64,000 bases of DNA from Deltaproteobacteria bacterium (GTDB lineage Bacteria > Myxococcota_A > UBA9160 > UBA4427), in NCBI GenBank assembly GCA_029261855.1, contig JAJDAN010000070.1, positions 62,001 to 126,000 on the forward strand, read 5' to 3'. A model generated the notes under the pieces. The model made no database searches. It saw only the letters and a program-made list of their open reading frames with translations, and had not been told where the DNA came from. The position numbers and the translations under genes are program-made. Every line of letters starts with the position of its first letter. Position 1 is the first letter of the stretch. This document shows positions 1-64,000 of the stretch, piece after piece.

Positions 1-2048
1 CTCGAGCCGGGCGCGAGCTCCTTGATCCGCAGGAAGTGATCTGCGGCGGCGCGGTGTTCGAGGGCGAGATTGGCCCGCTCGCCCTGCTTGTAGATGGCAG
101 CCGCCAGGCTCTCGACGACGTCCTGCCGGGTTTCGTCGTCCTCGGGTGTCATCTCGAGTACCCGCGCGTAGGCGTGTTCTGCCGGCTCGTAGGCCTCGGT
201 ATCGAGGGACGCGTTGGCGACCACCGCCCACGCGGCGCGTCGGATGGGCAGCGCCGAATCGGGGTAGCCCTCGATGACCCGGTGCGCGCTGGACATGGCG
301 AGGCCGAAATCCTTCATGTCGTACAGATCGTCGGCCGCGGCGCCCAGCACCGCGGCGGCGTGCTCGTGGGCGGGAAAGACGTCCACGAAGCGGAGCGAGC
401 TCGCCACGGCGTCGCGACGGATCTGCACCTGGTGCTCACCCCGCGCGACCTTCTCTCCTTCGCGGTGGGCAAAGATCGCCGCGTAGCCCGCGGCGGCCGC
501 CTTGTCGTGCGCGGGATAGTCGTATGCCGTGCGCTCATACTCTCGCGCTGCTTCTCCGAAGCTGCCGTCTTCGAGCAGCAGGTCGGCGAGCTGGTAGTGG
601 ATCGGCGGCGTCTCGGCATCGTCGGGGAAGGACGCGAGATAGGCGCGGTACCAGAGCTGGGCCTCCTCGAAGTTCGCGGCCTTGTCGTCGACGCGCTCGG
701 GTTCCTGGTACTGCGCGTGATAGTGATTCGCGAGGTCCTTGAGGTTGCCCTTCAGGTAGCGGAGGACCTCGGGCGTGCCGTTCACGTCGAAGTGACGCCA
801 GTAGTCGGACTGCAACCCGTAGCGGGCGGCGAAGTCCTTCTTCGATTCGAGCACCAGCTTCGGAAAGCTGCCGGCCTCGTAGATCTCGACCACGCGCATG
901 CTGAAGTGCGGCGACGAGCGATGCAGGGGATAGAGGGAGACGAAGCTGCGGTAGACCTCCGCGGCGTCGTGGTAGCGGAGCTTCTCGAGATAGAACTCGC
1001 CGAGGTGGCTGTAGATCCGGTCCTCGAAGCTGCGGTGGCCCTTGGCGACGAAGTACTGACTTACGGCTTCGGGGCCGCCGATGCTCGAGAAGCTGAGGCT
1101 GATGACCCGGTAGGTATCCGCGATCCGTCGCTCGTCCGCCTCGTCCTGGGACTGGTCGAAGTCGTACCCGGTGGAGACCTTGTAGTCGAGCAGCGCGACG
1201 TACTGATCCAGCGCCTCTTCGTGCATTTCCTGCTTGTAGAGAGTCCAGCCCAGCTTGTACAAGGCGAGCTCGTAGTACTGCGAAGCCACTCCGATGCGAG
1301 TGACGGCGAAGTAGGACTCCTCGGCGTCGAGGTACTTCCGACGGGTGAAGAAGTACTCGCCGCGCCGGAACTGGACCTCGTCGATGTAGCGGGAATGGGG
1401 GAACTGGACGATCAGGGTCTCCATCACGGCGATCGCCTCGTCGTTCCGCCCCAGCTCGTCGTAGGCGCGTGCCTTCTGGTAGAGGACCTGATCGTTGTGG
1501 GCGTAGTTGGGATAGGCCGCGAGGATCTGGTCGTAGAGCTCGATGGCCTCGAGGGGACCGGCCCATTCGACGTCTTCCTTCCCCGGAAGCTCGAGCTCAC
1601 CGCGCTGGGGCGACGCGATCACGGTCTCCCCCGCGGCGCGACGCTCGAAGTCGCGCTGGGACTCCGAGTGGTCGGCGATCGCCGCCGGCGGCGGCACCGC
1701 GAGCGAGTCGTCGTCGTCGCCATCGCTGGGCTCGGCGGGCGTCACCTCGTTGAACGGCGCCGGCGCCGGAAGCGCTGCGGGACCGCTGTCACCGAGCAGA
1801 CCGTATTCTTTTTCGATCTTCAGGTCCGCCAGGCGACGCATGGCCTCGGGGGTGAGCGCAGACTCGGGCGCTTCCTCGAGGAAGCTTCGGTAGGCGACCA
1901 TGGCCTGGTCGAGGCCGTCCTCGACACGCACCTCGGCCATGTCGGGCTCGACGGCACGCAGCTCTGCCAGGGTCTGCCGATCGGGATTCGCGCAGCCGGC
2001 GACCACCAGGGCGGGAACGAGCAGCCCGGTACTGACGAAGCGAGACAT
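1..2048 (-). CDS. TPR-repeat outer-membrane-type lipoprotein (3' end beyond window)
   Basis: The frame is open from an ATG at 2048 to the window edge, so at least 682 residues are present and the stop lies outside. The N-terminus is a lipoprotein signal: a short basic start, a hydrophobic core and a VVAGC lipobox with the acylated cysteine at residue 19. The rest is helical, with repeated tyrosine- and alanine-rich helix pairs (for example YDQILAAYPNYAHNDQVLYQKARAY-type spacing) that I read as tetratricopeptide repeats of the BamD/YbgF style. It starts 14 bases after the stop of the upstream TPR gene and is probably co-transcribed with it. The likely role is a periplasmic or outer-membrane-tethered scaffold. 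The partner proteins and exact function are unknown. Confidence 0.8.
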   Translation of the reverse strand, partial: MSRFVSTGLLVPALVVAGCANPDRQTLAELRAVEPDMAEVRVEDGLDQAMVAYRSFLEEAPESALTPEAMRRLADLKIEKEYGLLGDSGPAALPAPAPFNEVTPAEPSDGDDDDSLAVPPPAAIADHSESQRDFERRAAGETVIASPQRGELELPGKEDVEWAGPLEAIELYDQILAAYPNYAHNDQVLYQKARAYDELGRNDEAIAVMETLIVQFPHSRYIDEVQFRRGEYFFTRRKYLDAEESYFAVTRIGVASQYYELALYKLGWTLYKQEMHEEALDQYVALLDYKVSTGYDFDQSQDEADERRIADTYRVISLSFSSIGGPEAVSQYFVAKGHRSFEDRIYSHLGEFYLEKLRYHDAAEVYRSFVSLYPLHRSSPHFSMRVVEIYEAGSFPKLVLESKKDFAARYGLQSDYWRHFDVNGTPEVLRYLKGNLKDLANHYHAQYQEPERVDDKAANFEEAQLWYRAYLASFPDDAETPPIHYQLADLLLEDGSFGEAAREYERTAYDYPAHDKAAAAGYAAIFAHREGEKVARGEHQVQIRRDAVASSLRFVDVFPAHEHAAAVLGAAADDLYDMKDFGLAMSSAHRVIEGYPDSALPIRRAAWAVVANASLDTEAYEPAEHAYARVLEMTPEDDETRQDVVESLAAAIYKQGERANLALEHRAAADHFLRIKELAPGS

Positions 2049-2062
2049 GAGTCGTCGGTCCC

Positions 2063-4036
2063 TCATCGCGTCGCCGCCGCGGCCGGGGCCTGAATCTCGA
2101 CTTGGGCCTGCGCCTTCGCGGCGCGGTCATAGCTGTCGGCGAACGCGAAGCGCGCCTGGTTCTGATAGTCCTCGAGGCTCTTGCGGCGCTCGCTCAGCTG
2201 GGCGATGGCCACGGTCTCGAGCATGTGACCCTGGCGCGCCATCAAGACGCTCAGCCGCTCGAGCGCGTCGCGAACCCGTGCACGCAGCCCGTTGATCGGG
2301 ATCTCGTAGCCGACGTAGCTATGGACTGCGGCCTGGCGCGTTCGAACGAAGGCCTCGTAGCGCGCATTCAACACGTCGACATCCGCGTTGAGCTCGCGCA
2401 GGTGCTCGTGCGCCCGGGTCAAGCGTTCGTGATATTGCGTCTCGAGACCGAAGTGCAGAACACCGCGAAGCCGCCGGATCCGAAGTCGGAGCGCTTCCCT
2501 GTCGGCGCTGTCGGCACTGTCGGAGCTGTCGGCACTGTCGGAGCTGTCGGCACCCGCGAGGGACGTCTCCAGGGCCTGGAGGCGAGCCGCCGCGTCCTGC
2601 TCGTCGGTCGTGGCCAGGTAGTCGGGCCTCGGGGCGATCAGCATGTGCTGCAGGCGTTGGTCCAGATACTTGCGCTGCTCGAGCCGGAGCCGGATCTGCG
2701 CGTCGAGCTTCCGGAACTGGCTATCGATCTCGGGAAGCACGGGCTCGTAGTAGCGACGTCGCAACCGGATGATGTCGTCGAACGAATCGAAGCTGCGGTT
2801 CCAGGTGGTGAGCTTCTTGCGAAGATCCTCGAGGTCGAGGTAATTCTGCAGCGCCGTCTGGAAGTCGTGCGACGCCATCAGGGTCGTCAGGTAGAAGGTC
2901 TCTGGCGCATCGGGTAGCGCGCGCAGGCGGATCACCCAGTCCTTGTCCTGCCGGATCTCTTCCCGAACCAGGGCCGCCAGGAAGTCGCCCTTCCGGATGC
3001 TCGCGATCGATGCGTCCACCTTTCCGAGCTCGTTGCCGAAGGACTGCACCGCCCGCTCGTAGAGGACCGCCGCGCGCCCGTGCACGTTGAGCTTGCTGTA
3101 CGCGAAGGGGAGCGCGAGCAGGGCCTCTTGCACCGCCGGGTCGGTCGCCTCCCGTTCGGCGAGCAGGCTCCAGGGCACCAAAGCCCGCTCGAAGCGTTCG
3201 GCCGAGAGATCGGCCCAGCCAGCGCGAAGCAGGGCCTGGTTGGAAAAGGGCCCCGCCAACCGAACCCGATCGAGCGAGTGATGGGCGGGCTCGAACGCGG
3301 AGGCTTCGAGTAGCAGGGTGCCCAACACGAGGTTCGACTTGTCGCGGATCGCGAGCGTCGCGGGGTCGCTGGCACTCACGCGACCCGCGCGGTCGAGTTG
3401 CCGAACTGCGTCCTCACCCTCCCCTGCCTGGAGCAACGCGATGCCGAGGTTGTAGGCCGCAAAGCCCTGCAAGGATTCGGATCCCTGCAGGCCGCGGAGG
3501 ATCTCGATCGCGTCCGCAGGTCGGCCGATCGCCAGCAGAATGTTCGCGCGCAGGTAGGCGACGTCGTCCTGGATGGTCTCCGGCACCTCGCCTTCAATCT
3601 GGTCCAAGGCCTGTAGTGCGTCGTGGGGCTGGTCCTTCTGGAAGTGGATGCGCGCGAGTCGGAAGGCCGCCTCGTTTCGGACCGGCTCCTCGACGTCTCC
3701 CTCGAGCACCGCCCGGATGGCGCGACCCGCGCGGTGATGCATGCGGTAGTGAAGCTCGAAGTCTCCGACGGAGAACTCGGCGTGATCGATATAGGCGTAG
3801 AGCGAGTCGAGTTGGGGCTCGTCCACTCCGTAGTGCTGGGCGATCTCGGTATCGAGACGCTCGAGCGCTTCGAAATAGTGCTCCTGGTAGGCGTAGTAGA
3901 GGGCTTCCCCGAAGTAGGGATCGTCGAGGCTCTTGCCCATTGCCGCACCCGCAGGCAGCAGCCCCAGCGCCAGGGCGAGCACTGCCCCCAGTACCGGTGC
4001 CGGTGCCACGCGAGTTGCGTAGGCGAGAGCCGACAT
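2063..4036 (-). CDS. Exported TPR/coiled-coil protein
   Basis: This 657-residue protein starts at ATG 4036 with a signal peptide (hydrophobic stretch about residues 10-30, ending near a GAAMGKS cleavage region). The N-terminal 350 residues are tetratricopeptide-like helix pairs. The C-terminal 300 are rich in Arg, Glu and Leu heptads and probably form coiled coil. Between them lies a low-complexity Ser/Asp/Ala stretch encoded by 9-bp tandem repeats. The start is two bases after the stop of the upstream gene and the stop is 14 bases before the next start, so three genes form one operon. I do not recognise a named family. The layout suggests a periplasmic scaffold working with the downstream TPR lipoprotein. 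Confidence 0.8.
   Translation of the reverse strand: MSALAYATRVAPAPVLGAVLALALGLLPAGAAMGKSLDDPYFGEALYYAYQEHYFEALERLDTEIAQHYGVDEPQLDSLYAYIDHAEFSVGDFELHYRMHHRAGRAIRAVLEGDVEEPVRNEAAFRLARIHFQKDQPHDALQALDQIEGEVPETIQDDVAYLRANILLAIGRPADAIEILRGLQGSESLQGFAAYNLGIALLQAGEGEDAVRQLDRAGRVSASDPATLAIRDKSNLVLGTLLLEASAFEPAHHSLDRVRLAGPFSNQALLRAGWADLSAERFERALVPWSLLAEREATDPAVQEALLALPFAYSKLNVHGRAAVLYERAVQSFGNELGKVDASIASIRKGDFLAALVREEIRQDKDWVIRLRALPDAPETFYLTTLMASHDFQTALQNYLDLEDLRKKLTTWNRSFDSFDDIIRLRRRYYEPVLPEIDSQFRKLDAQIRLRLEQRKYLDQRLQHMLIAPRPDYLATTDEQDAAARLQALETSLAGADSSDSADSSDSADSADREALRLRIRRLRGVLHFGLETQYHERLTRAHEHLRELNADVDVLNARYEAFVRTRQAAVHSYVGYEIPINGLRARVRDALERLSVLMARQGHMLETVAIAQLSERRKSLEDYQNQARFAFADSYDRAAKAQAQVEIQAPAAAATR
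2511..2564. repeat. 9-bp tandem repeat, six copies, in-frame
   Basis: Six 9-bp units of the form gtcggNNct occur back to back, with the middle bases alternating between cac, agc and cgc-type variants. The period is a multiple of three, so the TPR gene stays in frame and gains a Ser-Asp-(Ser/Ala) tripeptide run. This is probably a flexible linker that changes length by replication slippage. Confidence 0.9.
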
Positions 4037-4038
4037 GG

Positions 4039-4665
4039 CTACCAGCTCCCCACCTGAATGCTGGCGTTCCCAAAGCCCTGACCGGTCAAGGTGACGCCGA
4101 CGAGCTTCGGCTCGACTTCCTTCGTGAAGGCGAAGCTCTCGCTTCCACTGAAGTCGCCGCCACTTTCGGTCTTGCCTGCGACCGACACCTCGACCTGGTG
4201 CTCTCCGGTCGCGACATTCCCGGTAAAGATCCGCTGGACCCCTCCCTTCTGGAGAGCCTCCAGCTCCTTGAAGCTGTAGATATGGTGCGCGACGAGCTCG
4301 CCGTCGAGCTGGATCCGCACCGAGTCGAGGCGCAGGGTCTCGCCCTCGGCGATCGAGACGAAGACCGAGACCTGGGTGTTCGACGGATACAGCAGCTTCT
4401 CTTCCAGCCGACCGAGTTCGGCCGCGATGCCGAGCACGTCCGACTTGATCTCCTGCACCTGCTCGTCCAGGCTTCGCATCTGGTCCTTGGACGGATCCGC
4501 GGCGAAGCTCGTGGACGCAATGCTTCCCACGGACGCGAGTAACGCGAGCAGGAAGATGCCGGGGAGCAGAAGGCGACGAAAACGCGCGCACTGGCTGCGG
4601 CTGTGATGCGTCGGGGCTGCGTGCCGAAGCACGTGCGAGTGTGATGTTCCGGATCGATTCGTCAC
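4039..4665 (-). CDS. Exported protein with coiled coil and beta-rich domain, unknown function
   Basis: The mature part begins after a signal peptide (RRLLLPGIFLLALLA core). A short coiled coil with a DEQVQEI-type heptad pattern follows, then a beta-rich domain of about 120 residues that looks like an Ig or PEGA-type fold. No ATG exists before the signal peptide. I chose the GTG at 4665 because a GGGAG lies upstream of it, although 11 bases away; a GTG at 4632 is an equally possible start. The gene heads the operon with the two TPR proteins and is separated from the next gene by two bases. The family is not recognised. It is likely periplasmic. Confidence 0.7.
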   Translation of the reverse strand: MTNRSGTSHSHVLRHAAPTHHSRSQCARFRRLLLPGIFLLALLASVGSIASTSFAADPSKDQMRSLDEQVQEIKSDVLGIAAELGRLEEKLLYPSNTQVSVFVSIAEGETLRLDSVRIQLDGELVAHHIYSFKELEALQKGGVQRIFTGNVATGEHQVEVSVAGKTESGGDFSGSESFAFTKEVEPKLVGVTLTGQGFGNASIQVGSW

Positions 4666-4877
4666 GGGTGGGGGGGCTCCCGGTTGTGTGCTCTCTCTTC
4701 GGCCCGTTCGGCTTCCCGGTAAAGCCCTCTGGTGACTGCCGTCACAACGGGTGCGCCGACAACGGCCAGAAGGGCGCATTGGCGGAACGTCCGACGCGAT
4801 GCGCGGCGGACGCGCACGGCACGCGCAACTCGCGTGCAGCGAGTGGGCGTCTTGGCCGGGCGCCGGACCTCAGCTCG
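4666..4877. other. Intergenic region before the TPR operon
   Basis: No gene is seen between ispG and the TPR operon. A small hairpin (ACTCGC at 4828-4833, GCGAGT at 4839-4844) lies downstream of the ispG stop and may help to end its transcript. It lacks a T-run. The promoter of the TPR operon should lie here, but no convincing -35/-10 pair is visible. Confidence 0.5.
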
Positions 4878-6929
4878 TTAAGCCGGGTCCCGCCACATGC
4901 CGTTGTCCCGGATCAGGTCGACCAGGCGGTCCGGGGCGCTGCTCTCGGGCACGGCGCGGGCGACGACATCCTTGCCCACGTAGAGGGTCACCTTGCCGAC
5001 GCCGGAACCCACGTAGCCGAAGTCAGCGTCGGCCATCTCTCCGGGCCCGTTCACGATGCAACCCATGACGGCGATCTTCACGCCCTTGAGGTGATCGGTC
5101 CGCTGCTTGATGCGAGCCGTGGTCTCCTCGAGGTCGAAGAGGGTGCGTCCGCAAGAAGGACACGAAATGTACTCCGTACGGGTGGTCCGCAGCCGTGCGC
5201 CTTGCAGGATCCGATACGCGATGTCCACGGCGGCCCCAGCACCGCCCAGGGCGAGCGCCGGCAGACAGACCGCGTCTCCGATGCCGTCGCAAAGGGGCGC
5301 GCCGAGATCGACCGCAGCCGCGAGGAGCGCCGCCTGGGGGTCCGCGTCCGCTGCAGGCATGTATCGCAACAGGATCGGGAGCCGTGGCGACCCGGGTTCC
5401 GCGAGTTTCGCGGCGACGACGCGCGCGGCGTGGCTCGCCCGCGGCGAAGCCACGGACAGCAGAGCGTCGTCGACGCCGCTGGCGGCGAGCGCCTCGAGGG
5501 CGCGGTCCACCTGAAGCGCGACGCTCTGCACGGGACCCTCGAGGCAAAGCTCCACGGTCTGGCCGCGACGCGCGAGCGCGCGTACCGCGTCCGAAAGGTC
5601 TTCGAGGGACGCGCCGGAAGTCGGGATCGCGACCCGAGCCCCGAGGTGCGCCGGCTCTTCGAAGGCCTGCTCGAGCGGACCGTCGACGATCAGCGGTGCA
5701 GTCACACCCAGCGCCTTCAGCTCTTCGGCGAGAAGCGTGAGGCCGGCCCGGGACCCGGCGTCGCCGAGCTGCACACGCAGCCCCTCACACACCAGCTCCC
5801 CCTGGAGCGCGAGGGAGGTCGCGACCTCGGCGGCCAGCCGTTCCGGCTCTTCCGGCACGGGCCCGAGATCGACTTCGACCCGCACCGGTGCATCTCCGCC
5901 AATTCCGAAGCCGAACGAAATCGCGTCGGTCTCTCGCCGACGATGCGCGTACGGGTCCTCGCAGAAGGCAGCGGCCACCGTCACGCCAGAAGCCTCTTGC
6001 GGCTTCGGCCAGCGCGCCTCGGCGCGACGCGCCAGTGCGCTGGCGACCGGGATCTCCTTCACCGGCTCTTCGGTGAGCGAGACGCGAATGGTGTCTCCGA
6101 TGCCGTCCTCGAGCAGCGCGCCGATCCCGATCGCGCTCTTGATGCGGCCGTCCTCCGAGTCGCCGGCTTCCGTCACGCCCACATGGAAGGGATAGCCGGG
6201 CTCGCCCGGGGCGCGGGCTTCCAGCCGAGCGGCGAGCAGCCGGTAGGCCTGGATGGCGACCTGGGCGTTCGAAGCCTTCATGCTGAAGACGACCTCGCGG
6301 TAGTCCTCGTCTTCGCACACGTCGAGGAACTCGAGTGCGCTCTCCACCATGCCGAGTGGCGTGTCGCCGTAGCGGTTCATGATGCGGTCGGACAGAGATC
6401 CGTGATTGGTGCCGATCCGCAGCGCTGCGCCCGTTTCCTTCATGCGCCGAATCAGCGGGCGGAAGCGATCCGCCACGCGTTCGAGCTCTTCGCGGTAGGC
6501 CGCGTCGGAATACTCGATCACCGCGAACTTCTTCTTGTCCGCGTAGTTCCCCGGGTTGACCCGCACCTTCTCGACGATCTCCGCGGCGATCATCGCGGCG
6601 TTCGGCGTGAAGTGGATGTCGGCGACCAGAGGAACGCGCAGCTTGCGGCGGCGCAGCTCAGCCTGGATGGAACGTAGGTTCTCGGCGTCGGTGATGGACG
6701 GAGCCGTGATGCGAACGATCTCGCAGCCGGCCGCCACCAGGCGTTCGGTCTGGTCGACGGTCGCCTGGGTGTCGCGCGTATCCGTCGTGGTCATCGACTG
6801 CACACGGATCGGGTTGTCGGCACCGATGCCCACGTCGCCGACCCGCACCTCGCGGGTGGAGCGCCGCCTGCCGAGGAAGGGGTCTTCGACGTAGGGCAGG
6901 GGTTCGGCGGTTCCCGGCGGCCGAGACAT
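4878..6929 (-). CDS. ispG: 4-hydroxy-3-methylbut-2-en-1-yl diphosphate synthase, large form
   Basis: IspG (GcpE) makes HMBPP from MEcPP, the next-to-last step of the MEP isoprenoid pathway, using a [4Fe-4S] cluster. The N-terminal TIM barrel shows the family signatures VQSMTTTDT, ADIHF and VRVNPGN. The C-terminal ferredoxin-like domain carries the cluster cysteines C590 and C593 (CPSCGR) and C624 (MGCIVNGPGE), with the conserved glutamate E631. At 683 residues it is far longer than the roughly 370-residue proteobacterial form. About 250 residues are inserted between the two domains, as in the three-domain IspG of plants, Chlamydiae and Bacteroidetes. It starts three bases after the alaS stop and is probably co-transcribed with alaS. 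Confidence 0.97.
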   Translation of the reverse strand: MSRPPGTAEPLPYVEDPFLGRRRSTREVRVGDVGIGADNPIRVQSMTTTDTRDTQATVDQTERLVAAGCEIVRITAPSITDAENLRSIQAELRRRKLRVPLVADIHFTPNAAMIAAEIVEKVRVNPGNYADKKKFAVIEYSDAAYREELERVADRFRPLIRRMKETGAALRIGTNHGSLSDRIMNRYGDTPLGMVESALEFLDVCEDEDYREVVFSMKASNAQVAIQAYRLLAARLEARAPGEPGYPFHVGVTEAGDSEDGRIKSAIGIGALLEDGIGDTIRVSLTEEPVKEIPVASALARRAEARWPKPQEASGVTVAAAFCEDPYAHRRRETDAISFGFGIGGDAPVRVEVDLGPVPEEPERLAAEVATSLALQGELVCEGLRVQLGDAGSRAGLTLLAEELKALGVTAPLIVDGPLEQAFEEPAHLGARVAIPTSGASLEDLSDAVRALARRGQTVELCLEGPVQSVALQVDRALEALAASGVDDALLSVASPRASHAARVVAAKLAEPGSPRLPILLRYMPAADADPQAALLAAAVDLGAPLCDGIGDAVCLPALALGGAGAAVDIAYRILQGARLRTTRTEYISCPSCGRTLFDLEETTARIKQRTDHLKGVKIAVMGCIVNGPGEMADADFGYVGSGVGKVTLYVGKDVVARAVPESSAPDRLVDLIRDNGMWRDPA

Positions 6930-6932
6930 CGA

Positions 6933-9569
6933 CTAGCCCTCGACGAGCTGGTGGAAGCGCTCGAGGGCCTCGCCGATCTTCGACGCGTCCTTGCCGCCGG
7001 CCTGGGCGAAGTCCGGGCGCCCTCCGCCGCCTCCGCCGACGATCTTGGCGACGTCCCGGATGAGATCGCCTGCCTTGTGGGTCTTGATCAAGTCCTTGGT
7101 GACACCCACCGCGAGCAGGACCTTGCCTCCTGCATCCGACGCCACGAGCACTACACCACTGCCGAGGCGGTTGCGGAAGTCGTCGACCATGCTGCGCATG
7201 GCCTCGGCGTCTACGCCGTCGACCTGCACCGCGAGCACCTTGGTGCCGTTCACCTCGCGCACCTTCTCCATGAGATCGCCGGCGGCCTCACCGGCCTGGG
7301 CGTGCTTGAGCTGGTCGAGTTCCTTCTGGAGCGCACGGCGTTCTTCGAGCAGCTTCTCGACCCGCCCGGGCACCTCCGCCGGCGCCGTCTTGAGCAGCGC
7401 CGCGACGCCCTCGAGTGCGTGTTCCTGCTTGCGGATGTGGCGCAGTGCGCCGAGGCCGGTGAGTGCCTCGATGCGACGCACGCCGGAAGCGATGCCCTGC
7501 TCGGAGATGATCTTCAGCAGACCGATGTCCCCGGTGGCTGCGGCGTGGGTGCCGCCGCAGAGCTCGACGGAAAACGGCCCGAAGGACACGACCCGCACGT
7601 CGTCGCCGTACTTCTCCTCGAAGATGGCGACCGCGCCCGACTTCACTGCGTCGTCGTAGGGCATCTCCCGGGTCTCGGCGCCGGCGTTCGCCTCGATCCA
7701 CTCGTTGGCGAGGTCCTCGATACGTTCGATCTCGTCGTCGCGCAGGGGCGAGTCGTGGGTGAAGTCGAAGCGGAGGCGGTCGGGACCGACGAGCGAGCCC
7801 TTCTGGGCCGCCTGGGGACCGAGCACCTCCCGCAAGGCGGCGTGCAGCAGGTGGGTGCCCGAGTGGTTGCGGATCGTCGCCGCGCGCGCCGCCGGGTCGA
7901 CGGCCAGCTGCGCGGATTCGCCGATCGCGATTCGGCCCTCGGCCACCTTGCCCCGGTGGATCAGGAGGCCCGGTGCGGGCTTCTGGGTGTCGTCGATGTC
8001 CACGCGGCCGCCGGAAGTCGTCAGCGTACCGACGTCGCCCACCTGGCCACCGCTCTCGCCGTAGAAGGGCGATTCCTCGACGACGATCTCCACGGCGTCG
8101 CCCTGCCCTGCCGTCTCGGCGGGCGTGCCGTCTACCAACAGACCCGAGATCGGCGACTCGGCCTCGAGGCTCTGGTAGCCACAGAACGACGTGGCCAGGT
8201 CGTTCGCCATGCGCTGGTAGACCTCGCCGACCGCCGCGTCCCCACTGCCCTTCCAGGCGGCTCGGGCGCGAGTCTTCTGCTCGTTCATCGACGCCTGGAA
8301 GCCCGCTTCGTCGACGGACAGACCGCGGCTGCGCAGGACATCGGCCGTGAGATCCATCGGGAAGCCGAAGGTGTCGTAGAGCCGGAAGACCGACGCGCCG
8401 GGAAGCACGGTCTCGTTCTTCGCCTGGAGGGTGTCGATTTCGTCTTCGAGGATCTGGAGGCCCTTCGAGAGGGTCTCGAGGAAGCGTTCCTCGTCGACGC
8501 GGACGCGCGAACGGATGTAGTCGCGTCGCTCGGCAACGTCCGGGTAGGCGCCGCCCATCTCGTCAATGACCGCGTCCACGACCGCGTGCAGGCAGGGCTC
8601 GTTCACGCCCAGGAAGACCGCGTGCCGCGACGCACGGCGGAGGATGCGGCGCACCACGTAGCCGCGTCCGGCATTCGACGGCAGCACACCGTCCCCGATC
8701 AGGAAGGTGAGCGCGCGCGCGTGATCGGCGATCACGCGCAGCGAGACGTCCTTCTCCGGGTCGTCGCCGAGGCTGACTCCGGAGATGTCCTGGCCGCGAT
8801 CCAGGGCCAGCTTGAAGAGGTCCGTGTCGTAGCTGCTGGTCACGTCCTGGAAGACGGATGCCCAGCGTTCGAGGCCACCCCCGGTATCGATGGACGGCTT
8901 CGGCAGCGGCGTCTTGACGCCGGATGCGTCGCGGTTGTACTGCATGAAGACGAGATTCCAGATCTCGAGCCAGCGGCCGCACTCGCAGGACGGATCGCAC
9001 ACCGCCGACGTGCAGGTATCCGGGCGGCCGTAGTCGATGTGGATCTCGGAACAGGGACCGCAGGGACCCGTGTCCCCCATCGACCAGAAGTTCTCCTCCT
9101 CGCCGAGGCGGTAGATCTTCTCGCTCGGCACACCGATCCCGTTCTCCCAGTGGGCGGCCGCCTCGTCGTCGTCCTCGAAGACCGAGATCGCGAGACGCTC
9201 CGGGGAGAGGCCCATCTCGTCGGTGAGCAGCTCCCAGGCAAAGTCGATGGCGCCTTCCTTGAAGTAGTCGCCGAACGAGAAGTTCCCGAGCATCTCGAAG
9301 AAGGTGTGGTGGCGCGGCGTGCGGCCGACGTTCTCGAGGTCGTTGTGTTTGCCCGAGACGCGCATGACCTTCTGGGAGCTGGTGGCCCGGTTGTACGGCC
9401 TCGTTTCCTCGCCGAGAAAGGTGCGCTTGAACGGCACCATGCCCGCGTTGACGAACATCAGGGTCGGGTCGGATTCCGGCACCAGGGATGCGCTCGGCAC
9501 GATGCGGTGGCTGCGCGACTCGAAGTAGCGCAGGAAGCGCTCGCGGATCTCCCTTGCGGGGATGGACAT
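6933..9569 (-). CDS. alaS: Alanine-tRNA ligase
   Basis: AlaRS charges tRNA-Ala and clears mischarged Ser or Gly. The 878-residue length is normal. The order is class II aminoacylation domain (residues 1-450), editing domain with the zinc ligands HxxxH at 569-573 and CxxxH at 671-675, coiled coil, and a C-Ala domain with a glycine-rich GRPDFAQAGG segment near 850-860. I start it at ATG 9569 because a GGAGAAAG ribosome site lies just upstream and the family normally begins within a few residues of this helix. An in-frame extension further upstream is not needed. The gene is followed after three bases by ispG. Confidence 0.98.
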   Translation of the reverse strand: MSIPAREIRERFLRYFESRSHRIVPSASLVPESDPTLMFVNAGMVPFKRTFLGEETRPYNRATSSQKVMRVSGKHNDLENVGRTPRHHTFFEMLGNFSFGDYFKEGAIDFAWELLTDEMGLSPERLAISVFEDDDEAAAHWENGIGVPSEKIYRLGEEENFWSMGDTGPCGPCSEIHIDYGRPDTCTSAVCDPSCECGRWLEIWNLVFMQYNRDASGVKTPLPKPSIDTGGGLERWASVFQDVTSSYDTDLFKLALDRGQDISGVSLGDDPEKDVSLRVIADHARALTFLIGDGVLPSNAGRGYVVRRILRRASRHAVFLGVNEPCLHAVVDAVIDEMGGAYPDVAERRDYIRSRVRVDEERFLETLSKGLQILEDEIDTLQAKNETVLPGASVFRLYDTFGFPMDLTADVLRSRGLSVDEAGFQASMNEQKTRARAAWKGSGDAAVGEVYQRMANDLATSFCGYQSLEAESPISGLLVDGTPAETAGQGDAVEIVVEESPFYGESGGQVGDVGTLTTSGGRVDIDDTQKPAPGLLIHRGKVAEGRIAIGESAQLAVDPAARAATIRNHSGTHLLHAALREVLGPQAAQKGSLVGPDRLRFDFTHDSPLRDDEIERIEDLANEWIEANAGAETREMPYDDAVKSGAVAIFEEKYGDDVRVVSFGPFSVELCGGTHAAATGDIGLLKIISEQGIASGVRRIEALTGLGALRHIRKQEHALEGVAALLKTAPAEVPGRVEKLLEERRALQKELDQLKHAQAGEAAGDLMEKVREVNGTKVLAVQVDGVDAEAMRSMVDDFRNRLGSGVVLVASDAGGKVLLAVGVTKDLIKTHKAGDLIRDVAKIVGGGGGGRPDFAQAGGKDASKIGEALERFHQLVEG

Positions 9570-9590
9570 CTTCTCTTTCTCCGACGCGGA

Positions 9591-9612
9591 CTTGCAGCGA
9601 AGCTGCTGCAAG
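9591..9612 (-). promoter_or_regulatory. Perfect 8-bp hairpin in the alaS leader
   Basis: CTTGCAGC (9591-9598) and GCTGCAAG (9605-9612) are perfect inverted copies around a 6-base loop, ending 22 bases before the alaS start. A TATATT on the minus strand at 9631-9626 could be a -10 element just upstream, but no matching -35 is seen. If transcribed, the hairpin lies in the 5' leader of alaS and could affect translation. The role is inferred only. Confidence 0.5.
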
Positions 9613-9705
9613 GGTGCGGCGGCCGAATATACCCGACGGGTCCCGTCCCCGGGAGGGGCACGGCCCCGCGCTGCGGCTATGGAAGAGAAGGGCTCTCTAC
9701 AGGTC

Positions 9706-10911
9706 TCAGAAGCGATCGATGTTGAAATCGTCTTCCGCGCCCATGCGGTCTTCCGGGTCTGCTCCGGCGCCGTCGTCGGGCTTGTCCTCGCCATCGCCGT
9801 CGCCGCTGAAATCGCTCCAGTTGCCGTCCGACGTCGAGGCGATGCCCCGGTAGCGCAGTGCGAAGTCGTCGGGGTTGGAGACGTTCTTGAGCGCCTCCTC
9901 GTACGTGACGAGACCGTCCTTCACCAGCTGCATCAGCGACTGATCGAAGGTCTGCATGCCATAGGTCGTGAAACCCTTGGCGATGGCGTCCGGAATCTCC
10001 TTGGTGCGGTCCTTGTCGCCGATCAGCTCACGCGTGAAGGCGGTGGAAACGAGCACCTCGAGGGCGGGCACGCGGCCCTTGCCGTCGGCGCGGGGCACCA
10101 GACGCTGGGAGATGACCGCCTTCAGGATCGCCGCCAGCTGCAGTCGCACCTGCTTCTGCTGGTGGGGCGGGAAGACGGAGATGATGCGGTTGATGGTCTC
10201 GGTGGCATCCAGGGTGTGCAGGGTGCTCATCACGAGGTGGCCGGTTTCGGCGGCCGTGAGGGCCGTCTCGATGGTCTCGAAGTCACGCATCTCACCGACC
10301 AGGATCACGTCGGGATCCTGGCGCAAGGCGGCGCGGAGAGCATTCGCGAAGCTGTGGGTGTCGACACCGATCTCGCGCTGGTTCACGATGGACCGGCGGT
10401 CGCGGATCAGGAACTCGATCGGATCCTCGATCGTCATGATGTGGCAGGTCCGGTCCGAGTTGATCTGCTCGATCATGGCCGCGAGCGTGGTCGACTTGCC
10501 GGACCCCGTCGTCCCCGTCACCAGGATGAGGCCGCGGTTCTCGTGGGAGATGTGCTCGACGACCTTCGGCAGGTGCAACTGCTCGGCGGTCTTCACGCCG
10601 AAGGGGATCACCCGGAAGACGACCCCGACGGTGCCGCGCTGCTGGAAGACGTTCACACGGAAGCGGCCGAGGCCCGCGATCCCGTAGGCGAGATCTGCCT
10701 CGCGGTTCTCGTCGAAGCGCTGCTTCTGGACCGGGTTCATGATCTCGAACGCGATCTTCTGGATCTCGTCGGGCATCATCCGCTCGCCGTTCTTGAGCGG
10801 GACCAGGGCGCCGTCCACCCGGAACATCGGGGGTAGCCCGGACTTCAGGTGGATGTCCGAGGCGCCGCCCTTGACGGCCACCTTCAAGATGTCGTTGAGC
10901 GCCATGCCCAT
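9706..10911 (-). CDS. pilT: Type IV pilus retraction ATPase
   Basis: PilT is the cytoplasmic hexameric ATPase that drives pilus disassembly and twitching motility. The 401-residue protein has the PAS-like N-domain, Walker A GTTGSGKST at residues 133-141, an Asp box, Walker B (VILVGEMRD) near 202-210 and the His box STLHT at 229-233. The last 30 residues form an acidic Asp/Glu/Gly-rich tail that most PilT proteins lack. ATG 10911 is preceded by GGAAG; an ATG two codons later (10905) is also possible. Other pilus genes are not in the window. Confidence 0.95.
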   Translation of the reverse strand: MGMALNDILKVAVKGGASDIHLKSGLPPMFRVDGALVPLKNGERMMPDEIQKIAFEIMNPVQKQRFDENREADLAYGIAGLGRFRVNVFQQRGTVGVVFRVIPFGVKTAEQLHLPKVVEHISHENRGLILVTGTTGSGKSTTLAAMIEQINSDRTCHIMTIEDPIEFLIRDRRSIVNQREIGVDTHSFANALRAALRQDPDVILVGEMRDFETIETALTAAETGHLVMSTLHTLDATETINRIISVFPPHQQKQVRLQLAAILKAVISQRLVPRADGKGRVPALEVLVSTAFTRELIGDKDRTKEIPDAIAKGFTTYGMQTFDQSLMQLVKDGLVTYEEALKNVSNPDDFALRYRGIASTSDGNWSDFSGDGDGEDKPDDGAGADPEDRMGAEDDFNIDRF

Positions 10912-11114
10912 GATGCTTCCGGCCCCCCGCCGAGCCGGCGCGCCATGCGCCCCGACTCCGATACTGGCTCTGCGAGGTGTGTTTCGTCCGGAATCGACCC
11001 CACCTTGAGGGGGGGCCTGGAACAGGCCTGCGGCCGCCCGCTCGCAGGAGCGGAGGCCAGCGCCGAGGTGGAACTTTCGGCTGCGGCTGCACTCACGCAC
11101 ATGGACCCGCAACC
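10912..11114. other. Intergenic region upstream of pilT
   Basis: No gene is seen between recA and pilT. A short hairpin (GGCCTG at 11014-11019, CAGGCC at 11023-11028) is present in the expected pilT leader. No clear promoter boxes are visible. Confidence 0.4.
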
Positions 11115-11142
11115 GGGCACCCGGAACCGCGTCCGGGTGCCC
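11115..11142 (-). terminator. Likely recA terminator hairpin
   Basis: GGGCACCCGGA (11115-11125) and TCCGGGTGCCC (11132-11142) are perfect 11-bp inverted copies with a 6-base loop, starting eight bases after the recA stop codon. The stem is very GC-rich. There is no T-run afterwards, so termination could be weak or the hairpin may protect the mRNA 3' end. Confidence 0.7.
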
Positions 11143-11149
11143 GACGGGT

Positions 11150-12271
11150 TCAGGCGTCTACCGGGGCCTTGTCCACCTCGGCGGCGTCTTTCGACGCTGC
11201 GGGCTCACGCGGATTCACCGGCACCTGGCGCTTGAGACCCTTCGCCGTATAGACCGCATCCGCGATGCGATCGAGCACCTCCGGATTGTCCTTCATGAAG
11301 CGACGGGCGTTCTCGCGCCCCTGACCGATCCGCTCTCCGTCGTAGGAGTACCAGGCGCCGCTCTTCTCCACGAGGCCCTCATCGACGCCGAGATCGAGCA
11401 GGTCACCCTCCATGGAGATGCCCTCGTTGTAGAGGATGTCGAACTCGGCCTGCCGGAACGGCGGGGCCACCTTGTTCTTCACCACCTTGACCCGAGTGCG
11501 GTTGCCCACCACGGCATCGCCGTCCTTGATGGCCGCAATGCGCCGCACGTCGAGGCGGACCGACGCATAGAACTTCAGCGCGTTGCCGCCCGAGGTCGTC
11601 TCGGGGTTGCCGAACATGACGCCGATCTTCATACGGATCTGATTGATGAAGAAGATGGTCGAGTTCGACTTGGAGATGGTTCCGGTCAGCTTCCGCAAGG
11701 CCTGGCTCATGAGCCGAGCCTGCAGGCCGACGTGGGTGTCGCCCATCTCCCCCTCGATCTCGGCCCGGGGCACCAGCGCCGCGACCGAATCGATCACGAC
11801 CACATCGATGGCTCCGGAACGCAGCAGCACGTCGGCGATCTCGAGCGCCTGCTCCCCGGTGTCCGGCTGGGACACGAGCAGCTCGTCGACCTTCACGCCC
11901 AGACGCCGGGCGTAGTTGATGTCGAGCGCATGCTCGGCATCGATGAACGCCGCCGTCCCCCCCAGGCGCTGCACCTCGGCGATGGCGTGCAGGGTCAGGG
12001 TCGTCTTGCCGCTCGACTCCGGTCCGTAGATCTCGACCACACGGCCGCGGGGAAAGCCCCCGATACCGAGCGCAATGTCGATGCTGGGAGACCCGCTCGA
12101 GAAGTGGCCGATCTCGCGATCGATGGAATCGTCCCCCATCAGCTGGATGGAACCCTTCCCGAACTGCTTCTCGATGGACGAGACCGCCAGCTCGATCGCC
12201 TTGTCCTTCTCGCCGTCCTTCTTGCGCGTGACCTCGGGCTTCGGAGCATCGTTCTTCTTCCTGGCTGCCAT
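11150..12271 (-). CDS. recA: DNA recombinase RecA
   Basis: RecA forms the nucleoprotein filament for strand exchange and triggers LexA self-cleavage. The 373 residues include Walker [10 protein letters not shown] at 83-91, the VVIDSVAAL Walker B segment, the L1 (EIEGEMGD) and L2 (GNPETTSGG) DNA-binding loops, and a lysine/aspartate-rich C-tail. A strong AGGAAGGA site precedes the ATG. I looked upstream for an SOS/LexA palindrome and found none that I trust. The leader contains the 80-bp repeats described separately. Confidence 0.99.
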
Positions 12272-12494
12272 GTCGTGTCCTTCCTTCCGTGTCGTCCCGA
12301 TCAGGGGTGTTCGTCAATCAAAGAAGCAGCGCCCAACCCGGCCACCACCCAAAAAATCTCAAAGAGCCCAAGCCCGCCGCGAAAGAGCCTTCAGCGGTTC
12401 CAACCAACGACCCATCATGAAGCCCCCAAAGTCGACTTCGAGCCACCATCGTCCCGCCGCAAAAGAGCCTTCAGCGGTTCCAAGCAACAACCCA
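12272..12494. other. Intergenic region between cinA and recA, mostly tandem repeat
   Basis: This gap holds the downstream copies of the 80-bp repeat and the recA leader. No gene is seen. The stretch next to recA carries the AGGAAGGA ribosome site. No convincing promoter or LexA site was recognised. Confidence 0.5.
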
Positions 12495-12545
12495 TCATGA
12501 AGCCCCCGAACTCGGATTGGAGCCACCACCGCCCCGCCGCGAAAA
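12373..12545. repeat. 80-bp tandem duplication covering the end of cinA
   Basis: A unit starting with cccgccgc recurs at 12373, 12453 and 12533, giving two full 80-bp units and a short third copy. Each full unit contains the sequence that, in the copy nearest the gene, encodes the last 16 or so residues of CinA and its stop codon. The second copy therefore carries a duplicate tail and stop downstream of the real stop at 12495-12497. The copies differ at only a few positions, so the duplication looks recent. Confidence 0.9.
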
Positions 12546-13820
12546 AGTCAGCTCATGCCCCAGCAGCGACCGACGAACCCAATCGAGCCCGACCTGTGCG
12601 ACGAGCTGCCGGTGTCTCTCGCGGTCGAGGGGAAACACGAAACTGTCGACGTGTGCCCCTCCCTGCCACGCGATCCCGATGGAGACGAGGCCGACGGGCT
12701 TCTCGTCGCTGCCTCCGTCCGGTCCCGAGATGCCAGTGGTGGAGACCGCGTAGTCGGCACCGAAACGCGCTCGGGCCCCCTCGGCCATGGCCAGGGCCAC
12801 CTCGTTCGAGACCGCGCCATGCGCGGCCAGGGTCGCTTCCGGAACATCGAGCAGCGACATCTTCGCGGCGTTCGAGTAGGCGACCACGCCGCCGAGGAAG
12901 TAGGCCGACGAGCCCGGCACCCGGGTGAGCTTCTCGGCGAGAAGACCCCCCGTGCAGGATTCTCCGCAGGCCAGCGTCAGCCCCTTCTCGGCGAGGAGAC
13001 GGCCGAGCACCACCTCCATCGTCTCGTCCGATTCGCTGTACAGGATGGGACCGAGCCGACCGCGCAGCTGGCTGACCATGTCCGAGACCTTGGCTTCGGC
13101 TTCGGCTGCCGTCGCAGCACGCGCGAGGGGACGCAGGGCGTTGTCCGGAAAGCTCGTCCGGAAGCCCAGCTCGACGCCCTCTTCCCGTGCGACGTCCTTC
13201 AAGTCCGCGTCGAGGCTCGACTCCCCGACGCCAAAGGTCCGCAGCACTGCCGCCCGTACGAAGAGACCGCTACCCGCCCCCGTCCGGTGCTTCGCGATTC
13301 GCGGCAGGACCTGCTCGTCCATCATGCGGTAGAGCTCTCTCGGAACACCGGGCATGCAGAACACCAGGGCGTTCCCGGCTCCGGTGTCCTTCGCGTCCAG
13401 GGCCAGTCCACAGCCCGGGGCGGTTCCGACCGGATTCGGCAGCACCTCGGCGCCCCGCGGAAACCACGCCTGCTTGGCGTTGTTCTCGGCCATCTCGCGG
13501 CCGACGCGCCGGAAGAAGTCGCGGATGACCTCGAGAGAAGCGTCGTCGAGCACCAGCTCTCGGCCAAAGGTTTCCGCCAGCACCTCGACCGTGAGATCGT
13601 CGCGGGTCGGACCGAGGCCGCCCGACACGAGCACGATGTCGCTGCGCGAGACCGCACGCCGGAAGGCATCGGTCATGTCCGGGGGATCGTCCCGAACGGA
13701 GGTCTGAAAGCGGCACTCGACGTCGTAGTCGAGCAACCGCTCGGCGAGGAACGACTTGTTGGAGTCGACGATCTCGCCGCGCAACAGCTCGTCGCCGATG
13801 GTCAGGATCTCGGCCCTCAC
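12495..13820 (-). CDS. cinA: CinA family nicotinamide-nucleotide amidase / competence-damage protein
   Basis: CinA-family proteins combine an N-terminal MoaB/MogA-like (COG1058) domain with a C-terminal NMN deamidase domain for NAD recycling. The N-domain starts RAEILTIGDELLRGEIVDSN and has the SGGLGPTRDD motif. The C-domain has the ACGESCTGGLL and STTGISGPDGG motifs. The start is a GTG at 13820 that overlaps the pgpA stop (GTGA), so translation is coupled. The length of 441 residues is slightly above normal because of a Ser/Gly-rich tail (FSRRGGGGS) encoded inside the 80-bp repeat. In many bacteria pgpA-cinA-recA are neighbours, which supports the call. Confidence 0.95.
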   Translation of the reverse strand: MRAEILTIGDELLRGEIVDSNKSFLAERLLDYDVECRFQTSVRDDPPDMTDAFRRAVSRSDIVLVSGGLGPTRDDLTVEVLAETFGRELVLDDASLEVIRDFFRRVGREMAENNAKQAWFPRGAEVLPNPVGTAPGCGLALDAKDTGAGNALVFCMPGVPRELYRMMDEQVLPRIAKHRTGAGSGLFVRAAVLRTFGVGESSLDADLKDVAREEGVELGFRTSFPDNALRPLARAATAAEAEAKVSDMVSQLRGRLGPILYSESDETMEVVLGRLLAEKGLTLACGESCTGGLLAEKLTRVPGSSAYFLGGVVAYSNAAKMSLLDVPEATLAAHGAVSNEVALAMAEGARARFGADYAVSTTGISGPDGGSDEKPVGLVSIGIAWQGGAHVDSFVFPLDRERHRQLVAQVGLDWVRRSLLGHELTFSRRGGGGSNPSSGAS

Positions 13821-14431
13821 AAAGAGGAGCCGCCGGCCGAGAAGACGCCCGAGAGCGAGGCGATCAGCAGCGCGTAGCACGGCAGGGTCATCACCACCCC
13901 GCCGATCACACCCGCTACGAGATCGTCTGCCATCACGCCCCAACCTCCCGAAAAAGTCCGCTCTGCCCACCGGACTGGTCCCGGCTTCCAGATATCCAAG
14001 CCCCGGAATGCGACGAATGCGGTCACGACCAGCACCCACCAGAGCGAAGAACCCGAAGAAAGCTCCTCCGGGACGCCGGCGGACCCGAGACAGAGCACCG
14101 GCACCAGGGTCAGGAGCTGTCCGGCGACCTCATCGATCACGATGCGTCCGTCGTCCTCACGGCCCCAGGCTTCCTCGCAGCGACCCGCCGCCCAGGTACC
14201 GACCACCGCCACGACGGCCGCGACCGTCAGGAGCAGGCCGAGCCGGCTGACGAGGGGTAGATCGAGCCAGGGGAAGACCATGAACAGCAGGACCGCCCCG
14301 GCGGACCCGAATGTCCCCGGCGCGACGGGCGCATAGCCCAGCCCACCTGCCGTCCCGATCCACAGGGCCGGCCCCCCGAGCGCACCCGAAGCCCCGGGAT
14401 GAGCGTCGAGCTCGCCGCCGCCCGTGGCCAC
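13817..14431 (-). CDS. pgpA: Phosphatidylglycerophosphatase A
   Basis: PgpA removes phosphate from phosphatidylglycerol phosphate to make phosphatidylglycerol in the inner membrane. The family motif GYAPVAPGTFGSAG is near residue 30, DEVAGQLL follows, and about four hydrophobic segments are present. I chose GTG 14431 because an AGGAGG lies upstream (11 bases, slightly long) and no ATG is close. The 204 residues are a little above the usual 160-180 because of the N-terminal tail. Its stop overlaps the cinA start. Confidence 0.9.
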   Translation of the reverse strand: MATGGGELDAHPGASGALGGPALWIGTAGGLGYAPVAPGTFGSAGAVLLFMVFPWLDLPLVSRLGLLLTVAAVVAVVGTWAAGRCEEAWGREDDGRIVIDEVAGQLLTLVPVLCLGSAGVPEELSSGSSLWWVLVVTAFVAFRGLDIWKPGPVRWAERTFSGGWGVMADDLVAGVIGGVVMTLPCYALLIASLSGVFSAGGSSL

Positions 14432-14749
14432 GCGATCCGTGCCCTCCTGTCGATCCTGGCGATCCTGGCGATCCTGGTCGTCGATGGCTGAACGTCCTCG
14501 AGCCCGACGCAAGGGGGTCGGGATCGGCTCGGGACCGCGTGCTCTGCGGGAGTTCGTTAGGGACTCGGGGGGGCCAACGAAGAGCCGGCAGGGTAGCTCC
14601 GGGCCGATTCGAGCGTCAATGAGAGAAGGCGAAAACAACGCGAAAACTCTATCGCGGCCCTCGCCCCTGTGCCAATCCAAGATGCGCCCGGGGCCGATTC
14701 AGAATCGCGCGGGGTCGGTCGATGAGGGAACGGGGGGCTCCGCGCCGCA
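14432..14749. other. Divergent intergenic region between pgpA and the HEAT-protein gene
   Basis: About 320 bases without a recognisable gene. Three 9-bp gatcctggc-type repeats lie near 14447-14473. A relatively AT-rich stretch (near 14630-14655) contains two gcgaaaac copies and is the likeliest place for promoters in both directions. A gggccgattc motif occurs twice (near 14600 and 14690). No clear -35/-10 pair stands out. Confidence 0.45.
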
Positions 14750-16402
14750 ATGAGGGAATCGGCAGCATCGGGCGACTGGGGCGAGCGAACGGCGGCCGAT
14801 CTGGCCAGCCTGCTCGTCGAACTCAGCCGCGTCGCGAAGGCCGCCTCCTACTACGGCGTGGGCGACCCGACCACCACCAACTTCGCTGAACGCGCCAGCC
14901 GAGCCTGGCGGGCCGACCTGGCGCGCGCAGGGCCGCTCGAGCTCGAGGTGGTCGCAGACGGCTTTCGCGTCCAGGGCCTGCCCGAGAGCGTCGGCACCGA
15001 CCACCTGGACGCAGTCGCCCGCGCGCTTGCCGAGGTCGGCGTCCAGCGCATCCGCTTCACCGAAGTCCTGTCGGCCGCGTCCCTGTCGACGTTCGCCGCG
15101 GCGCTCGGCCAGCTCGACTCCGGGGAGCGTCCGAGTTCGCAACTCGGGATCGAGGTGGACGGCGAGATCTGCTTCGACCTCGATGGTGGCCCTGACGAGG
15201 CTGGCACCGAGGAGCTGCAGCTCAGCGCAGATTCGCTGGGTGGCTCGCTGCTGTCGGCGACGCGTTCGCGGCCTCCGGCCGCGCCGCAGACCGCACCGGG
15301 CCCACGAGAGGAAGACAAGCCGGACCCCGAACTCCGGCCGCTGGCGTCTCCCCCGACGGACGCCGATGGCGCCCGACTGGTCCAGGGTCTCCAGGAGCTG
15401 GACCGCTGCGGCGACGACGATGCCTACATCTCGCTGGCCCGGCAGGTCGCGTCGGCGACGCGCGCGATCAGCGACGAGGGGCGGGACGAAGACGCGAATC
15501 GCGTCATGCTCGTCCTGGCAGATCACTCCGTCGGCGAAGGCGGCCGGTCCGGCGTCCAGCTGCGGATCGCGCGTGCCACCCTGCTCGAGCTGGCGTCGGG
15601 CGAGCGGCTGACGGGGCTCATCGATCGGGCCTGCTCCCGAGACACCTCGGCCAGTGTGCGCGCCGCCCAGGTATTGCTGACCCTGGGCGCGCACGCGGTC
15701 CCGGCGCTGCTCGAACGACTCGAAGCCGAGCGGGACAACGAGCGGGCCGGGCAGCTCACGGGCCTCCTGATCGCCCTCGGCGATGCCACGGTGCCGGCCC
15801 TGACTGCAGCCATCGGGTCCGGCACCGGCCACCGCGCCCGTCTGGCGATCCAGCTCGCGGGGGACCTGCAGTGCCCTGCCCTGGCGCAACCGCTGCGCGA
15901 CCTGCTGTGCGCCAAGGAAGGGCACCTCCACCGCGAGGCCGCGCGCGCCCTGGTCGAGATGGGAAACTCTGCGGCACTTCGCATCCTGCTCGAGGCGCTC
16001 GAGAGCCGCTATGACCGGACGGCGGAGGTCGCCGCCTTCTCACTGGGAACCCTCGCCTCCCCGCGCAGCCTGTCGGCGCTGGTCCGACGACTCGAGCGTG
16101 CCACCCAGGATCGCCGCTGGAGCCTGGTGCGGGAGATCCTGCTCGCGCTGGCGCAGTTCCACCAGGGCGACCGGGCCACGGCCCGGGCCCTCTGCGCCTG
16201 GATCCAACGCGGGGGCCCCCCCTGGCGCCGGCCGGACCTGGGCCTCAAGCTCGAGGCCGTCACGACGCTCGGACAGCTCGGTGGCGACCACACCACCGAA
16301 GCACTTCGCGAGATCGCAGGCGGGAAGCTGTCGCCGCGACTCTGCGAGCGCGCGAGACGCATCCTCGACCGGCGTGGCGACGGACGCCTGACCCCGCGCT
16401 GA
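14750..16402 (+). CDS. HEAT-repeat protein
   Basis: The 550-residue protein has a distinct N-terminal domain (about residues 1-150), a Pro/Asp-rich linker near 180-205 and a C-terminal solenoid of alpha-helical pairs from about 250 to 540. The solenoid shows the HEAT pattern, for example SVRAAQVLLTLGAHAVPALL and HREAARALVEMGN. No signal peptide is seen, so it is probably cytoplasmic. HEAT solenoids usually bind proteins; the partner is unknown. The start ATG has only a weak ribosome site. It is followed after 23 bases by ruvX and may be co-transcribed with ruvX, mltG and the SCP2-domain gene. Confidence 0.85.
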   Translation: MRESAASGDWGERTAADLASLLVELSRVAKAASYYGVGDPTTTNFAERASRAWRADLARAGPLELEVVADGFRVQGLPESVGTDHLDAVARALAEVGVQRIRFTEVLSAASLSTFAAALGQLDSGERPSSQLGIEVDGEICFDLDGGPDEAGTEELQLSADSLGGSLLSATRSRPPAAPQTAPGPREEDKPDPELRPLASPPTDADGARLVQGLQELDRCGDDDAYISLARQVASATRAISDEGRDEDANRVMLVLADHSVGEGGRSGVQLRIARATLLELASGERLTGLIDRACSRDTSASVRAAQVLLTLGAHAVPALLERLEAERDNERAGQLTGLLIALGDATVPALTAAIGSGTGHRARLAIQLAGDLQCPALAQPLRDLLCAKEGHLHREAARALVEMGNSAALRILLEALESRYDRTAEVAAFSLGTLASPRSLSALVRRLERATQDRRWSLVREILLALAQFHQGDRATARALCAWIQRGGPPWRRPDLGLKLEAVTTLGQLGGDHTTEALREIAGGKLSPRLCERARRILDRRGDGRLTPR

Positions 16403-16425
16403 TCCGCCACGCAGCCCTCACGATC

Positions 16426-16911
16426 GTGACTCGCGCGGATCCCGCTACATTCCGGCCCGACGTGCGAGTACTGGGTGTCGACCTGGGTAGCCGCCGCATC
16501 GGCCTTGCGGTTTCGGACCCCGAAGCGCGCTTCGCGTTTCCCCTGGATGCGATCGAGAGCAGCGGCTCCACTCGCGACATCGCAGCCTTGCGCACGCTGA
16601 TCGCAGAGCAGGAGATCGGACAGGTGGTCGTCGGGCTGCCGCTGCACATGGACGGAAGATCGGGTCCCGAAGCCGACGCGGCGAAGCGCTTCGCGGCCTC
16701 CCTGGCCGATGCAACGGGGCTGCCCGTGGCGCTGCTCGACGAACGCTGGACGACTGTGGAGGCCGAACGTGGGCTGCAGGCGTCCGGCGCAAGCCGCGGC
16801 AAGCGACGCAAGGCACGCAAGAGCGGAGCGCGCGACTCGATGGCCGCGTCGATCCTGCTCCGCACCTGGCTCGAACGCGAAGCGAATCTGAACGAGGAGA
16901 CGCGTCCGTGA
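16426..16911 (+). CDS. ruvX: Putative pre-16S rRNA nuclease / Holliday-junction resolvase-like (YqgF)
   Basis: YqgF/RuvX proteins have an RNase H-like fold and help 16S rRNA 5' end maturation. The family motifs are present: LGVDLGSRRIGLA with the first catalytic Asp at residue 19, VVVGLPLHMDG, DERWTTVEA, and the C-terminal DSMAASILL carrying the last acidic residue. GTG 16426 is used here. A GTG at 16462 would give a 149-residue protein closer to the family norm, and neither has a clear ribosome site. The end overlaps mltG by GTGA, so the two are translationally coupled. Confidence 0.92.
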   Translation: MTRADPATFRPDVRVLGVDLGSRRIGLAVSDPEARFAFPLDAIESSGSTRDIAALRTLIAEQEIGQVVVGLPLHMDGRSGPEADAAKRFAASLADATGLPVALLDERWTTVEAERGLQASGASRGKRRKARKSGARDSMAASILLRTWLEREANLNEETRP

Positions 16912-17930
16912 AACGCGCGGCTCGGGCCTTCATGCTGCTGGCCGGGGTGGGGCTCGCAGGAGGCGGGCTCGCTGTCTGGGTGGCCCTCGGTCGCCTGGCG
17001 CCGGTCGACGAGACGGCGACGACCGCCCGTCCCTTCACGGTCGCCCGCGGTCAGGGCCTGCGGCAGGTCGCGAACGCCCTCGAAGGCGAGGGCCTCGTCC
17101 GCGACGCGAACGCCATCGTCCTGCTCTCGCGCCTGCGCGGCCCGGGCACCGTCGTGAAGGCCGGGGAATACGAGATCTCTCCCACGTGGACTGCCAATCA
17201 GGTCCTCGACCATCTCGTCGCCGGCCGGGTCCGGACCTATACGACGGTGCTGCCGGAAGGTCGACGCGCAACCGAGGTCGCGGACAGCCTCGCCCGCGCC
17301 GGCCTCGCCGACCGCGATGCCTTCCTCGACGTCGTCTACGACGCCGAGTTCGTAAAGTCCCTCGGCGTCCCGGCCGCGAACCTCGAAGGCTACCTCTACC
17401 CGGAAACGTATCGACTGGCGAAAGGCATGGCGCCCGAAGACCTGGCGCGACTGCTCGTCGACCATTTCGAGATCGCCTGGCAGCAGGTCGAGCCCGCTGC
17501 GAAGGATGTCCCGCTCAGCAAGCACGAAATCGTCACACTGGCGTCCATCGTCGAAAAGGAAACAGCCGCGCCCGAGGAAAGGCCGGTGATCGCAGCCGTG
17601 TTCCTGAACCGCTTGCGCCGCGGCATGCGTCTCGAGACCGACCCCACCGTCATCTACGGCATCGAGGACTTCGACGGCAACCTCCGCAAGAAGCACCTGC
17701 TGGACTCGAACAACCCATACAACACCTATCGGATCTTCGGCCTGCCACCGGGTCCGATCGCCAACCCGGGTGTCCAGGCGCTGCAAGCTGTGGTCAACCC
17801 CGCCGACAGCGACTATCTCTACTTCGTCTCGAAGAACGACGGCACCCACCACTTCTCGAAGACCTACCGCGAACACGTCAATGCCGTGAACCGCTACCAG
17901 AAGCGCGGCCGAAGGAGCCCGAAGCGATGA
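16908..17930 (+). CDS. mltG: Endolytic murein transglycosylase MltG
   Basis: MltG cleaves nascent peptidoglycan strands and acts as a terminase for glycan chain length. The protein has a short cytoplasmic start, one membrane segment (residues 8-27), a LysM-like region and the YceG catalytic domain. The catalytic motif SIVEKET is at 213-219. ETDPTVIYG, NPYNTY and GLPPGPIANPG are also present. The 340-residue length is normal. A GAGGAG site lies eight bases before the GTG start. It overlaps ruvX at its 5' end and the SCP2 gene at its 3' end. Confidence 0.97.
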   Translation: MKRAARAFMLLAGVGLAGGGLAVWVALGRLAPVDETATTARPFTVARGQGLRQVANALEGEGLVRDANAIVLLSRLRGPGTVVKAGEYEISPTWTANQVLDHLVAGRVRTYTTVLPEGRRATEVADSLARAGLADRDAFLDVVYDAEFVKSLGVPAANLEGYLYPETYRLAKGMAPEDLARLLVDHFEIAWQQVEPAAKDVPLSKHEIVTLASIVEKETAAPEERPVIAAVFLNRLRRGMRLETDPTVIYGIEDFDGNLRKKHLLDSNNPYNTYRIFGLPPGPIANPGVQALQAVVNPADSDYLYFVSKNDGTHHFSKTYREHVNAVNRYQKRGRRSPKR

Positions 17931-18553
17931 GCGCCGACCCGCAGGACTTCTACACGCGCCGCGTGCCCGCCCAGTGGAACAAGACCCTCGACGAACAGGC
18001 GTCCGCTGCCGCTGGGGGAGACGACACCGCGAAGCGTGTCTTCGAAGGCATGCAGGCCGTCGACGCAACGATTCGAGTGCTGGTGCGCGGGGGAAACGAA
18101 CAGCGCTTCGAGCTGAACGTGGCTTCCGGTCGCATGACCGCGAGCGAGGACGCAACCCGGCCGCCCTTCATGACCCTGGCACACGACCTCGATGCCTTCG
18201 CGGTGCTCGAGCGCGAGTCGGGCGACTCGGTCCTCGGCTTCCTCGGCGGGCTCGCGGGCCTCGAAGAGGCAATGAAGCTGACTGCCGGGCGCATGACGAA
18301 CCTGTCCGGCCTGGAAGGCACCCTGCGCTTTGCGCTCACCGGAGAAGGCGGCTTTGCGTTGCTCGTGCACTTCGGCGAGGGCGAGGTCGCCGACGAGCCG
18401 CGCTGTGGGCTGTCAGTTGCCCGAGAGGCCTATGAGAAGCTGCGGACCGGGGAGATCAATCCCCAGGAAGCGTTCATGAACCAGCAGATCGAGATCGAGG
18501 GCGACATGCAGATGGCGATGCAGCTCGCGCTCGCTGCGATGACACCGGACTGA
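17927..18553 (+). CDS. SCP2 sterol-binding domain protein
   Basis: The 208-residue soluble protein has a C-terminal SCP2-like domain: a hydrophobic-cavity fold ending in EAFMNQQIEIEGDMQMAMQL, typical of the sterol carrier protein-2 family that binds lipids or acyl-CoAs. The first 120 residues are a less conserved domain of their own. The ATG overlaps the mltG stop (ATGA) and a GGAG site is well placed. Its substrate is unknown. The window also carries acyl-CoA metabolism genes, so a lipid-handling role is plausible but inferred. Confidence 0.85.
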   Translation: MSADPQDFYTRRVPAQWNKTLDEQASAAAGGDDTAKRVFEGMQAVDATIRVLVRGGNEQRFELNVASGRMTASEDATRPPFMTLAHDLDAFAVLERESGDSVLGFLGGLAGLEEAMKLTAGRMTNLSGLEGTLRFALTGEGGFALLVHFGEGEVADEPRCGLSVAREAYEKLRTGEINPQEAFMNQQIEIEGDMQMAMQLALAAMTPD

Positions 18554-18710
18554 AGCGACCCGGTTCGAGCGGAGACGCGGCATCATGGGCACACAGAAGA
18601 TGCCCGAGGACGTGTTGCGCGGAGAGGGGTTCCAGGACACGACAAGCTGCGCTGGGGGCGTGTGCGGCAACGCCGCGTACCCGCAGCAAACCGGAAGCAG
18701 CGCTAGGCCG

Positions 18711-19748
18711 CTAGGCCAGCGCCACCTCGCGCAGCAGCGCGATGTCGTCGAGGGCGCGTCCGGCGCCGTGCACGACGGCGGTGTACGGGTCCTCGCTTCG
18801 CAGGATCGGGAGCTTCGTCTCCTGGCGCAGCAGGTGGTCCAGGTCGCGCAGCAGCGAGCCGCCGCCCACGAGCATGATGCCGCGGTCGACGATGTCGGCG
18901 GCGAGCTCCGGCGGGGTCTTCTCGAGGGTGAGGTGAACCGTCTCGACGATGGCGTGGATGGGCTCGATGAGCGCCTCGCGAACTTCCTCGCTCGTGGTGA
19001 CCACGACCTTCGGAATGCCCGCGACCAGGTCGCGGCCCTTGATCTCCATGGTCGTCGTCTTCGAGTCGGCGCTGGCGGTTCCGATGGTCATCTTGACCTG
19101 CTCGGCGGTCCGCTCCCCGATGAGCATGTTGTACTTGCGCTTCGTGTAGTTGATGATCGCCTCGTCCATCTTGTCACCGCCGGTGCGGATCGAGCGGGAC
19201 GTCACGATGCCAGAGAGCGAGATCACGGCCACGTCGGTGGTGCCGCCGCCGATGTCCACGACCATGTTGCCAGTCGGGGCCGTCACGTCGAGGCCAGCAC
19301 CGATGGCCGCGGCCATGGGCTCCTCGATGAGGAAGACTTCGCGCGCGCCAGCGGAGAGCGCGGACTCGCGAACCGCGCGCTTCTCGACACTGGTAATGCA
19401 GGGCGGGACGCAGATCACGATGCGCGGACGCGCCAGGGTGCGGCGGTTGTGGGCGCGGTGGATGAAGTAGCGAAGCATCGCCTCGGTGATCTCGAAGTCG
19501 GCGATGACGCCGTCCTTGATCGGACGGATGGCGGTGATCGATCCGGGGGTACGGCCGAGCATCTCCTTGGCTTCGTGCCCCACGGCGAGGACCTTCTGGC
19601 CACGCCCCTGCTTGTCTTCCATGACCGCCACGACCGACGGCTCGGAGCAGACGAGGCCCTTGCCCTTGCTGTAGACCAGGGTATTCGCTGTCCCGAGATC
19701 GATGGCGAGATCGTGGGAAAACCAGCCGGCAATCGCGTCCAGGAGCAT
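18711..19748 (-). CDS. mreB: Rod shape-determining protein MreB
   Basis: MreB is the bacterial actin that guides lateral-wall synthesis on the inner membrane. The 345 residues have the actin-type ATPase motifs: phosphate-1 DLAIDLGTANTLVY, phosphate-2 VVDIGGGTTDVAV and the adenosine motif IMLVGGGSLL. The N-terminal LLDAIAGWF is a likely amphipathic membrane anchor. GGAGGGA precedes the ATG. The usual mreC and mreD partners are not adjacent. It converges with the SCP2 gene; the 157-bp space between them holds no gene. Confidence 0.98.
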   Translation of the reverse strand: MLLDAIAGWFSHDLAIDLGTANTLVYSKGKGLVCSEPSVVAVMEDKQGRGQKVLAVGHEAKEMLGRTPGSITAIRPIKDGVIADFEITEAMLRYFIHRAHNRRTLARPRIVICVPPCITSVEKRAVRESALSAGAREVFLIEEPMAAAIGAGLDVTAPTGNMVVDIGGGTTDVAVISLSGIVTSRSIRTGGDKMDEAIINYTKRKYNMLIGERTAEQVKMTIGTASADSKTTTMEIKGRDLVAGIPKVVVTTSEEVREALIEPIHAIVETVHLTLEKTPPELAADIVDRGIMLVGGGSLLRDLDHLLRQETKLPILRSEDPYTAVVHGAGRALDDIALLREVALA

Positions 19749-19878
19749 CGAGCCATTCCCTCCAGAGCCGAAACGCGCCGCGGGCTGCGGCCGTACAGGG
19801 CCCTGTGAGGTTCATCGGCAGGGAGCGGAAACGGTTGAGTGGAAATGCCCGTAACACCCTGAGACGAGGGCGCCGAGC

Positions 19879-20286
19879 CTACTCCGGGGCTGCGAGGGTC
19901 GGGCTGGCCTCGGCGGTCTCGCCCGTCTCGGAGACGGCTTCCTGCAGCAGGCCGAGCCGCACCGCGAGGTCATCCACATGCGTCCTCACGACGCCCATGC
20001 GGCGATTGGCGGCGCGGAGGCCCTCCTGGGCCGTCTGGAGATCAGACTCGAGGGACGAGACCTGGCCCGCCAGGGCATTGGCCCGGCCCCGCTCGAGCAC
20101 GTAGCCGACCCCGAGCACCAGGGCAGCGGCGAGCAGCAGGACGAGGATCCAGGGTCGCCGATTCGCTTCACCCGCCCGGCGGGCGGACGGCGCAACGGAC
20201 TGCGAGGTAGAGGCTTCCGGCGTTTCCGCCGTTTCCGGAACGGCGCGGAGCCCGGGGCCCGCGCTACCGGACGAGCCGACGGTCAC
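19879..20286 (-). CDS. Small membrane protein with coiled coil, last gene of proteasome operon
   Basis: A 135-residue protein starting at GTG 20286, which overlaps the pafA stop codon as GTGA. It has a flexible N-terminus (about 45 residues, Ser/Pro/Glu-rich), one strong transmembrane helix (PWILVLLLAAALVLGVGYVL, about residues 45-65) and a periplasmic coiled coil (residues 70-115) with alternating Leu/Val positions. The tail is acidic. The topology is like FtsB/FtsL-type bitopic proteins, but I see no specific family match. Its coupling to pafA suggests a link to pupylation, perhaps as a membrane adaptor or substrate. This is only inferred from position. Confidence 0.75.
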   Translation of the reverse strand: MTVGSSGSAGPGLRAVPETAETPEASTSQSVAPSARRAGEANRRPWILVLLLAAALVLGVGYVLERGRANALAGQVSSLESDLQTAQEGLRAANRRMGVVRTHVDDLAVRLGLLQEAVSETGETAEASPTLAAPE

Positions 20287-21689
20287 GACTGGATGACCAG
20301 CTTGGACAGGCTCGTCTTGCGCAGGTTCGTCTTCTGAATCGTGCGCACCAGCTCCGCCACCTTCTCCGTGTCGCTCTCGAAGGGGTTGTTGCAGATGACA
20401 CGCACATTGAGCAGGTTGCCGAGTCGGATGTTCGACCAGTCGAGGTCGTACTGGATCGAATGCTCCCGTGCGAGCTTGATGAACTCGCCGCGCATGCGCG
20501 CACGCGTGTCCGGCGGCGGCTCGGTCTTGGCCAGGTCGACCGCCTCGTCGTCGAAGAGGCGCTCGACGGCGCCGTTGCGTTCGAGCAGATAATAGAGACC
20601 GCGGTCCCGCTGGATGTCGTGGTACTGAAGATCCATCATGAACACCCGCGGATCGTTCCAGCCGGTGCCCTTCCGGTCGATGTATCCCTCGAGCATGTTG
20701 CGCTTGATGACCCAGTCGATCTGCCGGTTGAGCTTGTTCGGGTCGTCCACCAGGCAGTCGAGCACGTACTGCCACATGCCGACGGCCTGCTTGTGCTCGT
20801 CGCTGACCGGGTACTGCTCGATGTACTTCTGCGCCATCTCGCAGTACTCGCGCTGGATCTCGATGGGCGAGTACTCGCGCCCGTTGTCCAGGCGCAGGTG
20901 CCGCTTGCACGTGGTGTCGTAGGTGATGTCCTTGATGGCCTTCACCGGATTGCGCAGGGTGAAGTCCTTGTTGATGTAGTTGTCCTCGATCATCTGGAGG
21001 ACCACCGAGCAGGTACCGATCTTCAAGAAGTTCGTGTACTCGCTCATGTTCGAATCGCCAACGATCACGTGCAGACGGCGGTACTTCTCGCGGTCGGCGT
21101 GAGGCTCGTCTCGCGTATTGATGATCGAGCGGTCGTTCGTCGTGGTGCCCGAGATCTTCTGATAGATGTGTTGGGCGCGCTGGCTGACGCAATAGTGCAC
21201 GCCGTCCTGGGTCTGGAAGACCTTGCCCGCACCCGTGTAGATCTGGCGGGTGACCAGGAACGGAATCAGTTGCTCTGCCAGGTAGTAGAAGTCGACGTCG
21301 CGGTCCACGAGGTAGTTCTCGTGGCAGCCGTAGCTGTTGCCAACGAAGTCCGTGTTGTTCTTGAAGATCGAGAGCTTCCCGGGGATGCGCTCTTCGCGGA
21401 TCTTCTCTTCGGCGTAGGCCTGCAGGTCTTCGAGGATGCGCTCGCCGGCCTTGTCGTAGACGATCAGCTGCGACGGCGACGAACATTCGGGCGTCGCGTA
21501 TTCCGGGTGGCAGCCGGTGTCCTGGTAGAAGCGCGCACCGTTCTCGAGGAAGACGTTGAGGAAGTGCTCGGTGGTGATGAGCTTCTCGAAGAGGAAGCGA
21601 ATCGCCTTCTCGACGGGCAGCGTCTTGCGACCTTCCGGCGTGAAGATGATGCCGTACTCGGTCTCGACTCCGTAGATTCGCTTCTGCAA
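20283..21689 (-). CDS. pafA: Pup-protein ligase PafA
   Basis: PafA attaches Pup through its C-terminal glutamate to lysines of target proteins, using ATP. The protein begins with the diagnostic RIYGVETEYG motif (the Mg-binding acidic residues) and has RFYQDTGCHPEYATPEC with the catalytic Asp, then the shared KNNTDFVGNSYGCHENYL and RDEPHADREKYRRLHVI blocks. It lacks the extra Dop loop after the first motif, which separates it from Dop. I start it at TTG 21689, so the protein begins MQKRIYG like other PafA proteins (468 residues). An in-frame GTG at 21761 would add 24 residues. It lies about 100 bases after prcA and overlaps the downstream membrane-protein gene. Confidence 0.95.
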   Translation of the reverse strand: MQKRIYGVETEYGIIFTPEGRKTLPVEKAIRFLFEKLITTEHFLNVFLENGARFYQDTGCHPEYATPECSSPSQLIVYDKAGERILEDLQAYAEEKIREERIPGKLSIFKNNTDFVGNSYGCHENYLVDRDVDFYYLAEQLIPFLVTRQIYTGAGKVFQTQDGVHYCVSQRAQHIYQKISGTTTNDRSIINTRDEPHADREKYRRLHVIVGDSNMSEYTNFLKIGTCSVVLQMIEDNYINKDFTLRNPVKAIKDITYDTTCKRHLRLDNGREYSPIEIQREYCEMAQKYIEQYPVSDEHKQAVGMWQYVLDCLVDDPNKLNRQIDWVIKRNMLEGYIDRKGTGWNDPRVFMMDLQYHDIQRDRGLYYLLERNGAVERLFDDEAVDLAKTEPPPDTRARMRGEFIKLAREHSIQYDLDWSNIRLGNLLNVRVICNNPFESDTEKVAELVRTIQKTNLRKTSLSKLVIQS

Positions 21690-21792
21690 CGGTCGACCCC
21701 GGCCTTGGCTCCGTTCGTGGCTCTCGCTTTGGAACTCAGCCCCTGATTGCGGCCGACCCACCAGCGAGTCTTCGGGAGGATTTCACCCCCCT

Positions 21793-22491
21793 TCAACCGT
21801 CCAACATATCTTGTACCTGATCGGCGGAAAGGCGCACGAACTTTCGCCCCTCCCGCGCGCGATCCAGGATGCAGACCTCGAGGTCTTGCACACCAAGTGC
21901 CGAGCCACCGTTGCTGCCCGCCTCGAGCGCGCGCTTGGCCAACGAGGCGGCTTCCCCCGCGGGCAGACCCTCGTGGTTGCTCTCCTTCAGCACCCGCTCG
22001 ACGTCTTCGACGTTGCCGCCGATGGCGCAGAAGCCTTTGTGGTCGCTGATGAAGCCGTCGAACTTCACGCGGTAGATCACGTTGTTCTCGTGGCCGACGA
22101 AACGGTCGTCGCCGACCTCGACCACCAGTGCCTCGACTTCGAGCGGCTTCATTTCCCGGGTGAAGACCTCGCCGACCGCCTGGGAGTAGGCGTTGGCGAG
22201 ACTTCGCGCGCGCACGTCTTCGCGGCTGTACGCATAACCCTTCGTGTCGGCGAAGCGCACGCCGATCTTCCGGAGGTGATCGAACTCGCTGAACTTGCCG
22301 ACACCCGCGAAGGCGATGCGGTCATAGATCTCGCCGCACTTGGTCAGCGCGGTCGGGTTCTCGGCCATCAACAGGACACCGCCCTCGTACTCGAGTGCGA
22401 CGATCGACTTGCCCCGAGCGATGCCTTTGCGGGCGAACTCGGCCTTGTCGGCCATCAACTGCTCGGGCGAGACGTAGTAGGGCATGCTCAC
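21793..22491 (-). CDS. prcA: Proteasome alpha subunit
   Basis: PrcA forms the outer rings of the 20S core that gate entry. The 232 residues show the alpha-type N-terminal helix with YYVSPEQLMADKAEFARKGIARG, matching the gate segment that begins at the alpha-ring pore, followed by the sandwich fold (SIVALEYEGGVLLMAEN). It lacks a catalytic Thr, as expected for alpha subunits. The GTG start overlaps the prcB stop (GTGA), so expression of the two subunits is coupled; an ATG two codons later is possible. The lysine and hydrophobic patch that bind the Mpa tail cannot be verified without a model. Confidence 0.96.
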   Translation of the reverse strand: MSMPYYVSPEQLMADKAEFARKGIARGKSIVALEYEGGVLLMAENPTALTKCGEIYDRIAFAGVGKFSEFDHLRKIGVRFADTKGYAYSREDVRARSLANAYSQAVGEVFTREMKPLEVEALVVEVGDDRFVGHENNVIYRVKFDGFISDHKGFCAIGGNVEDVERVLKESNHEGLPAGEAASLAKRALEAGSNGGSALGVQDLEVCILDRAREGRKFVRLSADQVQDMLDG

Positions 22492-23300
22492 GACGCGTTT
22501 CCCCCCTCGCTGCCCGAGCGCCGTGCGAGGACGGCGCGGTACGCCGCCTCCACGTCCGCTTCAGAGACCTGGTCGATACCGGATTCAGTCGCACACATGA
22601 CGATCGGGAAGATGCCGCGTTGCAGGTCGACGCCGCCGGTCGCCCGGTCTTCATCGGCCGCTGCCGTCAGCGCCACCACCGCCGTGGAGATGGACTCGTC
22701 ACGACTCAGGCCCGCATGCCAGCCCTGCTTGAGCGACTCACGCGCGAACAGCCCGCCCGAGCCGGTCGCGTCGAACTCGGTCTCCTCGTAACGGCCGCCC
22801 GTGACGTCGAACTTCCAGAGGCGGCCCGCCTTGCGGCGCAGGTCGAAGCCGGCGAAGAGCGGAATCACGGCCAGGCCCTGCATCGCCGCCGGAAGGTTCT
22901 GGCGAATCATCTGTGAGAGCTTGTTGGCCTTGCCCTCGAGCTCGAGCGCTTCGCCCTCGATCTTCTCGTAATGCTCGAGTTCGACGGAGAGGATTCGCGC
23001 CATCTCGATCGACGGTCCGGCGGCCCCGGAGATCGCCATCATCGAATGGTTGTCGGTTCGAAAGACCTTCTGCACGTCGCGGGAAGCGACCTGCATCCCC
23101 GCCGTCGCGAGGCGATCTCCGGCGACGACGACGCCGCCGTCGAACTTGAAGGCGACCACGGTCGTGCCATGCGGCACCTGACTCGCGAGCCCCGCGAGGT
23201 CCCCAGGTTGACGGGACACGAGCTGAGGCAGGAGCTCCGGGCTATCCGTCTTCAACATCTCGAAGAAGCTCGAACCCTGGTAGCTGTTCCAGAACCGCAC
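22488..23300 (-). CDS. prcB: Proteasome beta subunit with propeptide
   Basis: PrcB is the catalytic subunit of the inner rings. The 270-residue precursor has a 45-residue propeptide ending in Gly45; autocatalytic cleavage frees Thr46 (GTTVVAFKFDGG), the N-terminal nucleophile. The family features VVVAGDRLATAG (with the Asp and Arg of the active site) and the GSGGLFARESLK segment are present. GTG 23300 is preceded by a GGGGGGATC stretch; ATG at residue 15 would shorten the propeptide. The gene follows pup by 50 bases and overlaps prcA. Confidence 0.97.
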   Translation of the reverse strand: MRFWNSYQGSSFFEMLKTDSPELLPQLVSRQPGDLAGLASQVPHGTTVVAFKFDGGVVVAGDRLATAGMQVASRDVQKVFRTDNHSMMAISGAAGPSIEMARILSVELEHYEKIEGEALELEGKANKLSQMIRQNLPAAMQGLAVIPLFAGFDLRRKAGRLWKFDVTGGRYEETEFDATGSGGLFARESLKQGWHAGLSRDESISTAVVALTAAADEDRATGGVDLQRGIFPIVMCATESGIDQVSEADVEAAYRAVLARRSGSEGGNAS

Positions 23301-23350
23301 CGATCTGATCCCCCCGATCAGCGACGCAGCAAGACGCGGAAGCCCGCGTC

Positions 23351-23620
23351 CTACTGACCGCCGCGCTGGACGTAGTTCTTCACGAACTCTTCCGCGTTTT
23401 CCTCGAGGACCGCGTCGATCTCGTCCACGAGATTGTCCATCTCTTCCTTCAGCTCCTCGCCCTTCTTGGCGAGTTTTTGCCCGCCCTCGCCCTTGGCCTC
23501 GGCCTCTTCTCCGCCGCCGCCGCCCTTGGACTTGGTCTTTTGCGGGGAGTCGGCCGCCATGTAGAGCGGGAGATCCCGGGAGTCGGCTCGCTTGTCCTGC
23601 AGCTTCTGGATGATTCGCAT
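23351..23620 (-). CDS. pup: Prokaryotic ubiquitin-like protein Pup
   Basis: Pup is the disordered tag linked to doomed proteins. The C-terminal half is unmistakable: EIDAVLEENAEEFV and the end VQRGGQ. The terminal Gln means Dop must deamidate it before ligation. Two starts are possible. ATG 23560 gives a 69-residue protein of usual size (MAADSPQKTKS then a glycine run), but has no good ribosome site. ATG 23620 has AAAGGA six to seven bases upstream and adds 20 basic residues (MRIIQKLQDKR then ADSRDLPLY). I use the longer form (89 residues). The basic extension would be the part first threaded into Mpa. Confidence 0.93.
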   Translation of the reverse strand: MRIIQKLQDKRADSRDLPLYMAADSPQKTKSKGGGGGEEAEAKGEGGQKLAKKGEELKEEMDNLVDEIDAVLEENAEEFVKNYVQRGGQ

Positions 23621-23693
23621 GTTCTTTCCTTTCTCCCCCCCGTGTTCGATTCCCACTGGGGAGGGCTTCACTCGATGCCCTCGGTTCAGCGGC

Positions 23694-25178
23694 TCAGGCG
23701 CGGAGGCTCTGCATCAGGGCCTCGGCGGTAGACGATTGGTCGAGCAGCGCCTCGACGTGCGCGCGCGACCCCTTGAGCGGCTCAGCCATCATGACGCGCT
23801 TGATCGGCTCGTCGCCGTCTGCGAAGGATATGGAGTCCCAGTTCACCCCGAAGACCTGCGACGGGTAGCGGCGCAGGCACTCCCCGCGGAAGTACGCGCG
23901 CGTATCCTCCGGAGGCGTGTGGATGGCTGCGGTGATCTCTTCGTCGGTTGCGATGCGGACTGCCCTGCCTTGCCGTTCGAGCATGAAATATAGCCCCTTG
24001 TCGGGGCGGCTGTCGTGGTACTGCAGGTCGAGCATGGAGACCTGTGAGGACTGCCAATCGAGGCCCTTGCGGTCCATGAAGCTCTCGATCATCGCCTTCT
24101 TGATGACCCAATCGATCTTCTCGGACAGCTCCATCGGGTCGCGTTCCAGGGACTCGAGCGCGTCGCCCCACTTCGCGAGCACGTCGGGAACCCACTCCGG
24201 GTTTTCTCGACCCGAGGTGTAGGACAGCGCCAGGTCCAGGAATTCCATCTGGATCTGCACCGCGGTCATCTTCTTGCCGTTGTCCAGCTGGAGTTCGAGC
24301 TTGCAGTCCGGGTCGTGGGAGACCTGCTTGATGGCCTTGACCGGGTCCCGCAGCACGAGGTCCTTGTGGATCGCGCCGTCTTCGATCATCTGCAGCACGA
24401 TCGCCGTCGCGCCGTTTCGCAGATAGATCGTGTATTCGCTCATGTTCGAGTCGCCCACGATTACGTGTAGGCGGCGATACTTCTCGCGGTCCGCGTGAGG
24501 CTCGTCACGGGTATTGATGATCGGGCGCTTGACCATCGTATCGAGGGCGACCTCGGTCTCGAAGAAGTCCGCCCGCTGGCTCAGCTGGTAGTCGCACGGA
24601 TGCGAGCGGTTCTCGCTTCCGACCTTGCCGGCACCCGTGTAGACCTGCCGGGTGCTGAAGAACGGCAGCAGGTGCTCGACGATCTGCTTGAAGGAGGTGC
24701 GCCGGTCCATGAGGTAGTTCTCGTGGGACCCGTAGCTGTTTCCCTTGCGATCGCTGTTGTTCTTGTAGACGAGCATCGTCGCGCCGTCGGGCAACAGGCT
24801 GGTGGCCTCGCGACGGCTGATCTCGAGGATGCGCTCGCCCGCCTTCTCGTGGACGACGAGGTCGTGGGGATTGGTCACCTCCGGGCAGGAGTACTCGGGG
24901 TGCGCATGGTCCACGTAGTAGCGGGCGCCGTTGATGAGCGTCTTGTTACGGGCGATGTTCTCTTGCTGGTTCGGCGTGTACTTCTCGCCGTCCACCTGGA
25001 AACCGCGGGCATCCGCGAGGGGGTTCTCCTGGTCGTAGTCCCACAGGATCTCTCCCGCCGGGTCTTCGCGGTACGCGTTCACCAGGAGCACGCAGCTCGA
25101 GATCGGATCGAAGTCAGGGTCGTTCTTGACCATGATCCCGTACTCGATCTCGGTGCCCATGATGGACGGAATTGCCAT
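23694..25178 (-). CDS. dop: Pup deamidase/depupylase Dop
   Basis: Dop converts the Pup C-terminal Gln to Glu and also removes Pup from substrates. The 494-residue length matches the family (about 500). It opens MAIPSIMGTEIEYGIMV with the acidic metal-binding motif, and has YYVDHAHPEYSCPEV with the catalytic Asp. The long insertion between these two motifs (about residues 35-80) is the Dop loop, absent from PafA. The shared NNSDRKGNSYGSHENYLMD and DEPHADREKY blocks confirm the glutamine-synthetase-like fold. ATG 25178 is the only sensible start. It lies between mpa and pup in the operon. Confidence 0.96.
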   Translation of the reverse strand: MAIPSIMGTEIEYGIMVKNDPDFDPISSCVLLVNAYREDPAGEILWDYDQENPLADARGFQVDGEKYTPNQQENIARNKTLINGARYYVDHAHPEYSCPEVTNPHDLVVHEKAGERILEISRREATSLLPDGATMLVYKNNSDRKGNSYGSHENYLMDRRTSFKQIVEHLLPFFSTRQVYTGAGKVGSENRSHPCDYQLSQRADFFETEVALDTMVKRPIINTRDEPHADREKYRRLHVIVGDSNMSEYTIYLRNGATAIVLQMIEDGAIHKDLVLRDPVKAIKQVSHDPDCKLELQLDNGKKMTAVQIQMEFLDLALSYTSGRENPEWVPDVLAKWGDALESLERDPMELSEKIDWVIKKAMIESFMDRKGLDWQSSQVSMLDLQYHDSRPDKGLYFMLERQGRAVRIATDEEITAAIHTPPEDTRAYFRGECLRRYPSQVFGVNWDSISFADGDEPIKRVMMAEPLKGSRAHVEALLDQSSTAEALMQSLRA

Positions 25179-25223
25179 GTAGTCCCCACTGGGTATCCCG
25201 TCGCCAGAGACGGGAAGAGACGC

Positions 25224-25271
25224 GCGCCGGGGTCCGTAGCCTCGCTCGTGGCGCGCTACGGACCCCGGCGC
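25224..25271 (-). promoter_or_regulatory. Perfect 17-bp inverted repeat between mpa and dop
   Basis: GCGCCGGGGTCCGTAGC (25224-25240) and its exact reverse complement (25255-25271) flank a 14-base loop in the 115-base space after the mpa stop. The stem would be very stable in RNA. There is no U-run, so it could act as a partial terminator, an mRNA-stability element or a processing site that lets mpa and the downstream proteasome genes be made at different levels. The role is inferred. Confidence 0.8.
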
Positions 25272-25293
25272 CGATTTCAGTTCTCCTGTCGAC

Positions 25294-27237
25294 TTAGAGG
25301 TACTGCCCCTGGCCGGGCTGCACGGTCTCGATCGACGCTTCCTTTCGCTCCATGCCGGTGATGAGCGTCCGGACGTTGATGATGCGCTCACCCTTGCGGC
25401 CGGAGATCCGCGCCCAGTCGTCCGGGTTGGTGGTGTTCGGGAGATCCTCGTTCTCCTTGAACTCCTCCCGCACCGACGTTGCCAGGTCGTCCATGGTGAT
25501 CCCGCGCTCCCCGTCCTCGATGAAGCGCTTCACCGCCTTGCGCTTGGCGCGCGCGACGATGCTCTCGATCATGGCTCCGCTGGCGAAGTCCTTGAAGTAG
25601 AAGATCTCGCGCTCGCCCTTGGCGTAGGTCACCTCGAGGAACTTGTTCTCCTCTCCGGTGCTGTACATGCCCTCGACGAGCATCTCGATCGTGCCGTGAC
25701 AGGCCTTCTCGGCGTCGCTGCCGTACTTGATCAGCAGCTCCTGGTTCAGCGGCAGGTTCGGCGTGAGATACTTGGTGAAGATCTCCTTGGCGGCACCCTC
25801 GTCCGGGCGCTGCACCTTGATCTTCAGATCGAGACGGCCGGGGCGCAGCACCGCCGGATCGATCAGATCCTGCCGGTTCGAGGCACCGATCACGATCACG
25901 TTCTCGAGCGACTCGACACCGTCGATCTCCGCCAGGAACTGGGCGACCACGGTGGCCTCCATGTCCGAGGAGATGCCCGAGCCGCGCATGCGGAAGAGCG
26001 AGTCCATCTCGTCGAAGAAGATGACCACCGGGACGTCCTGGCTGGCCTTCTCCCGCGCCTTCTTGAACACCTCTCGCAGCTTGCTCTCGGTCTCGCCCAC
26101 GTACTTGTTCAGGAGCTCGGGCCCCTTCACGTTCAGGAAGTACGGTGTGGTCGCGCGACCGGTTCGCTTCTCGATGTTCTTGGCGAGACTGTTCGCCACC
26201 GCCTTCGCGATCAGCGTCTTGCCGCAGCCGGGCGGGCCGTAGAGCAGGATGCCCTTGGGCGGGCGCAGCTCGTACTCGGCAAAGATCTCCGGGTGCAGGT
26301 AGGGCAGCTCGACCGAGTCCCGCAGGGCCTCGATCTGGTCGCCCAGGCCGCCGATCTGGTCGTAGGTGATGTCCGGGATCTCCTCGAGGACGACCTCCTC
26401 GACCGCCGACTTCGGCATCTTCTCGAATGCGTACTGGGTGCGCGGATCCACCAGCAGGTGGTCGCTCACGCGGATCGTCTCACTGCGGAGCCGTTCGGAG
26501 ATCGTGACGACCTTCTCGTCGTCGGTGTGGCCGAGCACGATCACCCTGTTCTCGCTCACGAAGTCGACGACGGTGCAGACCTCACCGCGCTGGGTGTAGC
26601 CCGCCGCCTCGATCACGTTGAACGCCTCGTTGAGGAGGACGAGCTGGCCCTCTTCCAGCTGGAAGGGGTCGATGTTCGGGTGCACGTTGACGCGCATGGG
26701 CCGGCCGTCGACCAGCAGCTCCGAGGTCCCGTCCTTGTTCGCCCGGGTGAAGATCCCGTAGGTGTTCGGAGGCGCGCAGAGCTTGTCGACTTCTTCCTTC
26801 AGCAGCTCGATCTGCTGCTTCGATTCCTGCAGCATGCCGACCAACTTCTCGTTCTGGCGCTCCTGGTCGTGGACCTGGTTGCGCGTCGACTCGTAGCGCC
26901 GTCGCAGTGTCTCGTAGTCCGCGAGAACGCGGTCGAGAGAGCGTCTGAACTCCACCGAGTCGCTTCCGAAGAAACGAATCGCGTCCTGGAGGTGCTCGAC
27001 CTCACTGGCGGGACTGCGTTCTTCTCGGCGTCCGTCTCGCACGTCCTGGTCTCCGCGTCTGTCTCCGCGCACGTCGTCCTCCCCCCGTCGGATCTCGCGC
27101 TCGCCACTGAACTCTACCTGCTCCGGCTCGATGCCGAATTCATCGCCACTTCGCGGTCCCGCGGGCGCGATCCTTCCGATCATGTCCCGCATGAAGCCCC
27201 GACGACCCGATCCAGATCCCGAATCATGCTCGCTCAT
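25294..27237 (-). CDS. mpa: Proteasome-activating AAA+ ATPase Mpa/ARC
   Basis: Mpa unfolds pupylated proteins and feeds them to the 20S core. The 647 residues run: charged N-terminal extension (1-75), coiled coil that captures Pup (about 100-155), tandem OB folds (155-275), then the AAA+ domain with Walker A GPPGCGKT at 334-341, the pore-loop segment NKYVGE, and Walker B VVIFFDEMDS near 404-412. It ends in GQYL, the C-terminal tail that docks into the alpha-ring pockets, as in Mycobacterium. The N-terminal extension is about 40 residues longer than in the mycobacterial protein and is rich in Arg/Asp. GAGGAGAG precedes ATG 27237. Confidence 0.97.
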   Translation of the reverse strand: MSEHDSGSGSGRRGFMRDMIGRIAPAGPRSGDEFGIEPEQVEFSGEREIRRGEDDVRGDRRGDQDVRDGRREERSPASEVEHLQDAIRFFGSDSVEFRRSLDRVLADYETLRRRYESTRNQVHDQERQNEKLVGMLQESKQQIELLKEEVDKLCAPPNTYGIFTRANKDGTSELLVDGRPMRVNVHPNIDPFQLEEGQLVLLNEAFNVIEAAGYTQRGEVCTVVDFVSENRVIVLGHTDDEKVVTISERLRSETIRVSDHLLVDPRTQYAFEKMPKSAVEEVVLEEIPDITYDQIGGLGDQIEALRDSVELPYLHPEIFAEYELRPPKGILLYGPPGCGKTLIAKAVANSLAKNIEKRTGRATTPYFLNVKGPELLNKYVGETESKLREVFKKAREKASQDVPVVIFFDEMDSLFRMRGSGISSDMEATVVAQFLAEIDGVESLENVIVIGASNRQDLIDPAVLRPGRLDLKIKVQRPDEGAAKEIFTKYLTPNLPLNQELLIKYGSDAEKACHGTIEMLVEGMYSTGEENKFLEVTYAKGEREIFYFKDFASGAMIESIVARAKRKAVKRFIEDGERGITMDDLATSVREEFKENEDLPNTTNPDDWARISGRKGERIINVRTLITGMERKEASIETVQPGQGQYL

Positions 27238-28132
27238 CGCGCCCTCTCCTCGTTCAGCCCGCCGTGATGGCGATCGTGCCGCCTCACGGGCATCCTGAGG
27301 CCCTTCTCTGCGAAAGCCGTGCCAACGCGCGGCAAGAAGTGCAGCCCGCCGGCAAGTCCTGGTTCAAACCCACCTCTGTGAGACACCGCGCGCCTGCGCA
27401 GGTCTCCACATCGGTACCGCGGAGTGAGTGACCGTTGGCCAGCCGCCGGGTTCCCATTCCCGAGGGTGTAGACCCGGAATGCCCCGCGACGCCGCGTCCC
27501 CAACGGGCGCGAATGGCTCGCCGCAATAGCCGCAAGTTGCAGCGCTGTCGCATCTTTCCCGATGCGTTGCGCGTGTCCTGCGGGTCCTTGTTCGCAACCC
27601 GCCGCACCTGCCTCTTGCCTCTGCGCCTCTGCCCCTAGCAACACTGCTCCGCCGCTCGTCTGCTGGCAGTTTTGGGGAGCCCGTCGAGCCCTCGGAAGGC
27701 GTGCTCGATGGGGGCCTGGATGCGACCAGCGGAATCGAAAGCGTCGAACCTCTCGTAATCAGTGGATTTTTCCGGCCGTCGAAGCTAGCAGTCGCCTAGG
27801 GGGTGTCAAGCGCGGCCCACAGGCATCGCCGCTCGTAAATCACCGTTCTAAAAAGGCTTCTCGGCGGTGACCCGCGCGCTCGACTCTCAACCGGGGTCCC
27901 GGTTCCAGTTTCCCTTCAGTCACTGGGACTTGCGGGGAGAAAGTTCAGATTCGCTGCGCACCGGGTGCCGCCTCGAGAGGCGGTACCGCGATTTGCGTCG
28001 GGATCGCGTCTGAATCGACGCCGCACCGGCATCCCGAATGCTCGCGCAGGAGCCCGAAATCCGGGGAAATTGGGAAATCTCCGGGAGCTGCGAAGCAAAC
28101 TGCGCAGGCGGGAGGCGAAATTGCGCCATCGC
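27238..28132. other. Long intergenic region upstream of mpa
   Basis: Nearly 900 bases separate mpa from lolA. The lolA side carries palindromic stems: CCGCCTC/GAGGCGG at 27968-27983 and AACCGGG/CCCGGTT at 27889-27904, either of which may end the ftsK-lolA transcript. A promoter candidate is listed separately. Between it and mpa, about 540 bases form a presumed leader. An unassigned frame of 136 codons (27234-27644) ends by overlapping the mpa start, but its Arg/Gly-rich composition and codon choice argue against a real gene. Nothing else is recognised. Confidence 0.6.
27782..27809 (-). promoter_or_regulatory. Candidate promoter of the proteasome operon
   Basis: On the minus strand a perfect TTGACA (27809-27804) is followed after 16 bases by TAGCTT (27787-27782), which is preceded by a TG pair as in extended -10 elements. 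The -10 match is modest (three of six). Transcription would begin about 540 bases before mpa, leaving a long leader. It is the best -35 seen in this gap. Confidence 0.45.
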
Positions 28133-28813
28133 CTATTGCGCCGGCTGAAGCTCGATGACCTCGACTTCCGGCCCCGGCACGAAGGTGAACGTCGCGGCGC
28201 CGGGGTCCGTGTTGGTCCGGATTCGAGCGAAGGCGATGCGCGTCTCGTTGCCAAACAGGTCCACGACGCGCGTCTCCAACACTTCCCCGGTTTCGGCGTT
28301 CGCTGTGAGACCCAATCTCTCGTAGCTGCTGGTTTCCTTCGGGACCAGCTCGAGTTCCACGATCGGCTTGCGTCCCGCCGCGCGTGCGGCGTCCGCTTCC
28401 TGCATGGGGCAGGTGTCGGCGCTGATCTCGAACGAATCGACGAGCTTGCCGTCCCCGAGCAGGAATTGCAGTGCGGCCCCGGTCAGGTAGCCCTTCGAGA
28501 CGGGTAGACGCTGGGCCTCGTGCAGTTCCGGTGAGTAGAGCCACAGAATTGCGCCGTCGCTGACCACCAGGCTGGGCTCGGGCTGGGTATAGGTCCAGCG
28601 CATCTTTCCCGGCTTCGCGAACACCACCTGGCCGCGAGAAGGTGCCACCTGGCCTGCGCCTGCCGCCCCGAACAGCGCCGAGCTCGTCGTCTGCTCGAAG
28701 TCCGCGGAGAAGTCGCGCACGCTGTCATAGTGGGCCTGGACGGTCTCGGCGACGGCCTGCACGCAGTTCGCCCGAACCGGGCCCGTCACGGCCAGGGTCC
28801 CGACGACGGCGAA
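28133..28813 (-). CDS. lolA: Outer-membrane lipoprotein carrier protein LolA
   Basis: LolA shuttles lipoproteins across the periplasm from the LolCDE complex to the outer membrane. The mature part has the family features: DFSADFEQTT near the start, PGKMRWTYTQPEPSLVVSDG and LWLYSPELHEA, and a beta-barrel-like repeated strand pattern. The start is uncertain. No ATG is near, and GTG 28813 gives a short, uncharged signal peptide (FAVVGTLAVTGPVRA), 16 bases after the ftsK stop. A longer N-terminus overlapping ftsK would need an unusual start codon. ftsK-lolA is a common gene order in Gram-negatives. Confidence 0.92.
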   Translation of the reverse strand, partial: FAVVGTLAVTGPVRANCVQAVAETVQAHYDSVRDFSADFEQTTSSALFGAAGAGQVAPSRGQVVFAKPGKMRWTYTQPEPSLVVSDGAILWLYSPELHEAQRLPVSKGYLTGAALQFLLGDGKLVDSFEISADTCPMQEADAARAAGRKPIVELELVPKETSSYERLGLTANAETGEVLETRVVDLFGNETRIAFARIRTNTDPGAATFTFVPGPEVEVIELQPAQ

Positions 28814-28829
28814 CACGAGAGCGCGAACT

Positions 28830-31367
28830 CTACTCCGCGTCGTCGAGCTCGCGGAGGAACACGCTTCGGGGCCGGGTGCCTTCCTGGGGACCGACCATGC
28901 CGTCGTTCTCCATCTGCTCGATGATGCGAGCGGCCCGGTTGTACCCGATCTTGAGCCGGCGCTGGATGTACGAGATCGACGCATTGCGCGTCTCCGCAAC
29001 GATCGCGACCGCCTGGTCGAACATCTCATCAACGTCTTCGCCCCGGGCTTCCTGGACATCGGCCTCTTCCTTGAGGGCCATCAGATCCTGGTCGTAGGTG
29101 GGCTTGCCCTGGTCCCGCAAGAACGCGACGACCTCGGAGACTTCCTTCTCGGTGACGAAGGACCCGTGGAGTCGCTGCACGATCGAAGTGCCCGGCGGGA
29201 GGAATAGCATGTCGCCCATGCCGAGCAGGTTCTCGGCGCCCTTCTGATCGAGGATGGTTCGAGAGTCCGTTCCGGACGACACCTGGAACGAGACCCGCGC
29301 GGGGAAATTCGCCTTGATGACACCGGTGAGGACATCGACGCTGGGTCGCTGGGTCGCGAGGACCAGGTGGATGCCGGCCGCGCGCGCCATCTGGGCGAGA
29401 CGCTGGAGCGAGTCCTCGACGTCCTTGGCCGCCAGCACCATCAGGTCCGCGAGCTCGTCGATGACCACGACGATGTACGGCAGCTGGCACCAGGGAACCT
29501 CTTCACCCTCTTCCTGGCCGGGCTTGGCGCGCAGGCGGAACGTCGTCTCGCCTCGCTCGATGGCTTCCGCGGACTTGGCGTTGAACTGGTCGATGTTGCG
29601 GACCTGGACGGCGCTCATCATCTGGTAGCGCTCTTCCATCTTGCGGACGATGCCCTGGAGCGCAGCCGCGGCGCGTTTGGGGGCCGTGACGACATCCGCG
29701 ATGAGGTGCGGGATGCCCTCGTAGATCGACAGTTCGAGCAGCTTGGGGTCGATCAGCAGCAGCTTGAGCTCCCGCGGCGTGGCCCGGCACAGCAACGAGC
29801 ACAGGAACGCGTTCAGGAACACGCTCTTGCCGGTACCCGTGGCGCCGGCCACCAGCAGGTGAGGCATCCTTGCCAGGTCCGAGCTCACGCAGTTGCCGAA
29901 GATGTCCTTGCCCATGGCCACCTTCAGCGGCGAATCGCTGCCGCGGAAGCTCTCGGATTCGAGCAGGGTGCGGACGTAGACGGTCTCGCGCTCGCTGTTC
30001 GGGATCTCGATCCCGACCACGGACTTCCCGGGCAGGGGCGCAATGATGCGGATCGAGATCGCCCGAAGGGCCATCGCGAGATCGTCGGTGAGCGCGACGA
30101 TCTTGTTGACCTTGATGCCGGCCGCCGGCTCGTACTCGTACATCGTGATGACGGGGCCCGGGTGGACGCGCACCACGCGCCCCTTCACGCCGAAGTCGAG
30201 CAGCTTCTTCTCGAGGATGCGCGAGTTCATCAGCAGGCTCTCGCGGTCGTAGCCACGCGTGCCCGCTGGAGGCGATTGGAAGATGCCCAGATCCGGCAAG
30301 CGGAAGGGACCGCCCATCGCAGACTCGTCGAAGTGGAACGCTTCCTGGGACGGGTTCGAGCGGCGCTCCTTCTCGTGATCCACGATGTCGGGGCCGTTCT
30401 CCTTCTTGGCCCGGCCGCCCGGTCGCAGCTTCGGCTTGAAGGTGGGCTCGACGGGCATCAGTCCGTCCGGCTTCTCTTCGTCGACCTTCTTGAGCGATCC
30501 GGGCTTGAGCGATCCGGGCCGGGTCTCCGGCTCCTCGGCAATCGCCCACTCGCCCGCTCCTTCGGGCTCTTCGGGTAGCTCCGGCTGCAGGGCCGCCTGG
30601 CGGGCGCGCCGGGCGCGCTGCTCGCGCCACACGGTGAACTGGGCCGTAACGCCGCGGATGCGCAGCAGGGCGTTGCGACCCCGCCGGGCGACTCGCAGTA
30701 GCAGGGCCGACAGGCTCTCCCCAACATGCCCGAGGATCCCCGCAGCGACCCTGCCGACCGTCGCCGTCGCTCCGCCCAACACGGACAAGGCCGTGCCCAA
30801 TGAGATTCCCGTGACCGACAACGCCCCGAGAACGCCCAGGAAGCTGCTGACCACCAGCGCACCCCAGTTGCCGAAGAGCAGCACCTGATAGCTGACCAGC
30901 CAGTCGCCGAGGACGCCGCCCCGGGGTGATCCCAGCTCTCCGGGAGCGAGGGCATACAGAATCGGAGGCAGGCTGGACGCGGCCACCAGCAGCAGCGTCG
31001 TACCCACCCAGAAGCGTGAGTCGAGACGCGGGATCCCCCGGTCCATCACGAGCCGCCCACCGAGCCAGCCCATGGCACCGACGACGACGACGCCGCCCCA
31101 ACCCATGGCACCCACGAGCCAGCCCGCGATCGTGGCGCCGGCGGCGCCGGCGCGGTTTGCGACGGGCGCGAGTCGCGCGATCGGGTCTTCGGGCGAATAC
31201 GTCGCCAGCGCCAGGCCGGCGAGGAGAGCCGTGGCCAACAGCACGAGACCTGCGAATTCGCCGCCCATACGGGCGAACAGGTTCGCGATCGCGCCCCCGC
31301 CCTCTCCCGAGGAACGGGTCGCGCGCCGGGCGCGCCCCTTGCGGCTCGCCGCCCTACTCGCGGCCAT
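28830..31367 (-). CDS. ftsK: DNA translocase FtsK
   Basis: FtsK couples chromosome dimer resolution to division at the septum. The 845 residues comprise four or so membrane segments (about 38-57, 80-107, 120-142 and 160-200), a short Glu/Lys/Pro linker (260-340), the motor with Walker A GATGTGKS at 508-515 and the Walker B segment VVIDELADLM near 640, and the C-terminal winged-helix gamma domain (RLKIGYNRAARIIEQME). The linker is short compared with Escherichia coli. ATG 31367 is used; its ribosome site is weak. lolA follows after 16 bases. Confidence 0.97.
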   Translation of the reverse strand: MAASRAASRKGRARRATRSSGEGGGAIANLFARMGGEFAGLVLLATALLAGLALATYSPEDPIARLAPVANRAGAAGATIAGWLVGAMGWGGVVVVGAMGWLGGRLVMDRGIPRLDSRFWVGTTLLLVAASSLPPILYALAPGELGSPRGGVLGDWLVSYQVLLFGNWGALVVSSFLGVLGALSVTGISLGTALSVLGGATATVGRVAAGILGHVGESLSALLLRVARRGRNALLRIRGVTAQFTVWREQRARRARQAALQPELPEEPEGAGEWAIAEEPETRPGSLKPGSLKKVDEEKPDGLMPVEPTFKPKLRPGGRAKKENGPDIVDHEKERRSNPSQEAFHFDESAMGGPFRLPDLGIFQSPPAGTRGYDRESLLMNSRILEKKLLDFGVKGRVVRVHPGPVITMYEYEPAAGIKVNKIVALTDDLAMALRAISIRIIAPLPGKSVVGIEIPNSERETVYVRTLLESESFRGSDSPLKVAMGKDIFGNCVSSDLARMPHLLVAGATGTGKSVFLNAFLCSLLCRATPRELKLLLIDPKLLELSIYEGIPHLIADVVTAPKRAAAALQGIVRKMEERYQMMSAVQVRNIDQFNAKSAEAIERGETTFRLRAKPGQEEGEEVPWCQLPYIVVVIDELADLMVLAAKDVEDSLQRLAQMARAAGIHLVLATQRPSVDVLTGVIKANFPARVSFQVSSGTDSRTILDQKGAENLLGMGDMLFLPPGTSIVQRLHGSFVTEKEVSEVVAFLRDQGKPTYDQDLMALKEEADVQEARGEDVDEMFDQAVAIVAETRNASISYIQRRLKIGYNRAARIIEQMENDGMVGPQEGTRPRSVFLRELDDAE
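30490..30519. repeat. 15-bp tandem repeat in the FtsK linker
   Basis: Two exact 15-bp copies (ttgagcgatccgggc) encode a doubled PGSLK pentapeptide in the linker of FtsK. The frame is kept. Confidence 0.85.
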
Positions 31368-31667
31368 GAGCCGACCTGTTTCGAAGAGCTTGAAGAATCA
31401 AGCCTTCCCCCACCCCCCGGAAAGGGAAACCACGCGACGATAACGGTGTGTCATCCCCTGCGCCAATCGCCGAGGCGTTTCGCCGCGTGAGGACGTCCTG
31501 TCACTGTTCACGGGGGTTGACTCTTGACGCGGCCTCCGCGCGACGGGACCATCGCAGGCGAACTTCCCAGCGGGTCCCGACCTCCCACTCGGTCCCGGCA
31601 TTCTACCCGGTCCCGACTTTCTACCCGGTCCCGACTTTCTACCGGTCCCGACGGAGCCCCCCACGAT
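31368..31667. other. Divergent intergenic region between ftsK and ssb
   Basis: This 300-base region has no recognised gene. Two TTGAC motifs (31517 and 31524, plus strand) could be -35 elements for ssb, but no -10 partner is clear. The ssb-proximal part is the tandem repeat listed next. Confidence 0.45.
31600..31652. repeat. 18-bp tandem repeat upstream of ssb
   Basis: Three copies of a ttctacccggtcccgac unit (18, 18 and 17 bp) lie 15 bases before the ssb start, with looser tcccgac copies further upstream from about 31573. It occupies the place of the ssb leader and ribosome-binding region, so copy number might change ssb expression. This is inferred. Confidence 0.85.
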
Positions 31668-32123
31668 ATGGCAGGCGTCAACAAAGCAATTCTGGTCGGC
31701 AATCTCGGCCGTGATCCCGAGCTGCGGTACACGCAGAGCGGTCAAGCGGTCTGCAGCTTTCCCATCGCAACCAGCGAGAACTGGACGGACAAGAGCGGGG
31801 AGCGCCAGGAGCGAACCGAGTGGCATCGAATCGTCGCTTGGGGGCCCACGGGCGAGAACTGCTCGAAGTATCTGTCCAAGGGTCGGACCGTCTACATCGA
31901 GGGCCGCATCCAGACGCGCGAGTGGGAAGACAAAGAAGGCCAGAAGCGCTGGACCACCGAGATCAACGCGCAGACAGTCCAGTTCCTGGGCGGAGGCAGC
32001 GGACAAGGTGGCGGGCAGCGCGGCAGTGGCGGCGGTGGCGGCGATAGCGAGAGCAGCGGCGGAGGAGGAGGAAGCGACTTCGGCGGCGGCGGCGCCCCGC
32101 CGGCGGACGACGTTCCGTTCTAG
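31668..32123 (+). CDS. ssb: Single-stranded DNA-binding protein
   Basis: SSB coats single-stranded DNA in replication, repair and recombination. The OB fold covers residues 1-110 with the family start [22 protein letters not shown] glycine/serine linker follows, and the last residues are ADDVPF, the acidic tip that recruits repair proteins. The start at 31668 matches the family N-terminus; a longer in-frame start would only translate the upstream repeats. It is 151 residues long. Confidence 0.97.
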
Positions 32124-32144
32124 GCGTCCCGTTCTTCGGGGACG

Positions 32145-32519
32145 TCAGTCCCGACGCGAGCGCAGCGTGCGGATCACCTGATTGATGTGCGCCCGGGCCT
32201 TCGGCGGCAGCTCCTCGAATTCGATCCCCATGCCGGCGGTGCTGCCATCCGTGCCGTCGCAGACGCGCACGACCGTGCCATTCGTCTTGACCGTCTGATC
32301 GCTGCCCGGCAAGTTGAAGTGCAGGCACACTTCAGTGCCTGCGGGACGCGGCTTCTCCGTCTCGATGAAGAGCCCACCTTCGTTGATGTCCCGCGTGAAC
32401 TCCGAAAAGAGCTCGTCGACGGTCGCGTAGTCTACGCGCACGATCAGCTCGGCACGGGCCGATCGCCGGCGCTCGGCCGCGCTGAGATCTTCCGCCGGCT
32501 GGAAGCTCACCTTGGACAT
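32145..32519 (-). CDS. PilZ-domain protein (TIGR02266-like)
   Basis: This 124-residue protein has an N-terminal RRRSARAEL motif, which fits the RxxxR c-di-GMP motif of PilZ domains, and a later NEGGLFIET segment in place of the second D/NxSxxG motif. The strand pattern (TEVCLHFNLPG, GTVVRV, GMGIEFEEL) resembles the deltaproteobacterial TIGR02266 family. It probably senses c-di-GMP and acts in motility or surface processes, but the motifs are partly degenerate. A GAGGAG site precedes ATG 32519. It converges with ssb. Confidence 0.8.
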   Translation of the reverse strand: MSKVSFQPAEDLSAAERRRSARAELIVRVDYATVDELFSEFTRDINEGGLFIETEKPRPAGTEVCLHFNLPGSDQTVKTNGTVVRVCDGTDGSTAGMGIEFEELPPKARAHINQVIRTLRSRRD

Positions 32520-32678
32520 GACGTGCTCCTCGGGGTGCGAGGCCCCAGCCGATCCATCGACATCCTGCCCAGTGCGCCTTAGCAGCCCGCACACGAAGTG
32601 CGGGCCGGAGGTGGACCGATTCCACCCGGGCTGGAATCGGTCGAATCCGATGCCAAGGCTACGACCGGAATCGTCGTT

Positions 32679-33440
32679 TCAGCCACCGAGATCGCCGGAC
32701 TCGCTGAAGCTGTGGTAGCCCCGCTCGGCCACCACGACGTGATCGATCACACGGATCCCGATCAGCTCGCCGGCCTGGACGAGGCGTTCCGTGACGCGAC
32801 GGTCCTCCGCGCTGGGCGACGGATCGCCACTCGGATGGTTGTGGACGAGGACCAGCGCCGCCGCCGAGCGCCGGATGGCCGCGCGGAACACCTCGCGCGG
32901 GTGTACGAGGCTTGCGGTCAGGGTGCCCTGGGAAACGAGCACGTCCCCCATTACACGATGGCGACCGTCGAGCAGCAGCGCGTGGAAGCGCTCCGACTCG
33001 CAGGCGCGCAACCACTCGAAGAAGTGCGCGTGGACGTCCGCCGGACCGTGGATGCGGCTTCCTGCCTCCAGTCGCCGGGCAGACAGCCGACGGCCGAGCT
33101 CACACGCAGCAACGACCGAGGCGCTCTTCGCGGGCCCGATGCCGCTGGTTTCGGACAGCGCCTGCGCCTCTGCGCGCGCGAGCGCGGCGAGTCCGCCGCT
33201 CGCCTCGATCATCCGACGCGCGACGGCGTCCGCCGCGTCGCCGCGACTGCCCGTCCGAAGCAGCAGCGCGACAAGCTCAGCTTCGGACAGGGCCCGGGGA
33301 CCCAGCCGCTGCAAGCGCTCGCGAGGGCCGTCTCGCCGCTCGATGGTTCGCGCGCGCGCGTGCTCTTGCTCTTGCTCTTGCGAAAGGTGCGGCGTGCCGC
33401 CGCGGCCGTCGGGTTCTCGCTCGGGATCTCGTCGGTGCAA
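32679..33440 (-). CDS. radC: RadC-like JAB/MPN-domain protein
   Basis: RadC-family proteins carry a JAB1/MPN metalloprotease-like domain. Their true role is not settled despite the old repair link. The helix-hairpin-helix region (ETSGIGPAKSASVVA) is near residue 98. The JAMM metal motif HNHPSGDPSPSAED is at 200-213 with both His and the Asp. The only start seen is TTG 33440, which gives 253 residues. The N-terminus carries a QEQEQE run from a 6-bp tandem repeat. It lies 46 bases from the lipoprotein gene. Confidence 0.9.
   Translation of the reverse strand: MHRRDPEREPDGRGGTPHLSQEQEQEHARARTIERRDGPRERLQRLGPRALSEAELVALLLRTGSRGDAADAVARRMIEASGGLAALARAEAQALSETSGIGPAKSASVVAACELGRRLSARRLEAGSRIHGPADVHAHFFEWLRACESERFHALLLDGRHRVMGDVLVSQGTLTASLVHPREVFRAAIRRSAAALVLVHNHPSGDPSPSAEDRRVTERLVQAGELIGIRVIDHVVVAERGYHSFSESGDLGG
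33362..33379. repeat. 6-bp tandem repeat in radC
   Basis: Three copies of gctctt encode the Gln-Glu repeats in the N-terminal tail of the RadC-like protein. The frame is kept. Confidence 0.8.
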
Positions 33441-33486
33441 GAAGAAGGCTTCCCCGGGACCGGGGAGGCCGAAGATAGTCGGCGCG

Positions 33487-34776
33487 CTAGGACACGGCCA
33501 GACAGGCGGTCTCGGCGCCCTTCGCTCGCTCGAGGATGACGTCGAAACTGCTGGTATCCAGCTCGGGCGCGATCAGGCTTCGGTAGGTCTCGTCGCGGTA
33601 TTCCTCGGCTTCGAGATCGAAGACGAAGCTGCGCAGCAACGACAGAAAACCCTGGGCACCCGCTGCCTGGTTGAGCGACACCTCGAGCTCGATGGGCACG
33701 GCCGGGCGGTAGTGCGAGCCATCCGCGAAGGCCACGCTGCCACCGGGTGTCACCTCGCCGAGCCGGCGCATCGCGGCGCGGACATAACGATCGGTGAAGT
33801 CACCCTGCGGCGAGAGCGCCCGATTCAAGGAGCCCGGGTCGAGCTGTTCGCGCATGCTCGAGTCGAAGGAAAGCGCACAACCGGTCACATCCGTGCGGTT
33901 GACCTTCGCGAGCGCACCGAGCGCGCTCTTCACGGACCTGCCCCCGTCATTGGGAACGAGCTCGAGGATGAACTCGTGCAGGTCGCGGGCGGCGTTGTAC
34001 TGCTGCCGCGACCGGACCTCGGTCTTCCCCATGGCGGCGGGGGTGAGACTGACCTTGACCAGCAGGTCCTCGCCGAGCTGCTGCCCGAAGACCTCTGCGA
34101 CGAGGGGACTGCGCATGTCGTCCAGCGCTGCGCGCGCCTCGGGTGCCATCGCCGTCTCGGTCAGGATCACCGAGAAGCCATCGGACGCCTCTTGCACCCG
34201 GAAACTCAAGGACTCGCCCGTCAGGAAGCCGACCGTCGAGCGGCCGGCGAAGTAGCGGTGTGAGAGACCGTCCAGGGTATTGGGCAGCGGCTCGAGGTCG
34301 ATGACCACCTCGTCCACCGACGACGCGACCTTCACTGTCCGCGTCTTCTGCCGATAGCCTTCGGCAAATGCGCGAATCGTGACCGAGTCCCGCTCGCCCG
34401 CGTCGACCCGGGCCGGGACGATCACCGTGACCGGAGTCTCGGCCTGCTCGAAACGTTTCTGGAAGTTCGAGCGGACATAGAACAGGTCCACCATCCCGCC
34501 ACTGGGTGTGGTGTCGATGTGGATTTCCCGGTCCTTGTAGTAGTGGCCGAAGCCGCGAAAGATCGACGCCACGGGTGCAGAGACATTCTTCATGCCGAAG
34601 CTCGCCAGATCGTCCGGTCGCAGGTCGATGATTTCGACGAACGGTTCTTCCTCCCCCTCCGCAGCGTCGGTCGATTCGGCGGGGCCCTGCGCCTGGCAGC
34701 CGATGAACAGCACGGACAGCACAGCGCAGGTCGCGGCGAGCGCGCGCCAGCACAGGGGGGTGGAACGGAGCTTCAT
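33487..34776 (-). CDS. Lipoprotein of unknown function
   Basis: The 429-residue protein starts at ATG 34776 after a GAGGAA site and has a lipoprotein signal ending LSVLFIGC with the acylated Cys. Residues 30-120 and the following segment are beta-rich and include a PEGA-like strand pattern (AFAEGYRQKTRTVKV). The C-terminal half is mixed alpha/beta with no recognised motif. It is probably outer-membrane or periplasm facing. No homologue is named with confidence. The gene stands alone between radC and the anti-sigma gene. Confidence 0.75.
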   Translation of the reverse strand: MKLRSTPLCWRALAATCAVLSVLFIGCQAQGPAESTDAAEGEEEPFVEIIDLRPDDLASFGMKNVSAPVASIFRGFGHYYKDREIHIDTTPSGGMVDLFYVRSNFQKRFEQAETPVTVIVPARVDAGERDSVTIRAFAEGYRQKTRTVKVASSVDEVVIDLEPLPNTLDGLSHRYFAGRSTVGFLTGESLSFRVQEASDGFSVILTETAMAPEARAALDDMRSPLVAEVFGQQLGEDLLVKVSLTPAAMGKTEVRSRQQYNAARDLHEFILELVPNDGGRSVKSALGALAKVNRTDVTGCALSFDSSMREQLDPGSLNRALSPQGDFTDRYVRAAMRRLGEVTPGGSVAFADGSHYRPAVPIELEVSLNQAAGAQGFLSLLRSFVFDLEAEEYRDETYRSLIAPELDTSSFDVILERAKGAETACLAVS

Positions 34777-34912
34777 TCGGGCGTTCCTCGTCGCGAATCC
34801 GATCTTCGGGGGATCGCGAGGGTACCCCCAGCGGGTCGCCACGGCATCGGCTGTCGGGGAACCGAAAATAGACCCGCGGTTATCCCACGAGCGCGCCGCG
34901 CGTGCGCTGGGC

Positions 34913-35953
34913 TCAGCGCGCGCTCGGCGCCGGCGCTTCTTCGGGAACCAGCAGGGCCACGCTGGCGTGATCCAGCCGACGCAGCTCAGCGGCCATGGCC
35001 GTCGCGAGCTGGCGAGCGCGCAGGTCCGGGACAGCGCGCAAGGACGCCAACGCTTCCGCGCCGCGCTCCTGCTCGCGCGCTTCCAGCGCCAACGACCGCA
35101 GCCAGGCTTCCTGCTCGGTGATCGATCGGTTCGCGAAGTCGGCGGCGAAGAGCACCGGCTGTCGAATCATCGCGTCGAGGCGCTGGCCGGCGCCCGATGC
35201 CGACGCATCCGCGCGCGCGCGAAAGGCCGAGCCCGAGAAGGCAGAACGACTCTCGAGGCCCACGGGATTCGAAACCGACAGGTTCAGCGGGCCGCCCCCT
35301 CCACCTACCAGGTTGCTTCCCAGGACAGACGACCGGACCGAACGCGGCGACCAACGGGTCACCGGGCGCGGACCGCCGAACTCACTCGATGCGAACTGCG
35401 CAGGGGACGAGCTGGAACGCAAGCCGTCCACGTCCGAAGCAGAGGCTGAAGTCGGCGCCGGCAGGTGGATCCGCACCTTCGGGGCGCGCGCGACTGCGGG
35501 CGGGGGCCATGCCGAGGCCAGCTGCCGTTGGCCACCGCCGTCGGCGCGTGTCACCTGCTGCAGCGCTTCGCTCGGTCGCTCGCCAAAACCCTCCCACGAG
35601 ATCGTCGTCGGGTCGACGACGCCCGTTGCCATCAGGAGTCCGACGCCGAGCGCCGTTGCCGGTAGTGCGATCTGCGGCGTCGCAAGCGCCCCGAAGAACT
35701 CGCGGAGATGGTCGCCCACCGTCCGATGCCCTTCTCCGCCCTGAATACGGGCCATGACCCGCTCGGCCATGAACGGGGGCGGCTCGGGATCGGGCAGGCC
35801 TCGCAAGAGCGCGATGGTCCCACGCATTTCGGCGAAGTCCTGGCTGCAGCCCTCGCAAGCGTCGAGGTGTGCGTCGAGCAAGGCGCAGCGGGTCAGATCC
35901 AGATCACCCTCGAGATAGTCGGGCATATGCGAACGGGCTTCCGCGTGGTTCAC
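34913..35953 (-). CDS. Anti-sigma factor with zinc-finger domain
   Basis: The N-terminus is a zf-HC2 anti-sigma domain: HLDACEGC with His29, Cys33 and Cys36 as likely zinc ligands. A membrane segment follows at about 95-113 (ALPATALGVGLLMATGV). The remaining 230 residues are Ser/Ala/Gly-rich and probably periplasmic. The GTG start overlaps the sigma-factor stop (GTGA), so the pair is made together. It should hold the ECF sigma inactive until an envelope signal arrives; the signal is unknown. Confidence 0.88.
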   Translation of the reverse strand: MNHAEARSHMPDYLEGDLDLTRCALLDAHLDACEGCSQDFAEMRGTIALLRGLPDPEPPPFMAERVMARIQGGEGHRTVGDHLREFFGALATPQIALPATALGVGLLMATGVVDPTTISWEGFGERPSEALQQVTRADGGGQRQLASAWPPPAVARAPKVRIHLPAPTSASASDVDGLRSSSSPAQFASSEFGGPRPVTRWSPRSVRSSVLGSNLVGGGGGPLNLSVSNPVGLESRSAFSGSAFRARADASASGAGQRLDAMIRQPVLFAADFANRSITEQEAWLRSLALEAREQERGAEALASLRAVPDLRARQLATAMAAELRRLDHASVALLVPEEAPAPSAR

Positions 35954-36858
35954 TGACTGGCTCCCTCGGTAGAGCTTTTGGGACCGCTGTCGGGTCCCTC
36001 ATGAGATTCTCGGACGACCGGCGCGAGTATCTGGCGAAGCGCCTGGCGTGCACGGTGGATCCGGGATTTGACGGTGCCCTCGGCGACGCCGAGGATCTCT
36101 GCGATCTCGCCATAGGCGAGGCCCTCGATGTCGTAGAGCAGCACGGGCATACGCAACGCGGGCTTGAGCGAGTCGAGCGCCTCGCGCACCACGCCCGAGA
36201 TCTCGACACCCCCCGCTGAATCCTCGGGGTTGCGCGGCGTTTGCGGAAGGTCGTCCCCGGCTGCCTGCCGGACAGCGAGCTTCTTCAACCGCGCGCGATT
36301 GCGACCCAGTGTGCGCCGGCGGTTCAGCGCTGCATTCGACGCGACGCGATAGACGAAGGTGGAAAAGCGCGCCTCTCCGCGGAAGCGATGACCGTGACGA
36401 TGCAGGCTGAGGAAGGTCTCCTGGGCCACGTCCTCGGCCTCCTCGCGATTGCCCATCATGCGCAACAGCAAGCGGTAGACCTTCTTCTCGTGGCGCCGCA
36501 CGAGCTGCTCGAAGGCGTCCTCGTCGCCACCATGCCAGCTGGCCACGAGATCCCGGTCGGGGTCGTCGATGATCTGAAACGGCTCGCGCCGCGACTTCCT
36601 TTCGGGGCTGCTCGGCGAGGCGCTGCGCGCCAAGGGACCCCGCTCGACCATCTCGTAGGTGAGGGATGTCATGTCGGAGGAGAGAAACCGTTCGCGGGAA
36701 GCCGGTTCCGCCGAATCCCGATCCGCGCCAGGGCTCTTCGGGCCGCTGAGACCCGGGTCCCAGGTCTCCCTCGCGGGGGACAGGGGCTTCCGGCCGGACT
36801 CCTGGATGCCATCCCGCGGCAGGGGATCGGCAGGATCGCGGTCGCGAGGCCCGGTCAT
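35950..36858 (-). CDS. ECF (RpoE-type) RNA polymerase sigma factor
   Basis: The C-terminal 190 residues hold sigma region 2 ([35 protein letters not shown]) read in two blocks here, and region 4 ([18 protein letters not shown], then [14 protein letters not shown]). The start at ATG 36858 overlaps the moaC stop (ATGA) and has GGGAG upstream. It gives a 302-residue protein with about 100 residues of Arg/Asp/Pro-rich extension before region 2. A shorter start at ATG 36672 has no ribosome site. It pairs with the downstream anti-sigma factor. Confidence 0.9.
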
Positions 36859-37361
36859 GCCGGCTCTCCCGGCCGGCGCCAGGTCCCGCTCTTGCCTCCG
36901 CGCTTCTCCACGAGACGCACCGATTCCAGGGTCATGCCCCGGTCGACCGCCTTGCACATGTCGTAGACGGTGAGCCCAGCCGCGGTGGCGGCCACCAGGG
37001 CCTCCATCTCGACGCCTGTTCGCCAGTGCGTCTCCACGGTCGCTTCCACCTGGAGCGCGGCACCTCCACCCGACGAGCCCGCGGGGGCGGGGGTCAGGTC
37101 CACCCGAACCGCGTCGATCGGAAGCGGATGCGCCAGCGGGATCCATTCCGCCGCGCGCTTGGCCGCCTGGATCCCGGCGATGCGGGCCGTCGCGAGCACG
37201 TCACCCTTTGTGACCTGGCCCTCGGTGATCTTCGCGAGGGTCTCCGCCGCCATGCGCACCTCGCAGCGCGCGACGCACACCCGGTGCGTGACCGCCTTCT
37301 CACCGATGTCCACCATGTGGGCACGGCCGCGCTCGTCGAGATGGGTCAACCGATCGCTCAT
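36855..37361 (-). CDS. moaC: Cyclic pyranopterin monophosphate synthase
   Basis: MoaC makes cPMP, the first tricyclic intermediate of molybdenum cofactor synthesis, from the MoaA product. The 168 residues have the family signatures: GKSHMVDI-type start ([16 protein letters not shown]), [29 protein letters not shown] and [12 protein letters not shown] 37361 overlaps the lipase stop and the end overlaps the sigma gene. No other moa gene is in the window. Confidence 0.96.
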
Positions 37362-38236
37362 GCCGCTCCCACCGCTCCCCCGGGCTTCGCCGTCGACAGA
37401 CCCTGCAGCCAGCCGAGCATCTCTTCGAAGATCGCTTCCTGCTCGGGCTCGTTGAAGATCTCGTGCAGCAGTCCGGGGTAGATGTGCAGCGCGCTCGGGG
37501 GAACCGCGCCCGGCGGCAGGCTCTGCAGCAGGGCTTCGCTTCCGGACGCTGCGCACAGCGGGTCGGCTCCGCCGTGCAACAACAGGGCGGGCACGTCGAT
37601 CTCGCTACCCCCCCCAGCCGACCGTTCGATCGCACGCATCATCTCGACAGCCAGGCGCGGACTGATCCGCGTGTCCACGAGCGGGTCGGCTTCGTAGCGC
37701 CGCACGACTTCCGGGTCGCGCGACAGGCCGTCCGGGGGCAGCCCGGCGTCGATCAGGATCTTCGGGAGCAGCCGTGCGAGGACCTTCAGGATCCAGGCCC
37801 GGGGCCCGCGCATCGCGGGGCCGAGCACGAGGGCCGGTCCGGACGTCACGAGGGATGCGATGTCGGGCTTGCGTTCGCGCACGAAGGCGATCGAAATGAG
37901 TCCACCCATGCTGTGACCGATGAGCGTCACCGGGAGACCGGGATGCTCTCGCTTCACCGTCTCGAGCAGGACCGACAGGTCGTCCAGGAAGTCATCGAAG
38001 CTGCGGACGTAGTTCCGCGGGCCGGCGGACCGTCCGTGTCCGCGGTGGTCGTACGCGTGGACGGCGGCGCCGCGCTCCGCGAACCAGCTTCCGACGTGGT
38101 CGTAGCGGCCGCTGTGCTCGGCGAACCCGTGGACCAGGAGCAAGACGCGGTCGGGGGCGTCGGGCAGCCAGGAGCGTCGAAAGAGGTGGACCCCGTCCTC
38201 CCCCTCGAAGCTGCCTTCGGTGCGTCGAATTCCCAT
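37358..38236 (-). CDS. Monoacylglycerol lipase-like alpha/beta hydrolase
   Basis: This 292-residue cytoplasmic enzyme belongs to the lysophospholipase/monoacylglycerol lipase (Hydrolase_4) family. The [12 protein letters not shown] oxyanion motif is at 36-47. The nucleophile is Ser109 in GHSMGG, and the likely triad partners are Asp225 (GGADPL) and His258 (GLLHEIF). The ATG has a GGGAGG site upstream. It is the first gene of the overlapping lipase-moaC-sigma-anti-sigma run. Substrate is inferred to be a monoglyceride or lysolipid. Confidence 0.9.
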
Positions 38237-38302
38237 GCGACCCTCGCCTCCCGCTCGCCCGAAACGGTCACCCGACCACGGGTGCTCCGCCTAGGCTAGC
38301 GG

Positions 38303-39034
38303 CTACGAGGCCAGCTGGCGTCGCACCTCGCTCCGAGCGGCTTGCACCTTCTCGAGATAGCCGGAACCGCGGATGTCCGAACCCCAGAAGTACGACGAGA
38401 TTCCCTGCTCTTCTCCCAGCCGCCGGATGTTGTTGGCAAGGATCCAGCAGCCCGCTTCGATGTTGCTCTCGATGGTCGCTGCGTTCCCGGCGAGACCGAG
38501 AGGTTCCATCATGTGCGGCATCACCTGCATCAGCCCGACGGCGCCCTTGGGACTGCGCACCCAGGGGCGCGCGGTGCTCTCGACCAGCAACACGGCAGTG
38601 ACCAGCTCGGGGTCGAGCCGATACTTCGCGCTGTAGCGAAGCACCGCAGAAGCGATCCGCTCGGTTTCACTGGGCGCGAGATTCGGGTTCACGGCGTCGA
38701 GCAGGACCTGGAGCGCGCGGATGTCGCGCCACGAGATCGCCACTTCCGGCGAGGCCCCAGACGTTGCTGCCGACGAGGCCGAAGAAGACATCTCTGCCAA
38801 CGAGGCCGAAGAAGACACTTCTGCCAACGAGGCCGAAGTTGCTTCCAGAGAAGTCGACGGCGCCGCGCTCGCGACCGCCGGCAGTCCGCTCGACGAGTCG
38901 TCGACAGTCTGCATCCCGCTTTCGATGGACCACAGACCCAGCACGACGAGCAGCAACACTTGAAGCCGTAGCAGCCGACTCAACGAGGCCGTACGCCGTC
39001 CGGGTTCGGACCTGTCTTCTCTCTGGAGTGTCAT
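38303..39034 (-). CDS. Membrane-anchored lytic transglycosylase (SLT domain)
   Basis: The 243 residues begin with a membrane anchor (RLQVLLLVVLGLW, about 24-37), a Ser/Ala/Glu low-complexity linker (50-100) built from 27-bp repeats, and a C-terminal SLT/GEWL domain. The catalytic Glu is in LLVESTARPW, followed by KGAVGLMQVMP, the family motif. It cleaves peptidoglycan glycan strands in the periplasm. I start it at ATG 39034; an upstream extension would lack a signal. Confidence 0.88.
   Translation of the reverse strand: MTLQREDRSEPGRRTASLSRLLRLQVLLLVVLGLWSIESGMQTVDDSSSGLPAVASAAPSTSLEATSASLAEVSSSASLAEMSSSASSAATSGASPEVAISWRDIRALQVLLDAVNPNLAPSETERIASAVLRYSAKYRLDPELVTAVLLVESTARPWVRSPKGAVGLMQVMPHMMEPLGLAGNAATIESNIEAGCWILANNIRRLGEEQGISSYFWGSDIRGSGYLEKVQAARSEVRRQLAS
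38767..38847. repeat. 27-bp tandem repeat in the transglycosylase linker
   Basis: Three 27-bp units (start points 38767, 38794 and 38821) encode Leu/Ala/Glu/Ser nonapeptides between the membrane anchor and the SLT domain. The third unit diverges at its end. Copy number would change linker length without shifting the frame. Confidence 0.88.
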
Positions 39035-39254
39035 GGTTCGGGGGGCCTCGATGCTCCGCGTGGAGTAGAGGGCGCACCCCCAAGGGGTGCGCACTGCGCG
39101 TCGAACGGCGGGAGGATACTCGAAGCTTCGGCGCGTTTCATCTCCGTCCACTCGTGAGCTGACACTCCCTCACAACTGCGTGCGACCTTCCTCTGGCCTT
39201 CACGTGCAACAGAAATGACGTTTTGATTGACCCGGGATTCGAGCCGGTGATAGC

Positions 39255-40841
39255 ATGCGCGCGCAATCCCCCCGAGACGCTGCTCCTGTGATGACGCTCC
39301 CCGCCACCCCGCAAACCCGCAGCATCCCGACCCAAGAGGTTCTCGAGGGGCTCGCGCGGCTGCATCCTTTCGTACTCCTCGCGAATCGCGCGGGCCGCAT
39401 CGAATGGATGAGCGAGGAGCTGCGCGATCATCTTCGCGAAGACACGCAGACGGCGACCCTCGAGGTCGTTGGAGAAGAAAATCCTCCCGCACGACTCATC
39501 GCCCACCTTCCGCACCCCGAACAGCTCGACCTGCTCGGGCCGCAGTCGTGTCGCGGTGCGATCGGGGAGGAAGTCCGCGCAGAATCCCATCCGGGATCCC
39601 TCCACATCGGCATCGCGGACGGCACGCAGCTGTGTTTCGCCGCCGACGGCTTCCCGGTCGCGTCGACTTCAGAGGACGTTCCCCAGTACGTGGTGATCGC
39701 ACGGCCTCCGGGCGAGCATTCCGAACGAGCTTCTCTCGCGACCCACCCGCGCGAGAGCAACCGGCCCTCGGGCGACCTGCAGGCGAGCATCGACATGCTC
39801 TCGCAGGTGGTCGAAAGCTCCCCGCACGGCGTCATCGTCGTCGACGGGGCTGGCTATGTGAGTCACGCGAATCCCCGCGCCGCGGAGCTACTCGGGCGGA
39901 CCCACACCTCTCTCGCCGGGAGCCCTTTTGCGGCCTTGCTGCCGACGTCGCCCGGCTTCGAGAAGCTTCTCGGCAAGCTGCGCGAACCCACGGGCTGGGA
40001 CGGTGTCGAGATCGAGCACCTCGACGAGAAGGGTCGCAGCACCTGGGTGTCGGTCTCGACGAGAGCTCTACGCGGCGAGGACGGAAACCCCATCGGCGTG
40101 ATCGCGTATCTGCGTGACTTCACCGAGCGGCGCGAAGTGCAGCGACAGCTCGAACGCAAGAACCAGGAACTCGAAAGCTACGTCGACAGCGTCGCCCACG
40201 ACCTGCGGTCGCCACTGGTCTCGCTCCTGGGCTTCACGCGGCTGCTCAAGCAGGACTACCAGGACACCCTCGACGAAACCGGGCACCACTTCCTCGACCG
40301 CGTCGAGCAGGCGGGCCGCACGATGGACGCATTGATCCACGACCTGCTCGAGCTGTCGCGGATCCGCCGGCCGGGCGAGATCCTCAGCCTGACCGACCCG
40401 CGCCGGATCCTGCTTCAGGTCGAGGCCGAGCTGAAGCTTCGCCTGGAGGAGAGCGACGTCGTCCTCGATCTTCCTGAAGAGCCGCCGATGATGGCCGTCG
40501 ACGGCACACGGCTCTACCAGATCTTCTCGAACCTGATCGGCAACGCGCTCACCTACGGCCTTGCAGGAAAGGGACCGAGTCGCATCCGGGTCGAGATCCT
40601 CGAGCGGGAGGCGGAACACGAGATCGTCGTTTCCGACGACGGCCGCGGCGTCCCGGAAGAGGATCACGAGCGGATCTTCGGCGTGTTCCAGACGGGCCGC
40701 GGCGTGCGGCGCGATGAGCAGTCCCACGGAATCGGACTGGCGATCGTCAAGAAGATCGCGGAGGCGCACGGGGGCCAGGTCTTCGTGGAGAGCATCGTCG
40801 ACGAGGGCGCCAGCTTCCACGTGGTGTTTCCCGGCCCCTGA
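39255..40841 (+). CDS. PAS-domain sensor histidine kinase
   Basis: The 528-residue soluble kinase has two PAS-like domains (about 30-150 and 180-295) and then a HisKA/HATPase module. The phospho-accepting His is H315 in SVAHDLRSPL. The N box (FSNLIGNAL), the G1 (DDGRGVP) and the G2 (HGIGLAIVKKI) motifs are intact. The H-box resembles bacteriophytochrome-type kinases. No membrane segment is seen, so it senses an internal signal. No response regulator is nearby. ATG 39255 follows a GGTGAT stretch; ATG at residue 13 is an alternative. Confidence 0.93.
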   Translation: MRAQSPRDAAPVMTLPATPQTRSIPTQEVLEGLARLHPFVLLANRAGRIEWMSEELRDHLREDTQTATLEVVGEENPPARLIAHLPHPEQLDLLGPQSCRGAIGEEVRAESHPGSLHIGIADGTQLCFAADGFPVASTSEDVPQYVVIARPPGEHSERASLATHPRESNRPSGDLQASIDMLSQVVESSPHGVIVVDGAGYVSHANPRAAELLGRTHTSLAGSPFAALLPTSPGFEKLLGKLREPTGWDGVEIEHLDEKGRSTWVSVSTRALRGEDGNPIGVIAYLRDFTERREVQRQLERKNQELESYVDSVAHDLRSPLVSLLGFTRLLKQDYQDTLDETGHHFLDRVEQAGRTMDALIHDLLELSRIRRPGEILSLTDPRRILLQVEAELKLRLEESDVVLDLPEEPPMMAVDGTRLYQIFSNLIGNALTYGLAGKGPSRIRVEILEREAEHEIVVSDDGRGVPEEDHERIFGVFQTGRGVRRDEQSHGIGLAIVKKIAEAHGGQVFVESIVDEGASFHVVFPGP

Positions 40842-40915
40842 ATCCGGCGCGGAACGGCAAGCGGTGCCGCGGCTCGCTTGCCGCGACACAGGGCCTCGCG
40901 TAGGCTGCGCGCACC

Positions 40916-41674
40916 TTGTACCCGACTCTCTTCACGATCCCCGGCATCGACTACCCCATCAGCACCTTTGGCGTGATGATGGCCATCGCCTTCCTCACCG
41001 GCTTCTGGATCACCGCGAAGCGGATGCAGGAAGAGGGGCTCGACCCCGAGCTCGCCAGCACGCTTCTCATCTACGCGATGTTCGGCGGACTGCTGGGTTC
41101 GAAGCTCTACTTCGCCATCGACGTGGGCATCCGCACGGGTGCACCCTTCAGTGAGCTCTTCTTCAACCGCGCGGGCATCACGTGGTACGGAGGTCTGATC
41201 GGCGGGACCGTCGCCTGCTGGATCGGCGCAAAGATCCACAAGGTCAACTTCCTGACCCTCGCAAACTGCTCGGCCACGACCCTGGCCGTGGGACAGTCTC
41301 TCGGGCGCGTCGGTTGCTTCCTCGTCGGGGATGACTACGGCAAGGCGACCAACGTGGCCTGGGCGGTGGCTTTCCCGGAAGGCGCGCCGCCCACGAAGCC
41401 CGGCGAGCGGGTTCATCCCACCCAGCTGTACGAGGTGATGTGGCTGATGCCCGTCGCCGCGGTGCTGTGGTGGCGCCGCAAGTCCAGCCCGTTCATCTTC
41501 GGCGAGTACCTGATGGCCAACGGCGCCGGACGCATCGTGATCGAGCATTGGCGCGTCAACCCGGAAGTCGCCCTCGGAATGACGGAGCCCCAATGGATCG
41601 GGGTGGCGCTGGTGATCGCGGGCCTATCCGGCTGGCTGTTCTTTCGCCTTCGCCAGACGGCTCCGGCCAGCTGA
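40916..41674 (+). CDS. lgt: Prolipoprotein diacylglyceryl transferase
   Basis: Lgt adds diacylglycerol to the lipobox Cys of prolipoproteins in the inner membrane, serving the several lipoproteins in this window. The 252 residues have about seven membrane segments, the Lgt signature GRVGCFLVGDDYG at 130-142 and HPTQLYE near 166. The start is a TTG at 40916. The last 11 codons and the stop are duplicated in tandem just downstream. Confidence 0.95.
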   Translation: MYPTLFTIPGIDYPISTFGVMMAIAFLTGFWITAKRMQEEGLDPELASTLLIYAMFGGLLGSKLYFAIDVGIRTGAPFSELFFNRAGITWYGGLIGGTVACWIGAKIHKVNFLTLANCSATTLAVGQSLGRVGCFLVGDDYGKATNVAWAVAFPEGAPPTKPGERVHPTQLYEVMWLMPVAAVLWWRRKSSPFIFGEYLMANGAGRIVIEHWRVNPEVALGMTEPQWIGVALVIAGLSGWLFFRLRQTAPAS

Positions 41675-41722
41675 GGGCTCTGTTTCGCCTTCGCCGGACG
41701 GCTCCGGCCAGCTGAGGGTTCA
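41642..41722. repeat. 41-bp tandem duplication of the lgt 3' end
   Basis: The unit tttcgccttcgcc...gctgaggg occurs at 41642 and again at 41683. The first copy contains the end of lgt with its TGA stop. The second copy contains a matching pseudo-end and runs into the stop codon of the convergent gene (41720-41722). The copies differ at only a few positions. Confidence 0.9.
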
Positions 41723-42667
41723 GCTGGGGTCGGGGAGCTGCTTGGCGAGGTCGCGGGCTTCGCGGATGAGGTCGGCGTGCTCGGTCGCGTCGACCAGCTT
41801 CGGGAGGCGGCCCATCACGGCCTTCGCGAGCTCGACCTGCCCAGCCGACGGCGCGCCGACGCTGAGCCAGTTGCGCAGCTGCTCGATGCTCTCCGCATAG
41901 CGGCCGTCGCGATACGCCTGCATGCCCGACGCGTAGGCGCTGAGCGGATCGAGATCCGCGCAGGCGTCGGCTCCGGGGAGTCCGCGCGCCTCGTCGATGA
42001 GCCGCTGCGCGTTCTCGAAGTGCGCACTCGCGAGATGAGAGCGGATCGCACACCGATAGGCGGACAGCAGATCCCCGTGAACGCCCTCGAGAAGCCCGAG
42101 TACGCCATCTGGATAGACGCCCTCGACGGATTCGCGTTCGGCGAGCACGAAGCGGGTGACGAAGCCGACTTCCGCATCCTCGACCGCGGCGAGCTCGGTC
42201 AACAGACCCGGCAGCTGCCGGCGTGTCTGCTCGAGCAGGGCCTCCGTCTCACGCAGCGATTCACCCAGGCGGTCCGATGCGGCCCGCAGGATCTTCTCGA
42301 ATTCCGTGAGCAGTCCGTCGGCGGCCCCACCCCCCTCGGCCCGTAGCGCCCGGACCTTCGGGCCATACACCTCGATCTGATAGAGATTCTCGCGGAACTT
42401 GAGCGCCTCGTGGAACAAGGACCCGATCGCCAGGTCGAAGAGCGCCTCGCCGCGACGCAGGGGTAGCTCCGGCTCGCGGTCCCTAAACAGTCCGTGCACG
42501 CGTTCCTTGAGGCGGAACAGCACGCTCGAGTCGCCGTCGGCCACGAGGTGTTTCACGTCCTCGAAGTGCACGGTGCCGGCCCGGAACTGCTCGAAGAGCG
42601 CCCGGAAGCGGTGATGGACCGCGATGAAGTCGCGGACGATGTCGACGAGCCCCACCCGAACGGACAT
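41720..42667 (-). CDS. Helical protein of unknown function
   Basis: A 315-residue, mostly alpha-helical protein without a signal peptide. It starts at ATG 42667 (AGGAG about 11 bases upstream). Residues 30-200 include several long amphipathic helices with heptad Leu/Arg patterns, suggesting coiled coil, and residues 215-300 a TPR-like pair near the end (SAYASGMQAYRDGRYAESIEQL). I do not recognise the family. It lies 53 bases after the ferredoxin gene, so the two are likely co-transcribed, and converges with lgt. Confidence 0.75.
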   Translation of the reverse strand: MSVRVGLVDIVRDFIAVHHRFRALFEQFRAGTVHFEDVKHLVADGDSSVLFRLKERVHGLFRDREPELPLRRGEALFDLAIGSLFHEALKFRENLYQIEVYGPKVRALRAEGGGAADGLLTEFEKILRAASDRLGESLRETEALLEQTRRQLPGLLTELAAVEDAEVGFVTRFVLAERESVEGVYPDGVLGLLEGVHGDLLSAYRCAIRSHLASAHFENAQRLIDEARGLPGADACADLDPLSAYASGMQAYRDGRYAESIEQLRNWLSVGAPSAGQVELAKAVMGRLPKLVDATEHADLIREARDLAKQLPDPS

Positions 42668-42720
42668 GGATTCGCGCTCTCCTGGCTCGCACTCTACTCC
42701 CGCCTCGAGGCCGCGGCAGG

Positions 42721-43017
42721 TCAGGAGCGGAAGCGGGACGTATCTGCCGACAGGACCAGCCGGTCGGCCTGGTCCGGGTGCAGCTTCTGGGCTCTCGCGA
42801 AGAGCGCCTCTTCGGACTCGACGATTTCCGGGTCGGGCAGGCAGCAATCCACGGGACACACCGCGGCGCATTGCTCGCGTGCATGGAAACCGACGCACTC
42901 GGTGCACAATGCGGGGTCGATCTGGAAGATCTCGGGCCCCTCACTGATGGCCTCGTTCGGACACTCGGCCTCGCAGACCCCGCAGCCGATGCACACGTCC
43001 GTGATCTGGGTGGCCAT
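42721..43017 (-). CDS. 2[4Fe-4S] ferredoxin, YfhL type
   Basis: A 98-residue electron carrier with two cluster motifs: CIGCGVCEAECP (four Cys and one Pro) near residues 9-20, and a second CTEC...CAAVCPVDC motif with an eight-residue loop inserted between its first and second Cys pairs. That uneven spacing is typical of YfhL-like ferredoxins. GAGGAGG lies upstream of ATG 43017. It is next to ETF-QO, to which it might pass electrons, but this is only neighbourhood evidence. Confidence 0.92.
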   Translation of the reverse strand: MATQITDVCIGCGVCEAECPNEAISEGPEIFQIDPALCTECVGFHAREQCAAVCPVDCCLPDPEIVESEEALFARAQKLHPDQADRLVLSADTSRFRS

Positions 43018-43385
43018 GGAAGACCGCCTCCTCGCGCTGTGAGACCTCGTCATCGGGTCTTCGCTGGGGTGGCCTGAGGCGTGTCGGGGACTCCCGCGGG
43101 GTAGCCGAGCTGACCCCGATTCACGCCACGCGAGGCTATTCTGCTCGAGCGCGCCCCACCTCATAGGAGTCGTCTGCGGTCCCGGGCAGCAGCCTGTGAC
43201 TGCAGCTCAGCGTTGCTTGTTGGCCCCCGAGGAGTCTCCTACGTTGGGCCACCGCCGACAGCCACGGGACTCCCGCTGGCCCCGCATCCGCGAGCCCAGC
43301 AGAGCCCGCAGGCGCTCCGCGCTCCGGGACCCGGGCTCATCGGCCGGCGGCACCGGAACCCGGAAGAACACGAGGAAAATCCGAG
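43018..43385. other. Divergent intergenic region between ferredoxin and ETF-QO
   Basis: About 370 bases with no gene. A stem (tggccc at 43221-43226, gggcca at 43246-43251) with an inner GGAG/CTCC pair could form in RNA. It lies about 135 bases before the ETF-QO start. No clear promoter boxes are seen. Confidence 0.4.
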
Positions 43386-45083
43386 ATGAGCCATCCCGAA
43401 CGCGAAAGCATGGAAGTCGACGTCCTCTTCGTGGGGGCGGGGCCCGCCACCCTGGCGAGCGCCTACCACCTCATGAAGGAGGTCGAGCGCCACAACGAGC
43501 AGGCCGAAGCCAATGGCCAACCCCAGCTCGAGCCGCCGACGGTGCTCGTGATCGAGAAGGCCGCCGGCCTCGGCGATCACCAGCTGTCGGGCGCCTGCAT
43601 GAACCCGCGCGCGATCCGCGAGCTCATCCCCGATTTCGAAGCCCAGGGCTTCCCCACCGAGGTCGTTTGCGACGACGCCCAGTTCATGGCGTTCCTGCCC
43701 GGCGGGCTGGCCGTGAAGTCCCCGGTGGTGCCACCGAATTTCCAGAAGAACGGCTACCACGTCATCTCGCTGTCCGACGTCGTGAAGTGGTTGGGCGAGA
43801 AGTGCGAAGCGGTCGGGGTCGAGATCTACCCGGGCTTCGCCGGCGACGAGATCCTCACCGAGGGAGACCGCGTCATCGGCGTTCGAACCGGTGACATGGG
43901 GATCGGCGCCGACGGCAAGCCGAAGGCCAACTACCAGCCCGGGATGGACATCATCGCGAAGGTGACCGTACTGGGCGAAGGCGTGCGGGGCAGCGTCACC
44001 AAGCAGCTGATCTCACGCTTCGGGCTCGAAGGCCCGAACCCGGCCACCTACGAGACCGGCATCAAGGAGATCTGGCGCGTCAAGCCGGAGAACCACAAGC
44101 CCGGTCGCGTGATCCACGGCAGCGAGTTCCCTCGCTTCTTTTCCGAGTCCCACGGCGTGTGGCTCTACGACATGGGGGACAACCTGGTCTCGTACGGGTT
44201 CGTGACGAACCTGGCTTCCGAGAACCCGAACTACGATCCGCACCTGAACTCGCAGAAGTTCAAGACCCACCCCTTCATGCGCAAGCTGCTCGAAGGCGGA
44301 GAACTCATCCGCTACGGCGCAAAGGCGCTGCCGACGGGGGGCCTCTACAGCCAGCCGAAGCTCTACTGCAACGGCGCCATGCTGGTCGGAGATTCCGCGA
44401 ACTTCTGCAACGCCTACCGTCTGGCGGGCGTCCACATGGCCATCAAGTCCGGCATGATGGCGGCAGAGACCATCGTCGACGGCATGCTCGCCGACGACTA
44501 CTCCGCCAAGACCCTGGGCGCGTACACCGAGCGATACAAGGCGAGCTGGGCCTACGAGGAACATCTCGAGGCGCGAAACTTCACCGGATCGATGGAGATC
44601 AGCCCGCTCTTCTTCATGGGCATCAACATGCCGGCGATGATGCTCACGGGCGGCCGCGGCGTGAAGGACCCGCTCCCCACCCACGCGAGCCACAAGGCCA
44701 TGAAGAAGCTGTGGGACCTGCCGCCCGAGCAGCGCGAGAAGGAGGAGTTCGTGTTCGACAACGTGCTCACCTTCAGCAAGGAGCACCTCGTCGGCTATAG
44801 CGGCACCGCCCACGAGGCGGACCAGATCCCGCACCTGCACGTCGCGGACACCGACCTGTGCGCGACCACCTGCGCCCGGGAGTACGGCAACCCGTGCGAG
44901 AACTTCTGCCCGGCCGCCGTCTACGAAATGGTTCCGGACACGGCCAATCCGGGACAGAAGAAGCTGTTCATCCACCACGAGAACTGCGTGCACTGCAAGA
45001 CCTGCGACATCGCAGATCCGTACCAGATCATCACCTGGACCACGCCCCAGGGCGGAGAGGGCCCCGACTACACCAAGATGTAG
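43386..45083 (+). CDS. Electron transfer flavoprotein-ubiquinone oxidoreductase
   Basis: ETF-QO moves electrons from reduced ETF to the quinone pool, linking fatty-acid oxidation to respiration. The 565 residues contain the FAD motif VGAGPATLASAYH near 16-28, the second FAD segment GDSANFCNAYRLAGVH, and a C-terminal [4Fe-4S] domain with CATTCAREYGNPCENFCP and CVHCKTCDIADP. The quinone-binding middle region has a hydrophobic surface loop. The length matches the family. AGGA precedes the ATG. It fits with the acyl-CoA dehydrogenase and enoyl-CoA hydratase in this window. Confidence 0.96.
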   Translation: MSHPERESMEVDVLFVGAGPATLASAYHLMKEVERHNEQAEANGQPQLEPPTVLVIEKAAGLGDHQLSGACMNPRAIRELIPDFEAQGFPTEVVCDDAQFMAFLPGGLAVKSPVVPPNFQKNGYHVISLSDVVKWLGEKCEAVGVEIYPGFAGDEILTEGDRVIGVRTGDMGIGADGKPKANYQPGMDIIAKVTVLGEGVRGSVTKQLISRFGLEGPNPATYETGIKEIWRVKPENHKPGRVIHGSEFPRFFSESHGVWLYDMGDNLVSYGFVTNLASENPNYDPHLNSQKFKTHPFMRKLLEGGELIRYGAKALPTGGLYSQPKLYCNGAMLVGDSANFCNAYRLAGVHMAIKSGMMAAETIVDGMLADDYSAKTLGAYTERYKASWAYEEHLEARNFTGSMEISPLFFMGINMPAMMLTGGRGVKDPLPTHASHKAMKKLWDLPPEQREKEEFVFDNVLTFSKEHLVGYSGTAHEADQIPHLHVADTDLCATTCAREYGNPCENFCPAAVYEMVPDTANPGQKKLFIHHENCVHCKTCDIADPYQIITWTTPQGGEGPDYTKM

Positions 45084-45090
45084 GGGCCTT

Positions 45091-45927
45091 CTAGTCGTCG
45101 ATGCCCGCTGCTCGCAGCGCTTCGGTGAGAATGTCCAGGTCGCGTTCCCGGGCCGTCACCCGCAAGGTGGCGGCCCGAGTCGTTTGATCCGAGGGGAAGA
45201 CACTGCCCCCCTCCGTGCGAACCCATGCGCCCGCTTCAGCCGCGATCAGCGCGCCGATGCGGCCCCGCACGCTGACGCCGAGCCCCGGGTCGTCGGACCA
45301 GCGAAGGCCGGCGCGACAGCCCGCGACGAGGGGCGCCACGGACGCAGCGCCGCCGCAGCAGGGCACCACCTCATAGCCGCGCTCGGACAACCACGTGTGT
45401 GCGGCTTCGGGCGTCCCATGGGTGACGAGCACGCGATTGCCCCGGACGCCGGCGCGCACCGGCCGCAGCGGGCCACCCGCACGAGCCACCCAGGCGCCCT
45501 CCCCCCGTGCACCCGCGAACAGGAGCCCTTCGCGGGGAAGCGCCACGAAGCCCGCCTCGTAACGATTTCGGACGACCAGGCCCATCATGACCGAATACGG
45601 ACCGCGCGCTTCGAGATAGGAATGCAGCGTCCCGTCGATGGGGTCGATGACGACCTGGGATTCCGCCTCGCTCGGAAAGCGGGACACCGTCGGGGTGTCC
45701 TCTTCGGCGGCCAACGAGACGTCGCCGTAGTGCTCATGGAGCGCCTGGAGCAGCACTTCCTGTACGCCGGTGTCCGCCTCGGTCAGCGCCTGCTTGACCT
45801 CGCTCGCCTCATCGGTCTTCGGCTCGTTGGCGACCCGGCCCTCGAAGGCGCGAGCAAGCTGAGCCGCTTCTCGAACCGCCGGCGCGAGCAGACGGATGAA
45901 GGGGTGGCGGGGGGGCGGGGGCGACAT
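45091..45927 (-). CDS. Inositol monophosphatase-family phosphatase
   Basis: The 278-residue protein has the Mg-binding IMPase motifs: AAEEDT (metal-binding Glu), VIDPIDGTLHSYL (the DPIDGT motif), and a C-terminal segment SDDPGLGVSVRG in place of the usual WDxAAG motif. Because of that change its activity is less certain. It may be a CysQ-like 3',5'-bisphosphate nucleotidase or a sugar phosphatase. The ATG is one base after the sppA stop (sppA ends at 45929), so the two form one unit. Converges with ETF-QO. Confidence 0.85.
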   Translation of the reverse strand: MSPPPPRHPFIRLLAPAVREAAQLARAFEGRVANEPKTDEASEVKQALTEADTGVQEVLLQALHEHYGDVSLAAEEDTPTVSRFPSEAESQVVIDPIDGTLHSYLEARGPYSVMMGLVVRNRYEAGFVALPREGLLFAGARGEGAWVARAGGPLRPVRAGVRGNRVLVTHGTPEAAHTWLSERGYEVVPCCGGAASVAPLVAGCRAGLRWSDDPGLGVSVRGRIGALIAAEAGAWVRTEGGSVFPSDQTTRAATLRVTARERDLDILTEALRAAGIDD

Positions 45928-45928
45928 G

Positions 45929-46969
45929 TCAGGGAGCGAGCAGGTCGGGCAGCAGGATCGGTCCGAAGCCCAGCCCACCGATACCGGCACCGTGCAACCA
46001 GAGATAGTGAAAGCCCGGCCCGAGGCCCGTCCTCGATCCGTCGGCGCGGGGCGCTTCGGCGGGCGAGCGTGTGTACAGGTTCCGGCGCCACTCGGCGGGG
46101 CGGTGGTAGCTGACGACGAAGGACCCGGTCGCGCCCGCGCGCTTCTCCAGCGCGTCGACCGCATCCTCGATGTCCCCGACCCGGTCGACCAGTCCGTTCG
46201 ACAGCGCCTGGGGCGCGCTGAAGATGCGTCCGTCGGAGAGCGCGTCGACTTCCTCGCGGCTGAGCTTCGGTCGCCCCAGCGCGACGACGTCCCGAAAACG
46301 CAGATGCAGGTCGTCGATGACCCCCTGCAGGATCGCGCGATCCTCGGGGGTCTGCGGGCGCAACATCGAGCCCGCGTCCTTGTAGGCCCCGCCCTTCGTC
46401 GTCTGGTCCTCGATCCCGAAGCGCTGCATCAGACCGGACAGGTTCACGCTGGAGAAGATGACGCCGATCGAGCCGGTCACCGTGGTCGGTTCGGCGACGA
46501 TCTCGTCGGCTGCCATCGCCACGTAGTAGCCGCCCGAGGCGGCCATGCCGTAGAAGTGAGCAACCACCGGCAGCCCGCGATCCCGCTTGAAGCGCATGAT
46601 CTCGGCGTACACGACGTCACTGGCCGTCGCCTCGCCGCCGGGACTGTCGATGCGCAGCAGGACGCCCCGCAGCTCCGAGTCGTTGCGAGCCCGGTCGAGC
46701 TGCTCCCGCAACCGCGCGACGGTGCCTTCCTGGCCGCTTCCGAACAGAGAGATGGCGTCTCCCCGACCGATCACGCCGTCCAGCTCGATCAGCAGCAGCT
46801 TCGCGGGCTCGCCGCCGTCGCCACGGTGCGTGTGAACGACGGTCTCGACGAAGGGGCCTTGCCCTCCCCGGAACAGGTCGATCTGGATACAGCCCAGACC
46901 GACGCTCGAGACCAGGACGACCGCAAGCGCGCGAAGCAAAGGGCGGACCCCGGCGTAGGTTCTGGTCAT
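45929..46969 (-). CDS. sppA: Signal peptide peptidase SppA, S49 family, lipoprotein form
   Basis: SppA degrades leftover signal peptides in the membrane. The 346 residues have a lipobox-like VGLGC with Cys27, then the S49 fold. The nucleophile Ser145 is in GMAASGGYY and the general base Lys197 is in GAYKDAGS. RIDSPGGEA is the oxyanion segment. The lipoprotein anchor replaces the usual transmembrane anchor. It begins at ATG 46969. Confidence 0.92.
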   Translation of the reverse strand: MTRTYAGVRPLLRALAVVLVSSVGLGCIQIDLFRGGQGPFVETVVHTHRGDGGEPAKLLLIELDGVIGRGDAISLFGSGQEGTVARLREQLDRARNDSELRGVLLRIDSPGGEATASDVVYAEIMRFKRDRGLPVVAHFYGMAASGGYYVAMAADEIVAEPTTVTGSIGVIFSSVNLSGLMQRFGIEDQTTKGGAYKDAGSMLRPQTPEDRAILQGVIDDLHLRFRDVVALGRPKLSREEVDALSDGRIFSAPQALSNGLVDRVGDIEDAVDALEKRAGATGSFVVSYHRPAEWRRNLYTRSPAEAPRADGSRTGLGPGFHYLWLHGAGIGGLGFGPILLPDLLAP

Positions 46970-47113
46970 CGAATCGCACCCCCGGAAGCCGCAGAGCCAG
47001 CGCGCGAGGAGCGCGAGGCCCCGTGGTCGCCCCCCAACGGCCGACGGACCCCCGCGCTCCCAGGCACCGACGCGCCTAGCCGCTGAGTCGAATCAGAATG
47101 AGGCCGGCGCGGC

Positions 47114-49954
47114 TCAGCTGCATCCGCTCGTGCTGCCACAGTTCGGGCACTTGTAGCAGGCTCCGTTGCGGATCATGATCGAGCCGCAGTCCATGCACGA
47201 CGGTGCATCCGCCTGATTGACGAAGCTGGAGTTCCCGGCATCGCCAACGGGACCCGACTTGCCACCCTGTACGCCGCTCTTGCGAAGCGGCGTCGGCTCC
47301 GAGACCCCTGCATCCGCGTCGGCCTCCTCGCCGGCCTCGATCTCGGTCAGCTCGTCCGCGATCTCGCTCTCGAGGTAGCGATTGCCCAGGTAGCGGAAGA
47401 CGTAGTCCACGAGGGACTTCGCCATCGGGATCTCGCGGTTGTTGGTGAAGCCGGACGGCTCGAAGCGCGTATGGCTGAACTTGTCGACCAGCGCCTTGAG
47501 CGGGACCCCGTACTGCAGCGAGACGGACGTCATCGTCGCGATGGTGTCCATCAACCCGGAGATCGTGCTGCCTTCCTTGGCCATGCGCAGGAAGATCTCG
47601 CCGGGCTTGCCGTCCTCGTAGAGGCCGATGGTGAGATATCCCTCGTGACCCGCGATCGAGAACTTGTGGGTGAAGGCCATGCGTTCGTCCGGCAGCTTGC
47701 GGCGCAGGGGACGCGCTTCCTGCAGGTTGATCACCTGCGCTCCGCTCGAGGTTGCTGCGTCGCCCGAGGACCCGGCGTTCAGCGGCTGGGTGCGCTTGCT
47801 GCCGTCCCGATAGACCGCGAGGGCCTTCAGACCCAGCGCCCAGCCCATCGTGTACGCCTCCATGATGTCGTCGACGCTGGCGTCTTCCGGCATGTTCACC
47901 GTCTTGCTGATGGCACCCGACAGGAAGGGTTGGACGGCGCCCATCATCCGAACGTGACCCATCCAGTGGATCGACCGCGTTCCGTTCTGAGGTCGGAAAG
48001 CGCAGTCGAAGACCGGCAGGTGCTCGTCCTTGAGTTCCGGTGCGCCTTCGATCGTCTCCTCTTGCTCGATGTAGGCGGTGATCGCCTCGACCTGCTCGGG
48101 CGTGTAGCCGAGCCGGCGCAGCCCGATGGGCACCGTGCGATTCACCATCTTGAGGAAGCCGCCCCCGACGAGCTTCTTGTACTTCACCAGGGCGATGTCG
48201 GGCTCCACGCCGGTCGTATCGCAGTCCATCATGAACGCGATCGTCCCGGTCGGTGCCAGCACGGTGACCTGGCCGTTCTTGTACCCGTGCTTCTCGCCAC
48301 AAGCGAGCGCCTCGGCCCACGACTCGGCTGACGCCGAGAGCAGACCCTCCGGCACGCCGTCGGCGGGCACCGCCTCCGCCGCCGCCTTGTGCATGCCGAT
48401 CACCTCGAGGAAGGGCTTCCGGTTCGCCTTGTAGCGGGCGAAGGGCCCCATGGCCGCGGCGATCTCGGCGCTGCTCAGATACGCCTGCCCGCACATCAGC
48501 GACGTGATCGCCGCCGACAGGTTGCGACCCCGATCCCCGTCATAGGGCTCGCCGAACGCCATCAGCAGCGCGCCGAGGTTCGCGTAGCCGAGACCCAGCG
48601 GGCGATACAGATGGCTGTTCTTGTCGATCTGCGCGGTCGGGTAGTCGGCGGGGTCGACCACGATCTCCTGGGCGAGGATGGTCAGCGCGACGGCGCGACG
48701 GAAATCCTCCACCTGGAACTCGGCCACCTCGCCCGAAACCGACGCGTCGGGGTTCGCCTTCAGGAAGGTCATGAGATTGAGGCTGGCCAGGTTGCAGGCC
48801 GTGTCGTCCAGGAACATGTACTCGGAGCAGGGGTTGCTCGAGTTGATGCGACCGGAGTTCTTGACCGGATTCCAGCGGTTGATGGTCGTGTCGTACTGGA
48901 TGCCGGGATCGCCGCACACATGCGCCGCCTCGGCCATCTCGACCAGCAGCTCCTTGGCCTTGAAGGTGTCGACCTCGTCCCCCGTCGTGACCGCCTTCGT
49001 CGAGAAGTCGCGGTCGCGCTCGGCCGCGTGCATGAACTCGTCGGTGACACGCACCGAGTGGTTGGCGTTCTGGAAGAAGATCGAGTCGTAGGCACCGCCC
49101 GGAACGTTGAAACCGCCGTCGTAGCCCGCGTCGATCAGCGACCAGGCCTTCTTCTCTTCGTCGGACTTCGAATGCACGAACTCGCGGATGTCCGGGTGGT
49201 CGACGTTGAGGATCACCATCTTGGCGGCCCGGCGCGTCTTGCCGCCAGACTTGATCACGCCGGCGAAGGCGTCGAAGCCCTTCATGAAGGACACCGGCCC
49301 CGAAGCGACCCCGCCCCCGGCCAACAGCTCCTGGGACGAGCGGATCTTCGAGAGGTTCGAGCCCGTCCCCGAGCCGCCCTTGAAGAGCAGTGCCTCGGTC
49401 TTGGCGAGGGACATGATCGAGTCCATGGTGTCGTCGACCGAATTGATGAAGCACGCGCTCGCCTGCTGCGGCGTATCCGGCACGCCCAGGTTGAACCAGA
49501 CCGGGCTGTTGAAGGCCATCTTCTGGTTGACGAGCAGATAGGTGAGCTCGTCGGCGAAGGTCTCTTCGTCCGCGGGCGACGCGAAGTAGCCGAGATCGCG
49601 GCCCCACTCGCTGATGCGTCCGACCACGCGACCGATCAACTGCTTCACGCTCGTCTCGCGCTGGGGCGTCCCGATGTGGCCGCGGAAGTACTTGGAGACG
49701 ACGACGTTGGTCGCAAGCTGGGACCAGGACTTCGGGATCTCGCAGTCGACCTGCTCGAAGACAGTCTCACCCTTCTCGTTTCCGATCCGGGCGGTGCGAA
49801 GCTCCCACTCGACGCTGTTGAACGGATCCTCGCCCTTGCGGGTGAAGTGTCGCGGAATGCGAAGCCCGGTGCGCGCGCTCGTCGTCTTTTTGGCCTTGCC
49901 CTCACCGTTCTTCACTGGCTTCCCCCCGGACTTCCCTGTTGGATCGCGCGCCAC
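47114..49954 (-). CDS. nrdJ: Vitamin B12-dependent (class II) ribonucleotide reductase
   Basis: Class II RNR makes deoxynucleotides with adenosylcobalamin and needs no oxygen. The 946 residues have the RNR barrel with SNPCSEY (active-site Cys), GGSGTGSNLS, and GTIAFMMDCDTTG with the B12-dependent family's pattern. The C-terminus is a zinc ribbon: CMDCG and CYKCPNCGSTSGC. The GTG start at 49954 has AGGGA upstream. No cobalamin riboswitch box was found in the leader. It implies B12 uptake or synthesis elsewhere in the genome. Confidence 0.95.
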   Translation of the reverse strand: MARDPTGKSGGKPVKNGEGKAKKTTSARTGLRIPRHFTRKGEDPFNSVEWELRTARIGNEKGETVFEQVDCEIPKSWSQLATNVVVSKYFRGHIGTPQRETSVKQLIGRVVGRISEWGRDLGYFASPADEETFADELTYLLVNQKMAFNSPVWFNLGVPDTPQQASACFINSVDDTMDSIMSLAKTEALLFKGGSGTGSNLSKIRSSQELLAGGGVASGPVSFMKGFDAFAGVIKSGGKTRRAAKMVILNVDHPDIREFVHSKSDEEKKAWSLIDAGYDGGFNVPGGAYDSIFFQNANHSVRVTDEFMHAAERDRDFSTKAVTTGDEVDTFKAKELLVEMAEAAHVCGDPGIQYDTTINRWNPVKNSGRINSSNPCSEYMFLDDTACNLASLNLMTFLKANPDASVSGEVAEFQVEDFRRAVALTILAQEIVVDPADYPTAQIDKNSHLYRPLGLGYANLGALLMAFGEPYDGDRGRNLSAAITSLMCGQAYLSSAEIAAAMGPFARYKANRKPFLEVIGMHKAAAEAVPADGVPEGLLSASAESWAEALACGEKHGYKNGQVTVLAPTGTIAFMMDCDTTGVEPDIALVKYKKLVGGGFLKMVNRTVPIGLRRLGYTPEQVEAITAYIEQEETIEGAPELKDEHLPVFDCAFRPQNGTRSIHWMGHVRMMGAVQPFLSGAISKTVNMPEDASVDDIMEAYTMGWALGLKALAVYRDGSKRTQPLNAGSSGDAATSSGAQVINLQEARPLRRKLPDERMAFTHKFSIAGHEGYLTIGLYEDGKPGEIFLRMAKEGSTISGLMDTIATMTSVSLQYGVPLKALVDKFSHTRFEPSGFTNNREIPMAKSLVDYVFRYLGNRYLESEIADELTEIEAGEEADADAGVSEPTPLRKSGVQGGKSGPVGDAGNSSFVNQADAPSCMDCGSIMIRNGACYKCPNCGSTSGCS

Positions 49955-50794
49955 GCCGCGCGGTCCCTGTGAACTGTCGAACTGTCGAACTGAATCGGCT
50001 GACCCGATGATCTGGATCGAGGACGGCCGCTCAACGTACCGGGAGCGCCGGCGATCCGAAACGAACCCCCACCGAAAACACGGCGTTCGTTTCGAGAAAA
50101 CGAAGAACCCGGAAGAACCGGCAAGAGCGCCCGCGGCTGGGCTTCAGAAAGCGCCCGCGGCCTCGCTCCAGAAAGCGCCCGCGGCGGCGCTTCCGAAAAA
50201 GCCCGCGGCCGGGCTTGGAGAGGAATCTGGACCGAGACACCGGCCTGGCGAAGGGCCGATCCGAACGGCGGGTTCGTTGTCTCGAGGCTTTGGATCAAGT
50301 GCGTGCTCGGTCTATTTCTTCGAGTCTGCTCGACTCTTCATTTCGTTCGGCTCTGTTTGGCTCTGTTCTCTCGGTTGTCCCGGAGATTGTTGGCCGCAGA
50401 TGAGAGAGGCGCCGGTTTCCCGGCGCCCCCGAGTACAGATTCAGGTCCTCCACCCTTACTCTGTCTCGCGTCCCTCCCTCGCAACCGCCTAGTTGCGACC
50501 CCCCCAGGCTACAGAGAGAGACTTCACATCCCCGTACGCCCGGCATTTTGCGTCCGGCCCCGGAACGAGTCAATAGAAATCCGGGGCGCAGACACAAAAT
50601 CTTGGGTCTCTATCGGTAGCCGACCACAACCTGTTGAGTTTCGGGCCACTTTGGGCAGGCGAGCGGCAGTGCATCCGCAGGATACCGCCCGAACCCACTG
50701 GAATCGGAACGGAAATCGGGATCCGGGCGGAATCCGGGTCGGATCGGGATGGAACTGGGTTGGATGCCGGAACGGAAACGCCTCCGGCCGAGGG
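49955..50794. other. Long intergenic region between nrdJ and the F420/NADP reductase gene
   Basis: This 840-base region has no convincing gene. It holds a hairpin TTCGTTT/AAACGAA (50086-50104), a 24-bp tandem repeat (listed), GGCGCCGG/CCGGCGCC with a TTTC loop (50408-50427), and TCGCAAC/GTTGCGA (50479-50498). The right half is less GC-rich than coding sequence here. An RNA gene or leader is possible but unproven. No NrdR box or B12 riboswitch was recognised. Confidence 0.5.
50129..50224. repeat. 24-bp tandem repeat, four copies
   Basis: Units starting gcccgcgg occur at 50129, 50153, 50177 and 50201, each 24 bp, with two variable positions per copy. They lie about 175-270 bases upstream of nrdJ and are not in a recognised gene. 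Confidence 0.9.
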
Positions 50795-51496
50795 CTACTC
50801 GCCCCCGGGCAGGCCCGTCAGGCGGATCCCGAGGCCCTCGGGCGTCTTGTACCGGATGTTCAGCCCGATCAGCAGCGCCGTGATCTCTTCGACGATCCGG
50901 GCGTTGGCCAGCGGCCCGCCGTTGACGGCCCGCAGCCCCGGGATGAGGGGGCACAGGGCCATGACCCGCTCCCGCGGCGCCTTGGCGCCGGAGACGATCA
51001 CGTCGCATTCGACGTCCTCGTCGAGGTGTTGAAGCCGGTGGGCGGATACGTTCTGGAAGGCCGAGACCACCTCGACGCCTTCGGGCACGATCGAGGCCAG
51101 CAGCTCCGCGCACGACCCCTGCCAGATCCCCAGGGTGCGGACGGCGCCGTCCCCGATGGCTGCCGCCAGGGGGACCGCCATGGAAACGAGGACCTTGCCC
51201 GGTCCGAGCTGATCTCGGATGCCCTTGACCGTGGACGCGCTGTGCTCGAAGGGGACGGACAGGATCACGATCTCTGCGGCCGCGGCGGCACCGTCGTTGC
51301 CGAGCCCCACCACGTCCGCACCCGGGACGGCAGCCAGCACCTCCTTGGCGGCGTCCTCCGCTCGTTCGGGCTTGCGCGACCCGATCACGACGCGGCGGCC
51401 GGCCTTCGCAAAGCGAAGGGCAAGCCCCAGTCCCTGGTCTCCCGTGCCACCGAGGATGGCAATCGCCTCGTTTTCGCTCGAGTTGTCATTCGGCAT
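50795..51496 (-). CDS. npdG: NADPH:F420 oxidoreductase-like protein
   Basis: The 233-residue protein has a single Rossmann domain opening IAILGGTGDQGLGLALRFAKAG, with the GSRKPERA segment that in NpdG/Fno binds the NADPH phosphate, then VILSVPFEHSASTV and the C-terminal GGPLANARIVEEITALLIGLN, all typical of F420-dependent NADP reductases. It likely moves hydride between NADPH and coenzyme F420. That would mean F420 is present, which is unusual in this lineage. F420 use cannot be confirmed here; a related NAD(P)-binding role is the alternative. It is divergent from DUF971 (36 bases apart). Confidence 0.75.
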   Translation of the reverse strand: MPNDNSSENEAIAILGGTGDQGLGLALRFAKAGRRVVIGSRKPERAEDAAKEVLAAVPGADVVGLGNDGAAAAAEIVILSVPFEHSASTVKGIRDQLGPGKVLVSMAVPLAAAIGDGAVRTLGIWQGSCAELLASIVPEGVEVVSAFQNVSAHRLQHLDEDVECDVIVSGAKAPRERVMALCPLIPGLRAVNGGPLANARIVEEITALLIGLNIRYKTPEGLGIRLTGLPGGE

Positions 51497-51532
51497 GCGG
51501 ACCACCTTAGCACCGCGGCTATCCTCGATAGC

Positions 51533-51847
51533 GTGAGCCAGGACCCCGCGACGACACCCACCGAGATTTCCCAGCATGGCCCGCGCGAGCTCGCCATCTC
51601 CTGGGGCGACGGCGCCCGCAGCGTGTATGCGGTGCGCGCGCTGCGCCTGGCGTGTGGCTGCGCGGCCTGCGTCGACGAGTGGACGGGCGAAGAGCAGCTC
51701 GACCCGGAGACCGTGCCCCAGGACGTGCACCCGCTGCGGATCGAACCCGTCGGCCGCTACGCGATCCAGATCGAATGGAGCGACGGTCACGCATCGGGTA
51801 TCTATCCCTTCCGGCGACTCCGCGAGCTGGACAGAGAACACGCATGA
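51533..51847 (+). CDS. DUF971 (GBBH-like N-terminal domain) protein
   Basis: A 104-residue protein with the DUF971 pattern: a small beta domain, then LACGCAACVDEWTG, and a WSDGHASGIYPF ending. In other proteins this domain sits next to Fe-S-handling ATPases or at the start of butyrobetaine hydroxylase; its cysteines may bind metal. The GTG start (51533) has no strong ribosome site. Its stop overlaps the next gene by ATGA. Confidence 0.85.
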   Translation: MSQDPATTPTEISQHGPRELAISWGDGARSVYAVRALRLACGCAACVDEWTGEEQLDPETVPQDVHPLRIEPVGRYAIQIEWSDGHASGIYPFRRLRELDREHA

Positions 51848-52617
51848 GCAGCTTGTCTCGCGCAGAACTGGCTCAGGCCGCCCGCACCGCCGGCGTAGCA
51901 GCCGATCGCGCGCGCAAGGAGATCCTTCCGCGCTTTCGCGACGTCGCCGTCGAGATCAAGTCCGACGGCTCACCGGTCACCGAGGCCGACCGTGCCGCCG
52001 AGCGCGCGATTCGGTCGACGCTGCAGGAGTCCTATCCGGACTTCGGCATCCTGGGCGAGGAGTACGGCGGGCAGGACGTGAAGCCCGACCGGCCGCACTG
52101 GGTGATCGACCCGATCGACGGGACCATCTGCTATTCGCGCGGCATCCCGCTCTTCTCGACGCTGATCGCACTGGTCGCCGACGGCGAGCCTGTGGTCGGT
52201 CTGATCGACCTGCCCGCCCTCGACGAACGCTACGTCGGCTTCGAGGGCGGCGGCTGCGAACGCAACGGCACGCCCGTGCGCGTGTCCGACGAGAAGGACC
52301 TCAGCCGCGCGATCGTGTCCCACGGCGATCCGTTCTGCTTCGATCGCGCCGGGCAGCGGGCCGCCTTCGAGCGCATGGCGCGCGAGATCCCGATGTTGCG
52401 CGGCTACACCGACGCCTTCGGTCACGCCCAGGTGCTCGCGGGCGGCGTCGACGTCATGGTCGATTTCGACCTGAACCCGTGGGACGCCGCGGCCACCGAA
52501 GTCCTGGTGCGCGAGGCCGGTGGTGACTGCATCGTGAGCCGGCAGGACAACGGCAAGATCGGCCTCGTATTCGGAAGCCCGGCGCTGGTCGCGCAGCTTT
52601 CATCGTTCCTCGTGTGA
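51844..52617 (+). CDS. HisN-type histidinol-phosphatase / inositol monophosphatase family
   Basis: The 257-residue IMPase-fold enzyme has SPVTEADRAAE, LGEEYGG (metal-binding Glu), WVIDPIDGTICYSRG (DPIDGT) and DLNPWDAAATEVLV (WDxAA). The spacing and the short DGTICYSRGIPLFSTLIAL segment match HisN-like histidinol-phosphatases better than true inositol phosphatases. It starts at ATG 51844 overlapping DUF971. Histidine synthesis is a fair guess, not proven. Confidence 0.85.
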   Translation: MSSLSRAELAQAARTAGVAADRARKEILPRFRDVAVEIKSDGSPVTEADRAAERAIRSTLQESYPDFGILGEEYGGQDVKPDRPHWVIDPIDGTICYSRGIPLFSTLIALVADGEPVVGLIDLPALDERYVGFEGGGCERNGTPVRVSDEKDLSRAIVSHGDPFCFDRAGQRAAFERMAREIPMLRGYTDAFGHAQVLAGGVDVMVDFDLNPWDAAATEVLVREAGGDCIVSRQDNGKIGLVFGSPALVAQLSSFLV

Positions 52618-52715
52618 GCGCGCGCTATCCTGCTGCGCCCCGAGGAACCTTCCCCGAACCTTCCCTCGGCCGAAGAATCTTGCTTCCCCGAAGCCCTGAA
52701 ACGAGGACCGTACCG

Positions 52716-54365
52716 ATGAGCACCCCCCACGCCTCCCTCGCCGAAGCCCGCAGCCTGCTCGACGCGGCCTCCGCGCTCTACGACCGCTGCCTCGAGCGCG
52801 CGCAGTCGATCACCGAGAACGGGAAGAACATCGACGACCACCAGGTGCTGACCGAGCGCATCGCCTACGCGGCAACCGAGGTGCGCGCGGCACGCGAAGT
52901 TCTCGAGAACGCGGACGCGATCACCGCCGAGGGGCGGGGATCCGCCACCCTCGAGCGTCTCTGGGCGACGTCGGCCGCGGAGCTCGCCGGCAAGGTGCGC
53001 AACCGGCTCGAGCCCATCCTCGACGAGCTGGGCCTGGGCGAAGACACCCTCGAAGCCTGCTTCCCCGCGGAAGTCCGAGCACTGCTGCGCCGGGCGACGT
53101 CGGAATCGGTCTACCGCGCGATCGGGCAGCACGTCGCGGAGACGCGCGGCAGCAACGACACGCCCCTCGACGAGATGCACGAGCAGGTGCGCGACCAGGT
53201 GCGCGCCTTCGCCGCCGAAGAGGTCATGCCCCACGCCGAGCACATCCACCGCACCGATGCGCTGGTGCCCGAAGACTTCATCACGAAAATGGCCGAGCTG
53301 GGCTTCTTCGGTTTGTCGGTCCCCGAGGAGTACGGCGGCGTCGAGATGGGCAACCTCGCCATGGTCCTCACCACCGAGGAGCTGTCGCGGGCGTCCCTGG
53401 CGGCCGCGGGCTCGCTGATCACACGTCCCGAGATCCTCACCAAGGCGCTGATGGGAGGCGGGACCGAAGAGCAGAAGCAGACCTGGTTGCCGCGGCTCGC
53501 CTCGGGCGAGGTGATGGTCGGCATCTCGGTCACCGAACCCGACTACGGCAGCGACGTCGCGTCCGTGAAGTGCCGAGCCGACCGCGGCGAGGTCGACGGT
53601 GAGGAAGGCTGGGTGATCAACGGCGCCAAGGCCTGGTGCACCTTCGCAGGCCGGGCCAACGTGCTCGCGGTGCTATGCCGCACGGACCCGGATCTGTCCA
53701 AGGGTCGACGCGGCCTGTCGCTGCTGATCGTGCCGAAGGAACCCGAGACCGGTCACACCTTCGAGACCGTACAGCCCGGGGGAGGACGCGTGGTCGGCAA
53801 GGCCGACGCCACGCCGGGCTACCGCGGCATGCACTCGTTCACCCTGAACTTCGAGAACTACTTCGTGCCCGCCGCGAATCTGGTCGGGCTCGAGGACGGC
53901 CTCGGCAAGGGCTTCTACCTGCAGATGGCCGGCTTCGCGGCGGGACGCCTGCAGACCGCGGGACGCGGCTGCGGCGTGGCCCAGGGCGCCCTCGAGGAGA
54001 CCGCCAAGTACGTGGTCGACCGCAAGCAGTTCAGCCAGCCGCTCTCGGATTTCCAGCTCACCCAGTTCAACCTGGGCCGCATGGCGACCGCCCTCGCCGG
54101 CGCACGCGCCATCACCTACCAGGCCTCGCGCGAGATGGACGAGAACGAACGCGCCGCGGCACCCCTCGCCGCCCAGGCCAAGCTGCTCGCCTGCGACGTC
54201 GCCGTCGAGATGAGCCAGCTGGGCCAGCTGCTGCACGGCGGCTGGGGCTACGCCGAGGAGTACCCGATCAGTCGCTACGTGGTGGACGCCCAGGTGCTGC
54301 CCATCTTCGAGGGCGTCAAGGCGATCCTCGAGCTGCGCGTCATCGGCGCAGCGCTGCTCGCCTAG
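52716..54365 (+). CDS. Acyl-CoA dehydrogenase with N-terminal extension
   Basis: The 549 residues have a helical N-terminal domain (1-150) not present in standard acyl-CoA dehydrogenases, then the usual three-domain fold. FAD/substrate motifs include VTEPDYGSDVAS (the TEPxxGSD motif), GWVINGAKAWCTFA and the C-terminal GGWGYAEEYPISRYV with the RDA-like tail. It should oxidise an acyl-CoA and hand electrons to ETF, then ETF-QO. GAGGA lies ten bases before ATG 52716. The substrate is unknown; the extension resembles those of larger dehydrogenases acting on unusual acyl groups. Confidence 0.93.
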   Translation: MSTPHASLAEARSLLDAASALYDRCLERAQSITENGKNIDDHQVLTERIAYAATEVRAAREVLENADAITAEGRGSATLERLWATSAAELAGKVRNRLEPILDELGLGEDTLEACFPAEVRALLRRATSESVYRAIGQHVAETRGSNDTPLDEMHEQVRDQVRAFAAEEVMPHAEHIHRTDALVPEDFITKMAELGFFGLSVPEEYGGVEMGNLAMVLTTEELSRASLAAAGSLITRPEILTKALMGGGTEEQKQTWLPRLASGEVMVGISVTEPDYGSDVASVKCRADRGEVDGEEGWVINGAKAWCTFAGRANVLAVLCRTDPDLSKGRRGLSLLIVPKEPETGHTFETVQPGGGRVVGKADATPGYRGMHSFTLNFENYFVPAANLVGLEDGLGKGFYLQMAGFAAGRLQTAGRGCGVAQGALEETAKYVVDRKQFSQPLSDFQLTQFNLGRMATALAGARAITYQASREMDENERAAAPLAAQAKLLACDVAVEMSQLGQLLHGGWGYAEEYPISRYVVDAQVLPIFEGVKAILELRVIGAALLA

Positions 54366-54386
54366 ACACAGGTCACAGGCGGCTGC

Positions 54387-55691
54387 TCAGTCCTCGGACA
54401 GGAACGCCTTCAGGACCTGGATCATCGGCGCCACGTCTGCGGCGCCGGCCATCTCCCGACAGCTGTGCATCGACAGCATGGGGTTGCCGACGTCGACGGT
54501 CCGCACGCCGAGGCGGGCGGCGGTGATGGGACCGATCGTCGATCCGCACGCGAGATCGCTCCGCACGACGAAGTACTGGGGCTCGATCTCGTTGTCCGCG
54601 CAAAGGGACGCAAAGAAGCCGCTGGTGGTGGCGTCGGTCGCGTAGGCCTGGTTGGCGTTGATCTTGATCACCGGCCCTCTCCCGATCACGGGGGTGTGGC
54701 CCGCCTCGTGCCGGTCGGAATAGTTCGGATGCACGGCGTGGGCCATGTCGGCCGAGACCAGGGTGGACGATGCCAGGGCCCGCGCGAGGCCCTGGGGCTC
54801 GCCACCCTTGAAGCCCGTCACGACGCGATCGAGACCCTCGGCGAGCAGAGTCCCGGCGGCACCCGTGGCGCTGCGGCTGCCCACCTCTTCGTGGTCGTAC
54901 AGCACGACCACCCGCGTGAACGCCGGCAGCCTGTCTTCGCCCGACTGCAGCAGCGCGGTCAGGCCGGCGTGACAGGAGGCCAGGTTGTCGAGTCGCGGTG
55001 CGTGGATGAACTCACCGCGCGCCCCCGAAACCCCCGAGGACTGGGTGTCGTAGGCCATCAGATCGAAGGCCAGAACCTTTTCGGGCGGGAAGTCCGAGAT
55101 GCCCTGGGCGCGCAGCTCGATGGCGACGAGATCGCGCAGCTCGGGTCCGTCCTCGAGACCGATCACCGGCGCCAGATGCTGTTGGGCGTTGACCTTCAGT
55201 CCCTCCGTCCCGATCTCGCGATTCAGGTGGATGGCGAGATTCGGCACGCGCATCAGGGGACGGCCGAAGTCGAGCAGCAGGGTTTCGACCCCGGCCCGGC
55301 TCTGCACCGTGACACGGCCGGCCAGGGACAGATCGCGGTCGAACCAGGTGTGCAACAGGACGCCGCCGTAGGGCTCGACGGCGAGCTGGCGATAGCCGTT
55401 CTGAACGACATCCGGGAGCGGCTTCAGACGGAGATTCGGTGAGTCCGTGTGGGCGCCGATGATGCGGAAGCCCGCGTCCGCCGGCGATTCGGTGCCCACC
55501 TCGAAGGCCAGCAGGCTGCCTTCGTTGCGCACCACGTAGTGCCGGCCACCGGGCTCGAGGGCCCACAGCTCGTTCTCGGCCAGGCTTCGATATCCGCTCT
55601 GCTCGAGCCGATGAATGGACTCGGCGACGGCGTGATAGGGCGTCGGCGACAGATCGATGTACGCCAGCAGGTCGGCCACGAACTCGGACAT
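54387..55691 (-). CDS. apeB: M18 family aspartyl aminopeptidase-type metallopeptidase
   Basis: A 434-residue cytosolic zinc aminopeptidase of family M18. Zinc ligands sit in IGAHTDSPNL, the DHEEVGS motif (catalytic Glu and metal Glu) and the C-terminal MHSCREMAG His. Family M18 enzymes form dodecamers that clip N-terminal acidic or hydrophobic residues. It could help finish peptides released by the proteasome, but this is not shown. It is convergent with the acyl-CoA dehydrogenase gene. Confidence 0.95.
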   Translation of the reverse strand: MSEFVADLLAYIDLSPTPYHAVAESIHRLEQSGYRSLAENELWALEPGGRHYVVRNEGSLLAFEVGTESPADAGFRIIGAHTDSPNLRLKPLPDVVQNGYRQLAVEPYGGVLLHTWFDRDLSLAGRVTVQSRAGVETLLLDFGRPLMRVPNLAIHLNREIGTEGLKVNAQQHLAPVIGLEDGPELRDLVAIELRAQGISDFPPEKVLAFDLMAYDTQSSGVSGARGEFIHAPRLDNLASCHAGLTALLQSGEDRLPAFTRVVVLYDHEEVGSRSATGAAGTLLAEGLDRVVTGFKGGEPQGLARALASSTLVSADMAHAVHPNYSDRHEAGHTPVIGRGPVIKINANQAYATDATTSGFFASLCADNEIEPQYFVVRSDLACGSTIGPITAARLGVRTVDVGNPMLSMHSCREMAGAADVAPMIQVLKAFLSED

Positions 55692-55753
55692 GTCGCGAGG
55701 ATAGCCCCGTGGCGCAGAAAGGCCGCGTGGCCGAACCCGGTGGCGTGTCGGGG

Positions 55754-56731
55754 TTAGCTGGCCGAAACCAGACCGGCTTGCTGCGGGTGCGCGGCCCTCT
55801 GCCGCGCACGCTTCTCGCGGCCAACGATGCCCTCGCCGCCGCGACGACGACCGTAGAACGCGAGCCCGACGAGCCCGAGGCCCGTCAAGAGCGCCGTATT
55901 CGGCTCGGGGATCACGGCGGTATTCAGCTGCACGATGTCCGTCGCACCGGGCGCGAGCACGCGGTCGAACTGGTAGGCGCCGCTGAAGTCACCGGGTCCG
56001 AAGCTCGCCGCGCCGTCGCTGAGGTTCTGCGCCGAGGTCATGTTGTTCAGCGCCGTCCGCACGCTCGGGTAGGTGCCGACCTGGAAGTGGTCCGCGCCCG
56101 CCTGGGCGACCACGTCCCATACGAAGTACGAGAGGGGGTTCGCGTTGTCCGTCACGAACATCCGGCTGAGATCGGTGGTCGCGATGTCGTTGTTGAACGA
56201 GCCGTCGAGGTCGAGATCGACGTAGGTGTAGAGCGACAGCGCGATGGCGGCGCCCGTATTGTTCGTCATCGCGATGTCCCACCCGAGGCGGTCCGAGTCG
56301 GCAACCGTCGCGTCGTCGATCAGGTTGAACGCGTAATCGATGGTGATGGCGCCAACCGACAGGCCCAGGGCCGTCGCACCGGCGGCACTCAGCGTGAGCT
56401 GCGAGAGCGCCGAGTTGCCGACCTGCGCAATGGCGCTCGACACGTTGAAGTTGGTGGAATCGATGCGGACGTGGCCCGAAGCCGTTCCCAGATAGCCGAA
56501 CATCTGGAACAGCTCGTCGGTGGCGCCGCCGTCGAAAGTCAGGACGCCGTTCTCACCGGCCTCGGTGCCTTGCACGTCGAACCCGAAAGAATTCAGGTTC
56601 TGGACGGTCACATCACCGACGACCATGTCGAGAGCGGAGGCCGGTGCCGCGAACGCCAATGCCAACGCGAAGGCAAAGCAGGCGGACAAGGCGGCACGGG
56701 CCAGGGGGGAGAATCGGTTCTTGGGTCGCAT
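55754..56731 (-). CDS. PEP-CTERM sorted exported protein
   Basis: The 325 residues begin with a signal peptide (ALSACFAFALALAFAAPASA) and carry a beta-rich secreted body. A PEP-CTERM signal is near the end: VIPEPNTALLTGLGLVGLAF then YGRRRGG. PEP-CTERM proteins are processed by an EpsH-like exosortase and are usually surface or matrix proteins; no exosortase is in the window. Unusually, 28 residues (EGIVGREKRARQRAAHPQ...) follow the basic cluster, where most such proteins end. GAGGAG precedes ATG 56731. Confidence 0.9.
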   Translation of the reverse strand: MRPKNRFSPLARAALSACFAFALALAFAAPASALDMVVGDVTVQNLNSFGFDVQGTEAGENGVLTFDGGATDELFQMFGYLGTASGHVRIDSTNFNVSSAIAQVGNSALSQLTLSAAGATALGLSVGAITIDYAFNLIDDATVADSDRLGWDIAMTNNTGAAIALSLYTYVDLDLDGSFNNDIATTDLSRMFVTDNANPLSYFVWDVVAQAGADHFQVGTYPSVRTALNNMTSAQNLSDGAASFGPGDFSGAYQFDRVLAPGATDIVQLNTAVIPEPNTALLTGLGLVGLAFYGRRRGGEGIVGREKRARQRAAHPQQAGLVSAS

Positions 56732-56845
56732 CTTGCTGCTCCTCGCGTGAGCCGAATCCAGTTCGGCGACTCACTCCGAGGAAACATCGGTGCCCGACCC
56801 GACCTACCTTAGAATTTCGTGGTACAAATCACCCAAATTGAACGC

Positions 56846-56868
56846 GAAACGCGTCTGAAGCGCGTTTC
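56846..56868 (-). terminator. Terminator hairpin of the enoyl-CoA hydratase gene
   Basis: GAAACGCG (56846-56853) and CGCGTTTC (56861-56868) are perfect 8-bp inverted copies with a 7-base loop, overlapping the stop codon. The bases that follow on the minus strand are T-rich (CAATTTGGG, ATTTG). It is the best terminator-like hairpin in the window. Confidence 0.7.
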
Positions 56869-57664
56869 AGATCGACCGTTGAGATCGGCCTCTCTCCATG
56901 ACCCGGAGTCGCCTCTCCGAGATCCCCTCGGGGGTTACGGTTTTCGCGTGGGCCCGGTTGGCGGCGACCTCGAGGGCTCGACCCTCGGCCAGCGTCGCGG
57001 CGAAGCCGGCGTCGATGACCCCCTTGTAGGCCGAGACCATGGCCGGGTCGCAGGACAACATGTCGTCGGCCAGGGCCCGGCACGCGGGCAGCAGCTCGTC
57101 GGGAGCAACCACCCGGTTCACGAGCCCCCAGCGCTCGGCCCCCTCGGCATCGAGGAAGTTGCCGGTCAGGGACAACTCCTTGGCGCGGTAGACCCCGATC
57201 AGTCGCGAAAGCTTCTGGCTCAGCCCCCAGCCGGGCATGATGCCGACACGGGCGTGGGTATCGGCGAAGCGCGCATTGCTGGACGCGAACAGCACGTCGC
57301 AAGCCAGGGCGAGCTCGAAACCGCCGGTGATGGCAACGCCGTTGATGGCGCCGATCACCGGGCGATCCAGCCCCTCGATCGCGGACACGAGGTCTCCGCC
57401 CGCGCCGACCGCGCGACCGCTGTCACGATCTCGCGCACCGCCCTCGCCCGACAGCTCTTTCAGGTCGAGTCCCGCGCAGAAGGCGCGCTCGCCCGCTCCA
57501 GTCAGGATCACGACGCGCACCGTCGGATCCCGGGAGATGCCTTGGAAGGCGTCCAGGAGCGCAGCGCGCAGCTCGTTCGAAAGCGCGTTCATCGCCTGCG
57601 GGCGATTCAAGGTGACGGTGGTGACAGCACCAGCGTTCTCGACGAGCAAGACGGGTTCGGACAC
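56867..57664 (-). CDS. Enoyl-CoA hydratase/isomerase-family protein
   Basis: The 265-residue crotonase-fold enzyme has the oxyanion CAGLDLKEL and GVAITGGFELALACD motifs with catalytic Glu117. The second family glutamate is replaced by His137: the segment reads FADTHARVGIMPGWG where most hydratases have a Glu. This ADTHARVG variant forms its own subfamily, common in actinobacteria, whose reaction is not well defined. GTG 57664 has GGAGG four bases upstream. It may serve fatty-acid or other acyl-CoA breakdown. Confidence 0.9.
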   Translation of the reverse strand: MSEPVLLVENAGAVTTVTLNRPQAMNALSNELRAALLDAFQGISRDPTVRVVILTGAGERAFCAGLDLKELSGEGGARDRDSGRAVGAGGDLVSAIEGLDRPVIGAINGVAITGGFELALACDVLFASSNARFADTHARVGIMPGWGLSQKLSRLIGVYRAKELSLTGNFLDAEGAERWGLVNRVVAPDELLPACRALADDMLSCDPAMVSAYKGVIDAGFAATLAEGRALEVAANRAHAKTVTPEGISERRLRVMERGRSQRSI

Positions 57665-57667
57665 GGT

Positions 57668-57703
57668 GCCTCCAGCGCCCCCAGCGCCTCCAGCGCCCCC
57701 AGC
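57668..57703. repeat. 18-bp tandem repeat over the hydratase ribosome site
   Basis: Two copies of gcctccagcgcccccagc start at 57668 and 57686, just before the GTG start of the enoyl-CoA hydratase. Each contains the complement of GGAGG, so the ribosome-binding element itself is doubled. Confidence 0.8.
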
Positions 57704-57789
57704 AATGGGAGAGCGAGCGAGATGAAACGGGCCTTGCAGGATAGGCCAGCCCGGGTCCGGGCCGCGGCTTCGCGTACCGCCCCGCGCTC

Positions 57790-58152
57790 CTAGAAGCGCA
57801 GTTCGAGCTTGATGATCTTGCGGGGGTTCAGCGGGAGCTTCACCCGGAAGATCATGCCCGAGTCGCCGAGGGGGGTGCTGTACTTCAGGATCGACGACGT
57901 CCGGTAGCGGGTCGGCGCCTCGACGGCGCGCGATTCGTTGCGCCGGAACGAGACCGACGGCGGACGTACCTCATGCGCTTCGTCGTACTGGAACCGCGGC
58001 GGCAGACCGTCGTCGAACGAGAACGGACTCTCGGGTCCCGCAAGGCTGGGAAGTGCAAAGAGGAACGTGAGCAGGAAGCAGAGAAGAGCGAGGACGCTGG
58101 CCCCCGTTCGATCGGGCTTCAGGGCCGCTGCTCGCTCGTTCCGTGTCCGCAT
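57790..58152 (-). CDS. Small exported protein, unknown function
   Basis: A 120-residue protein starting at ATG 58152 (GAGG upstream). It has a signal peptide (LALLCFLLTFLFALPSLA) and a mature part of about 75 residues with many Arg, Pro and Ser, ending in alternating Lys/Leu (KIIKLELRF), which could be a beta strand at an outer-membrane barrel or a partner-binding tail. No family recognised. It is divergent from the next exported protein (270 bases apart), whose space holds no gene. Confidence 0.7.
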   Translation of the reverse strand: MRTRNERAAALKPDRTGASVLALLCFLLTFLFALPSLAGPESPFSFDDGLPPRFQYDEAHEVRPPSVSFRRNESRAVEAPTRYRTSSILKYSTPLGDSGMIFRVKLPLNPRKIIKLELRF

Positions 58153-58421
58153 CTCCAACCTCGCCGCGCTTCGCCGTCCCAGTTGTAGGGATTTCACTGC
58201 AAGACGCGTACCCGCTCGATGCCTGGGGAGAAGAAGCACAACCATCTGGAACTATTGCGCATTTCAGACCGCCGAGTCGCTTCCGACACACACCCCCCGG
58301 GGAGTGTTACTTTGTGTTCCACTATTCCGGTGGTTCCTTCCGCGCTCCGAGTTGCACTATCCTGCGGCCGGTCCGTGTTCAGCGCGGATCGCACCCCCCG
58401 CAGACCTGGGCCCTACGCACC

Positions 58422-58847
58422 ATGCTGCGACGGATTCGTGCCTGTCCTCACACCGCGCCTCGCCCGACGCGTCATGCCGGAAGCCCGAGGTGGGCCGCTG
58501 CGCTGCTCGTGGCGGCACTGCTGGTGCTCGGTCAGGCCGCCTCACCTTCTCTCGCGCTCGCGGAGTCCGAGGAATCCGGGCCGGTCACGAAGTTCTTCTT
58601 CGGGATCTCGTCCGCGGTCTGCACTCTCGTCTACACACCCTTGAAGATCGCCTACGCGGTGACCGCCATTCCGATGAGCGGGCTCGTCTACGCCTGGAGC
58701 GCCGGCAACACCGAGATGAGTGAGCGCGTCCTGCGAAGCGGCACCCAGGGCAACTGGGTGATCACTCCCGAGCACCTCCAGGGTCATCGCAGCGTGACCT
58801 TCGTGGGCGATGCGAACGAGGGACCGGACCCCGACGCAAAACGCTGA
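58422..58847 (+). CDS. Small exported protein, unknown function
   Basis: A 141-residue protein from ATG 58422. A basic N-terminus and a signal peptide (ALLVAALLVLGQAASPSLALA) precede a mature part with a hydrophobic segment (FFFGISSAVCTLVYTPLKIAYAV, split here by my reading), so it may be membrane-inserted. The end WVITPEHLQGHRSV is a short conserved-looking motif. The family is not recognised. No strong ribosome site is seen. Confidence 0.65.
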   Translation: MLRRIRACPHTAPRPTRHAGSPRWAAALLVAALLVLGQAASPSLALAESEESGPVTKFFFGISSAVCTLVYTPLKIAYAVTAIPMSGLVYAWSAGNTEMSERVLRSGTQGNWVITPEHLQGHRSVTFVGDANEGPDPDAKR

Positions 58848-58873
58848 GCGACCGGGTCCCGCGACCGACTCCT

Positions 58874-59443
58874 TCAGACCCCCAGCAGTGCGCGTGCCTT
58901 GCGTCCCATGCGCACCAGGCTCTGCTCACCGAAGTCACTCTCGAGTCGCTCCCAGGCGAACCACTCGAGCGCGTGCGACTCGTCGCTGACGGCGAGATCC
59001 TGACCGGCGCGCGCGACGAGCAGGAAGCGCACGTCGTGGTGCTCGTGCACGGGCTCGTGCTTGCGCGCGGGGATGACGTGCACGTCGACGTCGAGGGGCA
59101 CGGGTGCCGCGTCGCCACCGGAGCCGTCGACCCAGTCGAAGCCCTGCATGCCCGACTCCTCCTGCGCCTCGCGCAGTGCGACGGCATGCACGTCCGGGTC
59201 GCCGTCCGCGTGCCCACCAAGCTGGAGCCAACGTTCGAGCTTGCGGTGGTGGGTCAGCAGGAAACGCTGGTGATCGCTCGAGACGATCCACGCCGAAGCG
59301 GTCACGTGACCCGGGAGACAGTCGCGCGCGAAGCAGTCCGAGTGATTGCGAACGAGTTCGCGAATTCGAGCCACACATTCGTTCTCATTGGGATTTCTGT
59401 CCTCGTAGCGGGACAGGAGCTCGAGCAGCGGCCGACGGTGCAT
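58874..59443 (-). CDS. Nudix hydrolase
   Basis: The 189-residue protein has the Nudix box: LQLGGHADGD then LREAQEESGM, with the REXXEE core intact but the first Glu of the box replaced by Asp. Nudix enzymes cleave nucleoside diphosphates linked to other groups. The N-terminal 50 residues are a helical extension typical of one bacterial Nudix subfamily. ATG 59443 has a GGAAGGAG site. It is divergent from glnE, 61 bases apart. Confidence 0.88.
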   Translation of the reverse strand: MHRRPLLELLSRYEDRNPNENECVARIRELVRNHSDCFARDCLPGHVTASAWIVSSDHQRFLLTHHRKLERWLQLGGHADGDPDVHAVALREAQEESGMQGFDWVDGSGGDAAPVPLDVDVHVIPARKHEPVHEHHDVRFLLVARAGQDLAVSDESHALEWFAWERLESDFGEQSLVRMGRKARALLGV

Positions 59444-59504
59444 GGTCTCCTTCCGAACGCGGTTCCGCGCGTCACGGGGCTCAGGATCCGATAGCCTGCG
59501 CGCC

Positions 59505-62447
59505 GTGTCGAACCCCGGACCGCAAGCTCCGCGTGCCGTCTCGTGGCACGCGCGACTGGCCGACGCGCCCGATCCCGAGCGGGCGCGCAACCTGGCGGCG
59601 GACGTGCTGTCCGCGCTGCCCGCCGAAGCGCGCGAGCGCCTCGAGGGCGAGCGGTCGCGCGACCTCGCCGAAGCGCTCTTCGCGACCTGTGGCATCGCGC
59701 CGTTCTTCGCCCCGCGCCTGCGCCGGAACCCCGAGCTGCTGCTGCGACTGCTGGACGAAGACCCGTCCCGCCCGCTCACCCGCGCCGCCCTCGAAGCGCG
59801 TCTGGGGGATGCGCTCACGGCTGTCCCCGACGGTGGAGAAGAGGCCGCGCTAAGGCGCTTCAAGTACTACGAGCTCGCGCGCATCACCCTGCGCGACTGC
59901 CGGCCCGGTTGCGTCCCGCTCGAGCGCAGCGGCGAGACCCTCGTCGAAATCTCACAGCTGGCCGATGTCCTGCTGACGCGCAGCCTGGACGTGGCGCGCC
60001 GACGCCTCGAGGCCCGCTTCGGCCCGCCGGAGTGGCGCGTGCGGGGGCCCGACGGTGAGCGCGTCGAGCGACTCGCGTTCTGTGTCGTCGGTCTCGGCAA
60101 GCTGGGCGGCGAAGAGCTCAACTTCTCGTCGGACGTCGATCTCGTGTACGTGCACTCAGCGCCGACGGGAGACGTGCTCCCGGACGCCGACCGTCCCAGC
60201 CCCGCCGAGTACTTCACCCGTCTCGGTCAGCGCTTCGGGACGATCGTCGGCGCCGTTACCCAGGAAGGGTTCCTCTTCCGGGTCGATCTCGACCTGCGTC
60301 CGTCCGGCGCCCAGGGCGCCCCCGTCGTGACTGACGACGCCCTGGCGTCCTACTACGAGCTGTGGGCGGACACCTGGGAGAAGGCCACGTTCACGAAGGC
60401 CCGACCCGTCGCCGGCGACCTCGGCTTCGGCTGGCGCACGGTCCGTTCCGTCCACCCGATGATCTACCTGTCCTCGATGGACTACGCCTCCGTTCGCAGT
60501 ATCCGCGAGCTCAAGGACAAGTTCGAGGAAGCCCACGGCGCCGGAGTCGAAGGCTTCGACGTCAAGCTCGACCGCGGTGGGATCCGCGAGGTCGAGTTCG
60601 TGGCCCAGGCGATGCAGCTGCTGCACGGCGCCCGCATCCCGCAGCTGCGGACCCGCTCGACCCGGGACACCATCGACCAGCTCGCGCAGCTCGGCCTGGT
60701 CGACCGCGAGCGCGCCAACCGCCTGGCCCAGGACTATCTCTACCTACGACGTCTCGAGAACCGCATCCAGATGGAAGGCGAGCGACAGGTGCATCTGCTG
60801 CCTCGCGAAACGGAACAGCGCACGCGAATCGCGCGAGCCATGGGGTTCTCCGGCGAAGACGGCGTCGCGGGTCTCGACGAAGCGGTCGCCGCCTGCCGGG
60901 AACGGGTCCACGACGCCTATCAGTCCGTGCTGGTCGGCAGCGGACTCGACGGGGGCCTCGAGGGTGTCCTCGACATCTTCGCGCGCGGCGCACCCCAGCT
61001 GATGAAGTACGCGGCGTCACGTCAGATGGTCGAGGAACTGGCGGCGATCTTTGCGCGGGAAATCGACGCGTCCGCCGACCCGGAGCGCTCGCTCAACAAC
61101 CTCGACCGCTTCGTGCAGGGGATCGGCGGGCGCAACTTCTACTACGAGCTGTTGCTCGACCGGCCGGAGCTGGTTCCGCGGCTCGCCGGGCTCTTCGGTA
61201 CGTCCAAGTACCTGTCGAGCTACGTGGCCAGTCATCCCCGTCTCATCGAGCCGTTGTTCGACGACCCCGAGCTGTTGCTCCCGGACCGCGACGCCTTGCG
61301 CGCACAGCTCGCCGACCTGACCCGCAGCCGGGACGACGACGATCGCGACCCCGTCGACACACGCCTCGACGGACTGCGCCTCTTCCACCACCAGCAGGTC
61401 GTCAACGTCGGTCTGCTCGACCTGTCGGACCTGATCGAGCCCGCGCAGGCCCAGGCGGCGCTGACCGAGGTTGCCGAGCTGTGCCTGGAAGACGCACTCG
61501 CGTTCGCGAGAGAGCTACTGGCGCATCGCCTGCCGGACCCGGACGACCCCGTGCTGCAACGCTATTCGGTGGTCGCCATGGGAAAGCTCGCCACCCGGGA
61601 GCTCGCCTACGGCAGCGACCTCGACCTGATCTTCCTGTTCGACGCCAAGGGGAAGGACGGAAGCGTCGACCTCGCCGCCCAGGACTACTTCGTGCGGCTC
61701 ACCCAACGGATGATCTCGACCTTGCAGACCCCGACCACCGAGGGCACGTGTTACGAGATCGACGCGCGCCTGCGTCCTTCGGGCAACCAGGGCACCCTGG
61801 TCACGTCCCTCGACGCCTTCGCGCGCTATCACGACTCGAGCGCGCAGCTCTGGGAACGCCAGGCCCTGCTGCGTGCGCGCGCCGTGGCCGGAGACGCGGA
61901 ACTCGCCGGAGTCTTCGAGACCCTGCGTCGAGAGATCCTGATGCGACCGTTGCCCGAAGACGCCATCGCAGAGGTCCAGCGCATCCGCACGCGCATGGAG
62001 ACCGAGCTCGCGAACGAGAGCCACGGCCATCGCAACTTCAAGACGGGTCGCGGCGGCGTGCTGGATGTCGAGACCATCGTGCAGATGCTGCAGATGCTGC
62101 ACGCGGCAGAACATCCCGAGTTGCTCGAGGTCGCGCCGACGGAGACCCAACTCGACCGTCTGCGCGACGCCGGCCTGCTCGCCCCCGCGAGCGCGGCCGC
62201 GCTGCGGCTCGGCTGGCAGTTCTTGAGCCGGCTCTCGATCCGCCTGCGGATCGTCGACAACCGCTCGATCTCCGACCTCGACGAAGAACGAGGCGACCTC
62301 GAGGGTCTCGCACGACGCCTGGGCTACACGTCACCGGGCCGCGCCGGTGGCGCACGCCGGGCACTGCTCGCGGACTACGAAGAGCACACCGACCGCATCC
62401 GCGCCGAGTACGAAGGCCTCTTCGAGCGCCTCACGCCCACGCCCTGA
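59505..62447 (+). CDS. glnE: Bifunctional glutamine synthetase adenylyltransferase/deadenylase
   Basis: GlnE adds and removes AMP on glutamine synthetase in response to nitrogen signals. The 980 residues hold two nucleotidyltransferase domains: the N-terminal one with LGKLGGEELNFSSDVDLVYV (SDVDL at 209-213) and the C-terminal one with MGKLATRELAYGSDLDLIFL near 690-710, each followed by a helical regulatory region. The start is GTG 59505; no better start is near. The NFSSDVDL and YGSDLDL motifs show both active sites are intact. Confidence 0.96.
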   Translation: MSNPGPQAPRAVSWHARLADAPDPERARNLAADVLSALPAEARERLEGERSRDLAEALFATCGIAPFFAPRLRRNPELLLRLLDEDPSRPLTRAALEARLGDALTAVPDGGEEAALRRFKYYELARITLRDCRPGCVPLERSGETLVEISQLADVLLTRSLDVARRRLEARFGPPEWRVRGPDGERVERLAFCVVGLGKLGGEELNFSSDVDLVYVHSAPTGDVLPDADRPSPAEYFTRLGQRFGTIVGAVTQEGFLFRVDLDLRPSGAQGAPVVTDDALASYYELWADTWEKATFTKARPVAGDLGFGWRTVRSVHPMIYLSSMDYASVRSIRELKDKFEEAHGAGVEGFDVKLDRGGIREVEFVAQAMQLLHGARIPQLRTRSTRDTIDQLAQLGLVDRERANRLAQDYLYLRRLENRIQMEGERQVHLLPRETEQRTRIARAMGFSGEDGVAGLDEAVAACRERVHDAYQSVLVGSGLDGGLEGVLDIFARGAPQLMKYAASRQMVEELAAIFAREIDASADPERSLNNLDRFVQGIGGRNFYYELLLDRPELVPRLAGLFGTSKYLSSYVASHPRLIEPLFDDPELLLPDRDALRAQLADLTRSRDDDDRDPVDTRLDGLRLFHHQQVVNVGLLDLSDLIEPAQAQAALTEVAELCLEDALAFARELLAHRLPDPDDPVLQRYSVVAMGKLATRELAYGSDLDLIFLFDAKGKDGSVDLAAQDYFVRLTQRMISTLQTPTTEGTCYEIDARLRPSGNQGTLVTSLDAFARYHDSSAQLWERQALLRARAVAGDAELAGVFETLRREILMRPLPEDAIAEVQRIRTRMETELANESHGHRNFKTGRGGVLDVETIVQMLQMLHAAEHPELLEVAPTETQLDRLRDAGLLAPASAAALRLGWQFLSRLSIRLRIVDNRSISDLDEERGDLEGLARRLGYTSPGRAGGARRALLADYEEHTDRIRAEYEGLFERLTPTP

Positions 62448-62463
62448 CGAGACGGATACGGAT

Positions 62464-63927
62464 CTAGAAGGTGTAACCGAAGCGGGCCGTCCACTGGACG
62501 CCCTCGTCGGAGAAGCCGAAGTCGATCCGGAACGGCGCGGCGCGTTCGAGCAGAATGCGCAGGCCGATGCCGTAGCTGAGCTTCACCTGGCTCTCGAACA
62601 GATCGACGCCGCTTCCTCCCACGCTGCCGACCTCGACGAAGGGTGCGAAGCCGATTCGCTCGACCCGGATCGTGGGGGTCAGTTCGAAGCCGCGCTCGAT
62701 CACCCAGACCCGGTGCTCGATGCCCGCATGCCAGGCCGCATCGTCGCGGAAGCGCCCCGCCTGGAAGCCGCGCAGGGTGTCCGACCCGCCCAGGGTGGGC
62801 AGCCCGGTGAAGGGCATGTCGCCTGCAGTCAGCCAGACCTGTGCTCCGATCGCGACGACGTCCGTCGGCGGGTTCTCCTCGTCTCCGACCGCGCCCCCGT
62901 GGAACAGACCGGGTACCGGAATCGCCGTCGACGCGTCGAAGGTGAAGCGCGCTCCCACGTCCCAGTCACTCTGGAGCAGCGGCGCCTCCATCAGCACGCC
63001 AACCTGGTAGCCGCCGTAGGGGTTTCGCTGGCTGTCGCGCGTGTCCCAGCGCAGGCCGGTAATCAGGTAGCCGTTGCGCTCGTGGTCGTCGTTGTCGATG
63101 AAGGTCTGTGATGCCTTCCCCTGAAACACCGCGGGGTCCACGCCGAAGCGGAACACGGAACTCTGATCCCAGGTCCCCGGACAGCCGGGGGCCGTCTTGC
63201 TCCCGAACACCTTGTTGCACGCGTAGTCGCCGGTCGAGAGCCCGTGATACTCGCCACGCACGGCGACGGTGCCCACCAGATCGGCACCGGGTTCGGGGAT
63301 CGCCATCTGCAGTTCGAACTCGAGCTCGAAGAGCTCGTCGGTGTACCTGACCTCGTTCTTCTCCTTCGAATTCGGACCGAAACCGAAGAAGCGACGCGTA
63401 AGCGTCTTCTGGTAGCCACCCGATACACCGACGAAGCTGCGCTCCTCCTGCAGCACACCACCGTCCGGAAGCTCTCGGTGATGGAGCCAACGGCGCCAGA
63501 ACCCCCAATAGCTCTGCTGACCCTTGGATGTGTAGGCGAGGAAGAAGCCCGCGAATTCACGTCGTCGCTGGTCCCGGAAGTCGATGTCCGTGACGCCCAG
63601 ACCGCCGCCAACTCCCGTGTCCGGGTCGCGAAACACGATCGGGACGACGAAGCTCGTCACCAGGAATCGCTCGAAGAAGTTCCCCGGCTTGATGCGCCCT
63701 TCCGGGATGTAGCGCCAGCGGTCCGGGTTCGGCAGACCCGCGGGCTTGTCGATGGCGGGGATACGGCCGTCCGGGTCCATGCCCTCGTACGGATCGTAGA
63801 TCTCCTGGACGTCCGGGAGATCCGAGCCGCCAGCCGTCGCCGACGCCGACGCCGCGACTGCGGACGTCGCGACGAGCGCAGACAGCGCGAGCCCGGTCAC
63901 CCCCACGAGGACCCGACGGAGCTGCAC
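62464..63927 (-). CDS. Omp85-family outer-membrane beta-barrel protein
   Basis: The 487-residue protein has a signal peptide (VLVGVTGLALSALVATSAVA), then a beta-barrel with alternating strands ending in RFGYTF, the C-terminal Phe that BAM recognises. The GGSDTLRGF motif matches the conserved motif of BamA/surface-antigen barrels. POTRA domains are not evident in the first 90 residues, so this is a short Omp85 relative (like single-barrel D15 proteins), not BamA itself. GTG 63927 has GGGGA upstream. Confidence 0.88.
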   Translation of the reverse strand: MQLRRVLVGVTGLALSALVATSAVAASASATAGGSDLPDVQEIYDPYEGMDPDGRIPAIDKPAGLPNPDRWRYIPEGRIKPGNFFERFLVTSFVVPIVFRDPDTGVGGGLGVTDIDFRDQRRREFAGFFLAYTSKGQQSYWGFWRRWLHHRELPDGGVLQEERSFVGVSGGYQKTLTRRFFGFGPNSKEKNEVRYTDELFELEFELQMAIPEPGADLVGTVAVRGEYHGLSTGDYACNKVFGSKTAPGCPGTWDQSSVFRFGVDPAVFQGKASQTFIDNDDHERNGYLITGLRWDTRDSQRNPYGGYQVGVLMEAPLLQSDWDVGARFTFDASTAIPVPGLFHGGAVGDEENPPTDVVAIGAQVWLTAGDMPFTGLPTLGGSDTLRGFQAGRFRDDAAWHAGIEHRVWVIERGFELTPTIRVERIGFAPFVEVGSVGGSGVDLFESQVKLSYGIGLRILLERAAPFRIDFGFSDEGVQWTARFGYTF

Positions 63928-63930
63928 CCG

Positions 63931-64000
63931 CTACGCGTCCCCGACCGGCTCACGCATCGTCACGAATTCCTCGGCGGAGGTCGGATGGATGCCGATCGTG
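63931..64000 (-). CDS. Glutathione reductase-like flavoprotein disulfide reductase, C-terminus
   Basis: The minus strand at the window edge reads TIGIHPTSAEEFVTMREPVG then DA and a TAG stop at 63931-63933. The HPTSAEE motif is the interface His-Glu pair of glutathione-disulfide reductases and their relatives. The gene continues beyond the window. It ends three bases before the Omp85 gene start, so the two are probably one operon. Glutathione reductase is most likely; another member of the family is possible. Confidence 0.8.
   Translation of the reverse strand, partial: TIGIHPTSAEEFVTMREPVGDA

Follow-up and report, generated by a model that had tools for sequence, protein, structure and literature searches.

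Directly past pafA, on the minus strand of the window (the 64,000-nucleotide stretch of DNA analysed here), lies a real, conserved gene, here called X. The evidence shows or strongly indicates that its product has a disordered cytoplasmic tail with a PxLxxV-like motif, an N-in transmembrane (TM) helix and, in the periplasm, an unbroken coiled coil of 60 residues. Our preferred reading, held tentatively and with slightly less than even confidence, is that X acts as an inner-membrane scaffold, dispensable and specific to its lineage, and is made with the Pup-proteasome operon without being a core part of pupylation. To our knowledge, Pup-proteasome systems have been studied almost solely in Actinobacteria. 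Our literature search found no paper on X, or on the Pup locus in UBA9160, the Myxococcota class to which the 6.96 Mb genome of the window belongs.

The Pup locus and the architecture of X

The genes of the locus follow one another on the minus strand in the order mpa, dop, pup, prcB, prcA, pafA, X and mreB2 (Table 1), and its core order and families are those of the actinobacterial locus mpa-dop-pup-prcB-prcA-pafA. The actual start of pup probably lies inside the listed ORF. Past mreB2 there are convergent scp2-like, mltG and ruvX-like genes.

Table 1. Features of the Pup-proteasome locus and of protein X (positions within the window)
Feature	Position	Strand	Basis
mpa/ARC ATPase, ends GQYL	25294..27237	-	AAA and proteasomal ATPase OB domains
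dop (deamidase/depupylase)	23694..25178	-	Pup_ligase family PF03136; start from codon bias
pup, ends GGQ	23351..23671	-	Pup PF05639
prcB	22488..23300	-	Proteasome PF00227
prcA	21793..22491	-	Proteasome PF00227
pafA (Pup ligase)	20283..21689	-	Pup_ligase PF03136, E 2e-152; start from codon bias
GTGA overlap, X start/pafA stop	20283..20286	-	Sequence
Gene X, 135-aa bitopic coiled-coil protein	19879..20286	-	ORF, codon bias, dN/dS, homologues in 63 class genomes
X: N-terminal cytoplasmic tail, disordered, residues 1-44	20155..20286	-	pLDDT about 52-60; positive-inside rule
X: tail motif PGLRAV, residues 11-16	20239..20256	-	HMM information peak, 52 sequences
X: transmembrane helix, residues 46-64	20095..20151	-	Hydropathy 2.65; helix in AlphaFold model
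X: periplasmic coiled coil, residues 65-127, near-invariant R101	19906..20094	-	Heptads, heptad-length indels, modelled helix to 127
mreB2, second MreB, 130 nt past X	18711..19748	-	MreB_Mbl PF06723; second genome copy; separate clade

The start codon GTG of X (20286-20284) and the stop codon TGA of pafA (20285-20283) share the letters GTGA, as the preliminary description of this DNA had stated. The start is backed by a same-genus homologue (MTVGSSGSAGPGLRAVPE vs MSAGSPPGGRGELRAVPD), codon usage is gene-like, and dN/dS values of 0.27-0.57 in ten homologue pairs indicate purifying selection. Homologues were collected by synteny first and then by HMM; Pfam, NCBIfam and PDB searches returned chance coiled-coil matches alone and placed X in no known family.

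That X would be the last gene of the operon, as first described, is probably incorrect, as a co-directional mreB begins 130 nt downstream and the gap holds no terminator-like site. Promoter and terminator scans of the locus found nothing. With this neighbour, which had been missed, adjoining X, the conserved block becomes pafA-X-mreB2. The gene is a class-specific paralogue, forming a clade separate from that of the canonical mreB1; the latter lies elsewhere (G000:C83:22019-23044) and has an mreC-like gene behind it, whereas mreB2 is followed by neither mreC nor mreD.

The proposal of a single-pass protein with a periplasmic coiled coil is borne out by hydropathy, structure prediction and charge counts, which give one TM segment followed by a heptad rod. 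In the single-chain AlphaFold model, residues 46-127 form one unbroken helix, and pLDDT exceeds 90 for most of its length. Lysines and arginines total 145 ahead of the TM segment vs 90 behind it across 52 homologues, favouring an N-in orientation, and the positive-inside rule gives this orientation in 34 of the 52, with 12 ties. Hydrophobic residues recur at positions 72, 76, 79, 83, 90, 97, 100, 104, 107, 111, 114 and 118, and most heptad core sites are hydrophobic in 78-100% of homologues. Length differences within the coiled coil are nearly all multiples of seven; the distance from L72 to R101 is 29 or 36 residues and that from R101 to L114 is 6, 13, 20 or 27. X thus has the 3-4 heptad pattern and in-phase indels expected of a parallel coiled coil. 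R101 corresponds to HMM position 93, which is arginine in 43 of 46 homologues. The family tail motif occupies HMM positions 7-12; information content is highest at its P7, L9 and V12 and in the distal part of the coiled coil, which places much of the constraint on X in the periplasm.

Distribution of X and a possible membrane tether

The tight coupling to pafA had been taken as a sign of a partner or membrane tether for pupylation. On this proposal, the tail of X would recruit PafA, Dop or Mpa-20S, and membrane-associated proteins would be tagged or degraded there. We regard it as possible but doubtful, and do not prefer it to an envelope scaffold partnered by MreB2 or by another protein.

Several observations speak for such a tether. 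In 28 of 52 homologues X overlaps pafA or follows it within 20 nt. The family of the window's genome usually has 100-300 nt between the two genes, which makes the GTGA overlap atypical there. The protein encoded in the window contains no lysine, which rules out pupylation of its own side chains. There is also a precedent, since Iyer et al. (2008), who described Pup in Plesiocystis and other non-actinobacteria, reported Pup ligases of Plesiocystis and Rhodopirellula that contain an insertion of four TM segments and have a membrane protein encoded next to them (PMC2588565). In both settings a diderm Pup ligase is encoded beside a membrane-protein gene and a membrane role has been proposed; in the Plesiocystis/Rhodopirellula type, however, the TM segments are inside the ligase and proteasome neighbours are missing, whereas the window has a full proteasome locus and the TM segment in a separate protein. 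The PafA of the window is not itself a ligase of that four-TM type, as its residues 25-473 align with the solved PafA 4b0t without a long insert.

The distribution of X argues partly against the tether. Our sample of relatives comprised 98 genomes, of which the 78 from the class were scored. X is present in 63 of them (HMM, E below 1e-13) and directly past pafA in 60, sharing its operon as a core Pup-proteasome component would; one of the other three has a contig break, and two carry an opposite-strand gene between pafA and X, 6-phosphogluconate-dehydrogenase-like by translation in G047 and judged hydrolase/lipase-like in G052. A core component would also be expected wherever the Pup locus is present, whereas X is missing from 15 of the 78 class genomes, all of which keep pafA, and from 11 genomes of other phyla. 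X is therefore dispensable. Some of the 15 belong to the window's own family, and it was just such an absence from close relatives with the same operon that the preliminary description had named as evidence against its proposal. Seven X-less loci were inspected for a decayed copy between pafA and mreB2, and none turned up.

Across a phylum sample of 284 genomes, X occurs in 44, all 44 with pafA, while 12 have pafA without X and none of the 228 without pafA has X. This confinement is consistent with the tether, but it is confounded by descent because both genes are class-specific within the phylum.

Dop and PafA occur sporadically in Nitrospinae, Proteobacteria and others (PMC7947786). Outside the class we compared eight diderm loci (three Nitrospinota, four Tectomicrobia/Entotheonella-like and one Nitrospiraceae) and six from Actinobacteria. 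Within the limits of the contigs, all share the core Pup gene set and its order, and all have genes other than X past pafA. Judged by sequence, these are a ddl-like (D-Ala-D-Ala ligase) gene directly past pafA in the Tectomicrobia/Entotheonella-like loci (L184, L186, L187 and L198), and signal-peptidase and tatA-like genes in Actinobacteria. One Nitrospinota locus (L183) likewise has a D-Ala-D-Ala ligase-like gene past pafA. Whole-genome searches of 11 of these Pup-bearing genomes, from Nitrospinota, Tectomicrobia/Entotheonella, Nitrospiraceae and Actinobacteria, found no full-length X. The actinobacterial loci examined thus lack such a gene, as first supposed; the homologues that the tether proposal anticipated beside pafA in other Gram-negative Pup genomes are absent from the diderm genomes examined.

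Two irregularities in the pafA complement were seen. Members of genus g15 (G032, G065, G067, G071 and G075) mostly have 4-6 PafA matches vs the usual two; some of the surplus may come from split contigs and the rest from extra Pup-ligase-family genes. On contig C107 of G076 (L068/L122), a divergent PafA (75% identity) is encoded without X and beside a gene on the other strand that looks transposase-like (of IS256 type by eye); this pafA is possibly a foreign or displaced copy.

There are also X-like genes away from pafA. Three second-tier HMM matches with a similar tail motif (G035:C68, G066:C152 and G056:C488) look like true distant paralogues; others, judged by sequence, resemble an outer-membrane protein or a coiled-coil-bearing M23 peptidase. 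Standalone X-like bitopic coiled-coil genes far from pafA (L214 3369-3671, L215 5696-6208 and L213 10402-11211) have similar tail motifs, e.g., SIVDEATP and LEVVGDEA. The window's own genome holds a weak X-like gene of the same architecture (G000:C43:51106-51456; L079 3565-4140, minus strand; E 1.8e-8), near purA-like and serA-like genes.

Synteny, pafA and mreB2

That a gene shares its operon with pafA says little about a Pup role: mycobacterial pafBC do so, but pupylation is unaltered when they are deleted, and what they regulate is DNA repair (PMC5656591). This precedent counts against the tether. In mycobacteria pafBC follow pafA, whereas in the window X does, and then mreB2. X is not a PafB or PafC: these are winged-helix regulators, whereas X has no winged-helix DNA-binding domain match and consists of a TM segment and a coiled coil.

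The retention of X beside pafA must also be compared with that of its surroundings. In the class, 49 loci extend at least 4.5 kb past pafA; X is retained in 38 of these, mreB2 in 41, and mltG, which is unrelated and lies on the other strand, in 37. As the block is syntenic and mltG is kept as often as X, repeated co-location of X and pafA, the check that the preliminary description had suggested, does not discriminate between explanations. The linkage is real and lineage-limited, and it stands at the synteny background. Of the original suggestion there remains a conserved, class-wide linkage to pafA; a general link to Pup in Gram-negative bacteria does not, and retention no better than that of mltG weakens what it would imply.

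The same figures suit a neutral-passenger view, in which X, a small and unrelated envelope protein, stays beside pafA only because this block is rarely rearranged. Its evolution is about seven times faster than that of PafA (mean tree distance 3.09 vs 0.46), and its putative distant paralogues lie in unrelated places, as this view would allow. We nevertheless consider it unlikely, since the frequent overlap or near-overlap with pafA, and persistence beside pafA when other neighbours have moved, exceed what a passenger needs.

A second partner to weigh is MreB2, for which X might act as MreC or RodZ does for canonical MreB. MreC has a short N-in tail, one TM segment and a periplasmic coiled coil. 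X shares this topology, with its coiled coil likewise close to the membrane, and both genes lie near an mreB: of the 66 loci that extend far enough, 54 have mreB2 downstream, as do 45 of the 49 such loci with X. X, however, sits upstream of mreB2 and is dispensable, whereas mreC sits downstream of mreB, in this genome behind the separate mreB1. X and mreB2 are both confined to the class and co-occur in 61 of the 63 X genomes, and the lack of mreC and mreD behind mreB2 also speaks for such a partner. Four of the five genomes with pafA but no mreB2 also lack X. These are reduced genomes, and a single block deletion could account for the co-loss. The association of X with mreB2 presence has a Fisher p of 0.011, uncorrected for phylogeny, and one locus at a contig end was scored there as having X but no mreB2.

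Against a dedicated MreB2 partner, 11 genomes have mreB2 without X, G006 has X without mreB2, and neither MreC (PF04085) nor RodZ is among the listed Pfam/NCBIfam matches of 46 members, which also sets X apart from MreC itself. Weighing these points, we rate this reading as improbable. In the other classes of Myxococcota, a search ahead of the canonical mreB gave no X-like gene. FtsL/FtsB-type divisome proteins resemble X in their short tail, single TM segment and periplasmic coiled coil; X was rejected as one of them, as just 3 of 46 members reach about 1e-3 with the FtsL model (best E 0.0014, which falls short of the FtsL/DivIC cut-off), the gene neighbourhood is wrong and 15 genomes lack X.

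Rearranged loci point both ways. When mreB2 is lost (G006), or genes are inserted between X and mreB2 (G033 and family f11), X is still beside pafA, an adjacency that speaks for the tether; in G047 and G052, where a foreign gene splits pafA from X, X stays with mreB2. Spacers between X and mreB2 are at least 74 nt in those checked. Partial mirror-tree correlations over 34 loci are weak, come from several tests and carry little weight: X vs dop gives 0.285 (p 0.002), in line with a tether, and X vs mreB2 0.23 (p 0.023), dop being as high as mreB2, whereas X vs pafA shows no correlation, which does not fit a tether.

X as a proposed envelope scaffold

For the scaffold that we prefer, the rod of X would self-associate in parallel and cluster the cytoplasmic tails at the membrane, where the tail motif could dock a cytoplasmic partner. 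This partner would most likely be an envelope factor, with MreB2 next door the single best candidate, and co-expression with pafA may reflect shared conditions and not a shared reaction. In favour of the scaffold, X shares with mreB2 its restriction to the class, pafA being found without X elsewhere, and much of the conservation of X is periplasmic, which suits a tether less well. Against it, X lies nearer to pafA than to mreB2, and each of X and mreB2 is found without the other, as in G006 and the 11 genomes above. As a dedicated MreB2 partner is a special case of the scaffold, the degrees of confidence given here overlap and need not sum to one.

For other studies of gene neighbourhoods, we recommend caution: adjacency to pafA here sits at the synteny background, and by itself does not decide the role of X. 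Across one whole class of Myxococcota, an otherwise standard Pup operon is extended here by an uncharacterised family of membrane proteins and by a second MreB. That X docks PafA or the Pup-proteasome together with MreB2 at the inner membrane seems to us quite improbable; if it were true, diderm Myxococcota would have a membrane- or cytoskeleton-associated pupylation site, as in no described Pup system.
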